From positions 1 to 57,756 of the forward strand of contig JAQBNG010000107.1 in the NCBI GenBank assembly GCA_028288675.1: a DNA stretch of 57,756 nt, written 5' to 3'. Source of the DNA: Flavisolibacter sp. GTDB taxonomy: Bacteria > Bacteroidota > Bacteroidia > Chitinophagales > Chitinophagaceae. Shown piece after piece: positions 1 through 57,756 of the stretch. Both the position numbers and the translations under genes were made by a program. Every line of letters begins with the position of its first letter. The first letter of the stretch is position 1. The notes under the pieces are model-generated. The model was not told the DNA's origin. It worked only from the letters and a program-made list of their open reading frames with translations, and did not search any database.

Positions 1-237
1 AAATTGCTTCATCGCCTTAGTTTAGGCAAACTTCTTATTTAGTTCTGAATTGAGTTTGTAAAAATTGGATTTGCTCGTCTTTTATTTTTAATCATAACTA
101 ATAAGGGTTTTTCTATTATCAGTGTTCTAGGTAATATACGGTGGCTATTCCAGGGGAATTTCTCTTTTCAACGAGTAAAAGCAATGGCTGGTCTAATGCG
201 ACAATCTTATTATTTTTTAGACCTTAAATCGTTGCAC

Positions 238-1325
238 ATGAAAAAAGTAATTCAAGTAAGTCGGTATCTGCTGCTGGCAAGTTTCCTGTTTCTTTATTCT
301 TGTAAAAAGAACACCGAAGAACTAAAGGCCGGTGATGTTGCTAAAACAGAACTGATGGCCAAAGTAAGAGCCTGATTAGAGAAACAAAAATCAGGTCTGC
401 CTGAAAGGCAAACTAAAAAAATTGATTCGTTGAAAGAGAATTTGGATGAAAATGATATTGATTTAGAAAAGTATCGTGTAAGCGAACAATTGATTGTTGT
501 ATCCATAGCAAAAGGCTTTATATCGGCCAACAATAAAGATAAAAGTCCAGCTAACTATTTAGTTGTGGTTTTGGAAGCAGATGGAACTATTCACAAGGCA
601 ACTTGATCCAATATCTATCTGGCAATGATCGAAAGCAACTACCTGAAAATACATTTTCCAAAATTTTCACTTATCAAAATCTTGATTGCGACGGTCTGTT
701 TTCCATACTTAGCGTGACTGATCATTTCTCCTATGAACTCCGATTTGAAAAGGGTAAGCTTACATCATTTGCTGAACGGAAAACTAAAGTTGCAGATAGC
801 AATAGTGGTAAGGTTCAGGGATGCACTAAATGGTGTCTTGTCATAACATGGCACAGTCCAGATGGCTCTATAACTGAGGATTGGTCATACTTATATACGA
901 CTTGTGAAAATGCTGACTGCAAAATGAATAAGATTGTTTCCGGCCGGAGTTTTACTAGTTGTGGCGGTGGGGGCGGAGGTGGTATCGACTATGAGATTGC
1001 TGCTTTCGCTCAAGTAGATTGGAGGCCCTACACATGACTGGATAATCTCAATAAGGTATGGTCAACGTAATGCCTGTATGGAACCAAGTCAAATAATAAT
1101 GGCAGCAAATTCACTAAAATTGAACATAATAGTGATATTGTAAATAACCAGATGGCTGATGGCCATGCAAGCTTTTCAACTTGGCATTTAAATTCCTGGA
1201 ATTATACACTGTCCTCCGATAAAAAGCAAGGAACCGCACTTATCTCAGGCATACTCACATATCCAAGTTATCCAACGATTAACGTCTCGAATACAAACAC
1301 TTGGGTTGCCGACACCGAACTGTAA
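238..1325 (+). pseudogene. Decayed lipoprotein gene of unknown function
   Basis: A start at 238 opens a lipoprotein signal peptide whose lipobox ends at a Cys in LFLYSCKKN. The frame hits TGA at 373-375, then stays open to 604 with lipoprotein-like sequence. Coding shifts frame near 601 and runs to TGA at 1035, crosses TAA at 1068 and ends with TAA at 1323, staying in one frame from 603. The segments read naturally when joined (about 360 residues, several Cys, a seven-Gly run), so this is one gene broken by three in-frame stops and one frameshift. The family was not recognised. The intact secreted-protein gene starts 19 nt downstream. Sequencing error is an unlikely explanation for four lesions. 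Confidence 0.65.
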
Positions 1326-1344
1326 TTAACTTGCATTCCTCCTT

Positions 1345-2070
1345 ATGCGAATAATCCTTATTTTTTTAGTGAGCCAGCTTCTAACCATCCGTGGCACCAC
1401 CCAACAGAACTGCGAAAACTGTGGAGTAGCTTACCAAGGAGTGCGCCTTTTTAAGCCAGAGCGTAATGCCTATATATTACCGGCTTATGAAAGAGACATC
1501 AAATACCTTTTTTTCGATAGCATGGTAATAGCTGAGCGACATGGCCTGTTTACGGAAACGGACAGTAAAAACCGGGAAACTTGGCGACGGGAAGTCATTG
1601 GCTACACTTTTATTGATTTCCGCACCAAAACCTTTTATGACTACTCGCATTTCTCTGACACAGCAAGAGTTATAAAGACCATGCGTCAACCCGCTAAAGG
1701 CCGCGTGGAAGGTGGGTGGAATTTTTTTGACCCACCGCAACAACCGCCAAACTCTGTTGCCCTCTCGGATACAGTTTTGGATGGCGTGAAGTGCAGCCGG
1801 CTAAAGGTCTTTTTCACCAAGGACAGCGACACGACGATTATTAAAACAATGTACTATGTGAGCGAAGCCGAATGCCCTTTGGCTTACTATGGGAAAACTA
1901 CAGTGCAAGGCAAACGGTTTTCCTACATTCGTACAGACGATTTTGATGTTGCCAGCGGACTAAAGACTTACCATTCCATGGATATCACCTCTAACACTCT
2001 AAGTAAAAAAGAACTAAGGATTTTTGCTGCATGGAAGAGAAACGCCAAAAAGCATCCTGTAAAAAAATAA
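1345..2070 (+). CDS. Secreted protein of unknown function
   Basis: A 241-residue protein with a hydrophobic N-terminal segment (residues 1-17), probably a signal peptide, followed by a soluble domain rich in aromatic and charged residues. Cys pairs lie near residues 23-26 (CENC) and 148/173. No catalytic motif was recognised. The C-terminus is basic (KKHPVKK), so it carries no T9SS sorting domain. It follows the broken lipoprotein gene by 19 nt, so both may once have been one transcription unit. A strong stem-loop terminator follows at 2088-2129. The call of an exported protein rests only on the N-terminus. Confidence 0.7.
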   Translation: MRIILIFLVSQLLTIRGTTQQNCENCGVAYQGVRLFKPERNAYILPAYERDIKYLFFDSMVIAERHGLFTETDSKNRETWRREVIGYTFIDFRTKTFYDYSHFSDTARVIKTMRQPAKGRVEGGWNFFDPPQQPPNSVALSDTVLDGVKCSRLKVFFTKDSDTTIIKTMYYVSEAECPLAYYGKTTVQGKRFSYIRTDDFDVASGLKTYHSMDITSNTLSKKELRIFAAWKRNAKKHPVKK

Positions 2071-2087
2071 CCTTAATTTACTAACCC

Positions 2088-2129
2088 AAACAATGCAGCA
2101 ATTAGCAATCAAGTTGCTGCATTGTTTTT
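2088..2129 (+). terminator. Stem-loop terminator after the secreted protein
   Basis: AAACAATGCAGCAA pairs with TTGCTGCATTGTTT across a 12-nt loop, ending in a T-run. It sits 18 nt after the 2070 stop codon. It overlaps no coding region; the minus-strand propeller gene ends just beyond, at 2138. Confidence 0.8.
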
Positions 2130-2137
2130 GGTATCCG

Positions 2138-2950
2138 CTAATAGTCAACCCGAAAGATGCGCAACGAATCCTGAGAGAAAGTAATCAGCTTATTGCTATT
2201 GGTGAAAGAATGAATATAAGGTGTAAACCTTGCCGGGAACTTGCGGCTTTGCTCTATAAACGTAGTTGGGTTATATAAGATAACTCCTGATTGGCTTAGC
2301 CTAATAATACTGCCATTCCTTACTTCGATATTATTCCATCCTTTAAAATCAAGCCGCTTTTTAAAACTGCCATAATTATCAAAAACAAAAATGCCTGCGG
2401 CAGAATCGGCAAGGTAAACGAGACCATTATCGTTGATGATCTTTTGCGGGGCGATACTCTTTCCAAATAACTGCCGGAAGTCAGAGGTTTCCAATTGAAT
2501 TGTTCCCGTTTCATCAATCTTGCGCAGCTTGTTATCATAAGCATCAAACACCCAAATATTATTATCATACGATAGGGCAATAGCTGAAGGTTGAAAAATA
2601 TTATACCTGCGTAAATCAACCGTAGTGCGGTTTGCAAGCAAACGGTCTAAAATAACTACCGAAGAAAAATCTTTATAAAACAAAAGTGGCTTCAGTGGGT
2701 TAGTTACATCAATTGAGTATAGTTTACCATTGTTACGGATGCCATTGAAAACGCCGATGGAATCACCTTTGGGTCCAAATTTTTTTACCTGGCCGGTAGA
2801 AGAAACGAGGTAAAGGTTTTCGAGATTATCCATGGCCGCAGCAGTAATATCGCCTTTGTATGTTTTGATTAAAGAGAAGGCGGTATCATTCACCTGCGCC
2901 GAGGCGGGTGCTGTACTAAACAAACTCAATATGATGATGAAGTACTTCAA
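2138..2950 (-). CDS. Secreted beta-propeller-like protein
   Basis: A 270-residue protein with a clear signal peptide (residues 1-18, ending ASAQ). The rest is a run of about 40-residue repeats with propeller-like motifs such as NLYLVSSTGQVKKF, NIWVFDAYDNKLRKI and GIFVFDNYGSFKKR, as in NHL/six-bladed propellers. Its start overlaps the stop of the upstream LpxH-like gene by 4 nt (ATGA), so the two are probably translationally coupled. A role in outer-membrane or lipid A biology is suggested only by that coupling. No T9SS domain is visible. Confidence 0.75.
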   Translation of the reverse strand: MKYFIIILSLFSTAPASAQVNDTAFSLIKTYKGDITAAAMDNLENLYLVSSTGQVKKFGPKGDSIGVFNGIRNNGKLYSIDVTNPLKPLLFYKDFSSVVILDRLLANRTTVDLRRYNIFQPSAIALSYDNNIWVFDAYDNKLRKIDETGTIQLETSDFRQLFGKSIAPQKIINDNGLVYLADSAAGIFVFDNYGSFKKRLDFKGWNNIEVRNGSIIRLSQSGVILYNPTTFIEQSRKFPARFTPYIHSFTNSNKLITFSQDSLRIFRVDY

Positions 2951-3732
2951 CCTATTTTTACAATTTTAGATTCTTGGCCCATAAAAGATTTTAATTCCAT
3001 ATCCGTTCCATCGAACACAGCGTAGGTATAAAAATTCATCCATTCGCCTAAATTAATGTACCGGCTTTCAGTAGAGAGACGATAATCAATGGGTAAGTGT
3101 CTATGTCCAAACACAAAAAAATTATGCTCCTCTTTTTTTAATACTTCCCTGCTGTAAATAAGCAGCCATTCTTTTTCTTCCCCCAAAAATTTTTCTTCAA
3201 TATGTTCTTCAGCGCCGCGGCTTTTGCGGCTAAAGTAATGTGCCATGCCTACACCAATAGCCGGCGGTAAAATACTGAACAGCCATTGGGCAACCGGATG
3301 TCGAAAAACTTTCTTCATTATTTTATAGCCATGATCGCCAGGCCCTAAGCCATCGCCATGACCAATATAAAAAGAAGTATTGTTGAAAGTGAATGTTCGT
3401 GGCTCAAAGTAAAGAGGGATGTTTAGCTCCTGCTGAAAATAGTTTTTCATCCACATATCGTGGTTGCCAACAAAAAAGTGTAGCTGAATACCGGCATCGC
3501 TCAACTCCGCTAATTTCCCTAACAATCGCACATATCCTTTAGGAACTACATGACGGTACTCAAACCAAAAGTCAAACATATCACCAACAAGAAAGACAGT
3601 GTGTGCATCGGCTTTGATGGAATCTAAAAACTGCACAATTATTTTTTCCCTTTCCAGACTGCTGGCTGCATCGGGCACACCTAAATGAAAATCGGAAAGG
3701 AAATAAACTTTTTTAGCGGGGGGAACAACCAT
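2947..3732 (-). CDS. lpxH: UDP-2,3-diacylglucosamine diphosphatase, LpxH-like
   Basis: A 261-residue calcineurin-type metallophosphoesterase with all metal-binding motifs: SDFHLG (Asp14, His16), VGDMFDFWFE (Asp51), GNHD (89-92) and a late GHRH. The FDFWFE signature after the GD motif is typical of LpxH, which removes UMP from UDP-2,3-diacylglucosamine at the cytoplasmic face of the inner membrane during lipid A synthesis. Length matches the family. It lies between the D-2-hydroxyacid dehydrogenase (6 nt upstream) and the coupled propeller gene. A related phosphoesterase activity cannot be excluded, but LpxH is the best call. Confidence 0.85.
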   Translation of the reverse strand: MVVPPAKKVYFLSDFHLGVPDAASSLEREKIIVQFLDSIKADAHTVFLVGDMFDFWFEYRHVVPKGYVRLLGKLAELSDAGIQLHFFVGNHDMWMKNYFQQELNIPLYFEPRTFTFNNTSFYIGHGDGLGPGDHGYKIMKKVFRHPVAQWLFSILPPAIGVGMAHYFSRKSRGAEEHIEEKFLGEEKEWLLIYSREVLKKEEHNFFVFGHRHLPIDYRLSTESRYINLGEWMNFYTYAVFDGTDMELKSFMGQESKIVKIG

Positions 3733-3738
3733 AACCTA

Positions 3739-4674
3739 TTACAAAGCAGTGAAATTAAGGCCTAACTTCTCAACAAGCACCTTACTCATTCGTAAAAAAG
3801 CTTCATTACTATAACCGGCGATATGTGGTGTAACAATAACGTTTGGCTGACTGACTAAAAACTGCAACTGCTCTTTTTCTACAGTATTAAAAGACGAAAG
3901 CTTTTCATTTTCCAATACATCCAGTGCAGCGCCTGCAAGCCTTTTTGCTTTGATGGCCCTGACTACGGCCGCCGTATCTGTTACCGCGCCCCGGCAGGTA
4001 GTAATAAAGAAAGGTGGCTGAGCAAAGCTGTTAAAAAAAGCATCATTCGCCATGTGATGCGTTTCAGCAGTTAGCGGTACATGCATACTTACTACGCTTG
4101 CTTCAGCAAAAAGTTCTTCAGGCGTAGCTTCTTTTATGTAGCCATCGCTATATGCTCTTTTATATTTATCGCAGGCCAATACTTTTACACCAAAAGGCGC
4201 TAACAGTTTGGCAAAAGATGAACCTGCATTACCATAGCCAATAATGCCTACTGTTTTACCTCTTAATTCTATTCCGCGGTTTTCATTCCGCAGCCAAATC
4301 CCTTCTTTTACTTCATTAAATGAACGGGAAATATTGTTCATTAAGTTCAACACTAAACCTAAGGTATGTTCTGCTACAGCATTGCGGTTACCTTCAGGTG
4401 TGCTGATTAGTTGAATGCCTTTTTGTTCTGCAAGAACTTCATCAATTAACTCCATGCCGCTGCCTAAACGCCCGATCCATTTTAGCGAAGCAGCTGCGTT
4501 AAGCATCGCGGTATCTATCTTGATTCTTGTAGTAACTACCAGGCCCGAAACATCGCTGATAATTGAAAATAATTCAGCATAGGTAATAGCAGGATGATAG
4601 GCAACTTCATACCCGTTTTTTGATAGTTGCTCAATTAAATAAGGATGAGCAGGTGCAGTAATGATGACCTTCAT
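3739..4674 (-). CDS. D-2-hydroxyacid dehydrogenase (phosphoglycerate dehydrogenase-like)
   Basis: A 311-residue NAD-dependent dehydrogenase. The Rossmann glycine motif is [10 protein letters not shown] (residues 142-151), and the catalytic residues are visible as Arg228 (TCRGAV), Glu257 (LDVLENEK) and His284 (VTPHIAG). It lacks the C-terminal ACT domain of long SerA enzymes. It could serve serine synthesis or reduce other 2-keto acids; the sequence alone does not decide. It is 6 nt upstream of lpxH in a minus-strand run and about 100 nt downstream of rsmA. Confidence 0.85.
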
Positions 4675-4774
4675 GGCTTTTATTGTTGTAAATGAACTTG
4701 GATTAAGGTGGCAGTGAATAGTAGGCAGGATATATAGTAAAAATAACCGCCGCTTACTGCTTACTCTTTTTGCA

Positions 4775-5527
4775 TCACTTTACCTGGAAGCTTAAAAGAG
4801 CAAAATCGTCGATGCTTAGCTGCTCGGCACGTTTGTCAAAAATATCCTGCTGTAAAACTTCGGGTTCAAACAATCCTTTGCAGGCATTACGCAATGTTTT
4901 CCTTCGTTGATTAAAAGCCGTCTTCACCAAATTGAAAAATGCTTTGCGGCTTTTTATGTCTAACCGTTCTTTGCGTAGCAATAATTTTATTACACCACTT
5001 TGTACTTTGGGCGGAGGAATAAAACTGGTTTCGCTTACATCAAACAAATACTCCACATCGTAAAAAGCCTGTAATAAAACCGAAGTAACGCCATATACTT
5101 TGTTACCTTCTTTGGAGGCTATACGCAAGGCCACTTCTTTCTGAAACATGCCGATAACGCAGGGCACAGCATCGTCCCATTCTAATATCTTAAACAATAT
5201 CTGGGTAGAAATGTTGTAAGGAAAATTGCCTACCACCGTAAACGGTTCATCAAACGGTTTATCAATATCTAAAAAACTTTGATGAATGAGCTTATCCTGC
5301 AGCTCCGGATAAGTTTGTTTTAGATAGACCACTTTTTCTTCATCCAGTTCTACGCCTTTAAAGTTTATATCGGGCAGTTCAATTAAATATTTGGTTAAGG
5401 CGCCACCGCCGGGGCCTACTTCCAATAAATTAGTGAAGGGACATTTGGTAAGTTCCTCAACAATCTTTTTACAAATGTTCTCGTCTTTTAAAAAATGCTG
5501 GCCAAGCGATTTTTTGAATGTGTGCAT
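4775..5527 (-). CDS. rsmA: 16S rRNA (adenine1518/1519-N6,N6)-dimethyltransferase
   Basis: A 250-residue RsmA/KsgA protein that dimethylates two adenines in the 3' hairpin of 16S rRNA using S-adenosylmethionine. Motifs: the N-terminal signature [16 protein letters not shown] motif [12 protein letters not shown] (residues 35-45) and catalytic GNFPYNIS (100-107). The C-terminal helical domain is present ([13 protein letters not shown]). The start is supported by a TACATTTG -7 box 5 nt upstream. It opens the minus-strand group that continues into the dehydrogenase and lpxH. Confidence 0.95.
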
Positions 5528-5532
5528 GGCTG

Positions 5533-5540
5533 CAAATGTA
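5533..5540 (-). promoter_or_regulatory. -7 box adjacent to rsmA start
   Basis: On the minus strand TACATTTG matches the Bacteroidota TAnnTTTG box and ends 5 nt before the rsmA ATG. No convincing -33 element at the usual distance was found. Confidence 0.5.
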
Positions 5541-5930
5541 GCAACAGGGCTTACACGAATTTTTCAAGACCAAATAACTACAACTGGTTTAAAAGAAAGC
5601 TACTGCACTTTGTCATCCTGGGCCAACGAAAGAAGCCTGGCATTTCCCAGATTTCGGATAGGCTCTGCCATTTCAAACCAGGATAAAGTATCTCCGGGAG
5701 GAACCTAAGTTTTTGCCACTATATTAAAATGAGTAAAGTAGTGGCGAAATCCTTTACCATTTGCGCTTTCGAGCAAGTAAGCAAGAACAGAAAATCGGGC
5801 AAGCACCTTTACAATAGATCGCTTTTTATGTATCATAATTTTGCTGCGAATACAAGTGTGCAACAGATAGTATAGTAGATGATCTACGCATGTTGGTAGA
5901 AGCTCTCACCTGAAAAAGCGGAATTTTACT

Positions 5931-5962
5931 GTTGTTATCCTTGCCGATGCTGGCTACATTTG
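5931..5962 (+). promoter_or_regulatory. Predicted promoter of the T9SS cargo gene
   Basis: GTTG (5931-5934), a 20-nt spacer and TACATTTG (5955-5962) match the Bacteroidota TTTG-N17-23-TAnnTTTG consensus at all but one position. The start codon lies 30 nt downstream. Confidence 0.55.
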
Positions 5963-5992
5963 TCTGCATCGTTCATCTAATTCCATATCCGC

Positions 5993-8713
5993 ATGAAACG
6001 AATCTTTACCCTTTGTATCCATATATTTTATATATGGATAACTTTCACACTTGCCATTCCGGCACACGCCCAATCTAACATCTGTAGCACTGCCACACTT
6101 ATTGCATCAGGCGCAGGATGTACTAATACAACAGGTACCGTAATCGGCTCTAATTATAGCACCGACCTGCCTGCTACATGTGGCACGCCACGATATGATG
6201 TATGGTACCGGTTTGTAGCGCAAAGTATAAACCCTTCTATCAGAATGAGCGCTATAGGGGCAAACTTTACAAACCCCGCGCTTCAGCTTTTATCAGGCGC
6301 CTGCGGAGGTTTTACCAGTTTGTTCTGCAGTGTTACGTCTGGCACTTCACAGGTCATTAATGCGTCGGGCCTTACTATCGGCGTTACTTATTATATCCGC
6401 GTTTTTTCAACTAATACATTAGGTTCTGCACCTACAAGTGCAGGCGGTTTCTCAATTTGCATCGTTGATGGTTCTAAAATAGAAACCAGCAGAAGCTATA
6501 TTAATATCACTAAGGGCTCCACCGGCGGCACAGTTGATTATCTTGACACTTTAGAGATACGCTCCACCTTTGTTGTGAAAAATAATTTTGCCGATAGCCT
6601 TTCTTTTTTAGATACGCTATATAATGGCAAAGGCTTCAAACTGGTTCCCGGCTCTATTGCGTTGCGAACAAACGAAGGCAAAGTGTATAAATCGTATAGC
6701 GATGTTTTTGATACTGATGCCGGCTATCGCTATAACTCCGGGCTTGATACAGTTATCCGCATAAACATTGGTACCGGCGCCACAAATTCTGCAAGGGGAC
6801 GGTTAAATAATACGTCAAAACCTTCTTTCTACAGCGGCACCTGTATTGTAATGGCCACCTATCGTGTAGTTGTTTATGCAGGGTATGGCACGCAAATTAA
6901 TTTTAAAACCGGCGCCATCTCTTACCGGGATGGTGCTACAGGATTGATGTATAATGCCGGGTTCCCCGATAATAACCTGATCGTTTATGCAAGCCCGGGG
7001 TTATGTCCCAACGCGGTTTCTATTTCAAATGCGATAGGTGTGGAAAGCAATGGAACATTTGGTGTGCCTTCCTCTGGTGTGCCGCTTCAGCGTAACAGGG
7101 GTGCAAGCGTCTATACCAATTATATTTACGATATTTTTTCTACTGCCGGCGGCCCCCAGGATTATTATTATGGTGTAGCTAACAATACCAGCCAAACATT
7201 TACAACTTTAAACAATTGGGGTAAGCCCGGCGCACCGTACAGAGTATTTGGTGTGTGGGATATCATCGGAGATCATACAGGAGCAACCAATACAACAAAG
7301 GGGAACCCTGCTTGTGATACTACAAAACCGGTAAGTGCTGCTAACCCCTGCGGCTATATGCTGGTAATTAACTCTGCCTATAAAACGGATACTGCTTTTC
7401 AATATACCATGTCTAATCTTTGCCCCAGTACGTATTACGAGCTATCAGGGTGGTTCAGGAATGTTTGCTATAAATGCGGGTGCGATTCAAATGGTAAAGG
7501 TGCTACCGGTGGTGCGGGTTATATCCCTCTTGCTACAGGCGATTCATCTGGCGTACAGCCAAACATTGCATTTGATGTAAATGGCGTTGATTATTATACC
7601 ACAGGTAATATTCCTTACTATGGTGTTACACCAAGCGGCTCCGACACTACAAATAAATGGGTGAAAAAAGGTTTTATATATGTAACAGGCCCTGCTGAAA
7701 CTTCTTTCACCTTAACTATAAGAAATAATGCTCCTGGGGGTGGCGGCAACGACTGGGCGCTGGATGACATCAGTGTTTCTACCTGTTTGCCTAACATGAA
7801 GTACTCACCATCCAACAATCCTACCCTTTGTTACGGCAACACCATCACAATTTCCGATACGGTTCGCTCCTATTACAACACCTACAAGTATTTTAAATGG
7901 CAGCGCAGCACCAATGGGGGCACTACCTGGACGGATATTGCCGGGGCAACAGGTGCTGGCTCTCCAATCTGGAATGGATCATCCTGGGAGTATATTACTG
8001 TATACACAATTAATCCCCCGGAAACACAACTGTCTAATACCGGCGATAAGTATAGAGTGGTTGTAGGCACTACTGCCGCCAACATGCTAAACACCAATTG
8101 CAATTTTACAGATGGCATTGCCATCATCACGTTAAACATTATTAACTGCGCACCCCTTTTAGATGTAAGGCTTTTATCTTTTAACGGTAAAGTAAAAGCG
8201 GAACATGCACAATTAAACTGGTCTACATCAAAGGAAACAGAGCCTGTGCTTTTTGAAATAGAACGCAGTACCGATGGAAGCAACTATTATAAAATTGCAG
8301 CCATTAACGGTTCTGCCAATATGGATGCTGTAACTAATCAATACCATTTTACCGATACCGCTTTACTATCAGGCAAAACATTTTATCGTGTTGCGTTAGT
8401 AACCGCGAATGGAAGAAGAACCGCCTCGCATATCATTCAACTATATGGAGAAGCAGATGAATTTAGTATGACAAGCGTACTGAATCCATTTACCAAATTG
8501 CTTTCGTTTGAAGTAACTATTGGCACCGCCTCAAAAGTAGAGGTAGCGCTTTTAGATGCCAGCGGCCAACAGGTCAAAAAACAAACTTATGTGTCTCATG
8601 CAGGCGTCAATAATCTTGTACTATATGATGTAGATGCTATATCTGCGGGTGTATATATTTTGCAGGTGCAATACAAGGGTAAAACCATGACAAGGAAAGT
8701 GGTGAAGAGGTGA
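5993..8713 (+). CDS. Large secreted protein with T9SS type A C-terminal domain
   Basis: A 906-residue secreted protein. The signal peptide covers about residues 1-26 (ending AHAQS). Residues 30-155 form a pre-peptidase-like beta domain with paired Cys (NICSTATLI, CGGFTSLFC). The middle resembles repeated beta-sandwich domains with a typical ALDDISVSTC segment. After LLDVRLLSFNGKV comes a fibronectin-like region, and the last 80 residues resemble a T9SS sorting domain (GVYILQVQYKGKTMTRKVVK). The likely fate is export through type IX secretion and surface attachment or release. Function is unknown; adhesion is a guess. A promoter match lies 30 nt upstream. Confidence 0.85.
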   Translation: MKRIFTLCIHIFYIWITFTLAIPAHAQSNICSTATLIASGAGCTNTTGTVIGSNYSTDLPATCGTPRYDVWYRFVAQSINPSIRMSAIGANFTNPALQLLSGACGGFTSLFCSVTSGTSQVINASGLTIGVTYYIRVFSTNTLGSAPTSAGGFSICIVDGSKIETSRSYINITKGSTGGTVDYLDTLEIRSTFVVKNNFADSLSFLDTLYNGKGFKLVPGSIALRTNEGKVYKSYSDVFDTDAGYRYNSGLDTVIRINIGTGATNSARGRLNNTSKPSFYSGTCIVMATYRVVVYAGYGTQINFKTGAISYRDGATGLMYNAGFPDNNLIVYASPGLCPNAVSISNAIGVESNGTFGVPSSGVPLQRNRGASVYTNYIYDIFSTAGGPQDYYYGVANNTSQTFTTLNNWGKPGAPYRVFGVWDIIGDHTGATNTTKGNPACDTTKPVSAANPCGYMLVINSAYKTDTAFQYTMSNLCPSTYYELSGWFRNVCYKCGCDSNGKGATGGAGYIPLATGDSSGVQPNIAFDVNGVDYYTTGNIPYYGVTPSGSDTTNKWVKKGFIYVTGPAETSFTLTIRNNAPGGGGNDWALDDISVSTCLPNMKYSPSNNPTLCYGNTITISDTVRSYYNTYKYFKWQRSTNGGTTWTDIAGATGAGSPIWNGSSWEYITVYTINPPETQLSNTGDKYRVVVGTTAANMLNTNCNFTDGIAIITLNIINCAPLLDVRLLSFNGKVKAEHAQLNWSTSKETEPVLFEIERSTDGSNYYKIAAINGSANMDAVTNQYHFTDTALLSGKTFYRVALVTANGRRTASHIIQLYGEADEFSMTSVLNPFTKLLSFEVTIGTASKVEVALLDASGQQVKKQTYVSHAGVNNLVLYDVDAISAGVYILQVQYKGKTMTRKVVKR

Positions 8714-8720
8714 GGAGGGA

Positions 8721-8742
8721 AGGAGACAGGAGTCAGAATTCA
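8721..8742. repeat. Left inverted-repeat arm of decayed four-helix-bundle cassette
   Basis: This 22-nt arm, AGGAGACAGGAGTC then AGAATTCA, starts 7 nt after the T9SS gene stop. It matches the reverse complement of 8992-9013 at 20 of 22 positions. The arms are built from short GGAG/GTC-type direct repeats. Confidence 0.7.
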
Positions 8743-8751
8743 TGAGACGGG

Positions 8752-8936
8752 ATGAAGATTCTTTCTGGCGATTGATTTGCATTGGCTGCAATAGACACAG
8801 CTGCCCTTCTAAACTGAGAAGTCAGGCCAAGTATTTCGTGCTTAGGAAAAGTTTCAGTGCACTGGTAAATCGCCAATACAAAGCATGTGCCTTTTGCCAG
8901 ACAATAAGTTCTTCAAAGTTTTTGCTTTTCTCCATT
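8752..8936 (-). pseudogene. Remnant of a four-helix-bundle (23S rRNA IVP-like) gene
   Basis: Reading the minus strand from ATG at 8936 gives MEKSKNFEELIVWQKAHAL, then after a one-base frameshift near 8850 KHEILGLTSQFRRAAVSIAAN. This is the PF05635 pattern: a DLxVWQKA-like N-terminus followed by LTSQFRRAAVSIAAN, which normally continues into a VAEG motif. The VAEG part and everything after it are lost. The fragment is about half the usual 120 residues. It lies between the inverted-repeat arms at 8721-8742 and 8992-9013, as the intact relative at 51.7 kb lies between its own arms. Confidence 0.7.
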
Positions 8937-8991
8937 CCACTAAACTACTTATTCAACACGGCAACTTATAGCTTCCTCCCTCCTGACTCCT

Positions 8992-9013
8992 GTATTCCGA
9001 CTCCTGTCTCCTT
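8992..9013. repeat. Right inverted-repeat arm of decayed four-helix-bundle cassette
   Basis: TGTATTCCGACTCCTGTCTC plus CT is the partner of 8721-8742. A further GACTCCTGT copy lies just to its left (from 8986), so the arm itself is internally repetitive. It ends 32 nt before the pdxA start. Confidence 0.7.
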
Positions 9014-9045
9014 GCTTCTTTCCGTACATTTACCTTTTAATCTTT

Positions 9046-10128
9046 ATGAACATAATAGTAAAGCCTGTTATTGGAATCAGTTGCGGAGACATTAATGGCA
9101 TTGGACCAGAGGTAATTATTAAAACCTTTGCCGACCACCGGATTTTAGATCACTGCACTCCAGTGATTTTCGCTTCTAATAAATTGATAAACTTCTATCG
9201 AAAAGTGGTGCCCGATGTACATTTCAATTATCAAAGTGTCAAAGATTTTTCTAAAGTAAGCCCCAAGCAAATCAACCTTATCCATTCCTGGGAAGAAGAC
9301 GTTGCTATTAGCCCCGGACAACTAACCGATGTTGGCGGACGCTATGCGGTGAAGTCATTGCTGGCCGCCGCCGATGCTATAAAGGCCGGTCATATACAAG
9401 GTTTGGTAACAGCACCTATTCATAAAAAAAATGTACAGAGCGATGAGTTTTCCTACACCGGCCATACGCCTTTTTTAAAAGATGTTGCCGGCGCTAAAGA
9501 TGTCTTAATGTTATTGTACGATGCACATCTTAGAGTGGGTTTGGTAACTGAACATCTGCCTGTGAAAGAAGTGGCGGGTAGTATTACGAAAGAAAGCATT
9601 CTTTCTAAACTTCACTTATTGCACCAAAGCCTGCGCAAAGATTTTGGTATTGACAAACCAAAGATTGCCGTGTTAGGATTGAATCCACATGCCGGGGATG
9701 AAGGACTAATTGGTGATGAAGAAGAAAAAATTATTGCTCCCGCTATTAAAGAAGCGAAAAATAAGATGCTGGTATATGGGCCTTTTAGCGCCGATGCTTT
9801 TTTTGCGCGGGCCAGTTATACAAAGTTCGATGCCGTATTAGCCATGTACCATGACCAGGGGTTGATACCATTTAAAACAATTGCCGTTGGCGATGGCGTA
9901 AATTATACAGCCGGCTTAAATTTTGTTCGCACCTCACCCGACCACGGAACCGCCTTTGATATTGCCGGTAAAAACATAGCTGATGCAACTTCATTTACCA
10001 CGGCTGTTTTTGAATGTATAGATATTATTAACCGCAGAAAGGAGTATGAAGAAAGGAATAGAAATCCGTTGAGGAAAATAACAGCGGAGGTGTTGAAGAA
10101 TGTGGTGGATGAGAGAATTGAGGAATAG
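9046..10128 (+). CDS. pdxA: 4-hydroxythreonine-4-phosphate dehydrogenase
   Basis: A 360-residue PdxA, which oxidises 4-phosphohydroxy-L-threonine in the DXP-dependent branch of pyridoxal phosphate synthesis. Motifs: PVIGISCGDINGIGPEVI at the N-terminus, TAPIHK, YTGHTPFLKD (metal-binding His), NPHAGDEG and AMYHDQGLIPFKT. Length fits the family. The start at 9046 places the GIGPE motif at the normal distance. The gene stands alone on the plus strand between the decayed repeat cassette and the convergent LolA-like gene. Confidence 0.93.
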   Translation: MNIIVKPVIGISCGDINGIGPEVIIKTFADHRILDHCTPVIFASNKLINFYRKVVPDVHFNYQSVKDFSKVSPKQINLIHSWEEDVAISPGQLTDVGGRYAVKSLLAAADAIKAGHIQGLVTAPIHKKNVQSDEFSYTGHTPFLKDVAGAKDVLMLLYDAHLRVGLVTEHLPVKEVAGSITKESILSKLHLLHQSLRKDFGIDKPKIAVLGLNPHAGDEGLIGDEEEKIIAPAIKEAKNKMLVYGPFSADAFFARASYTKFDAVLAMYHDQGLIPFKTIAVGDGVNYTAGLNFVRTSPDHGTAFDIAGKNIADATSFTTAVFECIDIINRRKEYEERNRNPLRKITAEVLKNVVDERIEE

Positions 10129-10170
10129 CACTTTACCCTCACCTTTACAATTGTAACACCGTGCAGCTTC

Positions 10171-10860
10171 TCACAAAAAGTTCTTCTCATCTACCCCTTT
10201 ATTAATCTTATAGCTCTCATACAAAATAGTCACGCTTCCTTTCTTGTTCTTAGCCTTATCCTCAACAGGCTTTGCACCGCCTTTTTCATACTCAAACGTA
10301 ATGCCCTTGGGTAGTTTATAGTCTTTGGTGTTGAAGGAGAAAACAACTTTATCTGGTAAGCCCCAGGCGGTGTATTTGCGGTAGCTCATTCCTACTTCGT
10401 AACTGCCACTTTCTTTTGTATTTACCACAGCTTTACGAATAACCGCCGCATTTTCATCAATGTATAAAGTAGATAAAACCACGTCCCCTATTTCGTCAGT
10501 TGGTATCAGTTTTATAATAGTTGTTGTTACACCATCAACTACACCTTTGCCACCTGGGATAGTTTGATAGTTGCCAACCGGCAGCAAGGATGCTGTATTC
10601 ACACTCACGCCACCTTTAGGCAGGATAGAAATGCCGCCGGCTTTTTTTACTTTAAACTTATTAGGCTTTTTAAAATAGATGGTAACATCTGATTCGGCAG
10701 CATTGATAAAAGATACATCAAGCTTCATTTTACCGGAAGCTTCATAGTCGGTAACCGTATTCAATTTAGCTTTTACTTTTTGCAGTAAGGCTTCTTCCTT
10801 TTGCGCAAATAAAGTACTGGTAAAAAGAAAAGAGCAGCAGAATAACAAAAAAATTTTCAT
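10171..10860 (-). CDS. LolA-like periplasmic lipoprotein carrier
   Basis: A 229-residue exported protein with a signal peptide (residues 1-19, ending LFAQ). The mature part has the fold signature of LolA/outer-membrane lipoprotein-sorting proteins: VKAKLNTVTDYEASGKMK, a hydrophobic-ligand beta sheet with FKKPNKFKVKK, and a late WGLPDKVVF segment. It starts 10 nt after the ABC-2 permease stop, so the three genes form one minus-strand operon. Transfer of lipoproteins or another lipid cargo across the periplasm is inferred from fold similarity. Confidence 0.75.
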   Translation of the reverse strand: MKIFLLFCCSFLFTSTLFAQKEEALLQKVKAKLNTVTDYEASGKMKLDVSFINAAESDVTIYFKKPNKFKVKKAGGISILPKGGVSVNTASLLPVGNYQTIPGGKGVVDGVTTTIIKLIPTDEIGDVVLSTLYIDENAAVIRKAVVNTKESGSYEVGMSYRKYTAWGLPDKVVFSFNTKDYKLPKGITFEYEKGGAKPVEDKAKNKKGSVTILYESYKINKGVDEKNFL

Positions 10861-10870
10861 AGAAAATTAT

Positions 10871-11710
10871 TTACGATAACACATCTTTTTTACGAAAGAA
10901 ATAGACGGCCAAAGAAACAAACAGAATAATGTGCAACACCAGTATACCAGCCGACTTTAACACTTCCCGCAAATCAACCGGGTTGTCAAAAAAACCTTTC
11001 CAATTAAGCATATGATTAGTAAAAAGATAAGGCTTGAGAGCATTGAAAATAGGAATGTCCATAGTGGTTAAAATCGTGGCTACAATTACTACGCTCATGG
11101 CAGCAATAATTGGCCCGATGCTATTATCTGCAAATACGGAAAACAGGAAAGCAACTGCTGCCACGGTGATCATGGAAAGCGCTGCAAATCCGTACGCTGC
11201 AGCATAACGCCACAACACATCCGTCTTATCAAGCAAGATGAACATATCGCTTTTCTGCACCATCAAATCGCTAACACCAAATAGCGCCACCGAAACACCT
11301 AACCCAAGTACCGCCATAAAAGTGAGTAGCAATAGGGTATAGATAGAAGAAGCCAAAAATTTACTCAGTATCAATCCTGTTCTGCTGATTGGTTTAGTGA
11401 CTAATAAACGCAGTGTTCCCATATTGGCTTCACCGGCCACTGCATCACCGGCCACAAGACAAATAAGCAGCGGCACATGCACCAGCAGTGTGTGAAGAAT
11501 TAAATAAAAAACAAAATAACCATTGAGCTTATTGCCTTCAATTTCAAAGGCGGTATTGATGTTGCCCAGCATAAACTCCAGGTAGCTTTCCCCATCGGAG
11601 TACATGGCTAGTTGAATCAAAATAATGATGGCCCCGATAGCAGCAAACGCAATATAAGTGCGGGACTTTTTAAAAATTTTAAAGAGCTCAATTCGGGTAA
11701 GTGTCCACAT
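10871..11710 (-). CDS. ABC-2 type transporter permease
   Basis: A 279-residue inner-membrane permease with about six hydrophobic segments (near residues 20-40, 68-88, 110-145, 165-195, 200-220 and 250-270). The segment GEANMGTLRLLVTKPISRTGLI between the second and third helices is the classic ABC-2 sequence. Its 5' end overlaps the ATPase gene by 23 nt and the LolA-like gene follows by 10 nt. The substrate is unknown. Pairing with a LolA-like protein hints at envelope transport, but this is not a LolCE-type permease. Confidence 0.85.
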   Translation of the reverse strand: MWTLTRIELFKIFKKSRTYIAFAAIGAIIILIQLAMYSDGESYLEFMLGNINTAFEIEGNKLNGYFVFYLILHTLLVHVPLLICLVAGDAVAGEANMGTLRLLVTKPISRTGLILSKFLASSIYTLLLLTFMAVLGLGVSVALFGVSDLMVQKSDMFILLDKTDVLWRYAAAYGFAALSMITVAAVAFLFSVFADNSIGPIIAAMSVVIVATILTTMDIPIFNALKPYLFTNHMLNWKGFFDNPVDLREVLKSAGILVLHIILFVSLAVYFFRKKDVLS

Positions 11711-12617
11711 GCTGGTTAGCTGTTGTGAGTGATAAAAAATAATCTTCCAGGGAATGTTTACTGCGCAGGGAGAAAACTTCTACCCCGTTTTGCACCAAAA
11801 AAGTGTTGAGTGCAGGCACTTCGGCACGGTGCATTTTCAACAGGATGCCATTGCCGTTTTGGAGGTAAGTACTCCAGCGGTTTTGCAATAACAACTTTTT
11901 GGTTTCTGCATCATTCGCTGTTTCCAATTGTACCAGCGTATCGCTGGGATGCAGCAAATCTTCTGCTTTCCCTTCGGCTACCTTTTTGCCTTTATCAATA
12001 ATCAGCATGGAGTCGGCCATCACCTCTATTTCGCTCAACAGGTGCGATGAAACAAAAATGGTTTTGCCTTCGTCTTTACTAAGCGATAGAATTAAGTTGC
12101 GAACATCGGCTATACCCTGTGGATCTAAACCATTGGTAGGTTCATCTAAAATTATCAGTTGGGGATTATTTACAAGGGCGCAGGCGATACCGAGGCGTTG
12201 CTTCATGCCCTGCGAAAAAGTTTTTACTTTACTGGTGGCTCTTTCGGCTAAGCCTACTCTTTCTAATTGGCGCAGCAACTCTTGTTTGGTAAGCCTTACG
12301 CCACTAAGCCTTGCCATGATGCTGATGTTTTCGAGAGCTGTTAAATATTTATACAGATCGGGCTTTTCAATGATGGCGCCGGTTTGTCGCAGCACTTCTT
12401 TGCGGTGATGGAGAAGGTCTTTACCAAGAATAGAAACACTGCCTGATGTAGGCTGGATTAATGTGAGCAACATGCGGATAGTAGTAGATTTACCGGCTCC
12501 ATTTTGTCCTAAAAAACCATACACTTCTCCTTTCGGTACAGAAAAAGAAAGATCATCAACAGCAGTAACTTCTTTAAAAACTTTTGTCAACCCTTTTACG
12601 TCAATAATAAAAGACAT
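11688..12617 (-). CDS. ABC transporter ATP-binding protein
   Basis: A 309-residue ATPase partner of the permease. Walker A is GQNGAGKST, the signature motif is FSQGMKQRLGIA, Walker B is LIILDEPTNGLDPQG, and the switch His lies in FVSSHLLSE. A longer open frame extends to 12734, but the start at 12617 (MSFIIDVKGLTKVF) is preferred: it begins the conserved domain at the usual place and follows a TACTTTTG box by 5 nt, and the upstream 39 codons look like intergenic sequence. The C-terminal 80 residues form the usual DrrA/CcmA-type tail. Confidence 0.9.
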   Translation of the reverse strand: MSFIIDVKGLTKVFKEVTAVDDLSFSVPKGEVYGFLGQNGAGKSTTIRMLLTLIQPTSGSVSILGKDLLHHRKEVLRQTGAIIEKPDLYKYLTALENISIMARLSGVRLTKQELLRQLERVGLAERATSKVKTFSQGMKQRLGIACALVNNPQLIILDEPTNGLDPQGIADVRNLILSLSKDEGKTIFVSSHLLSEIEVMADSMLIIDKGKKVAEGKAEDLLHPSDTLVQLETANDAETKKLLLQNRWSTYLQNGNGILLKMHRAEVPALNTFLVQNGVEVFSLRSKHSLEDYFLSLTTANQHVDTYPN

Positions 12618-12622
12618 GGGTG

Positions 12623-12630
12623 CAAAAGTA
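12623..12630 (-). promoter_or_regulatory. -7 box adjacent to ABC ATPase start
   Basis: TACTTTTG on the minus strand matches TAnnTTTG and ends 5 nt before the chosen ATG at 12617. Confidence 0.5.
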
Positions 12631-12850
12631 GGACTGGAACAACCGAATATTGAACAGACGAACAAGGAATAATGAATGAAGAATGGAAAGGCAAACAGCC
12701 AAATACAGAACAGCCGAACGTAGGGACACGGCATGACGTGCTCTGAAAAAGCATGAAATGAAACAGATGATCGGAAGAATAAAGAATTCAGAAGAACGAA
12801 GGAAAATGCAGTAATAGAAGACTCCCCTCAGGGGGGATGGGTCTCCGGAT

Positions 12851-13795
12851 TTAAAACCTGACGGCTTTCCGGTGCAGCAATACATCCCGTTCTTCGGTTA
12901 TTAAATTAAGCATGCTTTCCAGTTCGGCCACGCGGCGTAATTCGTTTTTAAGCTTACGGTTAGACTCGCTCATTTGCTGTATATCGCTGTTGATCTCTTC
13001 TAAAAACTGTACTTTCTTTTTAAGCTGCTGGCGTTGCAGGTTGGCTTCAGAAAGCTTATCCTCAGCTTCATTTAGCATCTCATGAATACGGCCGTTTTCC
13101 AACATAAGTTCACGGGCCTTTTCTTCTTTTTTCAGCACGGTCTTTTCTAATTGCTCGTTCGATTGTTCAAGGCTATCAATCTTTATTGATAGTTCTGCGG
13201 CCTGCCATCCCTGTTGCTCCATCTTTTGCACTTTCAGCTGCAGTTCTTCGTAACCCGACTGCACTTCTTCAAAATGGGCTTGCAACTTCTGGGTTAACTC
13301 GCTTTGCTGGCGAAGCTCTTTTAGCTCGGCTTCTTTTTTATTTAACTGGAACTGTAATTCTTCTATTTCTATGGTGGAAGAGGATGCGAAATTTTTCTCT
13401 TCCACGTCATCAGCATACCCGTCAAAATCTTCACTGATTTTTTTATCGCCTTTTATCGCAGTTATCTGGTTAATAGCCCTTGTCAGTTCCAATTGCTGTA
13501 ATTGCAACATTCCCCTAAGCTCTTTTATTTCGCTCTTTGTTTCATCGTCACCGGCAAAACTTTGGTAAGCTTTGGCAGACGGCTTTTTAAGGGGCTCTTT
13601 TCCAGCAGGCACAATAAACCCGTCGCGGTCAAATCCCATGCTAAAACGAGTTTTCTTCTTTTTTGTTTGAGGCAATAAACTTTCGAGTCTTTTTTGGCTC
13701 GCTATAAAAAAGCGCACTGCCAGTAAAAAGGCCAAGACAGCCAATAAAAAAACAGCGATTTCCAAAAAAGTAAATGGGGTAGCCAGTAGTTGCAT
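12851..13795 (-). CDS. Membrane-anchored coiled-coil protein
   Basis: A 314-residue protein with one N-terminal transmembrane helix (about residues 9-32), a basic stretch (KKKKTRF), a low-complexity linker, then long heptad-rich coiled coil from about residue 85 to 305 (for example ELQFQLNKKEAELKELRQQ). No catalytic motif is seen. The cytoplasmic coiled coil suggests a scaffold or structural role. It lies in the same direction as pyrH upstream and the ABC operon downstream, but gaps of about 70 and 230 nt argue against tight coupling. Confidence 0.75.
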   Translation of the reverse strand: MQLLATPFTFLEIAVFLLAVLAFLLAVRFFIASQKRLESLLPQTKKKKTRFSMGFDRDGFIVPAGKEPLKKPSAKAYQSFAGDDETKSEIKELRGMLQLQQLELTRAINQITAIKGDKKISEDFDGYADDVEEKNFASSSTIEIEELQFQLNKKEAELKELRQQSELTQKLQAHFEEVQSGYEELQLKVQKMEQQGWQAAELSIKIDSLEQSNEQLEKTVLKKEEKARELMLENGRIHEMLNEAEDKLSEANLQRQQLKKKVQFLEEINSDIQQMSESNRKLKNELRRVAELESMLNLITEERDVLLHRKAVRF

Positions 13796-13866
13796 GCAGT
13801 TAGTCCGGTAAGTGATTGGCTGACAAGCTAAGTATTTTTATTAGAACTTAATAGGTAGATCTACGA

Positions 13867-14580
13867 TCAGGCGGTAACTAAAGTACCAACTTTTTCGCCG
13901 GCTACTACGCGAAGCAGGTTTCCGGGTTTGTTCATATCAAAAACTACAATGGGTAAATTATTTTCCATGCAAAGCGTAAACGCCGTCATGTCCATTACAT
14001 TTAGCTTTTGCGAGATACATTCATCAAAGGTGATTTTGCCGTACTTGGTAGCAGTTGGATCTTTTTCCGGGTCGGCATTGTAAATGCCATCTACCCTTGT
14101 GCCTTTCATAATTACTTCAGCTTTTATTTCAATAGCTCTTAATGAACCAGCAGTATCGGTAGTAAAATATGGGTTACCTGTGCCAGCGCCAAAAATTACT
14201 ACCCTTCCCTTCTCTACGTGGCGTATGGCACGGCGACGGATATAAGGTTCAGCAATTTGTTCCATTTTAATAGCGCTTTGCAAACGGGTGTACACACCAA
14301 TTTTTTCTAAGCCAGCCTGCAGCGCCATGCCATTGATAACCGTAGCCAGCATTCCCATGTAATCGCCGTGCGCCCGTTCAATACCTGTTTCGGCTTCGTT
14401 CATGCCGCGGTAAATATTGCCACCGCCAATTACTATCGCCACCTGCACACCTAACTCTGTAATGGATTTTATGTCCTGGGCATATTGGTTAATGACACTT
14501 GTATCGAAGCCAAAGCTTTTGTCGCCCATTAACGATTCGCCGGAAAGTTTTAAAAGGATGCGTTTGTATTTAGGAAGCAT
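13867..14580 (-). CDS. pyrH: UMP kinase
   Basis: A 237-residue bacterial UMP kinase that phosphorylates UMP to UDP in pyrimidine nucleotide synthesis. Motifs: [11 protein letters not shown] (P-loop-like Lys/Gly region), [24 protein letters not shown] and the late [19 protein letters not shown]. The open frame runs upstream to 14847, but the start at 14580 ([14 protein letters not shown]) gives family length and the extra 89 residues do not look like the family. A TATCTTCG sequence about 20 nt upstream resembles a -7 box. Confidence 0.95.
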
Positions 14581-14894
14581 AGTTTTTTTCTTAGCGTACG
14601 AAGATAGGGGGTTTGGGATTTGAAGTTTATGCCTGTTGTATGAAGCAAAATTCTTTTGGCAATTACTTTGTTTTATGATAGGCTTGTATGCATTACTGGT
14701 ATTGAATACCTGCACTATCACTTTTGTTTTGTACCCGGCAAAAGCAGCGGTGCGATTGGCAATATGCCGAAAATTTGCTTTTGCTGGCAGAACAAAACGG
14801 CTTACCATCTTTATGTCAGCTTCCAACCTGCCAAACCTGGTGTACATATTACATACAGAAAATTGTCACGATCAATTTCTTATTTGTTCACCTA
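14581..14894. other. 314-nt gap upstream of pyrH
   Basis: Short open frames on both strands cross this stretch, but none has a recognisable family, signal peptide or conserved start context. It probably holds the pyrH promoter and the 3' flank of the M48 gene. Confidence 0.4.
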
Positions 14895-16358
14895 CTATTG
14901 TCCAAATACTTTAATCAACGTTCCCTGCGCAACCCTGTCGGTAAGGTTTATGCCATTTAGTATGGCCAGTTCCGTTAATCTCCCGGCAGGCACATTTAAT
15001 TTACGTAACACCTGCTCCGCAGTTCCTGCACTGGTTACTGTTTTCACACGAATGCGTTCGGGTTTTTTATTAAGCTTTGAAGCATCGGTTAACGTTTTAA
15101 AGTTTTCCATCGCATACGTAAAGTAGGAGGTGTAGGCACTAAAATCCTGTGATGAGGATACACCTATCAGATGATAGATACTGCCGCCGTACTGAATAAA
15201 AGTAGATAGGGTTCTTACAGGGGCCGCCGCTTGCTGTTGCTGCTGTTGTTGCGGTTCTTGCGGTTGTTGCTGGGCCTCTACCATAAGTGCCGGCAAACCA
15301 TTAACTGTTATTTCTCTTGAACCTATACTTTGAAGCCCAAATTGCTGCAAGGCAGTGCTGGCAGCTTGTTGCAGGTTATTACCCGATGCAAGTGTAAGTA
15401 TCAATAAAGCTTTGCCATCCTTTGGCGCCATCTGCACCTGCTGTGGACTATTTTGAAAAGCCCAGCCCGAAGGAACAGGAAACTGAAATTTTAGTACAGG
15501 ATGATAAAAAACTCCGGCTTCTAAAAACCCTTCCCTCGGATCTTCGCCATATACCATGCCTTCTATCAGCCGCAAATAACTTTCGCGGGACACTTTAGGG
15601 TTAGCCAATCCTGTTTTTTGTTTCCATTCTGTAGCTAATTGGGCTACCGTTTGATTTCTTTCGCCGGGGTCGGGGTGAGTGGATAAAAGGTTAGGCAACG
15701 CCTCTCCCTGTTGTTCTCCCTGTCGTTTAAGGGTATTGAAAAACGTGGCCATTTCATTCGCATCGTAGCCGGCTTTTGTAGAATATTCAACGCCTAATCT
15801 ATCGGCTTCCCGCTCTGCATCGCGACTGTTTTTTAGCAGTAATAGTCCCAGGCCCTGGGAAGCTTGTTCGGCAAAACGACCAAAGGTTGGTGATATAATA
15901 AGGCCCGCTAAAAGCCCTACCTGTCCAAGCGTTGCATTGCGTTGCTGTATTACAGTATGGCGGGCGGCTATATGCCCTAACTCATGGCCAAGTACGCCTT
16001 CAAACTGTGCCTCGTTATTAAAATGGGCCATGATACCCCTGGTGAAATAAACATACCCTGGAATAGCAAACGCATTAATGACATCGGAGTTTACTACCCT
16101 GAACTCATAATCAATATCAGCACGGTGTGAAAGTGCTGCCAGCTCCTGCCCCTTTTGCCGCATGTAGCGTTGAAGGGCCGAGTCTTCGTAGAGACCAAAT
16201 TGCGCAACAATCTGCGGATCGGCTTCTTTGCCCATAGCCAATTCCTGTTCGGTGGACATGGTTACTATTTGCCGCTTACCGGTTACCGGGTTACGGGCAC
16301 AATTACTTATTACCACCACCGAAGCAGCCAGTAAAAGGGGAAGGATAAATTTTTTCAT
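14895..16358 (-). CDS. M48 family metalloprotease, lipoprotein
   Basis: A 487-residue lipoprotein protease. The signal peptide ends at a lipobox with Cys20 (VISNCAR). The zinc site is HELGH (residues 125-129), with the third ligand in DAEREADRLG. The region after the catalytic domain resembles M48 proteins of the BepA/LoiP kind but without clear TPR repeats. A Gln-rich linker follows (QQPQEPQQQQQQQ), and the last 45 residues (LNVPAGRLTELAILNG...GTLIKV) look like a LysM-type fold. A role in outer-membrane protein quality control is known for relatives and inferred here. Confidence 0.88.
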   Translation of the reverse strand: MKKFILPLLLAASVVVISNCARNPVTGKRQIVTMSTEQELAMGKEADPQIVAQFGLYEDSALQRYMRQKGQELAALSHRADIDYEFRVVNSDVINAFAIPGYVYFTRGIMAHFNNEAQFEGVLGHELGHIAARHTVIQQRNATLGQVGLLAGLIISPTFGRFAEQASQGLGLLLLKNSRDAEREADRLGVEYSTKAGYDANEMATFFNTLKRQGEQQGEALPNLLSTHPDPGERNQTVAQLATEWKQKTGLANPKVSRESYLRLIEGMVYGEDPREGFLEAGVFYHPVLKFQFPVPSGWAFQNSPQQVQMAPKDGKALLILTLASGNNLQQAASTALQQFGLQSIGSREITVNGLPALMVEAQQQPQEPQQQQQQQAAAPVRTLSTFIQYGGSIYHLIGVSSSQDFSAYTSYFTYAMENFKTLTDASKLNKKPERIRVKTVTSAGTAEQVLRKLNVPAGRLTELAILNGINLTDRVAQGTLIKVFGQ

Positions 16359-16585
16359 TTTAAAAAGCTTTCAGATTAATAATTTGTAAGAGCACAGATA
16401 CAAACTCTACACTTGCAACAGCAATGCCAGCAAAAACTCCCCGCCATCTGCCCCGATATTGATGCGTATCTGCTGAATTTGTCAACAGTTGATAAGCCGT
16501 TTTTTATTCTTTATGTAAAAGAAAAACCATTTCATACCATCCCTTATTACCCATACTTTTAATATGAGGTAACTATACAAAAAAC

Positions 16586-16840
16586 ATGAAAAAGTTAGCT
16601 ATACTGATGCTATGCCTGGTAGCCTTTGCCGGTGTGCAGGGGCAAAATAGAGCAATGTTGCGAGGTGACGGCGCAGCCAAACTTTTTAGCCGCAAAGTGA
16701 CCATTGATATTGATAATGCCGAAGAGCGTAAATGGATATCGTTTAAAGGCACCCGCATCAAAGATGAATTAGGCAAGGTGAAATCATTTAACTCTGTGAT
16801 AGATGCGATGAATTTTCTGGGCCGTTCCGGCTGGCAATAG
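16586..16840 (+). CDS. Small secreted protein of unknown function
   Basis: An 84-residue protein with a signal peptide (residues 1-19, ending GVQGQ). The mature 65 residues contain two basic-acidic blocks and end in AMNFLGRSGWQ. The family was not recognised, but the composition is coding-like and the start is well placed. It stands alone, divergent from the M48 gene. Confidence 0.65.
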   Translation: MKKLAILMLCLVAFAGVQGQNRAMLRGDGAAKLFSRKVTIDIDNAEERKWISFKGTRIKDELGKVKSFNSVIDAMNFLGRSGWQ

Positions 16841-17216
16841 TGAATGCTTTCCTGGTAACGGAAGGCTCGCAGTTAGTATATCACTATATTTAAAAAAGGA
16901 ATTTGATTAGAGTGAACTAACCGATGAGCAGGCCAAAAATCAGAGTAAGAAAGGCATTTGAAGTACGTAACTACCGGAAATATTTAAATACATAAACCGA
17001 AAATCAGATGTTGGTTCCTTCACAATATTGTACAACCTGCATGACAGCATTTTAAAATATCACAACTGTCATTTTGTTCCTGAAACCCTTATCAATAGAT
17101 CGTTTCAGCCCCAACTTCCGTCTGATTTCAATTGTTTGTTACAAGGCTGTTAAGTCCTTTGCTGATACACAATTCAGGCACTTCGTTTGACCTTCTGTAC
17201 AAAACAATTTAAGTAT
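16841..17216. other. 376-nt gap without a supported gene
   Basis: AT-rich sequence with only very short open frames. No hairpin of note and no clear TAnnTTTG box with a well-spaced -33 element were found before the lipoprotein gene at 17217. Confidence 0.4.
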
Positions 17217-17852
17217 ATGAAGAGAATGATTGGGGTTGCTCTATTGGCAGTTACCGGCCTTGCCTTATTGAGCGGTTGCAAAAAAGACCCTTTGCAAAAC
17301 ATGACAGAAGATGAAAGCCGGATCTATATTACAAACCGCGACAGCACTGCTGCATTTGCCTCTTATAAAACCTATAGCATTGTTGATTCTGTTTCGGTAA
17401 TTGATAACAACAGGCTTACTGAAAAAGGTACGACATCCTGGGATTTACAGGTATTAACAGCAGTGCGCAATGCAATGCAGGCAAGAGGCTACATGAGGGT
17501 TGCTAATACACAGTCGCCTGACCTGGGTATTAATGTTAGCCGCTTGTATAATACCACTACCAACGTGGTAAATTTTAATGACTACTATGGCGGCTACGGC
17601 GGTTACTACGATCCATACTATTGGGGTTATAGCGGTTATGGGTACAACTTCCCTTCTTATGGTATTTACCAAAGCACAGAAGCTGCACTCTCCATTGATT
17701 TGCTTGACTTAAAAAACGCTTCTGCAAACAGAACTATTAAAGGTGTTTGGAACGGGTTAATTCGCGGATCGGGCATTTTTAGAAGCACTGCTGTTCAAAG
17801 CCAGGTGCAAGCCTTGTTCGATCAATCGCCTTATATAAAAACTGTACAATAA
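17217..17852 (+). CDS. DUF4136-type lipoprotein
   Basis: A 211-residue lipoprotein: the signal peptide ends ALLSGCKKD, with the lipid-modified Cys near residue 20. The body has the DUF4136 pattern: FASYKTYSIVDSV near the start, AVRNAMQARGYMRV, then a Gly/Tyr-rich loop (YGGYGGYYDPYYWGYSGYGY) and a late LSIDLLDLKNASANRTIKGVW. Function in the family is unknown. The annotated TTG at 17187 is less likely than ATG at 17217, which begins the signal peptide. It is 12 nt upstream of the beta-barrel gene and probably co-transcribed. Confidence 0.8.
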   Translation: MKRMIGVALLAVTGLALLSGCKKDPLQNMTEDESRIYITNRDSTAAFASYKTYSIVDSVSVIDNNRLTEKGTTSWDLQVLTAVRNAMQARGYMRVANTQSPDLGINVSRLYNTTTNVVNFNDYYGGYGGYYDPYYWGYSGYGYNFPSYGIYQSTEAALSIDLLDLKNASANRTIKGVWNGLIRGSGIFRSTAVQSQVQALFDQSPYIKTVQ

Positions 17853-17864
17853 AAATTAACAACG

Positions 17865-18485
17865 ATGAAATTTATCAAAATAAGTATTGCTCTTTTTGCT
17901 TTTATGATTTCCGCTACTGCCGTTCAGGCACAGAAAGGAAAGACAAGGCTGTCACTTGGTTATAATGTAGGCCTGCCAATGGGTTCTTTCAAGGACAATG
18001 TTTCTGAAACTTCGGTGCGTGGTTTTAAAGCCGATGTACTTCATGGTATCAATGACAAGTTATCAATTGGTTTTGGTACCGGTTACCAGGATTTTTATCA
18101 AAAGAATCCACGCCAGTTATACAAGCTTTCCGATGGCAGTGATATATCAGCCGTAGTAAGCCATTCTATTCAAACAATACCTCTTTTAGCGATGGCTAAA
18201 TACAGTTTTACTCCCGGCGCTGCCGTGCAGCCTTACGCAGCATTAGGCGTTGGTGGTAACCTTGTTTCCTACACAGAGTTGTTGGGTGAGTTTGGCCAGG
18301 AGCAGGCGAAGTTTGGCTTTGCGGCAAGACCCGAAGCCGGTGTATATATTCCGTTTAAGAAAACGGGCGAAGCTGGTTTAACAATAGGTGCATCTTATAA
18401 CGTAATGCCTTTTAACCAGGATGCCTTCAGCAACCTGAATCACCTTGGGCTTCATGCAGGTGTAACTATACCGTTGCGGAAATAA
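17865..18485 (+). CDS. Outer-membrane beta-barrel protein
   Basis: A 206-residue protein with a signal peptide (residues 1-22, ending AVQAQ) and alternating hydrophobic/polar strands typical of an eight-stranded barrel (for example RLSLGYNVGLPMGSF, LSIGFGTGYQDFY, AALGVGGNLVSYTE, GLTIGASYNVMPF). It ends in strand-like VTIPLRK. It follows the DUF4136 lipoprotein by 12 nt and is closed by a terminator at 18514, so the pair forms a two-gene envelope operon. Confidence 0.8.
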   Translation: MKFIKISIALFAFMISATAVQAQKGKTRLSLGYNVGLPMGSFKDNVSETSVRGFKADVLHGINDKLSIGFGTGYQDFYQKNPRQLYKLSDGSDISAVVSHSIQTIPLLAMAKYSFTPGAAVQPYAALGVGGNLVSYTELLGEFGQEQAKFGFAARPEAGVYIPFKKTGEAGLTIGASYNVMPFNQDAFSNLNHLGLHAGVTIPLRK

Positions 18486-18513
18486 TAAATGCATTTGTCA
18501 CCCCTCTTTTTAT

Positions 18514-18545
18514 AATCGTTGGCCTAAGCAGCCAACGATTTTTTA
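18514..18545 (+). terminator. Terminator after the beta-barrel gene
   Basis: AATCGTTGGC and GCCAACGATT pair perfectly around a 7-nt loop and are followed by a T-run. Confidence 0.85.
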
Positions 18546-18567
18546 TGTATTAGGAAAGGCGAAATGC

Positions 18568-18813
18568 CTATTCAAAAATTGCTTCCAGTGAAGCCACTAC
18601 CGCTTTGAGCAATTCAATATCTATTTTCTCAGAGGTATCTTTTTCAGGATCTATTAAGGCCCTCCATTCTCCCTGGTCATCCTTTTCAAACAATACTTTT
18701 GCCTCAGCTATTTCTACCTCTATTTTATACGTATAGCCTTGCGGTAAAAGGCGTGCTGTAAAGAAGCTTTCATTTCCTTTATAATCCACGGGGAGTTCAA
18801 AATCTTCGTTCAT
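18568..18813 (-). CDS. Small acidic protein of unknown function
   Basis: An 81-residue acidic protein without signal peptide or membrane segment. It reads as a compact beta domain (DYKGNESFFTARLLPQGYTYKIEVEI) followed by an acidic helix (LLKAVVASLEAIFE). Codon and residue use look genuine and the gene is isolated, convergent with the barrel gene. The family was not recognised. Confidence 0.65.
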   Translation of the reverse strand: MNEDFELPVDYKGNESFFTARLLPQGYTYKIEVEIAEAKVLFEKDDQGEWRALIDPEKDTSEKIDIELLKAVVASLEAIFE

Positions 18814-19512
18814 AAATGCAATAATAGTGATTACAGAAAAAGCGGCCTCACCCTAACCCTGCCTCATCCGGCTTCGCCACCTTCTCCAAAAGGAGAAGGA
18901 AAATGGAACATGGTTTTTTGCGGAGAGGGAACAACGTACACTTACTGCTTATGTCAGATTCGTTGTCATGGCTTGCATCCTACTTAATCAGGACGCAATT
19001 GATAACACAGTCTCTTTGCGAAGCAAGGGTCTGTGTCCGGATGGCTTTCCTCCTACCGGGGTAACCATAGGTTACGAGCATAGCTCTGAGGGATGGGGCC
19101 GGCTGGCCGTATTTGCGTAAGGGATAGAAACGGAAATCCTTTTTGGGCCTCCCGAAAAGATTGGAGTGGATAGCCCGACCCGAAGGGATACGTCCAAAAA
19201 AATAATCAATACACTACGCTTATCTACTACTAAAGCTTATCTCAAACTATAGTACAGGTAGCTTTTATTTAAGCAACAGCTTATCATTCTACTTGCGATT
19301 ACAATAAATGGTGATTAACTTTAATAATTGCCCAAATAGATTTTTCACCATTTGTCCGACTCATAATCACAGACTGCGTACCTCTTTAGCAAAGCAATTT
19401 GAACTTATTCCCCACCCGTTGCAAATTCTTTTTTCGCGTTGTCCGGCTCCTAAATTTTACGATTACTAAACTAACCGTCTCAAAAATTATTTAATACTTC
19501 AACCACTTATTT
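18814..19512. other. 699-nt gap with intergenic repeats
   Basis: Contains a pyrimidine-rich stretch with a CTTCTCC/GGAGAAG hairpin near 18880-18900 and, at 19113-19198, copy A of a structured repeat. No coding sequence was recognised. The 200 nt before the metallophosphoesterase are AT-rich and may contain its promoter. Confidence 0.5.
19113..19198 (+). repeat. Structured dispersed repeat, copy A
   Basis: Shares four conserved blocks with the inverted copy at 25304-25407: TTGCGTAAGGGATAGAAACG, AAATCCTTTT, AAAGATTGGAGTGGATAGCC and GGATACGtCCAAA. Between them lie short hairpins that differ between the copies (here GGG/CCC types). The ends can pair (GCGTA with TACGT through one G-U). A transposase-free repeat or a small structured RNA are both possible. 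Confidence 0.7.
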
Positions 19513-20787
19513 ATGAAAGAGCAAAAAGATTTCATCGGGTTAAGCCGTTCGCCTGTAGTGAACCAGTTACATTCTATAAGAGAAAGCGTTACCAAAAAGC
19601 CACCCAAGTATAATATGCACGGGCTTGTACACCAGAATGTTTTTCAATGGCTTTGGAAAAATTTATTACACCTCGGTAATACGCACTACAAGTATCAAAC
19701 CTACCAGGACTTAAAAAGGAACAACGGTCTTTTTAAAATGGACGACACACCCGGAACAGAAACATCGGTGGCATTGCTGGGCGATTGGGCATCGGATACG
19801 CCGGAGTCGCATAACATAGCAGCGCTTTGCGGCGAAAGAGACTACAGCATTCACCTGGGCGATTCATATTATGTAGGTAATGAAAAAGAGATCGCCTGCA
19901 ACTTCAACAGCAGCTTTAACGCTCCCTGGCCTTATGGTAAAAGAGGCTCGTTTGCTTTACTGGGCAACCACGAAATGTACTCCAGCGGCAAGGCTTATTT
20001 TACACAGTTATTGCCGTACATGACGGTGAGTGAAGCCGGCGAAGTAAAGGGTCAGGAGGCTTCTTTCTTTTGCCTTGAAAATAAGTACTGGCGGGTGATT
20101 GGTTTAGATACAGGCTACCATTCGGTAAAAGGCTTCCTGGGTGTAGGCTCTAATAAAAAACTCAAGTTTCACGACATGCAGGTAGAGTGGTTAAGAACGG
20201 TAGTACAGCCCGAAAAAGATAACAGGGGACTTATTTTTCTTTCGCACCACCAGCCGCTTTCTGCTTTTGAAGATGAGTATGTAAACCCTGCTAAACAGCT
20301 CGCTGAACTGGTAGGCTTCAACAGAAACGTGTTGTGGTTTTGGGGGCACGAGCACCGCATGGCGCTTTACGGCGAAAACACTTTAGATAATGGGTTAAAA
20401 ATTTATGGCCGCTGCATGGGCAACGGCGGCATGCCGGTGGAGATTGGCAAATCTCCAAAAGCTAACGGTGGCCGCAACCTTGTTGTGTATGATGATCGTG
20501 AACGTAAAAGAATTGATGGTAAATATCCAGTGGGATACAATGGCTACGCGGTACTGAAATTTGACGGACCGAGGCTGGCTATAGAATATTATGATGATAA
20601 TGAGAACAACGATTTAAAGCAGGAGCGGAAAGTATTGGAAGAAACATGGACAGTGGCTGATGGGAAATTAACCGGAAGTGATATAACCGATTTTACAACA
20701 GGATGGCCTAAGAAGCTTACCCGCATGCAAGGTGGAATTGAGAAAGCGATTGTAAAAGAGGCGGATGCGAAACCAGCCGTAGTGTAA
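19513..20787 (+). CDS. Calcineurin-like metallophosphoesterase
   Basis: A 424-residue phosphoesterase without signal peptide. After about 90 N-terminal residues come ALLGDWASDTPES (first Asp motif), YSIHLGDSYYVGNE (second Asp), ALLGNHEMYS, IFLSHHQPLSAF and WFWGHEHRMALYG, all consistent with a two-metal site. The substrate is unknown; relatives act on phosphoproteins, nucleotides or lipids. It starts a plus-strand run and is followed after 23 nt by a small gene. No membrane segment is visible, so it is probably cytoplasmic. Confidence 0.85.
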   Translation: MKEQKDFIGLSRSPVVNQLHSIRESVTKKPPKYNMHGLVHQNVFQWLWKNLLHLGNTHYKYQTYQDLKRNNGLFKMDDTPGTETSVALLGDWASDTPESHNIAALCGERDYSIHLGDSYYVGNEKEIACNFNSSFNAPWPYGKRGSFALLGNHEMYSSGKAYFTQLLPYMTVSEAGEVKGQEASFFCLENKYWRVIGLDTGYHSVKGFLGVGSNKKLKFHDMQVEWLRTVVQPEKDNRGLIFLSHHQPLSAFEDEYVNPAKQLAELVGFNRNVLWFWGHEHRMALYGENTLDNGLKIYGRCMGNGGMPVEIGKSPKANGGRNLVVYDDRERKRIDGKYPVGYNGYAVLKFDGPRLAIEYYDDNENNDLKQERKVLEETWTVADGKLTGSDITDFTTGWPKKLTRMQGGIEKAIVKEADAKPAVV

Positions 20788-20810
20788 ACCTTATAAACAA
20801 TACACTTTTT

Positions 20811-21035
20811 ATGATTGAATCTTTGTCCAAAAAATCAAGAAGAAAAGAGTTGTTATACAAAATGCTGCACCCTAAAAAAGAAGGAAAGTATACCAAGCAG
20901 GACTTTTTAGAACTGGTGCATATAGAAGGTGACAAGGCGGTTAGGTTTGATGCGAAGCGGAAAGTAGTAAAAGGTTTGGTTTACCTCTCCAGCAAACCCT
21001 CCAATCAAATGATGGCAAGGCCGGTACTTTTGTAG
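20811..21035 (+). CDS. Small basic protein of unknown function
   Basis: A 74-residue Lys-rich protein (MIESLSKKSRRKELLYKM) with a short beta-like part (AVRFDAKRKVVKGLVYLSS). It follows the metallophosphoesterase by 23 nt, so it may be co-transcribed. Its last six codons run into one arm of the inverted repeat at 21016-21027, so the C-terminus may have been changed by insertion of that repeat. The family was not recognised. Confidence 0.5.
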   Translation: MIESLSKKSRRKELLYKMLHPKKEGKYTKQDFLELVHIEGDKAVRFDAKRKVVKGLVYLSSKPSNQMMARPVLL

Positions 21036-21094
21036 TGGTAGTAACCAAGGTGTTTTACATAAGTGTGTAGTTAACACTTAGAGTACCGGCCTTG
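21016..21094. repeat. Inverted repeat with 12-bp arms
   Basis: CAAGGCCGGTAC (21016-21027) and GTACCGGCCTTG (21083-21094) are perfect reverse complements. An inner AAGTGT/ACACTT hairpin lies between them. It overlaps the 3' end of the small basic gene. No T-run follows, so a simple terminator is less likely than an inserted palindromic element. Confidence 0.65.
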
Positions 21095-21364
21095 TGGCAG
21101 AGAAGAATTTAGTGTGCCCGGCACAAACGCTGCTACCTACAAGCAGTGAGGCCATCATTTTTTTATGCTGTTAGTTTTGGTTGCGACCGTCAGAATCATG
21201 GTTAGCCCCGGCGCTTTTTCTGTCTTCCACAAACTTATGTTTTCATAATATGGGTTTAAAGGGTGTTTTCCCCATTTCTATACCGGGGAAATTCCCGTAC
21301 CTGTACTCATAATTTTATCTCATATTGCAGCAAACAATTTTTCTCACCACCTAAACTACCTGCT
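21036..21364. other. 329-nt upstream region of the kinase operon
   Basis: Contains the rest of the inverted repeat above, the shared operator candidate at 21259-21291 and a possible -7 box (TAATTTTA near 21311). No coding sequence was recognised. Confidence 0.5.
21259..21291 (+). promoter_or_regulatory. Operator candidate shared with the solo luxR gene
   Basis: AAGGGTGTTTTCCCC followed after 11 nt by GGGGAAA; arms TTTCCCC/GGGGAAA are perfect. The same AGGGTGTTTTCC core heads the luxR gene at 28463. Located 74 nt upstream of the 21365 start. Confidence 0.55.
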
Positions 21365-21871
21365 ATGCCAGATGTCGACAACAACTTCGGCCAGCCTATT
21401 AACAGAACCGTTGCCAGCGAATTATTCAGCCGTTACATGATTATTAAGCAACGGGCTAATGCTTTATTGAATGTGGCCCTAAACGATGATGCCGGTGCCA
21501 AACGTTTTTACTGCGGCGGAAATAGTGGCACCGACCTTCGTTCCGACCTGTGCTTTTTATTTGATAAAGCCTCTTTGCAACGTATCATGGATAAACTCAA
21601 TAATGGCGAGGCCGATGGAGTAGTTGTTTTGCCCGGGGTGCGTGACGATGAAAATACGATGTCAATAAATGGCCGCGCTATTGCCAGTGAAGGCCGTCCA
21701 ACAATAATGCTTTTCCCCGTGAAGTATCAAACTAGCGACGACGGCCAAATAGAATACCTTATCAGCGAGGAAGGCGAAGAACATCCGGGCACCGGAGGCA
21801 GCACAGGCATCAACGCTGCAGGCAATCAAATGGAAATGCCACACCGTATAGCTTCTTCCTGGTTTTATTAA
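21365..21871 (+). CDS. Protein of unknown function, first gene of kinase operon
   Basis: A 168-residue soluble protein without signal peptide. The frame is open from 21263, but ATG 21365 (MPDVDNNFGQ) is preferred because the upstream part covers the operator candidate. Features are a Cys/Gly-rich FYCGGNSGTDLRSDLCF, a central NNGEADGVVVLPGV and a Gly-rich late loop (GTGGSTGINAAGNQME). The family was not recognised. It is 12 nt upstream of a membrane protein and shares a transcript with the kinase and regulator, so a sensory or output role is possible. Confidence 0.7.
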   Translation: MPDVDNNFGQPINRTVASELFSRYMIIKQRANALLNVALNDDAGAKRFYCGGNSGTDLRSDLCFLFDKASLQRIMDKLNNGEADGVVVLPGVRDDENTMSINGRAIASEGRPTIMLFPVKYQTSDDGQIEYLISEEGEEHPGTGGSTGINAAGNQMEMPHRIASSWFY

Positions 21872-21883
21872 TAAGCAGCTACC

Positions 21884-22519
21884 ATGCTACCATCCATCCT
21901 TCACATCTTATCTATTTGGATCATTGTCATTCCTGTTCTTGTGGGCATAATGAACTTCAAAGGGTTGAATAAAGATTCCAAATGGATATTTCTATTGGTA
22001 GTAATAGCACTTGTGCCGCAAGTGCTTACTGCTACCATAGCAAAAGAAACAGCCTTGCTTAATCTTTCCTATAATCTTTACACCCCTGTTGAATTCGGGA
22101 TCCTGTATGCCGTTTTTCTTTCAAAATACAGGACCTCATCCAGCCGGTTAATAATGCAGGCAAGCCTGGGTATATACCTTATAATTTGCAGCTATTTTTT
22201 TATAAGTTTCGGACTTGAGTCTAAATTTTTAAACGGGTTGGTATGCGCAAACAATATCATCTATATGCTTTGGATACTCCTGTTGTTAAAGCAGGAATAC
22301 AGTAAGGATTCCATGTTGATAGTGAAGGGCAATGCCTTTACCTGGTATCTTATCTCTATTATCATTTATGCACCCAGTACCTTAATAGTATTCGCCCTGT
22401 ATTATTACATCCGCGATGAATCAAGCCCGGTTTTAATGAACCTGTGGATTATTCAAAGTATATGCAATATTTTATTATACCTGCTTTTCTCCACGGGGTT
22501 ATTAATTAGGAAAACATAG
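21884..22519 (+). CDS. Multi-pass membrane protein of unknown function
   Basis: A 211-residue protein made almost entirely of hydrophobic helices, about seven (near 5-22, 33-50, 62-80, 92-110, 118-136, 150-172 and 185-205). Short loops contain few charged residues, and no transporter signature was recognised. It lies 12 nt after the 168-residue gene and 43 nt before the histidine kinase. The position suggests a membrane sensor or partner of the kinase, which itself has only one transmembrane helix and no sensor domain. Confidence 0.75.
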   Translation: MLPSILHILSIWIIVIPVLVGIMNFKGLNKDSKWIFLLVVIALVPQVLTATIAKETALLNLSYNLYTPVEFGILYAVFLSKYRTSSSRLIMQASLGIYLIICSYFFISFGLESKFLNGLVCANNIIYMLWILLLLKQEYSKDSMLIVKGNAFTWYLISIIIYAPSTLIVFALYYYIRDESSPVLMNLWIIQSICNILLYLLFSTGLLIRKT

Positions 22520-22562
22520 CAGATTTTTTGTAAGTTGGGCCTCACTTACCTCTGACGCTTTA

Positions 22563-23339
22563 ATGAGACCATCTAATGACCAGGATTTGATCATTGCTGT
22601 TGTTACAGCTACACTGCTTTTCTTTCTTTTTGCCGCCTTTACAGTTGTTTATTTTTTGGTTAACCGCCGCAAGCAAAAGCAACACCAGTTAGAAATGGAT
22701 GCTTTTAAAAAAGAATTTGAACAACAGTTGCTGCAGGTACGAATAGAAGTGCAGGAACATACTTACCGTCACATTGCCAAAGAACTTCATGATAATGTAG
22801 GCCAACTGCTAAGCACCACTAAAATGCTAATGGGAGTTACCGAAATAAAACTCGGCTCTGTACCGGATACATTGAATACTGCCAATGCTACGCTAAGCAA
22901 AGCCATACAGGAGATCCGTTTTCTATCCCGTTCCATGGATAAAGAATGGCTGGAGCAATTTAATTTTTTAGAGAACCTGAAAAGCGAAGTAGAACGGCTT
23001 AATGCCGGTGAAATGGTACAGGCTACTGTTCACTGTTCCACCGAAATTGCTATGAAGCCGGAAGAACAAATTATACTGTTTCGCATCGTGCAGGAAGCTA
23101 TTCAAAACGCAGTGCGCCATGCGGGGCCCACGCAACTGGATGTTATTATTTCCGGCAGCGCCGAAGCCCTGGAAGTAAAGGTGGCCAACAACGGCGCTCC
23201 CCTGCCGCAAAACTTTCACGGCATGGGCACTAATAATATGCGGCATCGTGCCCGGTTATTTGGTGGCACGGTGCACTGGCTGCCGGTGCAGGAAGGAACT
23301 GTGGTTACGATTTGTTTACCCTCAAAAAAAACAGCATGA
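22563..23339 (+). CDS. Sensor histidine kinase, NarX/DegS type
   Basis: A 258-residue kinase. One transmembrane helix (residues 8-34) is followed by a linker and a HisKA_3 dimerisation domain with phospho-acceptor His76 (IAKELHDNVGQLLS). The ATPase domain has its N box at ILFRIVQEAIQNAVRHAG (Asn182) and a G box at GMGTNNMRHRARLFGG. It lacks an extracellular sensor domain, so the signal may come through the adjacent membrane protein. Its stop overlaps the response regulator start by 4 nt (ATGA). Confidence 0.92.
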   Translation: MRPSNDQDLIIAVVTATLLFFLFAAFTVVYFLVNRRKQKQHQLEMDAFKKEFEQQLLQVRIEVQEHTYRHIAKELHDNVGQLLSTTKMLMGVTEIKLGSVPDTLNTANATLSKAIQEIRFLSRSMDKEWLEQFNFLENLKSEVERLNAGEMVQATVHCSTEIAMKPEEQIILFRIVQEAIQNAVRHAGPTQLDVIISGSAEALEVKVANNGAPLPQNFHGMGTNNMRHRARLFGGTVHWLPVQEGTVVTICLPSKKTA

Positions 23340-23977
23340 AAATAAAAGTTGGCCTTGTAGATGATCACCAGCTTTTTTTAAAATCGCTGAGCCTGATGCT
23401 GGAAACCCTTCAGAATTTTGAAGTGGTTGTAGAGGCGTTGAACGGGCAAGACCTGCAACGAAAACTGGAAGGCAAAAATGAGCTGCCCGACCTTATGCTG
23501 GTTGATGTAAACATGCCCCTCATGGACGGCATAGAAACTACGGCCTGGTTAACCGAACATCATCCTTCAATAAAAATAATTGCCCTGTCAATGAATGATA
23601 AAGACACGGCGATTATAAAAATGTTCAAAGCCGGTTGCTGCGCTTATTTATTGAAAGATGTACACCCTTCCGTACTGGAAAAGGCATTGCATGAAGTATA
23701 TAAAAAAGGGTACTATAATAGTGATGCCATTCAACTCAACCCCGGACATTTTTTGAAAAACCCGAATAAGGATAGCCCACCGACTCTGACCCCTAAAGAA
23801 CAACATTTTTTAAAATATGTGTGCAGTGAACTTACCTATAAGCAAATTGCCGGCGAAATGCAATTAAGCGAACGAACCGTTGATGGCTACCGGGAATCGC
23901 TGTTTCAAAAGTTTGGTGTGCAAAGCCGTGTAGGTTTATGTTTAGAAGCTTTGCGAAAAGAATTTGTGAGCTTATAG
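23336..23977 (+). CDS. LuxR/NarL-type response regulator
   Basis: A 213-residue regulator. The receiver domain has the acidic pair DD at residues 9-10 and phospho-acceptor Asp57 (MLVDVNMPLMDG). The C-terminal HTH (LTPKEQHFLKYVCSELTYKQIAGEMQLSERTVDGYR) is of the GerE/LuxR class. ATG 23336 overlaps the kinase stop by 4 nt and is preferred over the frame opening at 23312. It probably binds DNA as a dimer; the inverted repeat at 21259 is a candidate site for autoregulation. Confidence 0.93.
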   Translation: MKIKVGLVDDHQLFLKSLSLMLETLQNFEVVVEALNGQDLQRKLEGKNELPDLMLVDVNMPLMDGIETTAWLTEHHPSIKIIALSMNDKDTAIIKMFKAGCCAYLLKDVHPSVLEKALHEVYKKGYYNSDAIQLNPGHFLKNPNKDSPPTLTPKEQHFLKYVCSELTYKQIAGEMQLSERTVDGYRESLFQKFGVQSRVGLCLEALRKEFVSL

Positions 23978-24089
23978 AGCTTTTCTTTTTAATGCTGTGA
24001 ACATTCCTTTTTATCGAAGTGATCTTCTTTTTTGATATTGCGGTAGATCAATGTTATGGAAACGAGGTATTTCAGCCATGTATCAGGCA

Positions 24090-24165
24090 GAGGCGTAGCC
24101 TCGGTTTATCTTGTAGCAACGGATTTTAATCCGTTGAATAATATGAAAGAGAGTGCTGTAGGCAC
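24090..24165. repeat. Cluster of three short-loop hairpins
   Basis: GAGGC-GTA-GCCTC, CAACGGATT-TT-AATCCGTTG and GTGC-TGTAG-GCAC follow one another in 76 nt between the regulator and the membrane protein gene. None is followed by a proper T-run. This looks like one of the multi-hairpin intergenic elements seen elsewhere in the window. Confidence 0.55.
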
Positions 24166-24221
24166 GATACATATTTCGAAATACATTTCTATCGTTCATC
24201 TTCTCTCGCTTCATAATTCAA

Positions 24222-25238
24222 TTATTTTCCATCACCTGCACTTGATGCAGGCTTACTGCCGGTACCCCGCATGTTAGCGATCTTATTTAAAATGTCGAAC
24301 CAGAAAGGCGCTCCCATAAATATGGCAAGTATCGTTGCCAGCAACCCGGTAATTTTCGATAGCACGACTACAAAAGTTATAGGAACATTTGTTCTGCTTT
24401 TCCAGCCCAGGGGCATAGCGTCAGACAAACCGGCATTAGCCGCTTTAATGTTTTGTACTCCCGTAGCTAAGTTTGTTTCAAGCTGGTTGACTGTTGCTAT
24501 ATCGACGTTGGCAGCCCGCATCTGGTTCAGGGCTTTTATGTATGTGCTGTCCTTAATTACCTGGTCGGCCTGTGCAGCTAATTTTGCCCGGGCCTCCGGG
24601 TTACTATACAGGTATTTAGCAATAGCGATGCTATCTGCATTTAAGGTAATAGCGGTAATGGCCGCAACCAATAAAGTAAAGGGCCGGGCAAATCTTTTTT
24701 TAAAGGAACCTGTAAGCCGGCTCATAGAAGTATCGTACCAGTTCTCCACCTTTGACCTGAAATATTCCACCTCGCTTATGGTTGTTGAAGAAAGCTTATC
24801 ATACGTGTCTCTTGCTTCATAAGCATAACTTAATATGGCACGCTGTAACTCAGTGGAAAGTATGGATGATTTTTCTATAGACGTAATTATTTCTGTAACA
24901 TTTTTGGCAACGCTCTTCGGGTTTTCCGGGTCGTACGTTAGTTTTTCAATTAAGGCCGAAGTAAAATTCTTAGCATCGATATAGGATGGAGCTACACCGG
25001 GTTTTGTTAGCACCGTTGTTGCGCAGTGGTCCATAATTGACTGCCCTAATGAAACCTTGGTTCCATTAGACTGCGTAATTTCTTTATCAAAAATTTTGAC
25101 GAGCCATTCTCCTAAAATCTTTGACCGGGCATTGAGGCCGGTTAAAATTAATTCCACAGCCGAACTGCTGATGATACTGAGTAAGAAAAAAATAAAAGTA
25201 ACTCCTACAACTAAGTCAAGAATTGGGAAGCCGCTCAT
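24222..25238 (-). CDS. Membrane protein with C-terminal GAPFWFD motif
   Basis: A 338-residue protein. One helix at residues 6-33 is followed by a long, mostly helical soluble part (35-185), a second hydrophobic stretch (about 188-205), another soluble helical part (215-275) and a last helix (about 288-310). It ends in MGAPFWFDILNKIANMRGTG. That short motif looks strongly constrained, but the family's function is not known to me. It may be a membrane platform for neighbouring hydrolases; this is inference from position. The amidase gene lies about 200 nt upstream in the same direction, separated by the repeat at 25304. Confidence 0.7.
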   Translation of the reverse strand: MSGFPILDLVVGVTFIFFLLSIISSSAVELILTGLNARSKILGEWLVKIFDKEITQSNGTKVSLGQSIMDHCATTVLTKPGVAPSYIDAKNFTSALIEKLTYDPENPKSVAKNVTEIITSIEKSSILSTELQRAILSYAYEARDTYDKLSSTTISEVEYFRSKVENWYDTSMSRLTGSFKKRFARPFTLLVAAITAITLNADSIAIAKYLYSNPEARAKLAAQADQVIKDSTYIKALNQMRAANVDIATVNQLETNLATGVQNIKAANAGLSDAMPLGWKSRTNVPITFVVVLSKITGLLATILAIFMGAPFWFDILNKIANMRGTGSKPASSAGDGK

Positions 25239-25303
25239 GAATTTTTATTTTTAGTTGATTTGATTTGCCGGCATTATTGTAAGCACATTTCGCAAACTTT
25301 TTA

Positions 25304-25407
25304 TTTGGGCGTATCCCCGCCGATGCGGCGTGACCGGGCTATCCACTCCAATCTTTTATCCCGCTTGAGGCGGGATAAAAGGATTTTCGTTTCTATCCCT
25401 TACGCAA
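25304..25407 (-). repeat. Structured dispersed repeat, copy B
   Basis: Inverted relative to the copy at 19113. On the minus strand it carries the same blocks (TTGCGTAAGGGATAGAAACG; AAGATTGGAGTGGATAGCCC; GGGATACGCCCAAA). The first variable hairpin here is a perfect 12-bp stem (CTTTTATCCCGC/GCGGGATAAAAG) and the second is CGCCG/CGGCG. The ends pair perfectly (GCGTA/TACGC), where copy A has TACGT. Confidence 0.75.
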
Positions 25408-25441
25408 GTATAGCTTCAAACTTAGTAGGCAATAAATACAT

Positions 25442-26266
25442 TTACTTCTTTACTAAAAACTTACTTGCCACCCACCCTTCCAGATCCATAACGCCATTTA
25501 CGGTAGCCTGTACATCTACAAAACTCCAGGTGCTTTCTGTTTTTAATACTACCACAGGAGTAGCGGGTGGCAGCGGTGGCGTTGTTAGTGTGGAAAAAGT
25601 AGTTCCAGGGCCAGACCGGATATTCAATTCACCCGATGTTACGTATTCATCAATTGTCTCATCGCGGCGCCCCATTGCTCTTGAACGAAAGCTGCTCATT
25701 GGAAAAGCAGGCCCCGGATCGGATTTTCGGATAGGCGAAATATCCTCATGGCCTAAAACATCTTTTAAATTATATGCTTGTACTAAGGTGGCAGCCACTA
25801 CGGCAGCTACTTCCATTTGCCTTCCATCGTATTCGTGCCAGGCACTCTGGACCGATTCGTTTTTATGAGTAGCTAACATTACTTCATCATTCGGCACTAC
25901 GCAACGGTCAACAGGGCAAGTCCACTTATCACCACTTTGCCTGAGGCGGCCACCGTTTACCAACTCAATGCCTATAGAAAACTGGTTCAGTCCTGATATC
26001 CCTTTCCACTCGCTTTTACCGGCATGCCAGGTAACCACGTTAAACGGCGCAAACTGTGTAATGGTTCCATCCTGTGCAATTACCAAATGGGCCGAGGCTT
26101 GTGCTATTGGAGTCAGGAACCAACTAATAGCAGAAGCAGCGGTAGTTGCAGCCGTGTAGTGCATAACAAGGTATTGAGGGACATAAATGCCGCCCTTATT
26201 TGGTGTGGCTTTAAAAGTTACCTGCTTGTCATTAGCGTCAAAAAGAAGATGATTTTTGATTTGCAT
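25442..26266 (-). CDS. N-acetylmuramoyl-L-alanine amidase with SH3b domain
   Basis: A 274-residue peptidoglycan amidase. The Amidase_2 domain (about residues 25-190) has YLVMHYTAA with the first zinc His, SAHLVIAQDG, TWHAGKSEWKG, FSIGIELVN and late VLGHEDISPIRKSDPGP with the last His and Asp. A bacterial SH3 domain follows (GELNIRSGPGTTFSTL...LEGWVASKFL). There is no signal peptide, unlike most cellular amidases. It would need another route to reach peptidoglycan, such as lysis, a holin-like partner or injection. It sits between a membrane protein and a DUF2235 lipase on the minus strand. Confidence 0.88.
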   Translation of the reverse strand: MQIKNHLLFDANDKQVTFKATPNKGGIYVPQYLVMHYTAATTAASAISWFLTPIAQASAHLVIAQDGTITQFAPFNVVTWHAGKSEWKGISGLNQFSIGIELVNGGRLRQSGDKWTCPVDRCVVPNDEVMLATHKNESVQSAWHEYDGRQMEVAAVVAATLVQAYNLKDVLGHEDISPIRKSDPGPAFPMSSFRSRAMGRRDETIDEYVTSGELNIRSGPGTTFSTLTTPPLPPATPVVVLKTESTWSFVDVQATVNGVMDLEGWVASKFLVKK

Positions 26267-26824
26267 TGTTTTAGTTGAGGGGTTAAAAATTTATGTTTTG
26301 TTCTTGCAGCTTTATAGGTCAAAAGGTTATTTATTATGCCTTGTCTATTTTTACTTTGGGTAGGAATTAAACAAAAACGGGAGTAGAAATCTTTTTGACG
26401 TCACTAAAGTCAGGCAGTGTTATTTATGCCATCACCACTACTACTTAAAATGCAGATGCTTTTTTTACTTCTTGTTTATTTCTTTTAAATGCCGTAAGGA
26501 AATGTACATGCCTTTCGGTTTGCTAAATAGTGATAAGAACGTACAAGAGGGCGACGCAACGAAAGCAGATAGTACCACCGTCCGCCGGGTTCAAAAAAAA
26601 CAGCCTCACGTTTTTATACCTTCTGCACTACTACTGGTAACATAGACTTAACTGGTAAGAAAAAATTTGGAGTTATTCAAAAGCCGGCAATAAGTTCTCT
26701 TGCAGAATACGAAGAAGCGATTTACAAATATGCACGCATTAAATTTTAGTTGCAAGCGTACCACATCAATTTTTTACATACATACCGGGGTATTTAAAAC
26801 CTGGAAGCGTAATTAATAACCTGG
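26267..26824. other. 558-nt gap with a repeat arm and a possible gene remnant
   Basis: Holds a solo copy of the TACAAGAG-GCGACGC repeat at 26538-26590. The plus strand 26600-26749 also reads as the possible C-terminal end of a protein (FGVIQKPAISSLAEYEEAIY then KYARIKF and stop) without a start. Nothing else was recognised. Confidence 0.4.
26538..26590 (+). repeat. Dispersed repeat arm, solo copy
   Basis: ACGTACAAGAGGGCGACGCA followed by ACGAAAGCAGATAGTACCAC. It matches the left arm at 40321 and the one at 49793 in reverse orientation. It is unpaired here. Confidence 0.6.
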
Positions 26825-27880
26825 TTATACTTTCTCATCATCAAAGCCGGCTAAATTCCGCGGCTTGTATTTCCGTATAGCATCCTTATACCGCTCTTTT
26901 ACCGATTCATCAATGGTTTGGTTGCTGTCACTATCCTTTACATCAATTGTTCTCCAGCGGGGCCGCCACAACCAGTACATTGGTGAGTAAGAATTCCTGA
27001 TCTCGCCTTTATCATAATCAGGGTTTGGTGTAATTAAGGGAGGTTCATTAAAACATAAGCCAACTGATTCTGCTTTCTTCATCAGCCACTCAAGGGTGAT
27101 ATTACTTAAGGCGCAATCGGCATAGCCGCCGCCAACGTTTGAGTGTACGCCGGCAAACCATCGCTGCTCCAGTTGCTGCTCGTGCTGCGGATCGTTCATC
27201 ACTGTTTTACTCTTCTTCCAAAGAGTGGGGGTGAATAAGCTCCGCTTTTCATCTATGGCTAAAGCATGGTAGGCGTTTTTAACGGTGCTGCTTAAGGTTA
27301 CATCATGAAACTTATACCTATTCATGTTAGCCATTTTATACATAGGCAGGGGTATGCCTAAACTCCCTACCGTATCCCATACACCAATAAAATGTATTGG
27401 TGTAATATTCTCAATACAATATGCTTTGCGGAACGATCTCATCAGGTCAGAGTCGGGAAGTGTGTACTCATTCCGGTCCCGGTATAAACCGTAAGCCTTG
27501 TCAACTAAATGGATGTATTCAGGTTTTAAAATACCGCAGTTGCGGATGAAGCCTGCAATGCTTCGGGCTGTGTAAGCGCCACGGCTAAATCCGAATAAAT
27601 AGATCTCATCACCGCTGTTGTAGTTAAGAACAAAGAAGGTGTACATGTCTTTTATATGCCTGTCGAGACCCAGGCCGGTAGCGCCTCCTACAATTTTATC
27701 TGTCAATGTATATCCGGTACCCACCCCTTGATCGTAAATCTTTACTTGCTCCACATCGCTTTTTCCCTTTGAGCAAATGGCTTCGTACATCCTGGCCACG
27801 TTGGTTTTTACGATGATGCCGCGGTCTTTATTATCAGGCCTGTTCCAGGTGCCGTCGCTACAGGTGACGATTCGTTTCAT
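26825..27880 (-). CDS. DUF2235 alpha/beta-hydrolase (Tle1-like phospholipase)
   Basis: A 351-residue cytoplasmic-looking hydrolase with the DUF2235 plan: VTCSDGTWNRPDN at the N-terminus, nucleophile Ser99 in GFSRGAYTAR, Asp169 in FIGVWDTVGS and His246 in AGVHSNVGGGY, giving a full Ser-Asp-His triad. In other bacteria DUF2235 proteins include type VI secretion phospholipases (Tle1). No secretion-system gene is in the window and no signal peptide is seen, so the role here is open. Neighbours are an amidase and a patatin, both acting on the envelope. Confidence 0.85.
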   Translation of the reverse strand: MKRIVTCSDGTWNRPDNKDRGIIVKTNVARMYEAICSKGKSDVEQVKIYDQGVGTGYTLTDKIVGGATGLGLDRHIKDMYTFFVLNYNSGDEIYLFGFSRGAYTARSIAGFIRNCGILKPEYIHLVDKAYGLYRDRNEYTLPDSDLMRSFRKAYCIENITPIHFIGVWDTVGSLGIPLPMYKMANMNRYKFHDVTLSSTVKNAYHALAIDEKRSLFTPTLWKKSKTVMNDPQHEQQLEQRWFAGVHSNVGGGYADCALSNITLEWLMKKAESVGLCFNEPPLITPNPDYDKGEIRNSYSPMYWLWRPRWRTIDVKDSDSNQTIDESVKERYKDAIRKYKPRNLAGFDDEKV

Positions 27881-28196
27881 AAATGACTTTTAGTAGTTAC
27901 TGTGTAGTATCGCTATTTATACCTGCTGTGAATTAGTTTATGCAACTGACTCTATTCTTCATCAATTCGGCACAAAAAATTAATGCAGGATATTATTTAA
28001 AAAGGGCTACGAAACGTCAGAAAAGATTTCTTAGGGGAAAAGAAGATGCAGTTGATGCGCTGTTTGTTTACAGCAGTTAGCCTTATCGCTTTGGATTGTA
28101 TAAGTACAAAAAAAATCTGATAGTAAAAAGCTGACGCCTCCCTTTTTATTCACTTGAAAAAAGCTCTTGAAAAACCGTAACAAGAGCCGGCAAGGT
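27881..28196. other. 316-nt gap between DUF2235 and luxR genes
   Basis: AT-rich. Contains the luxR terminator at its right end and presumably the DUF2235 promoter at the left. No further structure was recognised. Confidence 0.4.
28156..28187 (-). terminator. Terminator of the solo luxR gene
   Basis: On the minus strand GCTCTTG pairs with CAAGAGC across an 11-nt loop and is followed by six T. It lies 9 nt after the luxR stop. Confidence 0.8.
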
Positions 28197-28463
28197 TCAT
28201 TGGTTAGCAGTAAGTACCGGTTGTTGCAGGGAGGCCGTCAGCCATTTTGTTTTGTTGATCGCATCAATTTTGTTATGAGCACCAGTTTTTTTGTAGATGT
28301 GCTTCAGGTGTTTTTTTACGGTTTCGATGCTGATGTTAAGGTGATAGGCGATTTCTTTATTCATATCGCCCCTGGCCAGTAAGGTCAGCACTTGAGTTTC
28401 GCGGGGTGTAATGTGTTGTGTATATGTAAAAGCAGTTAGCTGTGGTTGATATGTTGATTTCAT
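28197..28463 (-). CDS. Solo LuxR-type DNA-binding protein
   Basis: An 88-residue protein consisting of little more than a GerE/LuxR helix-turn-helix: HITPRETQVLTLLARGDMNK, then EIAYHLNISIETVKKHLKHIY, and KTGAHNKIDAIN. It has no receiver or ligand-binding domain, so activity would depend on expression or partner proteins. It stands alone between terminators at 28156 and 28733. A 12-bp inverted repeat shared with the kinase operon lies about 50 nt upstream. It may regulate itself and the kinase operon or neighbouring hydrolases; this is inference. Confidence 0.85.
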   Translation of the reverse strand: MKSTYQPQLTAFTYTQHITPRETQVLTLLARGDMNKEIAYHLNISIETVKKHLKHIYKKTGAHNKIDAINKTKWLTASLQQPVLTANQ

Positions 28464-28511
28464 TGCTGCAGGTTAATGCTTCAAAGATGCCATATCTGTT
28501 AACCCAAATCA

Positions 28512-28549
28512 AGGGTGTTTTCCACGGTGGGGCACGGGGAAAACACCCT
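28512..28549. promoter_or_regulatory. 12-bp inverted repeat upstream of solo luxR
   Basis: AGGGTGTTTTCC (28512-28523) and GGAAAACACCCT (28538-28549) are perfect reverse complements. On the minus strand the repeat precedes a TTTGGG...CATCTTTG promoter-like pair. The same core lies upstream of 21365. Confidence 0.6.
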
Positions 28550-28728
28550 GATGACTTACTTGTAAATCCAGACTTGCCTTTTTATTTAACGCCTTTATTC
28601 AACCTGAATTTTATTATCCCTGATCAACTGCCTCTTATGCCGGTACAACCTCCAGCCTTTTCAAAATTGAGTTTTGAAACTATTACCAGGTAACGTCTTG
28701 ACTTTTGAAAGTTCCTAATACTGGTCAT

Positions 28729-28765
28729 AAAAAAGCGGCAGAAGATATATAGTCTTCTGCCGCTT
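28729..28765 (-). terminator. Terminator of the patatin gene
   Basis: On the minus strand AGCGGCAGAAGA and TCTTCTGCCGCT pair perfectly and are followed by a T-run. It separates patatin from luxR transcriptionally. Confidence 0.85.
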
Positions 28766-28842
28766 GCCTCTATTTAAGATAAAAAGATTATCCCGCTTAA
28801 AGGCTACTTGCTACTCGCTTCTCGCTACTTGCTTACCTCCAT

Positions 28843-29910
28843 CTACACCTGGTGAAATACTTTACTGGTTACCGGTTCAAGGTTTAAAAATGCAGCGATC
28901 TTGTCGCGTTGTTTCAGGTAGGTATCTTTTGCAAACTGGTGCATAGCTTTTAAAATCACATCTTCTTTCGCATCCATGCCAACCGGTTTTTCTTTTAAAA
29001 TAGCCGGGGCATCGGGATCATTAAAAAAGAGTTCTACCCGGTGAAACTGTTCGTCCTCTAAAATTTGCTTGATGTAATACATGGTGCTTTGCATATTGCT
29101 TTCTGTAAGCAGGTCGGGCAGGTATTTTATCCAGTGTATTTTACCCCAATTTCCTTTCTTAACTACAGAAGGATCAATCCGGTTTATATTTCCCGTACCT
29201 GTGCTTAACGAAAACAGTTGCAGGTCATCTGTGGTCAGGCCAAGCCCTTTGCTTTTTCCACCATCTTCGTATAAGTAGCCATCCCCATTTTTATGTTTAT
29301 TAATGGCAAACGTCACGGCTGCCATAGCCGGGTTGTTCAGTGCAACACCGCCATCTACATAGCGTTGCTGTACAATGGGGAAATACGTAGGGCCGGCAGA
29401 TGTCATCAGGGCCAGGTCCTTCAGCTTTACTTTAGCGCACTGCATAAATGAAGAATGCAAAACATGCGGCCTGTAGTTTTTGTTACGGTCCGAGGCATCA
29501 TCAGGCGCCAGGTCAAAAGTGGTTATCATCAGCCGCTTGCCGCTTCCGCCAAAGGCAGCATCGTTGTGCAAATCGCCCAAGGTTTTTTCTCCTACCAAAT
29601 CTTCCATAATCTCATACAGGCGGGCATTAGAGTAACCAGCCTGCACGTATTCATCGGCGGGTGTCAGTTCATCAAGCCAGGGTTCAAAAAATATTTCTTT
29701 TGATTTGTTCAGATAAAGGTCAACCAGTTTGTCGGGCGGTAATCCTGCGGCTAAACCAATGCAGATGATACCGCCGGTTGATGTACCGGCAAAAAGGTCG
29801 AAAAGTTCCATGGGCGATTTGTTGTAATCGTCCTGGATGCAGCTTAAAATAGTTGCGGGTATAATGCCTCGTGTGCCACCGCCGTCGATAGAAAGAATGC
29901 GAAGTTTCAT
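28843..29910 (-). CDS. Patatin-like phospholipase
   Basis: A 355-residue lipid acyl hydrolase. The oxyanion hole is DGGGTRG (residues 9-15), nucleophile Ser44 lies in AGTSTGG, and catalytic Asp186 in YVDGGVALNNP, so the Ser-Asp dyad is complete. There is no signal peptide or membrane helix. ATG 29910 (MKLRILSIDGGG) is better than the TTG two codons upstream. Length and layout match soluble bacterial patatins, some of which are toxic effectors in CBASS-type defence; no nucleotide cyclase is nearby, so that role is not supported here. Confidence 0.9.
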   Translation of the reverse strand: MKLRILSIDGGGTRGIIPATILSCIQDDYNKSPMELFDLFAGTSTGGIICIGLAAGLPPDKLVDLYLNKSKEIFFEPWLDELTPADEYVQAGYSNARLYEIMEDLVGEKTLGDLHNDAAFGGSGKRLMITTFDLAPDDASDRNKNYRPHVLHSSFMQCAKVKLKDLALMTSAGPTYFPIVQQRYVDGGVALNNPAMAAVTFAINKHKNGDGYLYEDGGKSKGLGLTTDDLQLFSLSTGTGNINRIDPSVVKKGNWGKIHWIKYLPDLLTESNMQSTMYYIKQILEDEQFHRVELFFNDPDAPAILKEKPVGMDAKEDVILKAMHQFAKDTYLKQRDKIAAFLNLEPVTSKVFHQV

Positions 29911-30380
29911 AAACAAAGGTTTGATAAGTGAGGAATGGTTGAATACTTTTTAAAAGAAACAAGGAACTGAATGATTCTGGATAGTCGTCTTAACCGGTTA
30001 AAAAATTACACGGTTATCAAACTAAAACCCGTTTTCTTAAGGCGGCAGCTTTCAGAAGGAGCGGCGGTAAAGACAGTGTAAATATGCGAACATTATAGTT
30101 TTTTATCAACTGAACTATAGCTTTTCTTTTTTTAAATGATGAAATTGATAAAAATTTTTTTGAAAAGCGGTTCACTTTAGTGAAGTCAAGCCATTGCTAA
30201 ATTTTATCCTAATTTAATTGTTGGCAGAAGTTGTTTGGCAGAACCGATTGGGCATAAAAAATGATTATGTTTTCATTATGCTCCCTGTAGCTTAATTTAA
30301 CCGGCAAAGCCGATCTAAAAAGAAACAGGAAGGATACAATTCAAACACCTTGGTCAAACTTCAAAAAAATAGATTTGAAT
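29911..30380. other. 470-nt divergent gap
   Basis: AT-rich divergent region between patatin and a secreted protein gene. It holds a promoter match at 30350-30377. A tRNA-like TAGCTTAATTT string near 30290 has no cloverleaf. Confidence 0.4.
30350..30377 (+). promoter_or_regulatory. Predicted promoter next to a start codon
   Basis: TTG (30350-30352), 17 nt, then TAGATTTG (30370-30377), only 3 nt before ATG 30381. If used, transcription would start at or very near the start codon. Confidence 0.5.
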
Positions 30381-30788
30381 ATGAGAACACTTTTTGCCTT
30401 TGCAGCCGTTTTATTTTGTGCCTTAAGTACTGAAGCCCAGGAACGATGGACCGTGCAATTAAACAGTAAAGTTTTGCTGACAGCAAAAACCGAAGATGAA
30501 GCAGTTAATGTAATTGCAGTAAAAGATTTAAAAAAAGGCTCCCTGATTGTAACCTACATACCCGGTAAAGTAGCAGGTGAACGTAAGCGCCGGCTAATGG
30601 TTTATGATAGCAGCGATAGTGAACTGTATTCGAAAGAATCCTTCAGCATTTCAATACCTGTTGCCAGTTTAAAAAAATGGAAGATAGCTTCGCCGCAAAT
30701 AAAAATTTACACTATACCGGTACTGGGAGAAGCAGGTGCTACTGTACGGTTGCGCAGGGTACATTTGTGTACCATTAATTTTGAATAG
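30381..30788 (+). CDS. Small secreted protein of unknown function
   Basis: A 135-residue protein with signal peptide (MRTLFAFAAVLFCALSTEAQ). The mature domain reads as a beta sandwich (WTVQLNSKVLLTAKTEDEAV, KGSLIVTYIPGK). The family was not recognised. Its end overlaps the start of the kinase-like gene at 30788, suggesting translational coupling. Confidence 0.7.
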   Translation: MRTLFAFAAVLFCALSTEAQERWTVQLNSKVLLTAKTEDEAVNVIAVKDLKKGSLIVTYIPGKVAGERKRRLMVYDSSDSELYSKESFSISIPVASLKKWKIASPQIKIYTIPVLGEAGATVRLRRVHLCTINFE

Positions 30789-31684
30789 TGCAGCGAAAAC
30801 TTTTATACATCGTTAATCCCATCTCAGGAACAAGAAGCAAGGGGTCATTAGAAGACATTATAAAAACAGAAACAAAGAAAATCGGTTTTCCGTTTTTTAT
30901 TTATCCCTCTGTTGCAGATGGCGATTACTCTTTTCTCCACTCCATCATTAAAGAAAAGGCGATAACCGATGTTGTAATTGCAGGAGGCGATGGAACCATT
31001 AACCAGGTTGTAAATGATTTACGAAAACAAGAAGTGCAATTTGGCATTATTCCCTGCGGCTCTGGTAATGGATTGGCCTTTAGTGCCGGTATTCCAAAAG
31101 ACCCGGTTAAAGCGCTTCAGCTAATTTTTAAAGGACACAGTAAACTAACAGATGGCTTCTTCATTAATAAAAAGTTTGCCTGTATGCTTTGCGGGCTTGG
31201 CTTTGATGCGCAGGTGGCACACGACTTTGCCAATGCGCCCAAAAGAGGGTTAACTACTTATGTACAAAAGACGATTAAAAATTTTTTTTCTGCTAAAGCC
31301 TACTCCTTTGTTTTAACCGCCGGAGATAAAGAAATTAAAACAGAAGCCTTTTTTATTTCAATTGCCAACAGCAACCAGTTTGGTAACAACTTTACCATTG
31401 CGCCAAAAGCATCATTAACGGATGGCTTGCTTGATGTGGTGATTATGACGAAGCAAAATAAGCTGAGTATTTTATTTCAAACGCTGAAGCAGATAAGCGG
31501 CTACAACAAAGTAAAAAGTGTGGATATTATTGACGAAACCAGCAGCCTTATTTATTTTCAAACGGAAGCATTATTAGTGACTAATAAAGATGGAGCGCCA
31601 ATGCATATTGATGGCGACCCTGTGGAGACGGTAGCGCAATTAAAGGTGAAGGTGTTGCATGATGCTTTTAGGTTGGTACAGTGA
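30788..31684 (+). CDS. Diacylglycerol/lipid kinase family protein
   Basis: A 298-residue DagK-like kinase with GTG start at 30788. Motifs are IVNPISGTRSKG near the N-terminus, the nucleotide-binding VIAGGDGTINQVVNDL and IIPCGSGNGLAF. Members phosphorylate diacylglycerol or related lipids, or take part in lipid synthesis. The C-terminal beta domain ends with the usual HIDGDPV motif. It is coupled to a secreted protein upstream. Confidence 0.88.
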   Translation: MQRKLLYIVNPISGTRSKGSLEDIIKTETKKIGFPFFIYPSVADGDYSFLHSIIKEKAITDVVIAGGDGTINQVVNDLRKQEVQFGIIPCGSGNGLAFSAGIPKDPVKALQLIFKGHSKLTDGFFINKKFACMLCGLGFDAQVAHDFANAPKRGLTTYVQKTIKNFFSAKAYSFVLTAGDKEIKTEAFFISIANSNQFGNNFTIAPKASLTDGLLDVVIMTKQNKLSILFQTLKQISGYNKVKSVDIIDETSSLIYFQTEALLVTNKDGAPMHIDGDPVETVAQLKVKVLHDAFRLVQ

Positions 31685-31768
31685 TGGTTCTAAAATGCTT
31701 GAACACTCTCAGGAACTCTAATACATTTATGTATAGTGTTTTACTTTAACCTTGTAATCAAAAAAATA

Positions 31769-32497
31769 TTATAGCAAGGATTTGCGTATATATAAACTGT
31801 TAGAATAATATAGTCTCTTTTTGTCACGGCTTTTTGAGAGATCATATATACCACAGCATTGGAAACCATATTTTTCCATATAAATTTCTACATCTGAAAA
31901 ATGAACTTTGTTACTACTTCTTTCATACCCAACTTCCAATACAATTGCTTTTATAGAATTAATAATAAAATGTTGCGCTCCTTCTAATACTTTAAACTCA
32001 TAACCTTCTACATCGATTTTTAGAATATCAATTTTTTCAATAGAATGATTTTCTGCATAACTAGCTAAGGATTGAACCCTGATAGTTTCATAACCACTGA
32101 ACTGATGTTCTTGCGGAGCAGATAAAATGGAGTTAATGGTATCTTCTGTATTTAAAGGTATTTCAATCTCATAATTACTTTCACCTAGAGCTGAATGCAC
32201 TGGTAAAATATTTTTTTTAATTGAGCATTTCCTTTTTAGTTTCTCAAATGTTGAAATAATTGGTTCAAATGCCAAAATCTTGGCTTGTGGAAAGTAGTAA
32301 GAGAAGTCACTTGCAACTGAGCCAATATTTGCACCAGCATCTACTATTATATTAATATCACCATCAAATAATCGCTTTAAGTCAAATACAAAGTCCCTCC
32401 CCCAGGGATATTTATTATTAATGATTTTTAGGTTACTCTTTTTCAAAACAACATCTATTGTTGCAAAGCTTCTCCCGATGAATAATTTATAATTCAT
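31769..32497 (-). CDS. FkbM family methyltransferase
   Basis: A 242-residue SAM-dependent methyltransferase. The SAM site is IIVDAGANIGSVASDF, followed by ILAFEPIISTFEKL, and the FkbM signature is IDILKIDVEGYEFKVLEGA. FkbM-type enzymes often methylate sugars in surface polysaccharides. The gene and its flanks (31.69-32.60 kb) are clearly more AT-rich than the neighbours, and the gene is isolated, so recent acquisition is possible. No glycan cluster is adjacent. Confidence 0.85.
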   Translation of the reverse strand: MNYKLFIGRSFATIDVVLKKSNLKIINNKYPWGRDFVFDLKRLFDGDINIIVDAGANIGSVASDFSYYFPQAKILAFEPIISTFEKLKRKCSIKKNILPVHSALGESNYEIEIPLNTEDTINSILSAPQEHQFSGYETIRVQSLASYAENHSIEKIDILKIDVEGYEFKVLEGAQHFIINSIKAIVLEVGYERSSNKVHFSDVEIYMEKYGFQCCGIYDLSKSRDKKRLYYSNSLYIRKSLL

Positions 32498-32602
32498 AAA
32501 TAATGTAATTATGTTCTAATATAAAAATTATATATAGAGTATTACCTAAATAATTGTTGTTAGCTATAATCGGTAAGAATGTTGTCGGTAGGCTTAAGAA
32601 AA

Positions 32603-34903
32603 CTACTTCTTTTCAAATAACCCCAATACCCTTTTAAAACTTTCCTGGTTATGCTGCGATCCCAGCGACCCCGCTATATCAACCTTCTCCTGCTTGGTTA
32701 AGTGAAAGCTTAATGCGGCCTTGTGTTGTTCTTTGCGGGGAATATATTGAAAGGTGATATTATGTACAGGATACTTCTGGTTGTTCAAAAAATACGTGGA
32801 CATATCTTTCTGAAAATACTCCATCATCTTATACCAATTATGTTGTAATAAAAAGAAAGGCTTGGTGGCGTTTTGCACCAGGTCGTCAAACTCGTAAGGA
32901 CTATCCCAGCCGCCATCCATGCGATCGCGGATTTGTACCATCACAACACCCCTTGTATTTTCTTCAATCCAGTTTTGCATGTGGATTAAAAAGCGAAGAG
33001 AGGTTTCTACACCATAGTTATCACGCAGGCCGCCATCCATTACGTCAATCACCGGAGTAGCCGGCATCCATACGTTTGGTAACACAACAGGGAACGTTGC
33101 ATTCATGCGAAGAATAGTCAGCATCCGTAAATTGTAAGGGTCTTGCTTTGTAAAAAAAGAAGTGAAATCTATCCCGTCAGCCGATGCTTTACTTTGGGTT
33201 GTATCTCTTGGCGGCTGCATCATAAACCGCATCGGTTGCGTACTGATGGTCATCATTTTCGCATCTCTTGTAACCAGCGTATGATACAACATCAGTGGAA
33301 TGTTGGCAGCCGTTTCATCAGCTACGTAATCACCTAATTTTTTATCTAAAATTTTATCCGTGTTACTGTTTAATGCTTCTTCAAAAGCAAGTCCCCTGTC
33401 GCGCAAATAACTATATGGCCCAACAGAAAATTTTCGTTCCGGTGCAAAAATATCCCGTGCAACAAAGGAGGTAAAAATTGGGTTCAATAAATCGGAAGCA
33501 ATGTTATCTACATACTCTTTCGATTGCAGGTTGATGGATGAATCTTTCATTCGCCTGCGATATAACTCCCGGAAATAAGTTGCGCCTATCATGCCACCAG
33601 AGGCACCGGTAAACAGGAATGTTTTCTTCATCATGCTGCCACCTGTGAGGCTGTCTAAACGTTGCAGCACATTCATGGTGAATGTACCACTGCGTGTGCC
33701 GCCGCCGCTTGTAGTTACTACAACAAGCAAAGGTTTTTCTTCGCCCTGTTTAGCTTTCCATCTCCCCAAAATAGTTTCCATGTTTTGCTTATCGGTTTGC
33801 ACAGAAGGCGATGCGGCAATGCTGTCAATGTTACGCTGGGTATAAGAAGGATAAGAATTCTTATCGCCATAATTTAAACCATAGGCTTTATTGCGGGGGT
33901 CAATCCATTCCTTGCTATAAAAGAAATTTAAAATAAAAATAAAAACGATCAACACCGGTACACTCCAGCTTTGAAAAAAATACACAATAGCGCCGGTCAC
34001 GCCAATCAACACAGCAAATAATAAAGTAACAGCAGCGCCGGCTGGCAGTTGAAAAAAAGGATACTCCAAAAAGAACCCGATCATCAATAAAAACAGGTAG
34101 ATGATGAACACAGAAATAACCGCTGCAAAGTGATGGCGCTTAAAAATCTTTTCCATCAGTTCCGGGGAGTAATGCGATACATCGCGGCAGCGGCGCACCC
34201 GGAAAAAGGAATCAAGGAACCACTCGGAACGAATAAGCGAACGGCCTGCATTCTTTTCAGGCTGAAGGGTAGAGATATAATTTTTAGCCGTGCTAAAAAG
34301 CGGTTGCAGTATTTTAAGGATTGTGCGGTCGGCACTAAAAAAATAAAGGAAAGAAATGGTGAACACCAGGAACAATCCAATTAAAAATCCACCGCTCAGG
34401 AAAATAATCTCAATGTTTGTAATTAGCTCTTTATAATGCGAATACTGGTAGGCCTTCAACAAATAAAAAACCAAGAACGTAAGGGGAATAATGCTGTTGT
34501 TGACACAGTATTTTAAAAAAGGATATTGCGTTGCGGCTAAAAAACTAAAATGCCTGCTAAACAAAATAAACGTGGTAACATTCCAGCACATGATAAAAAT
34601 GCCGATCGCAATTCCCACGATGGCGGCGGCAAGTGCGTTTACATCGCCCATATATTCCGGGGCCAAAAACAAGGCTTCAGCGCCAAACGATTTCATTAAG
34701 CCGCCGCTTACTACGCTAAATAAAACCGCCCAAAATATAAGCAGTACCTGGTACTTTCTAAAATGAAGAAACAGTAGTTGCAAGGGTAGGGAATAAAAAG
34801 TTCCCTTCAGATATTCAATGATAGTGGATGTATTTTTCAATGGCTGTAAAGTACTACGAATGTTTTTAGTAAGATAGCGGGCAGGTAAAGAAAAGTAGTT
34901 CAT
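32603..34903 (-). CDS. Patatin-like phospholipase with multi-pass membrane domain
   Basis: A 766-residue protein. The first 330 residues hold about eight transmembrane helices. A cytoplasmic or periplasmic patatin domain follows: oxyanion TTSGGGTRSG, nucleophile in FLFTGASGGMIGATYF (GxSxG) and catalytic Asp in VIDVMDGGLRDNYG. It probably acts on membrane lipids near its anchor. It is the second patatin within 5 kb but differs fully in layout, so recent duplication is unlikely. ctaA lies 22 nt upstream in the same direction. Confidence 0.87.
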   Translation of the reverse strand: MNYFSLPARYLTKNIRSTLQPLKNTSTIIEYLKGTFYSLPLQLLFLHFRKYQVLLIFWAVLFSVVSGGLMKSFGAEALFLAPEYMGDVNALAAAIVGIAIGIFIMCWNVTTFILFSRHFSFLAATQYPFLKYCVNNSIIPLTFLVFYLLKAYQYSHYKELITNIEIIFLSGGFLIGLFLVFTISFLYFFSADRTILKILQPLFSTAKNYISTLQPEKNAGRSLIRSEWFLDSFFRVRRCRDVSHYSPELMEKIFKRHHFAAVISVFIIYLFLLMIGFFLEYPFFQLPAGAAVTLLFAVLIGVTGAIVYFFQSWSVPVLIVFIFILNFFYSKEWIDPRNKAYGLNYGDKNSYPSYTQRNIDSIAASPSVQTDKQNMETILGRWKAKQGEEKPLLVVVTTSGGGTRSGTFTMNVLQRLDSLTGGSMMKKTFLFTGASGGMIGATYFRELYRRRMKDSSINLQSKEYVDNIASDLLNPIFTSFVARDIFAPERKFSVGPYSYLRDRGLAFEEALNSNTDKILDKKLGDYVADETAANIPLMLYHTLVTRDAKMMTISTQPMRFMMQPPRDTTQSKASADGIDFTSFFTKQDPYNLRMLTILRMNATFPVVLPNVWMPATPVIDVMDGGLRDNYGVETSLRFLIHMQNWIEENTRGVVMVQIRDRMDGGWDSPYEFDDLVQNATKPFFLLQHNWYKMMEYFQKDMSTYFLNNQKYPVHNITFQYIPRKEQHKAALSFHLTKQEKVDIAGSLGSQHNQESFKRVLGLFEKK

Positions 34904-34924
34904 GGTTAGGGCAATTTGCTTTCT

Positions 34925-36031
34925 TTAATAAGACAGGCCTGCGGCTTTTGGCGCTGCACTGTGTTGTTTTGTATAAAGAAAGAAAACGCTTATTAAAGAC
35001 AACAATAACAATATGGCAACAACCTGGTGGGCCTGCGCATTCCACTCAAAAACGCCCCAGCGCTGCGGTACTTTTTTTATACTGGTTAACACGGTTGCTA
35101 TACCTAAACCCACCTGCGCTAATACTAACAACAGGGGTATCCATTTTATTGTGTTGAATAAGGAACTGTTTTTTTGTCTTGCTGCTTTTATACTCCAGAT
35201 AAAAATTAAGAGGGTAAGTAAATAAGCAAGGTTGCGATGAACAAAATGTACGGCAATTGGATTATTTACTAAGGAAGATAAAAAGGAATGCTGCCGCCCC
35301 TGGTAGGATATGACGTTTGGAAGGTAGCTTCCGTTTATATCGGGCCATGTAGGAGCAATAAGTGCCGCTTTTAACCCAGCCATAAAGGCACCGTAAACCA
35401 GTTGTACTACCAGCAGGGCAATGATCCATCCTAATAAATTTTTTAAAGGAAGATTAATCATTCTTTCTTCCTTGTTTACCATTAAGCGCAGGGCAAACCA
35501 CCAGGTATAAACCAGCAATCCTACTGCAGCAATAAAGTGTATTGATAAACGGATATGGCTTACGTAAAGGTTATCATCGTTTAAGCCGCTTTGTACCATC
35601 AACCACCCGATAAGCCCTTGCAATCCGCCCAATAAAAAAAGGATGATCATGGGAATAACCATGTCTTTTGTAAACCTCTTTTGAGCTAAGAAGATAATGA
35701 ATGGAACAGCAAACACAATTCCTATCAACCGGCCCCAATTCCGATGCAGCCATTCCCAAAAAAAGATGTTTTTAAAATCATCCAATGTGAAGTAAGAATG
35801 CAGGTGTTTAAATTGGGCAATTTGTTTATAGCCATTAAAGGCTTCATTCCATTGCGCTTCATTTGTTGGTGGAAAAGTTCCAAGCAACGGCTTCCATTCT
35901 GTTATAGAAAGGCCAGAGTCGGTAAGGCGGGTTATACCGCCTAAAATTATCTGCACTACAATCATAAAAACACCAACCATCAGCCATACAGCAACAGGCT
36001 TGCTGCGTTTATTTTGCAATGCATTTTTCAT
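34925..36031 (-). CDS. ctaA: Heme A synthase (COX15/CtaA)
   Basis: A 368-residue membrane protein with eight helices in two four-helix halves. Motifs include GGITRLTDSGLSITEWKP, a haem-ligand His in WEWLHRNWGRLIG, HFVHRNLAYL and WNAQAHQVVAI. It converts haem O to haem A for cytochrome oxidase. The open frame extends to 36085, but ATG 36031 (MKNALQNKRSKP) is preferred because a TACCTTTG box lies 6 nt upstream and the extra 18 residues look intergenic. The membrane patatin follows after 22 nt. Confidence 0.92.
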   Translation of the reverse strand: MKNALQNKRSKPVAVWLMVGVFMIVVQIILGGITRLTDSGLSITEWKPLLGTFPPTNEAQWNEAFNGYKQIAQFKHLHSYFTLDDFKNIFFWEWLHRNWGRLIGIVFAVPFIIFLAQKRFTKDMVIPMIILFLLGGLQGLIGWLMVQSGLNDDNLYVSHIRLSIHFIAAVGLLVYTWWFALRLMVNKEERMINLPLKNLLGWIIALLVVQLVYGAFMAGLKAALIAPTWPDINGSYLPNVISYQGRQHSFLSSLVNNPIAVHFVHRNLAYLLTLLIFIWSIKAARQKNSSLFNTIKWIPLLLVLAQVGLGIATVLTSIKKVPQRWGVFEWNAQAHQVVAILLLLSLISVFFLYTKQHSAAPKAAGLSY

Positions 36032-36037
36032 CGGCGG

Positions 36038-36045
36038 CAAAGGTA
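36038..36045 (-). promoter_or_regulatory. -7 box adjacent to ctaA start
   Basis: TACCTTTG on the minus strand matches TAnnTTTG and ends 6 nt before ATG 36031. Confidence 0.5.
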
Positions 36046-36138
36046 GGGCGGGGTGCAGGTAAAACTTTTTAGCAGGTGAAGTCAATCTTCACCAAATCTT
36101 TTGATTTGCGAAACCTAATTTCGTTTTTTATAAACCTG

Positions 36139-36762
36139 ATGCTACAACCTTTTTACCAGCAAGAATTAATAGAAGCCGGCTGCGATGAAGCGGGCCGTGG
36201 CTGCCTTGCCGGGCCTGTGTTTGCGGCTTCTGTCGTTTTGCCCAAAGATTTTTTTCATCCCCTGCTAAACGATTCAAAACAAGTAAGCGAAGAACAACGT
36301 TATCATCTTCGCCCTTTTATCGAACAACATGCCCTTGCTTTTGCGGTTGCACAACTATGCAATAAGCAAATTGATAAGATAAATATTTTGAAGGCGTCTT
36401 TTAAAAGCATGCACCTTGCGGTAAAACAACTTACAATACAGCCCCAACTTTTATTGATCGACGGCAACCGGTTTACACCTTACAAACGTATTCCGCACCA
36501 ATGTATTATTGGCGGTGATAGCAAGTACGCATCGATTGCCGCCGCCAGCATTTTGGCTAAAACGTACCGCGATGATTTTATGAAAGAGCTTCACCAAAAA
36601 TTTCCAAAATATAACTGGGCGCAAAACAAAGGCTATGCTACTAAAGACCACCAGGCAGCTTTGAACAAATGGGGCCCCTGCCGGTTTCACCGGCGTACTT
36701 TCCGGTTAGACTACTCTCAACCTTTATCTACGCAAGCGGTTGAGCAACTTATTGCCAGTTAA
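36139..36762 (+). CDS. rnhB: Ribonuclease HII
   Basis: A 207-residue RNase HII that removes ribonucleotides from DNA. Motifs are AGCDEAGRGCLAGPVFAASV (catalytic Asp-Glu), LLIDGNRF (third acidic), GGDSKYASIAAASILAK and the C-terminal HRRTFR. ATG 36139 gives the usual length; the frame opening at 36076 would overlap the ctaA upstream region. It is divergent from ctaA and ends in a terminator at 36860. Confidence 0.95.
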   Translation: MLQPFYQQELIEAGCDEAGRGCLAGPVFAASVVLPKDFFHPLLNDSKQVSEEQRYHLRPFIEQHALAFAVAQLCNKQIDKINILKASFKSMHLAVKQLTIQPQLLLIDGNRFTPYKRIPHQCIIGGDSKYASIAAASILAKTYRDDFMKELHQKFPKYNWAQNKGYATKDHQAALNKWGPCRFHRRTFRLDYSQPLSTQAVEQLIAS

Positions 36763-36859
36763 TTTTTTGAAATCCGGTGCAGCATCTTATAGCCTTGTAG
36801 TTGTCTATTAGATGCTGCATTACTACATGTTCTGCCGTAAAAAATGGTTGAAGGTTTAA

Positions 36860-36888
36860 AGACGCCTCGTTTATACGGGGCGTTTTTG
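36860..36888 (+). terminator. Terminator downstream of rnhB
   Basis: ACGCCTCGT and ACGGGGCGT pair (one T-G) around TTAT, followed by five T. Confidence 0.75.
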
Positions 36889-36949
36889 TGACTGCATTTA
36901 AATAAAGGGCAAATGAAGAAATGGAATGCCTGGAATGTGGTGTCATCCT

Positions 36950-37360
36950 TCATTCAACATCTACATATAAACCTTGTTTCCTATCGCCGTTCACTAAAAA
37001 GCTTTTAATGGCTTTGTAGTTTTTACCACTGCAATTGCAATGTTCTCCAGTAAGTTCAAACCCAGTTATTATGTATTGTTTATTTACCGAGGCAACGGTG
37101 ATCTTCCAGTCATACGCTGATGAAATGCTATGTGAGACAGTTGACTGGAATGTATCGGTCGCAGGAATGGCATAAGAGATAAGGAAGCTGTCAATAATAG
37201 TTGTTTGCTGCGTTCCGGGCTGATACTTTGTAAATAAAACGGTATCGGTATCAACAGCCTTAAACTTTCTGAAACTTACGCCCAACTCTGTTCCATCGCA
37301 ATAAACTTTGCAACAGCCGGTTACCAGAAAGAAAAGTAAGAGAGACAGTATAACTTTCAT
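36950..37360 (-). CDS. Small lipoprotein of unknown function
   Basis: A 136-residue lipoprotein with signal peptide and lipobox (LLLFFLVTGCCK, lipid Cys at residue 16). Four further Cys (CCKVYCDG and EHCNCSG) may form disulfides or bind metal. The frame is open from 37462, but ATG 37360 starts the signal peptide. It follows the glycosyltransferase gene by 13 nt and is probably in its operon. The family was not recognised. Confidence 0.75.
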   Translation of the reverse strand: MKVILSLLLFFLVTGCCKVYCDGTELGVSFRKFKAVDTDTVLFTKYQPGTQQTTIIDSFLISYAIPATDTFQSTVSHSISSAYDWKITVASVNKQYIITGFELTGEHCNCSGKNYKAIKSFLVNGDRKQGLYVDVE

Positions 37361-37373
37361 TTTTTCAAAGTGA

Positions 37374-38474
37374 TTAAATATTCTTTTTAAAAGAGACAAG
37401 TAACTGTAGAATGGCTGCCTGCAAGGTGTTATCATTTTCAACATTGATTGCCTGGTATTCAAAATGGCCCGCTAAGTCTAATGCTTGCTTTAACCTGAAT
37501 TTCTTTTGCTCCACGCATAAGGCAAAATTCCTTTTCATCAGGCGCTTTGCTAAATACTGCTGTTCTGTTTGACCGGGTGTAGGTATTAAAATACTTTTCT
37601 TTTTCAATACGGCTAAATCCATTACGGTGCTGTAACCGCAACGGCTAATTACCATTGAAGCTGTTACTAATTGTTCTTCCATTTCTGCAGAAGGCAAATG
37701 GTTGAACACGATAACATTTGAACCCAGCGAAATTTTTTCCATTGTTTGAGGGAGCCCTCTCACTAACACTACCCGTTCAGTATACACTTCTAATTCTTTT
37801 ACTACATTTTTTTCAAACAATGTCCTTTGTGGTTCAGGCCCTGATAAGATGATGAGCAAATGCGTCTCCTCTCTTTTTACCTTTTTTGTAAATCTTGAAA
37901 GAGCACCGATATACCGTAAAGGAATCGCTGGCATTTTTTTCGGGTGTGAAAGTTCTGCTGCCAGGTTCATATTTCCTTCTGCATCAGGCACCCAGCACTC
38001 ATCAAACTGATTTATGTATTTGTAATTGAGGCGCTGCAAATAATCCTCCGCTTTTTTAAAAGGGGCTTTAATCAGCAATTGATGTGTAATAAAAACAGAT
38101 TTGATTCCAGGATGGTGCAAGCCATAACGGTTATCTGAGATCACTGCATCAATCCTTTCTTCGTCAACAATTTTGTGTAGCCATTCCTGTTCTTTTTTTA
38201 TGGTGGAAAGCAGCTTGGGAATTTGTGCCACAATTTTTAAGGGCAAGCCCCAGGATGTAGATGCGTACTGTATTTGGTAACCCTGCAGATGAAGAAAACG
38301 TAGCTCAGGAAACTCTTGTTGCAGTAAGGTTTTTACCTTATCATCCCCTGCGAGTAAAACAGTACAACCTGCCAAAAGTAAAGCACGGATAATTGGAATA
38401 CAACGTGTTGCATGGCCGAGGCCCCAATCTAAAGGTGCCACCAATATAGTTGGCGATGCAAGGCCTTGTCCCAT
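37374..38474 (-). CDS. MurG-like glycosyltransferase family protein
   Basis: A 366-residue protein with GT-B layout. The N-terminal half opens VAPLDWGLGHATRCIPIIRA, which resembles the donor loop of MurG-type enzymes, and VISDNRYGLHHPG follows. The C-terminal half has LLIILSGPEPQRTLFEKNV, VLVRGLP and MVISRCGYSTVMDLAVLKKKSILIPTPGQTEQQ, matching the UDP-sugar site. The substrate is unknown; such proteins are common in Bacteroidota and are distinct from the true MurG. A small lipoprotein follows after 13 nt. Confidence 0.8.
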   Translation of the reverse strand: MGQGLASPTILVAPLDWGLGHATRCIPIIRALLLAGCTVLLAGDDKVKTLLQQEFPELRFLHLQGYQIQYASTSWGLPLKIVAQIPKLLSTIKKEQEWLHKIVDEERIDAVISDNRYGLHHPGIKSVFITHQLLIKAPFKKAEDYLQRLNYKYINQFDECWVPDAEGNMNLAAELSHPKKMPAIPLRYIGALSRFTKKVKREETHLLIILSGPEPQRTLFEKNVVKELEVYTERVVLVRGLPQTMEKISLGSNVIVFNHLPSAEMEEQLVTASMVISRCGYSTVMDLAVLKKKSILIPTPGQTEQQYLAKRLMKRNFALCVEQKKFRLKQALDLAGHFEYQAINVENDNTLQAAILQLLVSFKKNI

Positions 38475-38553
38475 GTTAATTTTAATTCTTTTTCTAACGG
38501 TTATACTAAATGCTGCGGTAAAATAGTTATTTTACAAACCACACAATATAAGT

Positions 38554-38673
38554 ATGAAGAAGATAATCTATATGGCATTGTTCTTGACTATTCTTGGTAT
38601 AACCGGCTGTTCCCGTAACTATTATTCTGGTTCGGGCAAAGGCAGCAGTTGTGGATGTCCTGGAAAAGTCTAG
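38554..38673 (+). CDS. Tiny lipoprotein
   Basis: A 39-residue open frame, MKKIIYMALFLTILGITGCS then a Ser/Gly-rich tail ending SSCGCPGKV. It has a textbook lipoprotein signal peptide and lipobox (ITGC), and the mature part is only about 20 residues with two Cys. It lies 20 nt before the next small gene, so the two may share a transcript. The signal peptide makes chance unlikely. Confidence 0.6.
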   Translation: MKKIIYMALFLTILGITGCSRNYYSGSGKGSSCGCPGKV

Positions 38674-38692
38674 GATGTAAAACAGAGGAGCC

Positions 38693-38935
38693 ATGAAAAA
38701 CTATAATCGCGATTTGTTACTGCTCTACAAGGAAGAAGCTTACAACGAAGATCTACTTCAAAAAGAAGTAGAATGCCTCCACGAAATTTTAATGCGGGTT
38801 GAATGCAACGACTCTTTTTGTTCAGCACATGAATTGGTTACCCGTAATCAACTCACACAAAAAGCAAGGAAAATAATTAAAGCCATTGACGGACCGGAGT
38901 TAAGACCCTTTAATTTTCTCATCAATAAAAATTAG
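38693..38935 (+). CDS. Small protein of unknown function
   Basis: An 80-residue acidic helical protein (ELLLYKEEAYNEDLL-like start, then VECLHEILMRVECNDSFCSA). It has four Cys and no signal peptide. It follows the tiny lipoprotein gene by 20 nt and overlaps the end of the convergent aminotransferase by 4 nt. The family was not recognised. Confidence 0.55.
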   Translation: MKNYNRDLLLLYKEEAYNEDLLQKEVECLHEILMRVECNDSFCSAHELVTRNQLTQKARKIIKAIDGPELRPFNFLINKN

Positions 38936-40188
38936 CTCAGCTCCTTTAAAGCTGTTCTTAGTTTTTCCAGCACTTCATCTATCTCTTCTTTTTTGCACGT
39001 GCCTACACTAAGCCTGTACCATGGCGAAGTTTTTGGTGCTCCAAATGCATAGAAAGGAACCACAGCCAAACTTGCCTGTTGCAGTAAATAGGATGTTACA
39101 TCGGCCTGCGTTTCCAACGCCTTCCCTTCCTTGACCCTTTTTCCTGCCAGATCAATTTTTATTGTTAGATAAATAGCGGCTTCGGGTGCCACGGCATCAA
39201 CAGCAAATCCTTCTGCTTTCAACTGTATAAATCCTTCATAAATACGGCGCAACCGTTCTTCCAGCTCTGATTTAAAATGGGTGAGATAGGTATTCACCTT
39301 TTCTGTTTCGCCAAGGTATTTTGTCAACCCTTTTTGCTCCGGCATTGGCGCCCATGCACCAACATGCGAAAGGATGGCTTTCATTTTATTAAGTACGGCT
39401 GCAGGTCCAAGGCTCCACCCAACCCGTACACCGGTGGCGGCAAAACATTTACTGATGGCATCAATATAAATCGTGTAAGGCCGCATGGCAGGGTTAAGTG
39501 ATACAGGATCATAATGTTCAATGCCATTATAGGTGAGGTGCCAGTACATCTGGTCGAACATCACATACAGCTTTTTTTCACCCTCACTTCTGCGGTTATT
39601 CTCTTCAACTATCATCTCGCAGATAGCAGCTAATTCTTCTTTGCGAAACGTAGTGCCCGTTGGGTTTTGCGGAGAGCAGAGCGCCAAAAAACAAGCGTCT
39701 TTTACATACGGCCTGATGTCATCTGCCGTAGGCATAAAAGCATTCTCCGCCTTCGCCTCCAATACAATATGTTCACCCTCTACAAAATGTACATAGTGAT
39801 TATTATTCCACGATGGCACAGCATAAATAACTTTATCGCCTTTATCTACAATTGCCCGGAACAATGCATAAATTAATGGACGCCCACCGGAGGCAATTAA
39901 TATTTCATCGCTGCTATACTCTAAGCCCTGGTAAGCCTTTGAAAATTTGCTGACTGCTTCCCTTAGTTCAAGACTTCCTTCGCCCGGGGGATAGTTGGTA
40001 AAATGCTGGCGGTATGCATCAATAATATCGTCTTCCAGTTCTTTTGGAATGGGAAATATTTTAGGATCAAAATCGCCTACGGTAAAGTTGTAAATGCGTT
40101 CGCCTTTACGAATGCGTTCCCTTATTTCACCGCCCAGTTTAACTATCTCCGAGCCTATTAATGTCTCTGATAAATAGGATAATTTCAT
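38932..40188 (-). CDS. Class I/II PLP-dependent aminotransferase
   Basis: A 418-residue fold-type I aminotransferase. The PLP lysine is in AISKCFAATGVRVGW, the Asn/substrate region in CSPQNPTGTTF, and the Asp/Tyr ring-stacking segment in LYVMFDQMYW. The C-terminal Arg lies in WYRLSVG. It resembles aspartate/aromatic aminotransferases; the substrate is not determined. The frame is open from 40311, but ATG 40188 (MKLSYLSETLIGSEI) begins the conserved part. A TATTTTTG box lies 16 nt upstream of that start. Confidence 0.88.
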   Translation of the reverse strand: MKLSYLSETLIGSEIVKLGGEIRERIRKGERIYNFTVGDFDPKIFPIPKELEDDIIDAYRQHFTNYPPGEGSLELREAVSKFSKAYQGLEYSSDEILIASGGRPLIYALFRAIVDKGDKVIYAVPSWNNNHYVHFVEGEHIVLEAKAENAFMPTADDIRPYVKDACFLALCSPQNPTGTTFRKEELAAICEMIVEENNRRSEGEKKLYVMFDQMYWHLTYNGIEHYDPVSLNPAMRPYTIYIDAISKCFAATGVRVGWSLGPAAVLNKMKAILSHVGAWAPMPEQKGLTKYLGETEKVNTYLTHFKSELEERLRRIYEGFIQLKAEGFAVDAVAPEAAIYLTIKIDLAGKRVKEGKALETQADVTSYLLQQASLAVVPFYAFGAPKTSPWYRLSVGTCKKEEIDEVLEKLRTALKELS

Positions 40189-40320
40189 TATTTGGTATTG
40201 GCCGCAAAAATAAGGGAAGAAAGGTTTGGAGCTTGGGGTTTGATGCCTGGAGTTATCAGGATGTAAAAGAGACTTGTTCCTTTCTTTTTTGTACCGGCGA
40301 TTGTATTTCATAGCATCGTC

Positions 40321-40372
40321 TCTTGCGTCGCACTCTTGTACGTTTTGTAATTCTCTTGAACTTTATCTGAAC
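40321..40372 (-). repeat. Dispersed repeat arm, left, 40.3-kb locus
   Basis: Contains CTTGCGTCGCACTCTTGTAC and TGTAATTCTCTTGAACTTTA plus TCTGAAC. The last 27 nt (40346-40372) are the reverse complement of 40683-40709 with one mismatch. Confidence 0.7.
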
Positions 40373-40425
40373 TGGGATTTATTGGATGGATGTGAATAAT
40401 TGGATATAAAGACAGTTCTTTCTAC

Positions 40426-40615
40426 AAGCCTGAAGGGCTTTAATATGAATATCCCTGGGTGCAACCCAGGGACAAGTAATAATGATTGAAACAACAACCC
40501 GAAGGGTTGAACATCGTTCGCTAATGTTCAACCCCATTCAGGGTTGCCATAAACAACGTGTTCTTCTGACCACCGGTTTTACCGGCGGCTACTCATATTA
40601 AAGCCCTTCAGGCTT
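40426..40615. repeat. 23-bp perfect inverted repeat with inner hairpins
   Basis: Arms at 40426-40448 and 40593-40615 (AAGCCTGAAGGGCTTTAATA plus TGA, and its complement) match at all 23 positions. Inside are CCCTGGGT-GCA-ACCCAGGG (40453-40471), GGGTTGAACAT/ATGTTCAACCC (40504-40534) and CCGGT/ACCGG (40573-40584). Confidence 0.8.
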
Positions 40616-40682
40616 TTGAAAACTACTTGCATCATTTATCGTTTATCTAATCACATTCATCCCAACTTTCCTATTCATCTTG

Positions 40683-40775
40683 GTTCAGATAAAGTTCAGG
40701 AGAATTACAGAACGATGAACGGAGCGTCGCAACGGACGGTTCATAGTAGTACAAATGCCGGTCAACAAAAAGATA
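40683..40775 (+). repeat. Dispersed repeat arm, right, 40.3-kb locus
   Basis: GTTCAGATAAAGTTCAGGAG followed by GAGCGTCGCAACGGACGGTT and CATAGTAGTACAAATGCCGG. It pairs with the left arm and resembles 50077-50131. Confidence 0.7.
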
Positions 40776-40867
40776 GCGACGAAACCATAAACAAGTGTAA
40801 GAAAACTTACATCTTACGACTACTCCTAACTCTTAACTCCAAACCCCAAACTCCTTATCTTCAAACC

Positions 40868-42208
40868 ATGACAGAGAAACCAAAGCTTAAACTGTTTGAC
40901 CTGACCATGATCGTGGTGGGATTGGTGATTGGGATGGGCATTTTTCGAACATCATCCGATGCCGCAAATGCGGCGATTACTCCTTCGTTATTTTTTATTG
41001 GCTGGGTTGCCGGCGGCCTTATCGCTTTATGTGGTGCGCTTACCTATGCCGAAATTGGCTCCCGCTTCCCGGTTACAGGTGGTTACTACAAAGTGTTTGC
41101 GGAATGCTATCATCCCTCTATTGCTTTTTCTATCAATTGCATTATCCTTATTTCCAACGCGGCATCTATGGCGGGTGTAGCCTTGGTTGGCAGCGAATAT
41201 ATTTCGCAGGTAATTTTTAAAGTTGATCCGGAGACCACCACAAAAGCCTTCATTGCCATGGTGCCTATCCTTCTTTTCTATGGCGTTAATTTATTGGGAC
41301 TGCGAATGAGCTCCACAGCACAAAATATTCTGATGATCATTAAAATAGGCATGTTGCTGCTGCTTATTTCTTCTATCTTTTTCATTACCGGCGATGCCAA
41401 TGTATCTACTGGTGTTGTAAGAGAATTTTCGGCAATGGATCAAATCAAGTCCTTTGGATTAATCCTGATTGCGGTTTCATTTACATATGGTGGTTACCAG
41501 CAAACCATCAACTTTGGCGATGAAGTACACCAGCCCCGGAAGACCATACCAAGAGGAATTTTTATCGGCATTCTTATCATCATCACCTTATACCTTTTAG
41601 TTAGTTATGCCTATTATAATGCAATTGGTTTTGAAGACTTAAAAACGTCCCGTGGAATTGCTTCCATTGTGGCGGAAAAAATGTTTGGTCCAACGGGCAG
41701 AACGGTCGCTTCCATCCTTTTATTTGTTGCTGTTCTGGCTTATGTAAATGTGTTGCTGTTAAGTAACCCAAGAGTAATGTATGCCATGGCTAAGGATGGA
41801 ATTTTGCCAAAAGCTTTCAGCAAAAAAAATGAAAAGCGTGATGTGCTTACTGTTGGGTTAACCGCCTTTGCCGCTATAGGAATTGTCGTGCTTTTCTTTA
41901 TGGACAGCTTCAATAAAATTCTAAGCTTCACTATCTTTTTAGATTCTATCGGTATGGCTACATCGGCCGCTACTATTTTTATTTTACGTAAACGCACAAA
42001 GCATTTAGATGGAACAGGAATTTATAAAATGAAGCTCTATCCTTTACTGCCGCTCATTTTTATTGCGGCCTATATTTTTGTAGGAATTTCTATTGCGTTT
42101 GATACACCAAAGCTGGCCGCAATTGCCACTGGTGTTTTTGCTGGTTTTCTTTTGCTTTATTTTCTCGTAACCTCAATGAAAAAAAAGACTAATGAACGAA
42201 CAGCTTGA
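40868..42208 (+). CDS. APC family amino acid permease
   Basis: A 446-residue permease with 12 hydrophobic helices. The N-terminus shows the APC pattern LTMIVVGLVIGMGIFRTSSD, and GCA-like LTYAEIGSRFPVTGGYYKVF follows. An upstream frame opening at 40616 would run through the repeat region, so ATG 40868 (MTEKPKLKLFD) is chosen. Its end overlaps the following PLP enzyme by 17 nt, so uptake of a sulfur or related amino acid and its breakdown may be linked. Confidence 0.9.
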   Translation: MTEKPKLKLFDLTMIVVGLVIGMGIFRTSSDAANAAITPSLFFIGWVAGGLIALCGALTYAEIGSRFPVTGGYYKVFAECYHPSIAFSINCIILISNAASMAGVALVGSEYISQVIFKVDPETTTKAFIAMVPILLFYGVNLLGLRMSSTAQNILMIIKIGMLLLLISSIFFITGDANVSTGVVREFSAMDQIKSFGLILIAVSFTYGGYQQTINFGDEVHQPRKTIPRGIFIGILIIITLYLLVSYAYYNAIGFEDLKTSRGIASIVAEKMFGPTGRTVASILLFVAVLAYVNVLLLSNPRVMYAMAKDGILPKAFSKKNEKRDVLTVGLTAFAAIGIVVLFFMDSFNKILSFTIFLDSIGMATSAATIFILRKRTKHLDGTGIYKMKLYPLLPLIFIAAYIFVGISIAFDTPKLAAIATGVFAGFLLLYFLVTSMKKKTNERTA

Positions 42209-43361
42209 TATCTCATACATCATCAATGAACTTGGCGAAGACCGCGAACATTATTTCAACGCCATTGCGCCGCCTATTATTCAGACCTCAAACTTTGCCT
42301 TTAGAAAGGTAGAAGACTTACGCAAAGCTTTTGAAGATGAAATGGGAGGGTATTTATATAGTCGTGGCTTAAACCCTACGGTTGATATTCTACGAAAAAA
42401 ATTAGCGGCGCTTGATGGAGCAGAAGATTGTTTGGCTTTCAACAATGGTGCGGCAGCCATCTTTGCTGCGGTATTAGCCAATGTAAAGTCTGGCGATCAT
42501 ATTATCTCTGTACGCAATCCTTATACCTGGGCCCAGAGAACCTTTGATGATATCCTTCAACGCTTTGGTATTATAACAACTTATATCGATGGAAGCGAAA
42601 TCAAAAATTTTGAAGCGGCCTTGCAACCGGCCACCTCTTTCATTTATTTAGAATCGCCTAACTCATGGACATTAGAATTGCAGCCCATAAAAGAAGTAGC
42701 CGCCTTTGCCAGGGCGAATAACATCATCACGTTAATGGATAACAGTTATTGTACGCCACTTTATCAAAAGCCAATTGAGATGGGTATTGATCTAAGCATG
42801 CAAACCGCTACAAAATATATTGGTGGACATAGCGATACTTTAGGAGGCGTGTTATCAGGTTCGCATCAAATGATTAAAAGGATTTTTGATACCGAATACC
42901 TGGCGGTAGGCAGCGGCATTCAACCTTTTAATGCATGGCTGTTGATAAGAGGTTTACGAACCTTACCCATGCGGTTAGAAAGAATCAGCAATACATCAAG
43001 AGAGGTAATCAATTTCTTAAAAACTCATCCGCGTATTGACAAGGTCATCTTTCCTTTTGATGAAGGCTTCCCGCAGTACGCCTTAGCTAAAGAACAAATG
43101 AGTGGCGCCTGCGGATTGTTTACCATCACGCTAAAAAACGGCACAATGGAAAGCATTACAAAGTTCTGCGAATCATTAAAACATTTCATGATGGCAGTAA
43201 GCTGGGGCGGGCATGAATCACTCATTATTCCGAAGTGTGCCAGTATTCAACCAAATGATTTTGATGCTACAAAGATTGAACATCAATACATAAGAATTTA
43301 CACCGGGCTGGAAGATCCGGAGTATTTAATCCGGGATTTAAAAAATGCATTGGAAGCATAG
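42192..43361 (+). CDS. Cys/Met metabolism PLP-dependent lyase/synthase
   Basis: A 389-residue member of the cystathionine gamma-synthase/beta-lyase family. The PLP lysine lies in QTATKYIGGHSDTLGGVLSG, with YSRGLNPTVDILRKKLAALD near the N-terminus and YLESPNSWTLELQ around the Asp region. The reaction (gamma- or beta-elimination, or synthesis) cannot be fixed by motif alone. It starts inside the permease 3' end, a strong sign of one operon. A stem-loop terminator overlaps its stop codon. Confidence 0.88.
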   Translation: MNEQLDISYIINELGEDREHYFNAIAPPIIQTSNFAFRKVEDLRKAFEDEMGGYLYSRGLNPTVDILRKKLAALDGAEDCLAFNNGAAAIFAAVLANVKSGDHIISVRNPYTWAQRTFDDILQRFGIITTYIDGSEIKNFEAALQPATSFIYLESPNSWTLELQPIKEVAAFARANNIITLMDNSYCTPLYQKPIEMGIDLSMQTATKYIGGHSDTLGGVLSGSHQMIKRIFDTEYLAVGSGIQPFNAWLLIRGLRTLPMRLERISNTSREVINFLKTHPRIDKVIFPFDEGFPQYALAKEQMSGACGLFTITLKNGTMESITKFCESLKHFMMAVSWGGHESLIIPKCASIQPNDFDATKIEHQYIRIYTGLEDPEYLIRDLKNALEA

Positions 43362-43376
43362 GCAATGCCTATTTTT
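43358..43376 (+). terminator. Terminator overlapping the PLP enzyme stop codon
   Basis: ATAGGC-AAT-GCCTAT followed by a T-run; the TAG stop codon is part of the stem. Confidence 0.65.
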
Positions 43377-43414
43377 ATGACATCGCACACAGCACTATCA
43401 AAGCGATTATTGTT

Positions 43415-44575
43415 ATGAGCAAAACATTAAAATGGATCCTTTTTTCACTGGTTGGTTTAGTAGTGATCTTGGTAATAGTAAAAGCAGTTACAGGCAAGGG
43501 CGATGAGGGCAGTAAAGTAACAGCCGAAGTTGTAAAGAAGCGAACCATTATAGAAACTGTTACGGCAAGCGGCAAGGTGTATCCTGAAACAGAAATAAAA
43601 GTAGGCTCACCGATATCCGGTGAAGTAATAACACTAAACGTACACGAAGGCGATACGGTTACAAAAGGTCAGATGCTTGCTTTTATCCGCGGAGATAGAA
43701 CCGGGTCTTCGCCGCAACGTATCTCGCTTCCTACTATTCCCCCGGGTTTTGAAAGCCTGGTGCAGGGAATGAGCCAGCCTCGTACAACATCTTCTGCGTC
43801 ATCGGCTACTATTACAGCACCTATCAGTGGTACTGTGCTAGGTCTGAATATTAAGCAGGGCGAACGCATTGGTACCATGCAAATGCCTGGCTCTGAACTG
43901 ATGCGGGTTGCCGATATGAACAACATTGAAGTGCGTGTAGATGTAAATGAAAACAACATTATTAAAGTAAGTGTTGGGGATTCGGCTGATGTGGAAGTTG
44001 AAGCTTATAACAAGCGAAAATTTAAAGGCATTGTTACAAGCATTGGTAACGGCGGTACAAAAAAAGATGCGCAGTCTTTTATGTCCAATGATGTAACAGC
44101 GTATGAGGTGCATATAAAATTAGACAGGGCATCTTATGCCGATCTGTTTGACAGCAGCAGGCGAAAAAGTCTTCCTTTTCGCACCGGCATGAATGCAAGA
44201 GCAGATATTAAAACCAAGAGACGGGAAGCTGTTTTAAGTGTTCCCGTTGGTGCCGTGGTATCTAAGCCACAAGGCAGCGAAGAAAGCCTGGAAGACACAA
44301 AAAAAGATAAGGCAAAAGAAGATGCGATTACAACGGATGAACCTACTACAACCGATGAACTGGAAGAAATTGTTTTTGTAATGAAAGCAGATAAGACGGT
44401 TGAAAAAAGAGTAGTGACAACTGGCATACAGGACATAAATTACTTTGAGATTTTGAGTGGGCTGAAAGAAGGGGAACAGGTAGTTACAGGACCGTATGGT
44501 GTAGTTAGTAAAACGCTGCGAAGCGGTAAAAAAGTAACGGTTGTAGCAAAAGAAAAGTTGTTCGAAACTAAATAA
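43415..44575 (+). CDS. RND/MacA-type periplasmic adaptor protein
   Basis: A 386-residue membrane-fusion protein. One N-terminal helix (residues 5-24), then the lipoyl-like hairpin (TASGKVYPETEIKVGSPISG) and its second half (ITAPISGTVLGLNIKQGE). The beta-barrel and membrane-proximal parts include VSVGDSADVEVEAY and a final GLKEGEQVVTGPYGV. An acidic, Thr-rich insert (DTKKDKAKEDAITTDEP) interrupts the last domain. No partner pump or TolC-like gene is adjacent; gpsA follows after 1 nt. Confidence 0.87.
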   Translation: MSKTLKWILFSLVGLVVILVIVKAVTGKGDEGSKVTAEVVKKRTIIETVTASGKVYPETEIKVGSPISGEVITLNVHEGDTVTKGQMLAFIRGDRTGSSPQRISLPTIPPGFESLVQGMSQPRTTSSASSATITAPISGTVLGLNIKQGERIGTMQMPGSELMRVADMNNIEVRVDVNENNIIKVSVGDSADVEVEAYNKRKFKGIVTSIGNGGTKKDAQSFMSNDVTAYEVHIKLDRASYADLFDSSRRKSLPFRTGMNARADIKTKRREAVLSVPVGAVVSKPQGSEESLEDTKKDKAKEDAITTDEPTTTDELEEIVFVMKADKTVEKRVVTTGIQDINYFEILSGLKEGEQVVTGPYGVVSKTLRSGKKVTVVAKEKLFETK

Positions 44576-44576
44576 C

Positions 44577-45620
44577 ATGGCATTTAAAATAGGTGTGATA
44601 GGCAATGGAAGCTGGGCTACTGCCTTGGTAAAAATTATTACCGACGGTGGCCGCCCGGTTAATTGGTGGATTCGAAACAATAGTTCCATTGATTATATTA
44701 CCCGCCGCCACCATAACCCTAACTATTTGCACTCTGCTTATTTTGACGTGGCGTTGCTAAACATGAGCAATGATGTGCAAAAGGTGGTAGATGAATCAGA
44801 CTTACTAGTGATTGCTGTTCCATCAGCTTACATCCAGGGTGTGTTAGAAAACATTAGTAAAGAATCTTTAAAAGATAAAAAAATTCTTTCCGCTATAAAG
44901 GGCCTTGTTCCCGGTAAAGATGTTTTATTAAATGATTATTTACATACCAATTTTGGCGTTGAGCTAAAGAATTATTTTGCTGTTTTAGGCCCTTGCCATG
45001 CTGAAGAAGTAGCATCTGAAAAGCTGTCCTATCTTACTTTTTCCGGTATTGATGAAAGCATGGCTGAAGAAATTGCACGATACTTTAAAACGCCTTATAT
45101 AAATACCATTGTAAACCCCGATATTTTAGGAGTACAGTATGCAGCGGTACTAAAAAATATTTATGCCCTTGGCGCCGGTATCGCTCACGGGTTAGATTAC
45201 GGCGATAATTTCCTGAGCGTTTATATTGCAAATGCTGCCGATGAAATGGCGGGCTTTCTTCGCAAGGTTGGTATAAAACATATTGTGGTTGGTGAGCATG
45301 AAAAAGAAGCCACTACTACAACGAGAAAAGATATGAATTATGCCGCCTCAGTTTACCTTGGTGACTTGTTAGTTACCTGTTACTCACTATACAGTCGCAA
45401 CCGCACTTTTGGGAATATGATTGGCAAAGGTTATACGGTTCAATCTGCCCAGCTTGAATTGAACATGGTAGCTGAAGGGTACTATGCATCGAAGTGCATT
45501 TATAATTTCAATAAAAATATTGGTGCAGATATTCCTATTGCGGAAACTATTTATAAGATTTTATGGGAGCGGCAATTGCCGGCGGAAGCTTTTGAAAGAG
45601 TGGAAGGTGTATTGGTGTGA
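44577..45620 (+). CDS. gpsA: NAD(P)H-dependent glycerol-3-phosphate dehydrogenase
   Basis: A 347-residue GpsA. The nucleotide-binding motif is IGVIGNGSWATALVKI; LLVIAVPSAYIQGVL, LSAIKGLVPG, LGPCHAEEV and YAAVLKNIYALGAGIAHGL (catalytic Lys) follow, then TRKDMNYAASVYLGD. It reduces dihydroxyacetone phosphate to glycerol-3-phosphate for phospholipid synthesis. It begins 1 nt after the adaptor gene, so it probably shares that transcript. Confidence 0.92.
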   Translation: MAFKIGVIGNGSWATALVKIITDGGRPVNWWIRNNSSIDYITRRHHNPNYLHSAYFDVALLNMSNDVQKVVDESDLLVIAVPSAYIQGVLENISKESLKDKKILSAIKGLVPGKDVLLNDYLHTNFGVELKNYFAVLGPCHAEEVASEKLSYLTFSGIDESMAEEIARYFKTPYINTIVNPDILGVQYAAVLKNIYALGAGIAHGLDYGDNFLSVYIANAADEMAGFLRKVGIKHIVVGEHEKEATTTTRKDMNYAASVYLGDLLVTCYSLYSRNRTFGNMIGKGYTVQSAQLELNMVAEGYYASKCIYNFNKNIGADIPIAETIYKILWERQLPAEAFERVEGVLV

Positions 45621-45647
45621 GTGAGCGTTAACTGTAAGAAGTGAGAC

Positions 45648-45758
45648 ATGAAACCAGCAGCTTTGCTTTTAATCCTCTTCCTCAATGTATCTCCCGCAGA
45701 AGCATCACTGTTCTTTCAACCTGTTTATGCGGGGACACATCGGCATTCGGCCACATAA
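45648..45758 (+). pseudogene. Possible signal-peptide stub cut by a hairpin repeat
   Basis: An open frame of 36 codons starts MKPAALLLILFLNVSPAEAS, a convincing signal peptide, but the mature part stops after about 16 residues. The break coincides with a hairpin (GGACACATCGG/CCGATGCGTCC, 45733-45769) and a further GAGACGCATCGG nearby. It looks like the start of a secreted-protein gene destroyed by repeat insertion. Confidence 0.35.
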
Positions 45759-45832
45759 ACCGATGCGTCCTGCGGAAGATTCAATTTGATAAACGAGCCG
45801 GCTGCAGAGACGCATCGGGAAAGAAAAGGCAT

Positions 45833-46246
45833 TTAGTCGCCTCTAATTCTAGTTCGACTAACGTATTCCATTAAAGAGATTTCTAAGTCATCACACCTTG
45901 TCCAGAAATAATTTTCTACTTTGTCAAGAAGCACTGCATGTTCGTCGCACCAGCTATCCCATTGCTCATTTCTTTCCATAATGTCGGCCGGTGGTTGTCC
46001 ATTCATAAATAGCTCATTTATTCTACGTATTTGTTCAGCAATGTCAGGAAAGCCGAGAGACTCCAAAGCATCTAAAGTGTCTTGATTGTGTTCAGCGCCG
46101 TAGTTTATGTAATGGTCAATAATACCAGCAGTTGTCAACGGCTCAATGTTGAACCATATTTTTTGGTCGCTTGAAAGTCGGTCGTAGTCTGAAAAACCAA
46201 CGTTGACAATTTTTTCCCATACTGCTTGTGCTTCTTCTCGTGTCAT
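45833..46246 (-). CDS. DMP19-like (DUF4375) protein
   Basis: A 137-residue acidic helical protein. The segment SSDQKIWFNIEPLTTAGIID, then HYINYGAEHNQDTLDALESL, fits the DMP19/DUF4375 family, whose Neisseria member mimics DNA and blocks a repressor. Whether this one does so is unknown. The protein is strongly acidic, as a DNA mimic would be. It lies 13 nt after a possible tiny membrane-protein gene at 46260-46376. Confidence 0.7.
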   Translation of the reverse strand: MTREEAQAVWEKIVNVGFSDYDRLSSDQKIWFNIEPLTTAGIIDHYINYGAEHNQDTLDALESLGFPDIAEQIRRINELFMNGQPPADIMERNEQWDSWCDEHAVLLDKVENYFWTRCDDLEISLMEYVSRTRIRGD

Positions 46247-46259
46247 AATGGAAAGCAGG

Positions 46260-46376
46260 TTAAGCTTTGGTTGTCAAATTTGAACGAGTCGAGTAAATGA
46301 CGCCCAATACAGAGATTAACCCTATTAGCCCCACATCCAAAAAGCCTTCGTTATCTAGAACCCAATCACTTAACAT
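46260..46376 (-). CDS. Possible tiny membrane protein
   Basis: A 38-residue open frame, MLSDWVLDNEGFLDVGLIGL then ISVLGVIYSTRSNLTTKA. It contains one potential transmembrane helix with positive residues after it. It lies 13 nt upstream of the DMP19-like gene in the same direction. Nothing else supports it, so it remains tentative. Confidence 0.35.
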   Translation of the reverse strand: MLSDWVLDNEGFLDVGLIGLISVLGVIYSTRSNLTTKA

Positions 46377-46480
46377 TATTATTTTGTATTGTCGGTAGGA
46401 CAATTCAATCGGGTTGTATAGTTCGCCTTTTCACCTATTCAGTCTATAAGCGCAATTCAATTCCTTAAGATTTTCTTTGC

Positions 46481-47158
46481 CTAATCTTCCAGCAAATCAG
46501 GCCTTCTTTCTTTTGTTCTTTGAAGTGCTTCCTCATACCGCCAGTCTTCTATCTTAGCCGTATTACCACTTAATAAAATATCAGGCACTTTACTGCCCCG
46601 CCATTCAGCGGGTCTTGTGTAAACCGGCGGCGCTAATAAATTATCCTGGAACGAATCAGTTAGTGCAGAAGTTTCATCATTCAGCACACCGGGAATCAGT
46701 CTGCCGATGGCATCCACTAAGACTGCAGCAGCTAATTCGCCACCGCTTAGTACATAGTCGCCAATAGAAATTTCTTTGGTTACGTATTGTTCCCGAATGC
46801 GTTGGTCAATGCCTTTGTAGTGGCCGCAAATAAACAATAGGTTTTCTTTTAATGAAAGTGTGTTGGCGGTTTTTTGAGTTAGTGTTTCGCCATCGGGTGT
46901 AAGAAAAATTATTTCATCAAAGCTTTGTTCTTTGCTTAATTCATCAATAGCATTTGCTAAGGGTTCGGGCATCATTACCATACCGGCACCGCCACCGTAT
47001 TGGTAGTCATCTACCTGGCCATATTCGTTTACTGCCCACTTCCGCAAATGGTGAATGTGTACCTGAAGTAGTCCTTTTGCTTGTGCCCTTTTTATAATGG
47101 AATGAGAGAGCGGACTTTCTAATAATTCAGGAACTACGGTTAGAATATGAATTGTCAT
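46481..47158 (-). CDS. trmD: tRNA (guanine37-N1)-methyltransferase
   Basis: A 225-residue TrmD that makes m1G37 in tRNA and prevents frameshifting. Motifs: [15 protein letters not shown] near the N-terminus, [31 protein letters not shown] and the knot sequence [20 protein letters not shown]. Length is slightly short but complete. A TATCTTTG box lies 4 nt before the start codon. The usual rimM/rplS neighbours are absent. Confidence 0.95.
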
Positions 47159-47162
47159 TCAG

Positions 47163-47170
47163 CAAAGATA
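47163..47170 (-). promoter_or_regulatory. -7 box adjacent to trmD start
   Basis: TATCTTTG on the minus strand matches TAnnTTTG and ends 4 nt before the trmD ATG. It lies in the 31-nt gap after fabG, so trmD may have its own transcript. Confidence 0.45.
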
Positions 47171-47189
47171 AAGGCCGTATTTGTGGTGT

Positions 47190-47945
47190 TTACATATACA
47201 ACCCACCATCCACGCCCAGCACTTGTCCTGTTATATAATTACTCATATCCGACGCTAAAAATAGGGTTGCGTTAGCAATGTCGTCTGCCGTACCAAACCG
47301 CCCTAATGGAATACCTGCTTTATATTTATCCGACTGCTCGCCTTCCTTTAAGTAGGAGGTCATATCGGTTTCTACAAAGCCCGGTGCAATAGCGTTGCAA
47401 CGAATGTTGCGACTGCCCAATTCCTTGGCTACCGATTTAGTAAAGCCAATGATACCAGCCTTTGATGCAGCATAACTTGCCTGTCCGGCATTGCCCATCA
47501 AACCAATAACAGAGCTCATATTAATAATGCTTCCACTCTTCGCTTTCATCATTGGGCGAATAACCTGCTTCGTCATATTGAACACCGATTTTAAATTGAT
47601 AGTCATTACATCATCCCAGCTTTCCGGTGTCATGCGCAGCAATAAATTATCTTTTGAGATACCGGCATTGTTTACACAAACATCTACGCTGCCAAACTCT
47701 TTCAGTACATCAGCCACAAATGTTTCGCAGTCGCTAAACTCACCGGCATTACTGCGATAAGCTTTTGCTTTTACACCCAATGTGATCAATTTTTCTTCTA
47801 ATGCTTTTGCCTTATCCGCACTGCTTTCGCTTACATAACTAAAGGCTATGTGGGCACCATGTTCCGCCATTTTTAAGGCAATGCCTTCGCCAATGCCACG
47901 GGCTGCGCCGGTTACTATTACAACTTTATTTTCTAAGAGTTTCAT
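47190..47945 (-). CDS. fabG: 3-oxoacyl-[ACP] reductase
   Basis: A 251-residue short-chain dehydrogenase of the FabG type, which reduces 3-oxoacyl-ACP with NADPH in fatty acid synthesis. Motifs: VTGAARGIGEGIALKMAEHG, NNAG (CVNNAGISKDN), catalytic Ser in INMSSVIG and Tyr-Lys in SYAASKAGIIG, and a typical C-terminal YITGQVLGVDGGLYM. A TACATTTG box lies 19 nt upstream of the start. trmD follows after 31 nt. Confidence 0.92.
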   Translation of the reverse strand: MKLLENKVVIVTGAARGIGEGIALKMAEHGAHIAFSYVSESSADKAKALEEKLITLGVKAKAYRSNAGEFSDCETFVADVLKEFGSVDVCVNNAGISKDNLLLRMTPESWDDVMTINLKSVFNMTKQVIRPMMKAKSGSIINMSSVIGLMGNAGQASYAASKAGIIGFTKSVAKELGSRNIRCNAIAPGFVETDMTSYLKEGEQSDKYKAGIPLGRFGTADDIANATLFLASDMSNYITGQVLGVDGGLYM

Positions 47946-47964
47946 GCGTTGATTTTGTGGTGAG

Positions 47965-47972
47965 CAAATGTA
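47965..47972 (-). promoter_or_regulatory. Possible -7 box of fabG
   Basis: TACATTTG on the minus strand, 19 nt before the fabG start. No matching -33 element was found. Confidence 0.35.
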
Positions 47973-48143
47973 ATAGTGAATAATGAATTGTAAGTGTGTT
48001 GGTGATTACAAAAACTTAGCGCACCGGTTGAATGCTAACGTAAAAGAGTAAAACTTATACAGGTATTCAAGTGCCGCCATGTAAAGGTAAAGCCCCAAAA
48101 AAACAGTGTAGATAAAGTGGCAAGAGTTGGCTGAATAAAAATG

Positions 48144-49652
48144 CTAAGCCATGAAAGTAAGAATTTCTTCAAGAAATTTTCTGTCATTACTCAGTCGCGG
48201 TACTTTATGCTGACCGCCCAATTTGCCTTTGCTGCTCAACCAATTTTTAAACGTATGTTTTGGCACTGCTTTTACTTCTGGCAAGCGCAAGGCAATGTCT
48301 TTATAGCGCTTGGCTTCATAATCGGAGTTGATGCTTTTTAGGGCACTGTCTAACTCATATACAAATTGTGACAGGCTCTCCGGAACCGTGTCAAATTCAA
48401 TCAACCATTGATGGGCGCCATTAGTCCCTTCAGAAAAATATATTGGCGCTGCAGAATAGTCTGCAACGGCAGCACCTGTTTTTTTACAAGCGATTGCAAT
48501 GGCTTTATCTGTATTATCAATTATCACTTCTTCGCCAAATGCATTGATGTAATGCTTGATACGGCCCGATACTTTTATGCGAAAAGGGGACAGTGAAGTA
48601 AACTGGATTGTATCGCCGATCAGGTATCGCCACAAGCCCCCATTAGTGGTAATAACCAGTGCATAGTTCTTTCCGATTTCCACTTCATCCAGGCCTATAG
48701 TCTGTGGATCTTCTTTATCAAATTCAGCAGGGGGCATAAATTCATAAAAGATTCCATGATCGCACATCAGTAACATACCATCGGCTGTTACATCATCCTG
48801 CGCAGCAAAAAAGCCTTCCGATGCATTATACATTTCCATGTACTTAATAGGAGCGCCCACCAGCTTTTCAAAATGTTGTTTGTAAGGCACAAAGCTTACG
48901 CCGCCGTGCATGTATAATTCAAGGCTGGGCCATACTTCTTTGATGGTTTCCTTACCTGTTATTTCCAAAATGCGTTTGAGTAATACTATCAGCCAGGTAG
49001 GAACACCGGCCATAGAAGTTACGTTTTCATTAATGGTTGATTGCGCCAGTTTTTCAATTTTCTCTTCCCATTCATCCATCAGGGCAATAGATAAATCAGG
49101 AGTGCGGATCCAGTTGCTCCAGAAAGGAGAATTTTGTAAAACCACCGCACTTAAATCTCCGTATTGAATATCATCGTTGAATTGATTTATTTGATGGCTG
49201 CCACCAATTACCAGGCCTTTCCCGGTAAGCAAATCGCTATCCGGATTGGCAATATAGTAAAGCGATAAAACATCTTTCGATGCTTTGTAATGATTCTCTT
49301 TCAAACTTTCGTCACTCACGGGAATGAACTTGCTTTTATCGCTTGTGGTACCGCTGCTTTTAGCAAACCAGGTTACCGGCGTATTCCACAACAGGTTTTC
49401 TTCGCCCTGCATCATACGGTCAATAAAAGGCTTTACATCTTCATAGCCCTGTATTGGAATCGCTTTTTTGAAATCAGCTAAAGATTGAATTTGTGAGAAA
49501 TTATACTGGCGGCCAAACTCGGTATATTGTCCGGCGGCAAGCAGGTCTTGCCATACCTGGTGTTGCGCTTTTGCAGGGTCTTCCATCCACTGCTCAATGG
49601 ACCAAAGCCGGAAGCGGGCAAAGCGTGATATAGCAGGCGAAAGAAGTTTCAT
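48144..49652 (-). CDS. GH3 auxin-responsive promoter family protein
   Basis: A 502-residue acyl-adenylate-forming enzyme of the GH3 type. The ATP-binding motifs are WFAKSSGTTSDKSKFIPVS, MEMYNASEGFFA and LWRYLIGDTIQF, and the hinge is KVSGRIKHYINAFGEEV. Bacterial members probably join carboxylates to amines or CoA, but the substrate is unknown. The frame opens at 49685, but ATG 49652 (MKLLSPAISRF) is the better start. It stands alone on the minus strand. Confidence 0.87.
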   Translation of the reverse strand: MKLLSPAISRFARFRLWSIEQWMEDPAKAQHQVWQDLLAAGQYTEFGRQYNFSQIQSLADFKKAIPIQGYEDVKPFIDRMMQGEENLLWNTPVTWFAKSSGTTSDKSKFIPVSDESLKENHYKASKDVLSLYYIANPDSDLLTGKGLVIGGSHQINQFNDDIQYGDLSAVVLQNSPFWSNWIRTPDLSIALMDEWEEKIEKLAQSTINENVTSMAGVPTWLIVLLKRILEITGKETIKEVWPSLELYMHGGVSFVPYKQHFEKLVGAPIKYMEMYNASEGFFAAQDDVTADGMLLMCDHGIFYEFMPPAEFDKEDPQTIGLDEVEIGKNYALVITTNGGLWRYLIGDTIQFTSLSPFRIKVSGRIKHYINAFGEEVIIDNTDKAIAIACKKTGAAVADYSAAPIYFSEGTNGAHQWLIEFDTVPESLSQFVYELDSALKSINSDYEAKRYKDIALRLPEVKAVPKHTFKNWLSSKGKLGGQHKVPRLSNDRKFLEEILTFMA

Positions 49653-49792
49653 TGTAAAGTGGCAAGATAGGAAAATAACAGCCATCTCATCCTCCTAAAG
49701 GGAAGCTGGATAAGAGTTTGTTATTCGTAAAATTCACTATTCAGCTTACAGTGCTTGATAAATTTTTTATAGACCATACTGAATGATTTTTT

Positions 49793-49856
49793 GTACCAAG
49801 CAAATTGCTACTATCAGGCTTTACTTGCGTCGCACTCTTGTACGCTTTGTATTTCT
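49793..49856 (-). repeat. Dispersed repeat arm, left, 49.8-kb locus
   Basis: Minus strand reads GCGTACAAGAGTGCGACGCA followed by AGTAAAGCCTGATAGTAGCA. It matches the arm at 40321 and the solo copy at 26538. Confidence 0.65.
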
Positions 49857-49916
49857 ATTCAGCATTAACAACCATGCTTCAAATATTCATCCCACCGCTG
49901 CAATAAACATTCGCCC

Positions 49917-50040
49917 TTGTCATCCCGACGGAGGAGGGATCTGAGGTAAACTTTATAAACGACCTGTGGAGTCAGTTTTACTTTTTAACAATTGTTGTTT
50001 ATAAAACAGCTCAAAGATCCCTCCTCCGTCGGGATGACAA
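49917..50040. repeat. 26-bp perfect inverted repeat
   Basis: Arms at 49917-49942 and 50015-50040 contain TTGTCATCCCGACGGAGGAG plus GGATCT and its exact complement, 72 nt apart. Inner parts pair less well. A MITE-like or REP-type palindrome is likely; no transposase is nearby. Confidence 0.8.
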
Positions 50041-50076
50041 ACAACCCTACTGGTTATAGCAATTGTCTTGGTGAAC

Positions 50077-50131
50077 TGAGCGTCGCCACCATCGCTTCAT
50101 AGCGGCACAAAAGCCCGTAACAGAAAAACAG
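50077..50131 (+). repeat. Dispersed repeat arm, right, 49.8-kb locus
   Basis: GTGAACTGAGCGTCGCCACC followed by TTCATAGCGGCACAAAAGCC. It resembles 40683-40775 in the same orientation. Confidence 0.55.
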
Positions 50132-50174
50132 AAGAATTTTAAATACAAAGGCTCCTACTGGGCAGGGAGGGTTC

Positions 50175-51680
50175 TCACTTCGGCAACGTCGTCCAGTTGT
50201 ACCCATCCCTTGCGATTAAAGCTTCCGCATCTTCAGGCCCCCAGGTGCCAGGCTCATAATTAGGAAAGTCAACAGGAGGGCGGGTATGCCAGGCTTCCAA
50301 TATTGGCTGAATAATTTCCCAGGCCATCTCTACCTGGTCGGCACGCATGAATAAAGTCGGGTTGCCTTCAATCACATCTTCAAGTAAAGTCTCATAGGCT
50401 TCCGGTGAATTATCGCCGTAGGCATCGGTATAGTTAAACACCATATCCACCGGTTGCAACAACATTTGCGGACCTGGGCGTTTAGCCTGGAAACGCAGGC
50501 GGATATTCATCTGGGGCTGTATGCTAATTACCAACCTGTTAGGCCGCCATGTTTCACCCGCTTCGGCTGGAAAGGAAAACTGCGGGGCAGGCTTAAATTC
50601 AATAACAATAAGGCTGCTTTTCGATTGCATTGCTTTGCCGGTACGTACAAAAAACGGAACATCTTTCCAACGCCAGTTGTCTACATAAAATTTTACAGCT
50701 GCAAAGGTTTCCACAGGCGATGCCGGTGTAACTCCTTTCTCAGCATGATAGGCTATTATTTCTTTGCCATGAACCCAGCCCTCGCTGTACTGCCCCCTTA
50801 CGGCATTGCGGTGTACTTCATCTTTTTGCCAGCGGCGGATGGCTTTTAATACGTCTAGTTTTTTATTACGGATTTCATCTGCGGCAAAAGAAACAGGGGC
50901 TTCCATGGCTATCATACAAACCAATTGAAGAATATGATTTTGTACCATGTCACGCAGAGCCCCGGCGCCTTCGTAGTAGGAGCCCCGGCCTTCCACCCCA
51001 ATATCCTCTGCCACGGTAATTTGAACATGGTCAATATAATGGCTGCTCCAAAGCGGTTCAAATAAGGCATTGGCAAAACGAAGGGCCAAAATATTTTGAA
51101 CAGTTTCTTTACCCAGGTAATGGTCAATACGGTAGATCTGTTCTTCCTTGAACATAGTGCCTAACAGAATATTTAAATCCATGGCACTTTTTAAATCATG
51201 GCCGAATGGTTTTTCAAATACGATGCGGCTTCGGCAAGGGTCTTCTGTTAACTTATGCTCGTGCAGCTTTGTGGCAATCATTGGTGCCATCTGCGGGGCT
51301 ACCGACATATAATACATCGTATTTGCTTTTTCACCCCATTCCTTTTCCTTAACCGCAACTTTATCCGCCATGTCCTTATACGTAGCTTCCTGTTCCAGGT
51401 CGGCTTTTATATAATCAATGTTGGGGGAGAAAACCTTCCAGATTTCCTCCAAATTTTCTTTGCGGCGACTAAAGGAGGAGATGCCTTTTTTTATATAGTC
51501 TAAATATTCATTCTCATTAAACTCAGTACGGCCAATCCCGTAGATAAAATACTTTTCGGGCAGGTATTTATCTATATACAAATTATAAAGAGCCGGTAAT
51601 AGTTTGCGGTAAGCAAGGTCGCCACTGCCGCCGAAGATGAAGATGATAGTGGGGGGAAGCTTATTGATTGATTGATTCAT
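50175..51680 (-). CDS. zwf: Glucose-6-phosphate 1-dehydrogenase
   Basis: A 501-residue Zwf that starts the oxidative pentose phosphate pathway by oxidising glucose-6-phosphate with NADP. Motifs: FIFGGSGDLAYRKLLPALY (nucleotide binding), the active-site RIDHYLGKETVQN with catalytic His/Lys, and EKPFGHD. Length is normal. The first residues (MNQSINK) are encoded by a short ATTG tetranucleotide tract. The four-helix-bundle cassette ends 5 nt upstream, so the cassette lies between zwf and its likely operon partner gnd. Confidence 0.95.
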   Translation of the reverse strand: MNQSINKLPPTIIFIFGGSGDLAYRKLLPALYNLYIDKYLPEKYFIYGIGRTEFNENEYLDYIKKGISSFSRRKENLEEIWKVFSPNIDYIKADLEQEATYKDMADKVAVKEKEWGEKANTMYYMSVAPQMAPMIATKLHEHKLTEDPCRSRIVFEKPFGHDLKSAMDLNILLGTMFKEEQIYRIDHYLGKETVQNILALRFANALFEPLWSSHYIDHVQITVAEDIGVEGRGSYYEGAGALRDMVQNHILQLVCMIAMEAPVSFAADEIRNKKLDVLKAIRRWQKDEVHRNAVRGQYSEGWVHGKEIIAYHAEKGVTPASPVETFAAVKFYVDNWRWKDVPFFVRTGKAMQSKSSLIVIEFKPAPQFSFPAEAGETWRPNRLVISIQPQMNIRLRFQAKRPGPQMLLQPVDMVFNYTDAYGDNSPEAYETLLEDVIEGNPTLFMRADQVEMAWEIIQPILEAWHTRPPVDFPNYEPGTWGPEDAEALIARDGYNWTTLPK

Positions 51681-51685
51681 TGTAA

Positions 51686-51714
51686 GAAGTTGATAGGTTG
51701 ACAGGTTGATAAGT
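51686..51714. repeat. Left inverted-repeat arm of intact four-helix-bundle cassette
   Basis: GAAGTTGATAGGTTGACAGG then TTGATAAGT. It matches the reverse complement of 52130-52158 at all but about one position and is itself made of GTTGA units. It ends just before the zwf start codon. Confidence 0.75.
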
Positions 51715-51728
51715 AAATAAGCCTGAGA

Positions 51729-52103
51729 TTAAAGTTTGCTTCGTAAATAAGTGATATAGCCATTTAGAAGCCGCTCAACTTCATCAAACATTGTTTTGTA
51801 ATTTGACAACTGTTGTTGCGTAATATAATGGCAGTCGAAAGCGTCAATCAAATGATTTAAAGTTTCACTGAGCGAGCCTCTTGCCTGAATGCAAAAGTGA
51901 GTTTGATCTTTGTAAGTAAACCGCCCGTGACCTTCGGCAATATTTGCATTGATGGAACGGGCAGATGGGATGATTTGGCCGCTTAGTTTATATTTTTCCT
52001 CGATAGGAAACGTCTTTGCCAGTTTTTCTATTTCTTTTTTAAACTCTCTACCCTTCTTCCAAACATCCAGATCAGTAAAAGGCTGATGGGATTTCTGCTC
52101 CAT
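51729..52103 (-). CDS. Four-helix-bundle protein (23S rRNA IVP/Avd-like)
   Basis: A 124-residue helical protein of the PF05635 type: FTDLDVWKKGREFKKEI, YKLSGQIIPSARSINANIAE then GHGRFTYKDQTHFCIQARGS, and helix-rich SETLNHLIDAFDCHYI. The family includes proteins encoded in 23S rRNA intervening sequences and Avd of diversity-generating retroelements; there is no reverse transcriptase here. ATG 52103 fits the family better than 52130. The gene lies between inverted repeats exactly between gnd and zwf. Its molecular role is unknown. Confidence 0.88.
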   Translation of the reverse strand: MEQKSHQPFTDLDVWKKGREFKKEIEKLAKTFPIEEKYKLSGQIIPSARSINANIAEGHGRFTYKDQTHFCIQARGSLSETLNHLIDAFDCHYITQQQLSNYKTMFDEVERLLNGYITYLRSKL

Positions 52104-52128
52104 AATATAAGTTTGAAATATTGTTAGC

Positions 52129-52158
52129 ACTTATCAACCTGTCAACTTATCAACTTCC
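52129..52158. repeat. Right inverted-repeat arm of intact four-helix-bundle cassette
   Basis: ACTTATCAACCTGTCAACTT then ATCAACTTCC. It includes the gnd stop codon (TGA on the minus strand at 52150-52152). Partner of 51686-51714. Confidence 0.75.
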
Positions 52159-53580
52159 GTTTACGTTCCACTCCGTATGAAACACACCTTCCTTATCTAT
52201 ACGTTGATAAGTATGCGCTCCAAAAAAATCACGTTGTGCCTGGATAAGGTTTACCGGTAATCGTTCGCTGCAATACGCATCAAAATAGGCAAGGGCGCTA
52301 CTCATGGCGGCAACAGGAATTTTAGAATTTACTGCCAATGAAACGATCTTCCGGATACCAGCTTCTTTTTGTTTTAATACATCGGCAATGCTTTGATGCA
52401 GCAATACATTGGATAGCGTTGAATTTTCTGCGTAGGCTTTATCAAACTGGTAGAGTAAAGATGAACGGATAATACAGCCGCCCTTCCAGATAGAAACCAC
52501 ATCGGGCATTGGAATCTCCATTTTATAATCAACCGAAACTTTGGCTAGTAAACTTAAGCCTTGCGCATACGCAATAAGGAAAGAGAAGTATAAAGCATCT
52601 TCCAAATCCTGTATAAATTCAGTTGATGGCAGGGTAAGCTTTGTTATTTCTGTACCGTATAGTTTGCTTGCTTCTACTCTTTCATTTTTATACACCGATA
52701 GATCACGCATAGCAACTGCCATATCAATTGTTGGTATGGAAACCGGCAGGTTCATTGCATCCTGAGAGGTCCATTTGCCGGTGCCTTTAGAGCCAGCCTT
52801 GTCTAAAATATGATCTACCAGGTAATCTTTGTCATCCGCTGTTTCTGTATCTAATGTTCTAAAAACTTCCGCGGTAATTTCTATTAAAAACGATTGCAGG
52901 CTGCCCGCATTCCATTTTAAAAAGACAGCATGTAACTCTTCGTTTGTATAGCCTGCGCCGCGCTTCATAATGTCGTAGGCTTCGCTTATGAGTTGCATCA
53001 TAGCATACTCAATTCCGTTGTGCACCATTTTTACGTAATGCCCTGCCGGACCGTTTCCCATATAAGCTACACAAGGCTTGCCATCAACTTTAGCGGCTAT
53101 AGCTTCCAGTATAGGTTGTAAGTAGCGATAGGCTTCCTTATCACCACCGGGCATCATACTCGGGCCAAATCGTGCACCCGCTTCACCGCCCGAAACACCC
53201 ATTCCAAAAAAGTGAATGCCTTTCGGTTGCAGGTATTCAATTCGCTTTTGAGTGTCTTTATAAAACGAGTTGCCACCATCAATTAGAATATCATCTTCCT
53301 CTAAATAAGGCAACAGGTTATTTATCACATCGTCAACCGGCTTACCAGCGGGCACCAGCATCATTATTTTGCGGGGCTTTTTTAGGGAGCGCACCATTTC
53401 TTCAATATTGATGGTACCCTTTACAACCGTGCCTGAAGGTGCGGCTGCTTCCAGCTTATCGGCCCTTTCCTGTTTCAGATCAAAGCCTATTACTGCAAAA
53501 CCATTATCGGCTATGTTCAGCAAAAGATTACTGCCCATCACGCCAATGCCGATCATTCCGAAATCAAAAGTTGCTTCCAT
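52150..53580 (-). CDS. gnd: 6-phosphogluconate dehydrogenase, decarboxylating
   Basis: A 476-residue Gnd that converts 6-phosphogluconate to ribulose-5-phosphate with NADP. Motifs: IGVMGSNLLLNIADNG (nucleotide binding), MGVSGGEAGARFGPSMMPGG and catalytic HYVKMVHNGIEYAMMQ. It is full length. The stop codon lies inside an arm of the inverted repeat, so the cassette abuts gnd directly. The cytochrome c gene ends 2 nt upstream; zwf follows the cassette. Confidence 0.95.
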   Translation of the reverse strand: MEATFDFGMIGIGVMGSNLLLNIADNGFAVIGFDLKQERADKLEAAAPSGTVVKGTINIEEMVRSLKKPRKIMMLVPAGKPVDDVINNLLPYLEEDDILIDGGNSFYKDTQKRIEYLQPKGIHFFGMGVSGGEAGARFGPSMMPGGDKEAYRYLQPILEAIAAKVDGKPCVAYMGNGPAGHYVKMVHNGIEYAMMQLISEAYDIMKRGAGYTNEELHAVFLKWNAGSLQSFLIEITAEVFRTLDTETADDKDYLVDHILDKAGSKGTGKWTSQDAMNLPVSIPTIDMAVAMRDLSVYKNERVEASKLYGTEITKLTLPSTEFIQDLEDALYFSFLIAYAQGLSLLAKVSVDYKMEIPMPDVVSIWKGGCIIRSSLLYQFDKAYAENSTLSNVLLHQSIADVLKQKEAGIRKIVSLAVNSKIPVAAMSSALAYFDAYCSERLPVNLIQAQRDFFGAHTYQRIDKEGVFHTEWNVNGS

Positions 53581-53582
53581 AT

Positions 53583-54032
53583 TTATCCGTTTCTTTTAGT
53601 AGTGTCGGTTAAATGCTGCTGCTGCTCGGGCACTTTTACCGGTTTAGTAACAGGTTCTTTTTGTCCATTGTGACAGGTATAGCAGGTAACGGTTAAAGCG
53701 GTAGAAAGGTTGGCTGCTTTTCCGGAGTATGGAAAATATTGATCGTTAAGTTTATTGGTCATTGTCATCATCTCACGGGCTACCAGTTTATGCTTTTTTT
53801 TGTCGGAAGCCATATCCCACTCATCTTTTTCTACATTGTGTACATGGCAGAAACCACACTCAACATTCAGTGATACTGAAAAATGGTTCATTACGCTATC
53901 CATTTGCTGCTCAGTAATATTTTTAGGAAGAACCTTTAAATTCTTATACCCGGGGTCTTTAATACCAGTAAAGGCGTAGGAGATGATAACCAGGCAAATA
54001 ATTCCAATGGTGACAAAAAACGGTCTTTTCAT
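53583..54032 (-). CDS. Periplasmic cytochrome c with two haem sites
   Basis: A 149-residue exported cytochrome. An N-terminal hydrophobic segment (residues 5-22) acts as signal or anchor. Two haem motifs are present: CGFCH (59-63) and CYTCH (117-121). The layout around TEQQMDSVMNHFSVSLNVEC resembles the short cytochromes named after the photosynthetic reaction-centre c subunit, which occur in non-photosynthetic Bacteroidota. It sits 2 nt before gnd; no functional link is obvious. Confidence 0.85.
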   Translation of the reverse strand: MKRPFFVTIGIICLVIISYAFTGIKDPGYKNLKVLPKNITEQQMDSVMNHFSVSLNVECGFCHVHNVEKDEWDMASDKKKHKLVAREMMTMTNKLNDQYFPYSGKAANLSTALTVTCYTCHNGQKEPVTKPVKVPEQQQHLTDTTKRNG

Positions 54033-54092
54033 AAAGCGTTAAAATTTAGGACTCAAGTTATAGAAAAATCATGCACAAGCACTTAAACACGA

Positions 54093-54121
54093 CGTTGCCA
54101 TTTTGCTACGCCGTATTTTTG
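54093..54121 (+). promoter_or_regulatory. Predicted promoter of korB
   Basis: GTTG (54093-54096), 17 nt, then TATTTTTG (54114-54121) fit the Bacteroidota consensus except one position. The start codon lies 83 nt downstream, leaving a leader. Confidence 0.5.
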
Positions 54122-54204
54122 TTATCTTAAAATAAATCAATAACCTTTAATTTCTAAAGGCAGAATGCACTAAGACAATTAGAGGCATCGAAATATTAAT
54201 CATT

Positions 54205-55236
54205 ATGGAAGCAGCAACTATAAATAAAACGCCTTTGACCGCTAAAGATTTTGCTACCGACCAGGAAGTACGCTGGTGCCCCGGCTGCGGCGATTATTCT
54301 ATACTGGCACAGGTACAAAAGGTGATGCCTACATTGGGGATCCCCCGCGAGCAAATAGCTATCATATCGGGCATCGGTTGCTCGTCACGTTTCCCATATT
54401 ACATGAACGTTTACGGTATGCATTCTATTCACGGCAGGGCTACTGCTATCGCAAGCGGGTTGAAGGCAGCCCGACCCGATTTAAGTGTGTGGATCGTAAC
54501 AGGAGATGGCGATGGATTGAGCATCGGTGGCAACCATACTATTCATTTACTTCGCCGCAATTTTAATGTGAATGTGCTGTTGTTTAATAACCAGATTTAT
54601 GGTTTAACCAAAGGGCAGTACTCACCAACATCTGAAGAAAATAAAGTAACCAAGAGTACACCGTTTGGTAGCATTGATCATCCGTTCAACCCAATGGCGT
54701 TAGCGCTTGGCGCCGATGCCAGTTTTATAGCCCGCACAATGGACCGCGATGTAAAACATTTACAAAGCATGTTGCTACGGGCAAATGCTCACCAGGGAAC
54801 TTCCTTTCTGGAGATCTATCAAAACTGCAACATCTTTAATGATGGCGCTTTTGAAGCATTCACTGAAAAAGGTTCAAAGGCAGATGAGGCGCTTTTTTTG
54901 GAAAATGGCCAGCCCCTGATTTTTGGTGCTAACCGCGACAAGGGAATCAAATTGGATGGATTTAAACCTGTTGTTGTGAACCTGAATGACGGTAACAGCG
55001 CCGATGATTTATGGGTGCATGATGAAGGCGATCTGTACAAAGCGCAGATATTAACCCGCATGTTTGATGATCCAAGAGTGGAAGGTCATTTGCCCCGGCC
55101 ATTTGGTGTTTTTTACCAGGTGTCCCGCCCAACATATGAAGAAGTAATGAAAAAGCAAATTGATTATGCAAAGGAAAAGAAACCGGCTGATTTAAATAAG
55201 TTGCTGAGGGGAAATGAAGTTTGGGATATAGTTTAG
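54205..55236 (+). CDS. korB: 2-oxoacid:ferredoxin oxidoreductase, beta subunit
   Basis: A 343-residue beta subunit that binds thiamine diphosphate: RWCPGCGDYSILAQVQK, SGIGCSSRFPYYM and the TPP motif WIVTGDGDGLSIGGNH. It partners an alpha subunit to turn 2-oxoglutarate (or another 2-oxoacid) into acyl-CoA with ferredoxin. No alpha subunit lies next to it in the window, although the two are usually adjacent. It is followed by a bidirectional terminator. Confidence 0.9.
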   Translation: MEAATINKTPLTAKDFATDQEVRWCPGCGDYSILAQVQKVMPTLGIPREQIAIISGIGCSSRFPYYMNVYGMHSIHGRATAIASGLKAARPDLSVWIVTGDGDGLSIGGNHTIHLLRRNFNVNVLLFNNQIYGLTKGQYSPTSEENKVTKSTPFGSIDHPFNPMALALGADASFIARTMDRDVKHLQSMLLRANAHQGTSFLEIYQNCNIFNDGAFEAFTEKGSKADEALFLENGQPLIFGANRDKGIKLDGFKPVVVNLNDGNSADDLWVHDEGDLYKAQILTRMFDDPRVEGHLPRPFGVFYQVSRPTYEEVMKKQIDYAKEKKPADLNKLLRGNEVWDIV

Positions 55237-55260
55237 AAGATAAAACAGGACTATGTCATA

Positions 55261-55297
55261 AATAGAAAAGCCACAGTAGTTGTGGCTTTTCTATTTC
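55261..55297. terminator. Bidirectional terminator
   Basis: AATAGAAAAGCCACA and TGTGGCTTTTCTATT pair perfectly around a 5-nt loop between convergent korB and the 55317 gene. Confidence 0.85.
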
Positions 55298-55316
55298 TAT
55301 TTATTTTTTCGATGCT

Positions 55317-55649
55317 TTATATCATTTTACGTTGCATATCCGCCGTCATCAACTTCCCTTCAAGCACATTCGCTAATTCCACCACAGCTTCATTATCCCT
55401 TTTACGTGCCTCTTTTACTTTAGTAGGGAAAATAGAAATGCCATTATAAATGCTGTACTGTAAAGTAAGCTCGTATTTGTGAAGACGAAAGTCCCAGCTA
55501 ATAGCATCAAAATCATCTTCTTTGTTAGTAAACAGAATTTTCAGTTCATCAGTTAAAATACCTGCAATTTGATAAAAGCGTTTCAGGTTGCCTTCGCCAT
55601 CAATAACAGCTTCTGTACAACCAAGCGAGGTTCGTAGGGTGAGACTCAT
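55317..55649 (-). CDS. Small soluble protein of unknown function
   Basis: A 110-residue protein without signal peptide. It begins with a beta-rich part (LTLRTSLGCTEAVIDGEGNLK), then mixed alpha/beta sequence including WDFRLHKYELTLQYSIYNG, and ends in a charged helix. Residue use is coding-like. The family was not recognised. It lies 75 nt upstream of a small lipoprotein gene in the same direction. Confidence 0.65.
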   Translation of the reverse strand: MSLTLRTSLGCTEAVIDGEGNLKRFYQIAGILTDELKILFTNKEDDFDAISWDFRLHKYELTLQYSIYNGISIFPTKVKEARKRDNEAVVELANVLEGKLMTADMQRKMI

Positions 55650-55724
55650 ATAGCTATGTTTAGTATCTTTTTAGTAAGACAACGATCTCACACAACCTGC
55701 TGCACTTATTATATCAACCAATCG

Positions 55725-55904
55725 TTACGCCTTGAATTTTTTTGCTTTTGGCACTTTACTTCCGTCTAATAATTTTTCGGCGCCTACATTTTTACCGTTG
55801 CTGTCGCAACCATATTTGGGAGGGAAAGCTTTGTTCCATACACTGCATGAGGAAAGTGTTGTGAAAAAAAGAGAGAAAATTAATAGGTAGCGGAAGGCTT
55901 TCAT
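55725..55904 (-). CDS. Small lipoprotein
   Basis: A 59-residue lipoprotein with signal peptide and lipobox (LIFSLFFTTLSSCSVWNK). The mature part has a second Cys (KYGCDSNGKNVG) and a basic C-terminus (KVPKAKKFKA). The frame is open from 55961, but ATG 55904 begins the signal peptide. It follows the gamma-carbonic anhydrase by 34 nt in the same direction. The family was not recognised. Confidence 0.65.
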   Translation of the reverse strand: MKAFRYLLIFSLFFTTLSSCSVWNKAFPPKYGCDSNGKNVGAEKLLDGSKVPKAKKFKA

Positions 55905-55938
55905 ACTGATTGTTTTTCTTGGAACGATAAATATAAAT

Positions 55939-56478
55939 TTAAATTTTCTCGTTTGCAACATTCACGGCATCGAACCATTTTGCGTAGCCTACGTAATTAT
56001 TGGCGATGCGATTGATCTCTCCTTCTACTTTATCTACGGAAATTTCCTTTATTTTTTTAGCGGGTACGCCGGCATAAATAGCGTTGCTTTCGCAAATTGT
56101 TCCTTCTAAAACCACGGCACCGGCAGCAATGATCGTATTGCTATGCACTACCGCATTATCCATTACGATGGAACCCATGCCTATCAATACATTATCATGA
56201 ATTGTACAACCGTGCACAATAGCATTATGACCAATGGAAACATTATTACCAATTGTTGTCTTTGATCGCTTGAATGTACAATGGATGACAGCACCGTCCT
56301 GTACGTTTACTTTATTTCCCAATGTAATAGAATTTACATCGCCCCTAACAACTGTGTTAAACCAGATACTGCATTCATCACCCATTTTTACGTCGCCCAC
56401 TATTGTGCAGTTAGGCGCAATAAAACAAGCGTCGCCCCATTTTGGAAAAACATTTTCTACCGGTAAAATCAAAGCCAT
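55939..56478 (-). CDS. Gamma-carbonic anhydrase family protein
   Basis: A 179-residue left-handed beta-helix protein with hexapeptide repeats. Metal-binding His residues appear in GAVIHCTFKRSKTTIGNNVS and IGHNAIVHGCTIHDN. It belongs to the gamma-carbonic anhydrase/PaaY-like group; some members hydrate CO2 and others have lost activity. It is divergent from the class III aminotransferase at 56522. Confidence 0.9.
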   Translation of the reverse strand: MALILPVENVFPKWGDACFIAPNCTIVGDVKMGDECSIWFNTVVRGDVNSITLGNKVNVQDGAVIHCTFKRSKTTIGNNVSIGHNAIVHGCTIHDNVLIGMGSIVMDNAVVHSNTIIAAGAVVLEGTICESNAIYAGVPAKKIKEISVDKVEGEINRIANNYVGYAKWFDAVNVANEKI

Positions 56479-56521
56479 ACTATTTATAATTTACGATTGC
56501 AGATTTACGATTTTTGCGGCA

Positions 56522-57697
56522 ATGAACCTTCGGCAGTTATTTTTAAATCACGTTGCGCAAACTTCATCAGCACCCCTGGCATTGGAAATAGTGAAAGCAG
56601 AGGGGTGTGAACTGATTGACGCCTCCGGCAAAAAGTATATAGACCTCATTGGTGGCATAAGCGTAGCTAATGTTGGCCACCGGCACCGGAAAGTGGTAGA
56701 AGCTATAAAACAGCAAGCCGATAGTTATTTACATGTTATGGTATATGGTGAATTTGTACAAAGCCCCCAGGTACAATATGCAAAAGCATTGACTGAACAT
56801 TTACCGGCATCACTAAATTCTGTTTACTTTACTAATTCCGGCGCCGAGGCAGTTGAAGGCGCTATGAAGCTGGCTAAGCGGGCAACAGGTCGTACAGAAA
56901 TTATTGCTTTTAAGAACTCTTATCATGGCTCTACGCAAGGTGCTTTAAGTATAATTGGCGATGAATACTGGCGGAATGCTTACCGTCCCTTATTGCCCGA
57001 TGTACAACATTTAGTTTATAATTCATTTGAGGACCTGGAGCAGATAACAGAACGTACCGCTTGTGTAATTGCGGAAACAGTACAAGCAGAAGCAGGCATT
57101 TTGTCGCCGCAAAATGGTTGGCTGAAAGCATTACAAAACCGTTGTAAACAGGTTGGAACTCTTTTTATTCTTGATGAGATACAAGCGGGTTTTGGACGCA
57201 CCGGAAAGCTATGGGGATTTGAACATTTTAGTGTAGTGCCCGATGTTTTGCTGCTTGGAAAGGCACTTGGCGGAGGTCTGCCATTAGGTGCCTTTATCGC
57301 GGATAAGAATTTAATGAATCATTTAAGTGATAATCCTGTTCTTGGTCACATAACAACTTTTGGCGGTCACCCACTTTGTTGTGCTGCAGGCTTAGCAGCT
57401 TTTACTGCTTTGATAGAGGAAAAAATGTTTGATGATGTTGCGGAGAAAGAGCGTCTATTCAAAAGCCTTTTGCATCATCCCAAAATACGCACCGTCAATT
57501 CTTTTGGTTTATGGATGGCAATAGAATTTGAAAATTTCGAACAATGTAAAAGGGTAATTGACTATTGCATTGAAAGAGGCGTGCTTACCGATTGGTTCTT
57601 ATTTAACGCACATAGCTTGCGTATTTCGCCGCCATTGATTATTTCTAAAGAGCAAATTGAAGCGTCTTGTAAAATTATTTTAGAAGCACTTCAATAA
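56522..57697 (+). CDS. Class III PLP-dependent aminotransferase
   Basis: A 391-residue fold-type I aminotransferase of the acetylornithine/ornithine group. PLP site: FTNSGAEAVEGAMKLAK, IAETVQAEAG, LFILDEIQAGFGRTGKL and the Lys in LLLGKALGGGLPLGAF, with GHITTFGGHPLCCAAG later. The substrate is not determined. The frame is open from 56234, but that would overlap the divergent carbonic anhydrase gene; ATG 56522 (MNLRQLFLNHV) is the natural start. Confidence 0.9.
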   Translation: MNLRQLFLNHVAQTSSAPLALEIVKAEGCELIDASGKKYIDLIGGISVANVGHRHRKVVEAIKQQADSYLHVMVYGEFVQSPQVQYAKALTEHLPASLNSVYFTNSGAEAVEGAMKLAKRATGRTEIIAFKNSYHGSTQGALSIIGDEYWRNAYRPLLPDVQHLVYNSFEDLEQITERTACVIAETVQAEAGILSPQNGWLKALQNRCKQVGTLFILDEIQAGFGRTGKLWGFEHFSVVPDVLLLGKALGGGLPLGAFIADKNLMNHLSDNPVLGHITTFGGHPLCCAAGLAAFTALIEEKMFDDVAEKERLFKSLLHHPKIRTVNSFGLWMAIEFENFEQCKRVIDYCIERGVLTDWFLFNAHSLRISPPLIISKEQIEASCKIILEALQ

Positions 57698-57726
57698 TTA
57701 TTTGCAGATGTGGAAACCGCGAACTT

Positions 57727-57743
57727 ACTTTGCACTACAAAGT
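57727..57743. promoter_or_regulatory. Palindrome before the last gene start
   Basis: ACTTTG-CACTA-CAAAGT is a perfect 6-bp inverted repeat 7 nt before an ATG at 57751. It overlaps a TACTTTG sequence and could be an operator. Confidence 0.4.
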
Positions 57744-57750
57744 GCTTTTT

Positions 57751-57756
57751 ATGAGC
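57751..57756 (+). CDS. Start of a gene cut by the window end
   Basis: ATG AGC at the window edge, just after the palindrome. Only two codons are visible, so nothing can be said about the product. Confidence 0.3.

What the first reader, a model, noticed from the sequence alone, without database searches (positions are those of the whole stretch)
51686..52158. Four-helix-bundle gene in an inverted-repeat cassette splitting gnd and zwf
Seen: a PF05635-type gene is bounded by 29-30 nt arms that are near-perfect reverse complements. One arm includes the gnd stop codon, the other ends 5 nt before the zwf start. Known: intervening sequences in 23S rRNA of Leptospira and Coxiella carry related genes inside a stem formed by terminal repeats. 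Inference: the same kind of element has settled in an mRNA operon, where the arms could fold into a processed stem without breaking either gene. That would be a mobile or domesticated element outside rRNA.
Basis: partly seen in the sequence, partly recalled or inferred. Interest (0 to 1): 0.75.

Follow-up and report, generated by a model that had tools for sequence, protein, structure and literature searches.

The report
Gene with its own scattered hairpins
A small gene of unknown function sits inside a hairpin whose stem is built of a short repeated word; relatives of the gene tend to come with their own word, and hairpins written in that word but lacking the gene are scattered through the same genomes, which looks like a little-noticed kind of mobile genetic element.

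Summary
In detail: a PF05635 (Avd-like four-helix-bundle, "IVP") gene lies between 29-nt inverted arms wedged between gnd and zwf. The arms are arrays of a degenerate 8-nt word, GTTGAYAR. This is not an isolated oddity. Of 107 PF05635 genes tested (Bacteroidota, Cyanobacteriota, Gemmatimonadota), 91 have complementary flanks; of the 76 with arms of at least 22 nt, 73 have a 7- or 8-nt period. The word differs between elements but follows the protein subfamily, even at unrelated sites. Genomes carrying a given subfamily hold dozens to hundreds of matches to its word (two subfamilies, Fisher p 5e-5 and 2e-4, no phylogenetic correction). In the one genome dissected, 1 of 22 word clusters holds the gene. 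Sampled hairpins sit beside stop codons. Empty sites exist: at gnd-zwf in relatives and at five plasmid junctions (0-28 nt replaced, no target duplication seen). Best reading: a two-component repeat system that works like REPIN/RAYT, in which an IVP recognises its own arrays and short hairpins spread in its presence. It is a member neither of REPIN/RAYT (no Y1 transposase) nor of classical rRNA intervening sequences. Recognition, the enzymology of movement and RNase III processing are inferred.

The parts
52129..52157 (-). 5' arm (upstream of the IVP gene in the sense of the operon): about 3.6 copies of GTTGAYAR; contains the gnd stop codon (52150-52152)
51729..52103 (-). IVP gene, PF05635/TIGR02436 (Avd-like four-helix bundle), ATG start MEQKSHQP..; the mechanical ORF runs 51729-52130 from GTG
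   Evidence: orthologs at the same junction in G003 and G014; pN 0.12-0.16 against pS 0.73-0.84
51686..51714 (-). 3' arm, inverted copy of the 5' arm, ending 5 nt before the zwf start codon
52150..53580 (-). gnd (6-phosphogluconate dehydrogenase), upstream gene of the interrupted pair
   Evidence: ORF; function taken from the finding and recall, not from a family search; adjacent to zwf in relatives
50175..51680 (-). zwf (glucose-6-phosphate dehydrogenase), downstream gene of the interrupted pair
   Evidence: ORF; function taken from the finding and recall, not from a family search; relatives
8715..9018 (-). second, decayed element of the same kind in the window: PF05635 remnant (8769-8894) between arms of another word (GGAGTCAG)

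Best explanation
The cassette is the gene-bearing copy of a two-component repeat system. Component 1 is a family of hairpins whose stems are arrays of a 7-8 nt word; component 2 is a small oligomeric four-helix-bundle protein (IVP, PF05635) encoded in the loop of one hairpin and matched to that word. I infer that the protein binds its cognate arrays as single strands (RNA, or the lagging-strand template), about one repeat per subunit, and that hairpins in this bound form are copied into new sites by host enzymes. That would leave one or few gene-bearing copies and many gene-less hairpins, as REPINs relate to RAYTs. Surviving copies lie at gene junctions, often at the stop codon. SHOWN: anatomy; arms travel with the gene; word follows protein subfamily; word abundance is associated with presence of the cognate gene in two subfamilies; empty sites; purifying selection on the protein. 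INFERRED: binding, the chemistry of copying, and selfish versus useful role. At gnd-zwf the copy appears old: it is shared with G003 and G014.
For: (1) 91 of 107 PF05635 genes have complementary flanks of score 24 or more; of the 76 with arms of at least 22 nt, the best period is 7 nt in 55 and 8 nt in 18, while shuffles show no preference; C is 8.8% of the 5' arm. (2) Arm word against protein identity, after dropping 37 pairs with homologous flanks and 3 without a defined identity: 31 of 44 pairs at 60% identity or more share words, 27 of 1890 below 25%; Mantel r 0.356, 0 of 2000 permutations; across phyla r 0.23, 1 of 5000. (3) Relatives of the window protein fetched afterwards: GTTGA arms in both flanks in 4 of 9, in at least one in 5 of 9; among 102 other elements 1 and 6. 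Three of the five share one junction and may be one insertion. (4) The GTTGA-subfamily protein (60% identity or more) is in 5 of 29 genomes, which have 41, 54, 92, 132 and 210 pattern matches; 1 of the other 24 exceeds 40 (p 5e-5; rank test within the genus 5e-4). GTTCAC subfamily: 4 of 29 genomes have 72, 72, 124 and 137; 1 of the other 25 exceeds 4 (p 2e-4; within the genus 1.5e-3). (5) In G003 the 72 GTTCAC matches form 22 clusters: 14 forward-then-reverse, 0 the other way, 8 one-armed; one, of 483 bp, spans the gene. (6) Sampled hairpins without PF05635 lie within 12 nt of an ORF end in 10 of 14 cases, 8% expected. (7) Empty sites.
Against: 12 of 80 relatives' genes do not exceed the 95% control for arm complementarity, and 16 of 107 stay below score 24. 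In the new-locus test 4 of 9 lack the predicted word in both flanks (L195, L197, L198, L201), though L195, L197 and L198 have other arms; the exact pattern was written after I had seen these arms. G014 has 96 GTTCAC matches without a close cognate gene, G010 (62% complete) 44 GTTGA matches without one, and G026 26 with only a 42% relative, so hairpins can exist without the gene or outlive it. One GTTCAC carrier, G015, has a broken gene. Identity and abundance thresholds were set after seeing the tables, overlapping matches inflate the counts, and phylogeny was not corrected; against pure inheritance speaks only that G008 is nearer to G000 by zwf identity than G013-G015 yet has no GTTGA match. 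Only 7 of 14 sampled hairpins without PF05635 match a known gene-arm vocabulary above the null. No binding, excision or copying was observed, and no enzyme for movement identified: RVT_1 is missing from this genome, and both RVT_1 and Y1_Tnp from G020, which has 6 PF05635 hits.
Confidence: 0.7

Rival explanations
1. Regulatory system rather than mobile element: IVP is a post-transcriptional regulator that binds array hairpins at the ends of cistrons (its own mRNA included) and tunes mRNA processing; the dispersed hairpins are its regulon.
For: Position beside stop codons, 10 of 14; strong purifying selection on the protein, pN 0.12-0.16 against pS 0.73-0.84 at gnd-zwf; RNA fold closes the arms; old, shared copy in three species.
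Against: Hairpins turn over at the same junction between species of one genus (gene-bearing, gene-less with other words, or none); gene and arms recur together at unrelated sites, and copies are sometimes decayed (stops in 3 of 18 own hits).
Confidence: 0.12
2. Passive element moved by an unrelated transposase or reverse transcriptase in trans, IVP having a separate role (for example immunity against rivals).
For: Y1_Tnp is present in 22 of 29 genomes, this one included (5 matches), RVT_1 in 10 of 29; Y1 enzymes act on hairpins (PMC8266576 passages).
Against: Neither is needed for carriage: G000 has no RVT_1 with 18 PF05635 hits, G020 has neither with 6 hits. Past presence cannot be excluded.
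Confidence: 0.15
3. Classical intervening sequence (IVS) that escaped from 23S rRNA: arms are RNase III substrates, the ORF is a passenger, spread is by rare transfer.
For: Same protein family and terminal stem; the Coxiella IVS has a 28-bp terminal stem around an S23p ORF and is cut by RNase III in vitro (passages of PMC4990558).
Against: All 20 elements whose neighbouring genes I looked at sit at protein-gene junctions, though rRNA genes were not searched; arms are subfamily-specific arrays and also occur without the gene.
Confidence: 0.08
4. Arms are pre-existing intergenic hairpins or slippage-prone repeats, and the gene merely inserts into their loops.
For: Gene-less hairpins exist at the same junction and, by extrapolation from 400 kb, outnumber PF05635 hits in G003 about twelve to one (178 against 14).
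Against: Word follows protein subfamily at unrelated sites and across phyla, so arms and gene move together or are matched; word abundance is associated with the cognate gene.
Confidence: 0.07

Closest known systems
REPIN/RAYT (REPtron) systems
   Same: Hairpins made of two inverted copies of a recognition sequence, dispersed in extragenic space, with a cognate gene that is single-copy and has such repeats beside it; abundance often correlates with the gene (passages of PMC3116915 and PMC8266576).
   Different: The gene is a four-helix-bundle protein (PF05635), not a Y1/HUH transposase; the repeat is a 7-8 nt tandem array, not a REP palindrome; one genome may hold many different gene/word pairs (18 PF05635 hits in G000).
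23S rRNA intervening sequences with S23p ORF (Leptospira, Coxiella)
   Same: Same Pfam family by name (S23p membership recalled), similar size (428 nt in Coxiella; median 482 nt here), terminal stem of about 28-30 bp.
   Different: Host sequence is mRNA at gene junctions, not rRNA helices; arms are word arrays specific to the protein subfamily; copies without the gene are abundant.
Avd accessory protein of diversity-generating retroelements
   Same: PMC10053308 says PF05635 resembles Avd and that structure alignment suggests homology (passage).
   Different: No reverse transcriptase accompanies the gene in the window; RVT_1 is absent from the window's genome.
Heptamer repeats: cyanobacterial STRR (recalled) and TAACTGA repeats, Xanthomonas GGGAATC repeats
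   Same: 7-nt tandem arrays, mainly intergenic; 70 cases in Xcc and 75 in Xac of convergent repeat pairs (PMC4692102 passage); TAACTGA arrays in Beggiatoaceae, Cyanobacteria and five Bacteroidetes (PMC4679880 passages).
   Different: The terms S23 and four helix have no occurrence in either paper's main text; whether those particular arrays are arms or relics of such elements was not tested here.

Membership tests
PF05635 / TIGR02436 (23S_rRNA_IVP, four helix bundle protein) | Score above the curated cut-off | tested here: met
   111.5 bits against 33.8; 101.6 against 24
23S rRNA intervening sequence (IVS) | Located within an rRNA gene | tested here: not met
   Between gnd and zwf
23S rRNA intervening sequence (IVS) | Terminal inverted repeats forming a stem around the ORF | tested here: met
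   (predicted fold)
23S rRNA intervening sequence (IVS) | Excision from the transcript by RNase III | not testable with these tools
   no RNA data
REPIN/RAYT | Inverted pairs of a recognition sequence forming hairpins, dispersed genome-wide | tested here: met
   GTTCAC word in G003: 14 of 22 clusters in inverted order, 8 one-armed; other genomes counted but not dissected
REPIN/RAYT | Cognate gene beside its own repeats; abundance correlates with the gene | tested here: met
   two subfamilies, without phylogenetic correction
REPIN/RAYT | Associated gene is a Y1 (HUH) transposase | tested here: not met
   The gene between the arms is PF05635, its only Pfam match; G020 carries 6 PF05635 hits and no PF01797
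Diversity-generating retroelement (Avd) | Reverse transcriptase | tested here: not met
   RVT_1 absent from G000
Diversity-generating retroelement (Avd) | TR/VR repeat pair | not tested
   not searched for
DDE-type insertion sequence | Target-site duplication | tested here: not met
   none seen by eye at 5 of 5 plasmid junctions with an empty counterpart

The most novel reading that the evidence does not exclude
PF05635 proteins are the founding members of a class of repeat-hairpin systems in at least three phyla (Bacteroidota, Cyanobacteriota, Gemmatimonadota) that uses a word code: each subfamily recognises its own 7-8 nt word through an oligomer binding one repeat per subunit, and drives its spread without a classical transposase or reverse transcriptase. 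The long-unexplained heptamer repeats of cyanobacteria, Xanthomonas and Bacteroidota would be their products, and rRNA intervening sequences a special case that landed in rRNA. The near-invariant Q, S, N, E, E residues would form an uncharacterised active site.
Probability: 0.35. Interest if true: 0.92.

Novelty: new variant of a known kind. Interest (0 to 1): 0.78.

Why it matters
PF05635 matches occur in 232 of 296 genomes sampled from the window's phylum, and the plasmid copies are annotated "four helix bundle protein" or "S23 ribosomal protein" without a function. A link between these genes and matching repeat arrays gives the family a first testable role, gives intergenic heptamer hairpins a candidate origin, and offers a natural series of protein/word pairs from which a recognition code could be read. 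It also offers a simple explanation for a reported CRISPR association of this family (figure legend in PMC10910872): such elements land at junctions inside cas operons, with cas6-cas4 and cas10-cmr3 seen here.

Tried and rejected
Chance inverted repeat: rejected by shuffles and mismatched-pair controls. One repeat family shared by all elements: rejected, since arms differ between elements and a strict 15-nt pattern from this arm (up to 1 mismatch) hits only this locus in the genome; the looser 21-nt word pattern has 41 matches there. Reverse transcriptase in trans as a requirement: not supported. Y1 transposase as a requirement: not supported. Phage origin: no match in the phage collection. 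Known RNA family: at gathering thresholds Rfam finds only two Flavo-1 RNAs elsewhere in the window. Concerted evolution of the arms at gnd-zwf: unproven; within-element scores are 53, 46 and 36, but between-species scores reach 43. In the hairpin scan the reversed control gave 67 hits against 94 real ones, so raw inverted hits mean little; only those passing a period test were used (14 of 39). One of these 14 (L165:12649-13062) encloses a 117-aa ORF that has no significant Pfam match; the other 13 are 50-197 bp long.

Literature: ten searches of the open-access PMC library listed no paper that I recognised as linking PF05635 genes with tandem-array hairpins; only top-ranked titles and abstract beginnings were seen, and subscription papers are mostly missing from that library. 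Of PMC4679880, PMC10910872, PMC4990558, PMC10053308, PMC4692102, PMC3116915 and PMC8266576 I saw passages returned by term search; other papers only as listings.

Rows dropped: of 18 own-genome hits, 5 were left out of the 107 (L006, L007, L013 at contig ends; L011 and L017, pieces of one gene). Of 205 hits in relatives (whose listing was itself cut) I took 80 by hand, mainly long hits from the better assembled genomes. Of 16 plasmid records I took 14 (two close copies of others dropped). L192 was left out of the new-locus test because it is the G014 locus already used. G005 was left out of the junction comparison because no gnd match adjoins its zwf.

Full report
WHAT IS THERE. Between gnd (52150-53580, minus strand) and zwf (50175-51680, minus) lies a 472-bp cassette: a 29-nt arm, a short PF05635 gene, and an inverted copy of the arm. 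The arm scores 26.5 against at most 12 in 100 shuffles. The arms are not arbitrary sequence but about 3.6 copies of an 8-nt word, GTTGAYAR. As RNA the arms are predicted to pair (z -4.94). No Rfam family reaches its gathering score in the cassette.

THE FAMILY USUALLY HAS THIS ANATOMY. The same genome has 18 PF05635 hits. Of the 15 not cut by a contig end, 12 have flanking arms that beat all 100 shuffles (two of these are pieces of one gene), and the words differ. For 80 of the 205 hits in relatives (chosen by hand, mostly long hits), 68 have own flanks more complementary than 95% of 800 mismatched pairs, 39 more than 99% and 5 more than all. Of 14 elements from plasmid records (13 Cyanobacteriota, 1 Gemmatimonadota; 14 of 16 records), 10 exceed the 95% control with 200-nt flanks, and 13 reach score 24 with 250-nt flanks plus 20 nt inside the ORF. 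Examples are GGGAGTA arrays around the gene between two ribonucleotide reductase genes and AGCTTTT arrays between cas6 and cas4. Over all 107 elements, 91 reach score 24; of the 76 with arms of at least 22 nt, the best period is 7 nt in 55 and 8 nt in 18 (shuffled arms: no preference), and the 5' arm is poor in C, 8.8%. In the Bacteroidota set the paired arm is 30 nt and the whole element 482 bp at the median (78 elements).

THE WORD BELONGS TO THE PROTEIN. After removing 37 pairs with homologous flanks and 3 without a defined identity, arms share words (5-mer sharing of 0.3 or more) in 31 of 44 pairs with at least 60% protein identity and in 27 of 1890 pairs below 25%. The Mantel correlation is 0.356 and no permutation of 2000 reaches it; between Bacteroidota and plasmid elements it is 0.23, reached by 1 of 5000. 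For example, the AGGAGTCAG word accompanies one subfamily both in Flavisolibacter and in Nostocales plasmids. New loci of the window's subfamily were then checked: GTTGA-type arms in both flanks in 4 of 9 and in at least one in 5 of 9, against 1 and 6 of 102 other elements. The exact pattern was written after I had seen these arms, and three of the five lie at one junction, recalled from the protein sequences as paaB-paaC (L193, L194, L200), so they may be one old insertion. Four of the nine do not fit the strict word in either flank. This is partial support.

COPIES WITHOUT PF05635. In 400 kb of the closed genome G003, 14 of 39 tested hairpins without a PF05635 match are 7/8-nt arrays, about 178 per genome if the sample is typical; 7 of the 14 match a known gene-arm vocabulary above the null. 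One of the 14 encloses a 117-aa ORF that has no significant Pfam match. Ten of 14 lie within 12 nt of the end of an ORF, 8% expected, p 8e-9 (ORFs called mechanically). In the whole G003 genome the GTTCAC word gives 22 clusters: 14 in forward-then-reverse order, none in the opposite order, 8 with one arm detected; one cluster, of 483 bp, spans the gene.

ABUNDANCE GOES WITH THE COGNATE GENE. Across 29 genomes the GTTGA pattern has 41, 54, 92, 132 and 210 matches in the five genomes with a protein at least 60% identical to the window's, and over 40 in one of the other 24, namely G010, which is 62% complete; the backward-read control has at most 7 per genome (Fisher p 5e-5). For the GTTCAC word and its subfamily (70% identity or more), the four carriers have 72, 72, 124 and 137; of the other 25 only G014 exceeds 4, with 96; control at most 8 (p 2e-4). 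Rank tests inside the genus alone (18 genomes) give 5e-4 and 1.5e-3. Thresholds were set after seeing the tables, and overlapping matches are counted. In G015 the GTTCAC protein is broken in two frames. The carriers do not follow closeness to G000: G008 is nearer to G000 by zwf identity than G013, G014 and G015 and has no GTTGA match. A formal correction for phylogeny was not made.

THE gnd-zwf SITE. Among 16 junctions in 15 genomes, three carry the gene with GTTGA arms (G000, G003, G014). Five carry gene-less 7/8-nt arrays with other words (G008, G016, G009, G011, G015); of these, G008 and G011 do not reach significance in the inverted-repeat test and G016 is borderline (9 of 200 shuffles as good). 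Three carry other inverted repeats without a significant array (G013 and the two G012 copies). Five have no significant inverted repeat (G006, G007, G004, and G001 and G010 with borderline arrays, 8 and 3 of 200). Thus empty sites exist, and the junction appears to have been used by several repeat families. G008, with a GTTCAC array there, carries the GTTCAC-subfamily gene elsewhere. The three orthologous proteins are under strong constraint: pN 0.12-0.16 with pS 0.73-0.84.

INSERTION DETAILS. At five plasmid junctions with an empty counterpart (L148, L149, L151, L152 and L153 against L188, L184, L182/L183/L185, L189/L190 and L187), the element lies at or next to the end of a gene and replaces 0 to about 28 nt, and by eye no target duplication is visible. 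In L151 the upstream gene lost about 12 codons; in L153 the element brings the new stop codon. Two other junctions (L147, L150) carry different repeats in the sibling plasmid. A single element (L152:957-1375) recurs at 78% and 81% DNA identity in two other contexts, with the match ending at or near the arms.

MECHANISM. The facts suggest that gene and arms are one unit, that the word is matched to the protein, and that hairpins of that word accumulate where the gene is or was. The economical reading is recognition of the word by the protein and dependence of hairpin spread on it, as proposed for REPINs and RAYTs (passages of PMC3116915 and PMC8266576). The protein has no transposase domain. 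A solved relative, 2gsc, has five chains in its entry; that this family and Avd form pentamers is recalled. I infer that a ring binds about one repeat per subunit in a single-stranded array and that host enzymes do the copying. RVT_1 is absent from G000 and both RVT_1 and Y1_Tnp from G020, so neither is required for carriage. Five polar residues are nearly invariant in 91 divergent proteins (Q43 99%, S50 95%, N54 92%, E57 96%, E80 99%), which leaves room for an unrecognised activity.

VERDICT. I file it as a new variant that works like REPIN/RAYT but is a member of neither that family nor the rRNA intervening sequences.

Noticed in passing
window 8715-9018: A second, decayed PF05635 element with GGAGTCAG-type arms (43 nt, 79% complementary).
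   Followed up: partly
window 40221-40255 and 40827-40861: Inverted arms of the GGGTTTGGAG type (35 nt, 71% complementary) about 570 nt apart with no PF05635 match between them but nested inverted repeats (40286-40771, 40414-40627); perhaps elements inserted into one another.
   Followed up: no
window 49917-50040: Perfect 26-nt inverted repeat (TTGTCATCCCGACGGAGGAGGGATCT) with a 72-nt loop downstream of zwf; may be another dispersed repeat family.
   Followed up: no
window 19110-19184 (+) and 25328-25410 (-): Two Flavo-1 RNAs (RF01705).
   Followed up: no
PF05635 alignment, positions counted from MEQK of the window protein: Q43, S50, N54, E57 and E80 are 92-99% identical in 91 proteins that are otherwise very divergent, which looks like an active or ligand site.
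   Followed up: partly
L147, L148, L150 (cas6-cas4 and cas10-cmr3 junctions): PF05635 genes inside cas operons are elements of the same kind; the reported CRISPR association of this family may be hitch-hiking.
   Followed up: partly
L193, L194, L200 (junction recalled as paaB-paaC): In the mechanical ORFs of all three, the 3' arm is translated as the N-terminus of the downstream gene (for example TDQLINQSTDQLIN in L200).
   Followed up: partly
L181 (Dolichospermum cas6-cas4 junction): Same junction as L147 but holding a different inverted repeat (GTAGGTTGGGTTGA...), so one junction may be used by unrelated repeat families.
   Followed up: no
L165:12649-13062 (G003): Array hairpin (7-nt word) enclosing a 117-aa ORF with no significant Pfam match; either a diverged PF05635 gene or another passenger of the same kind of hairpin.
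   Followed up: partly
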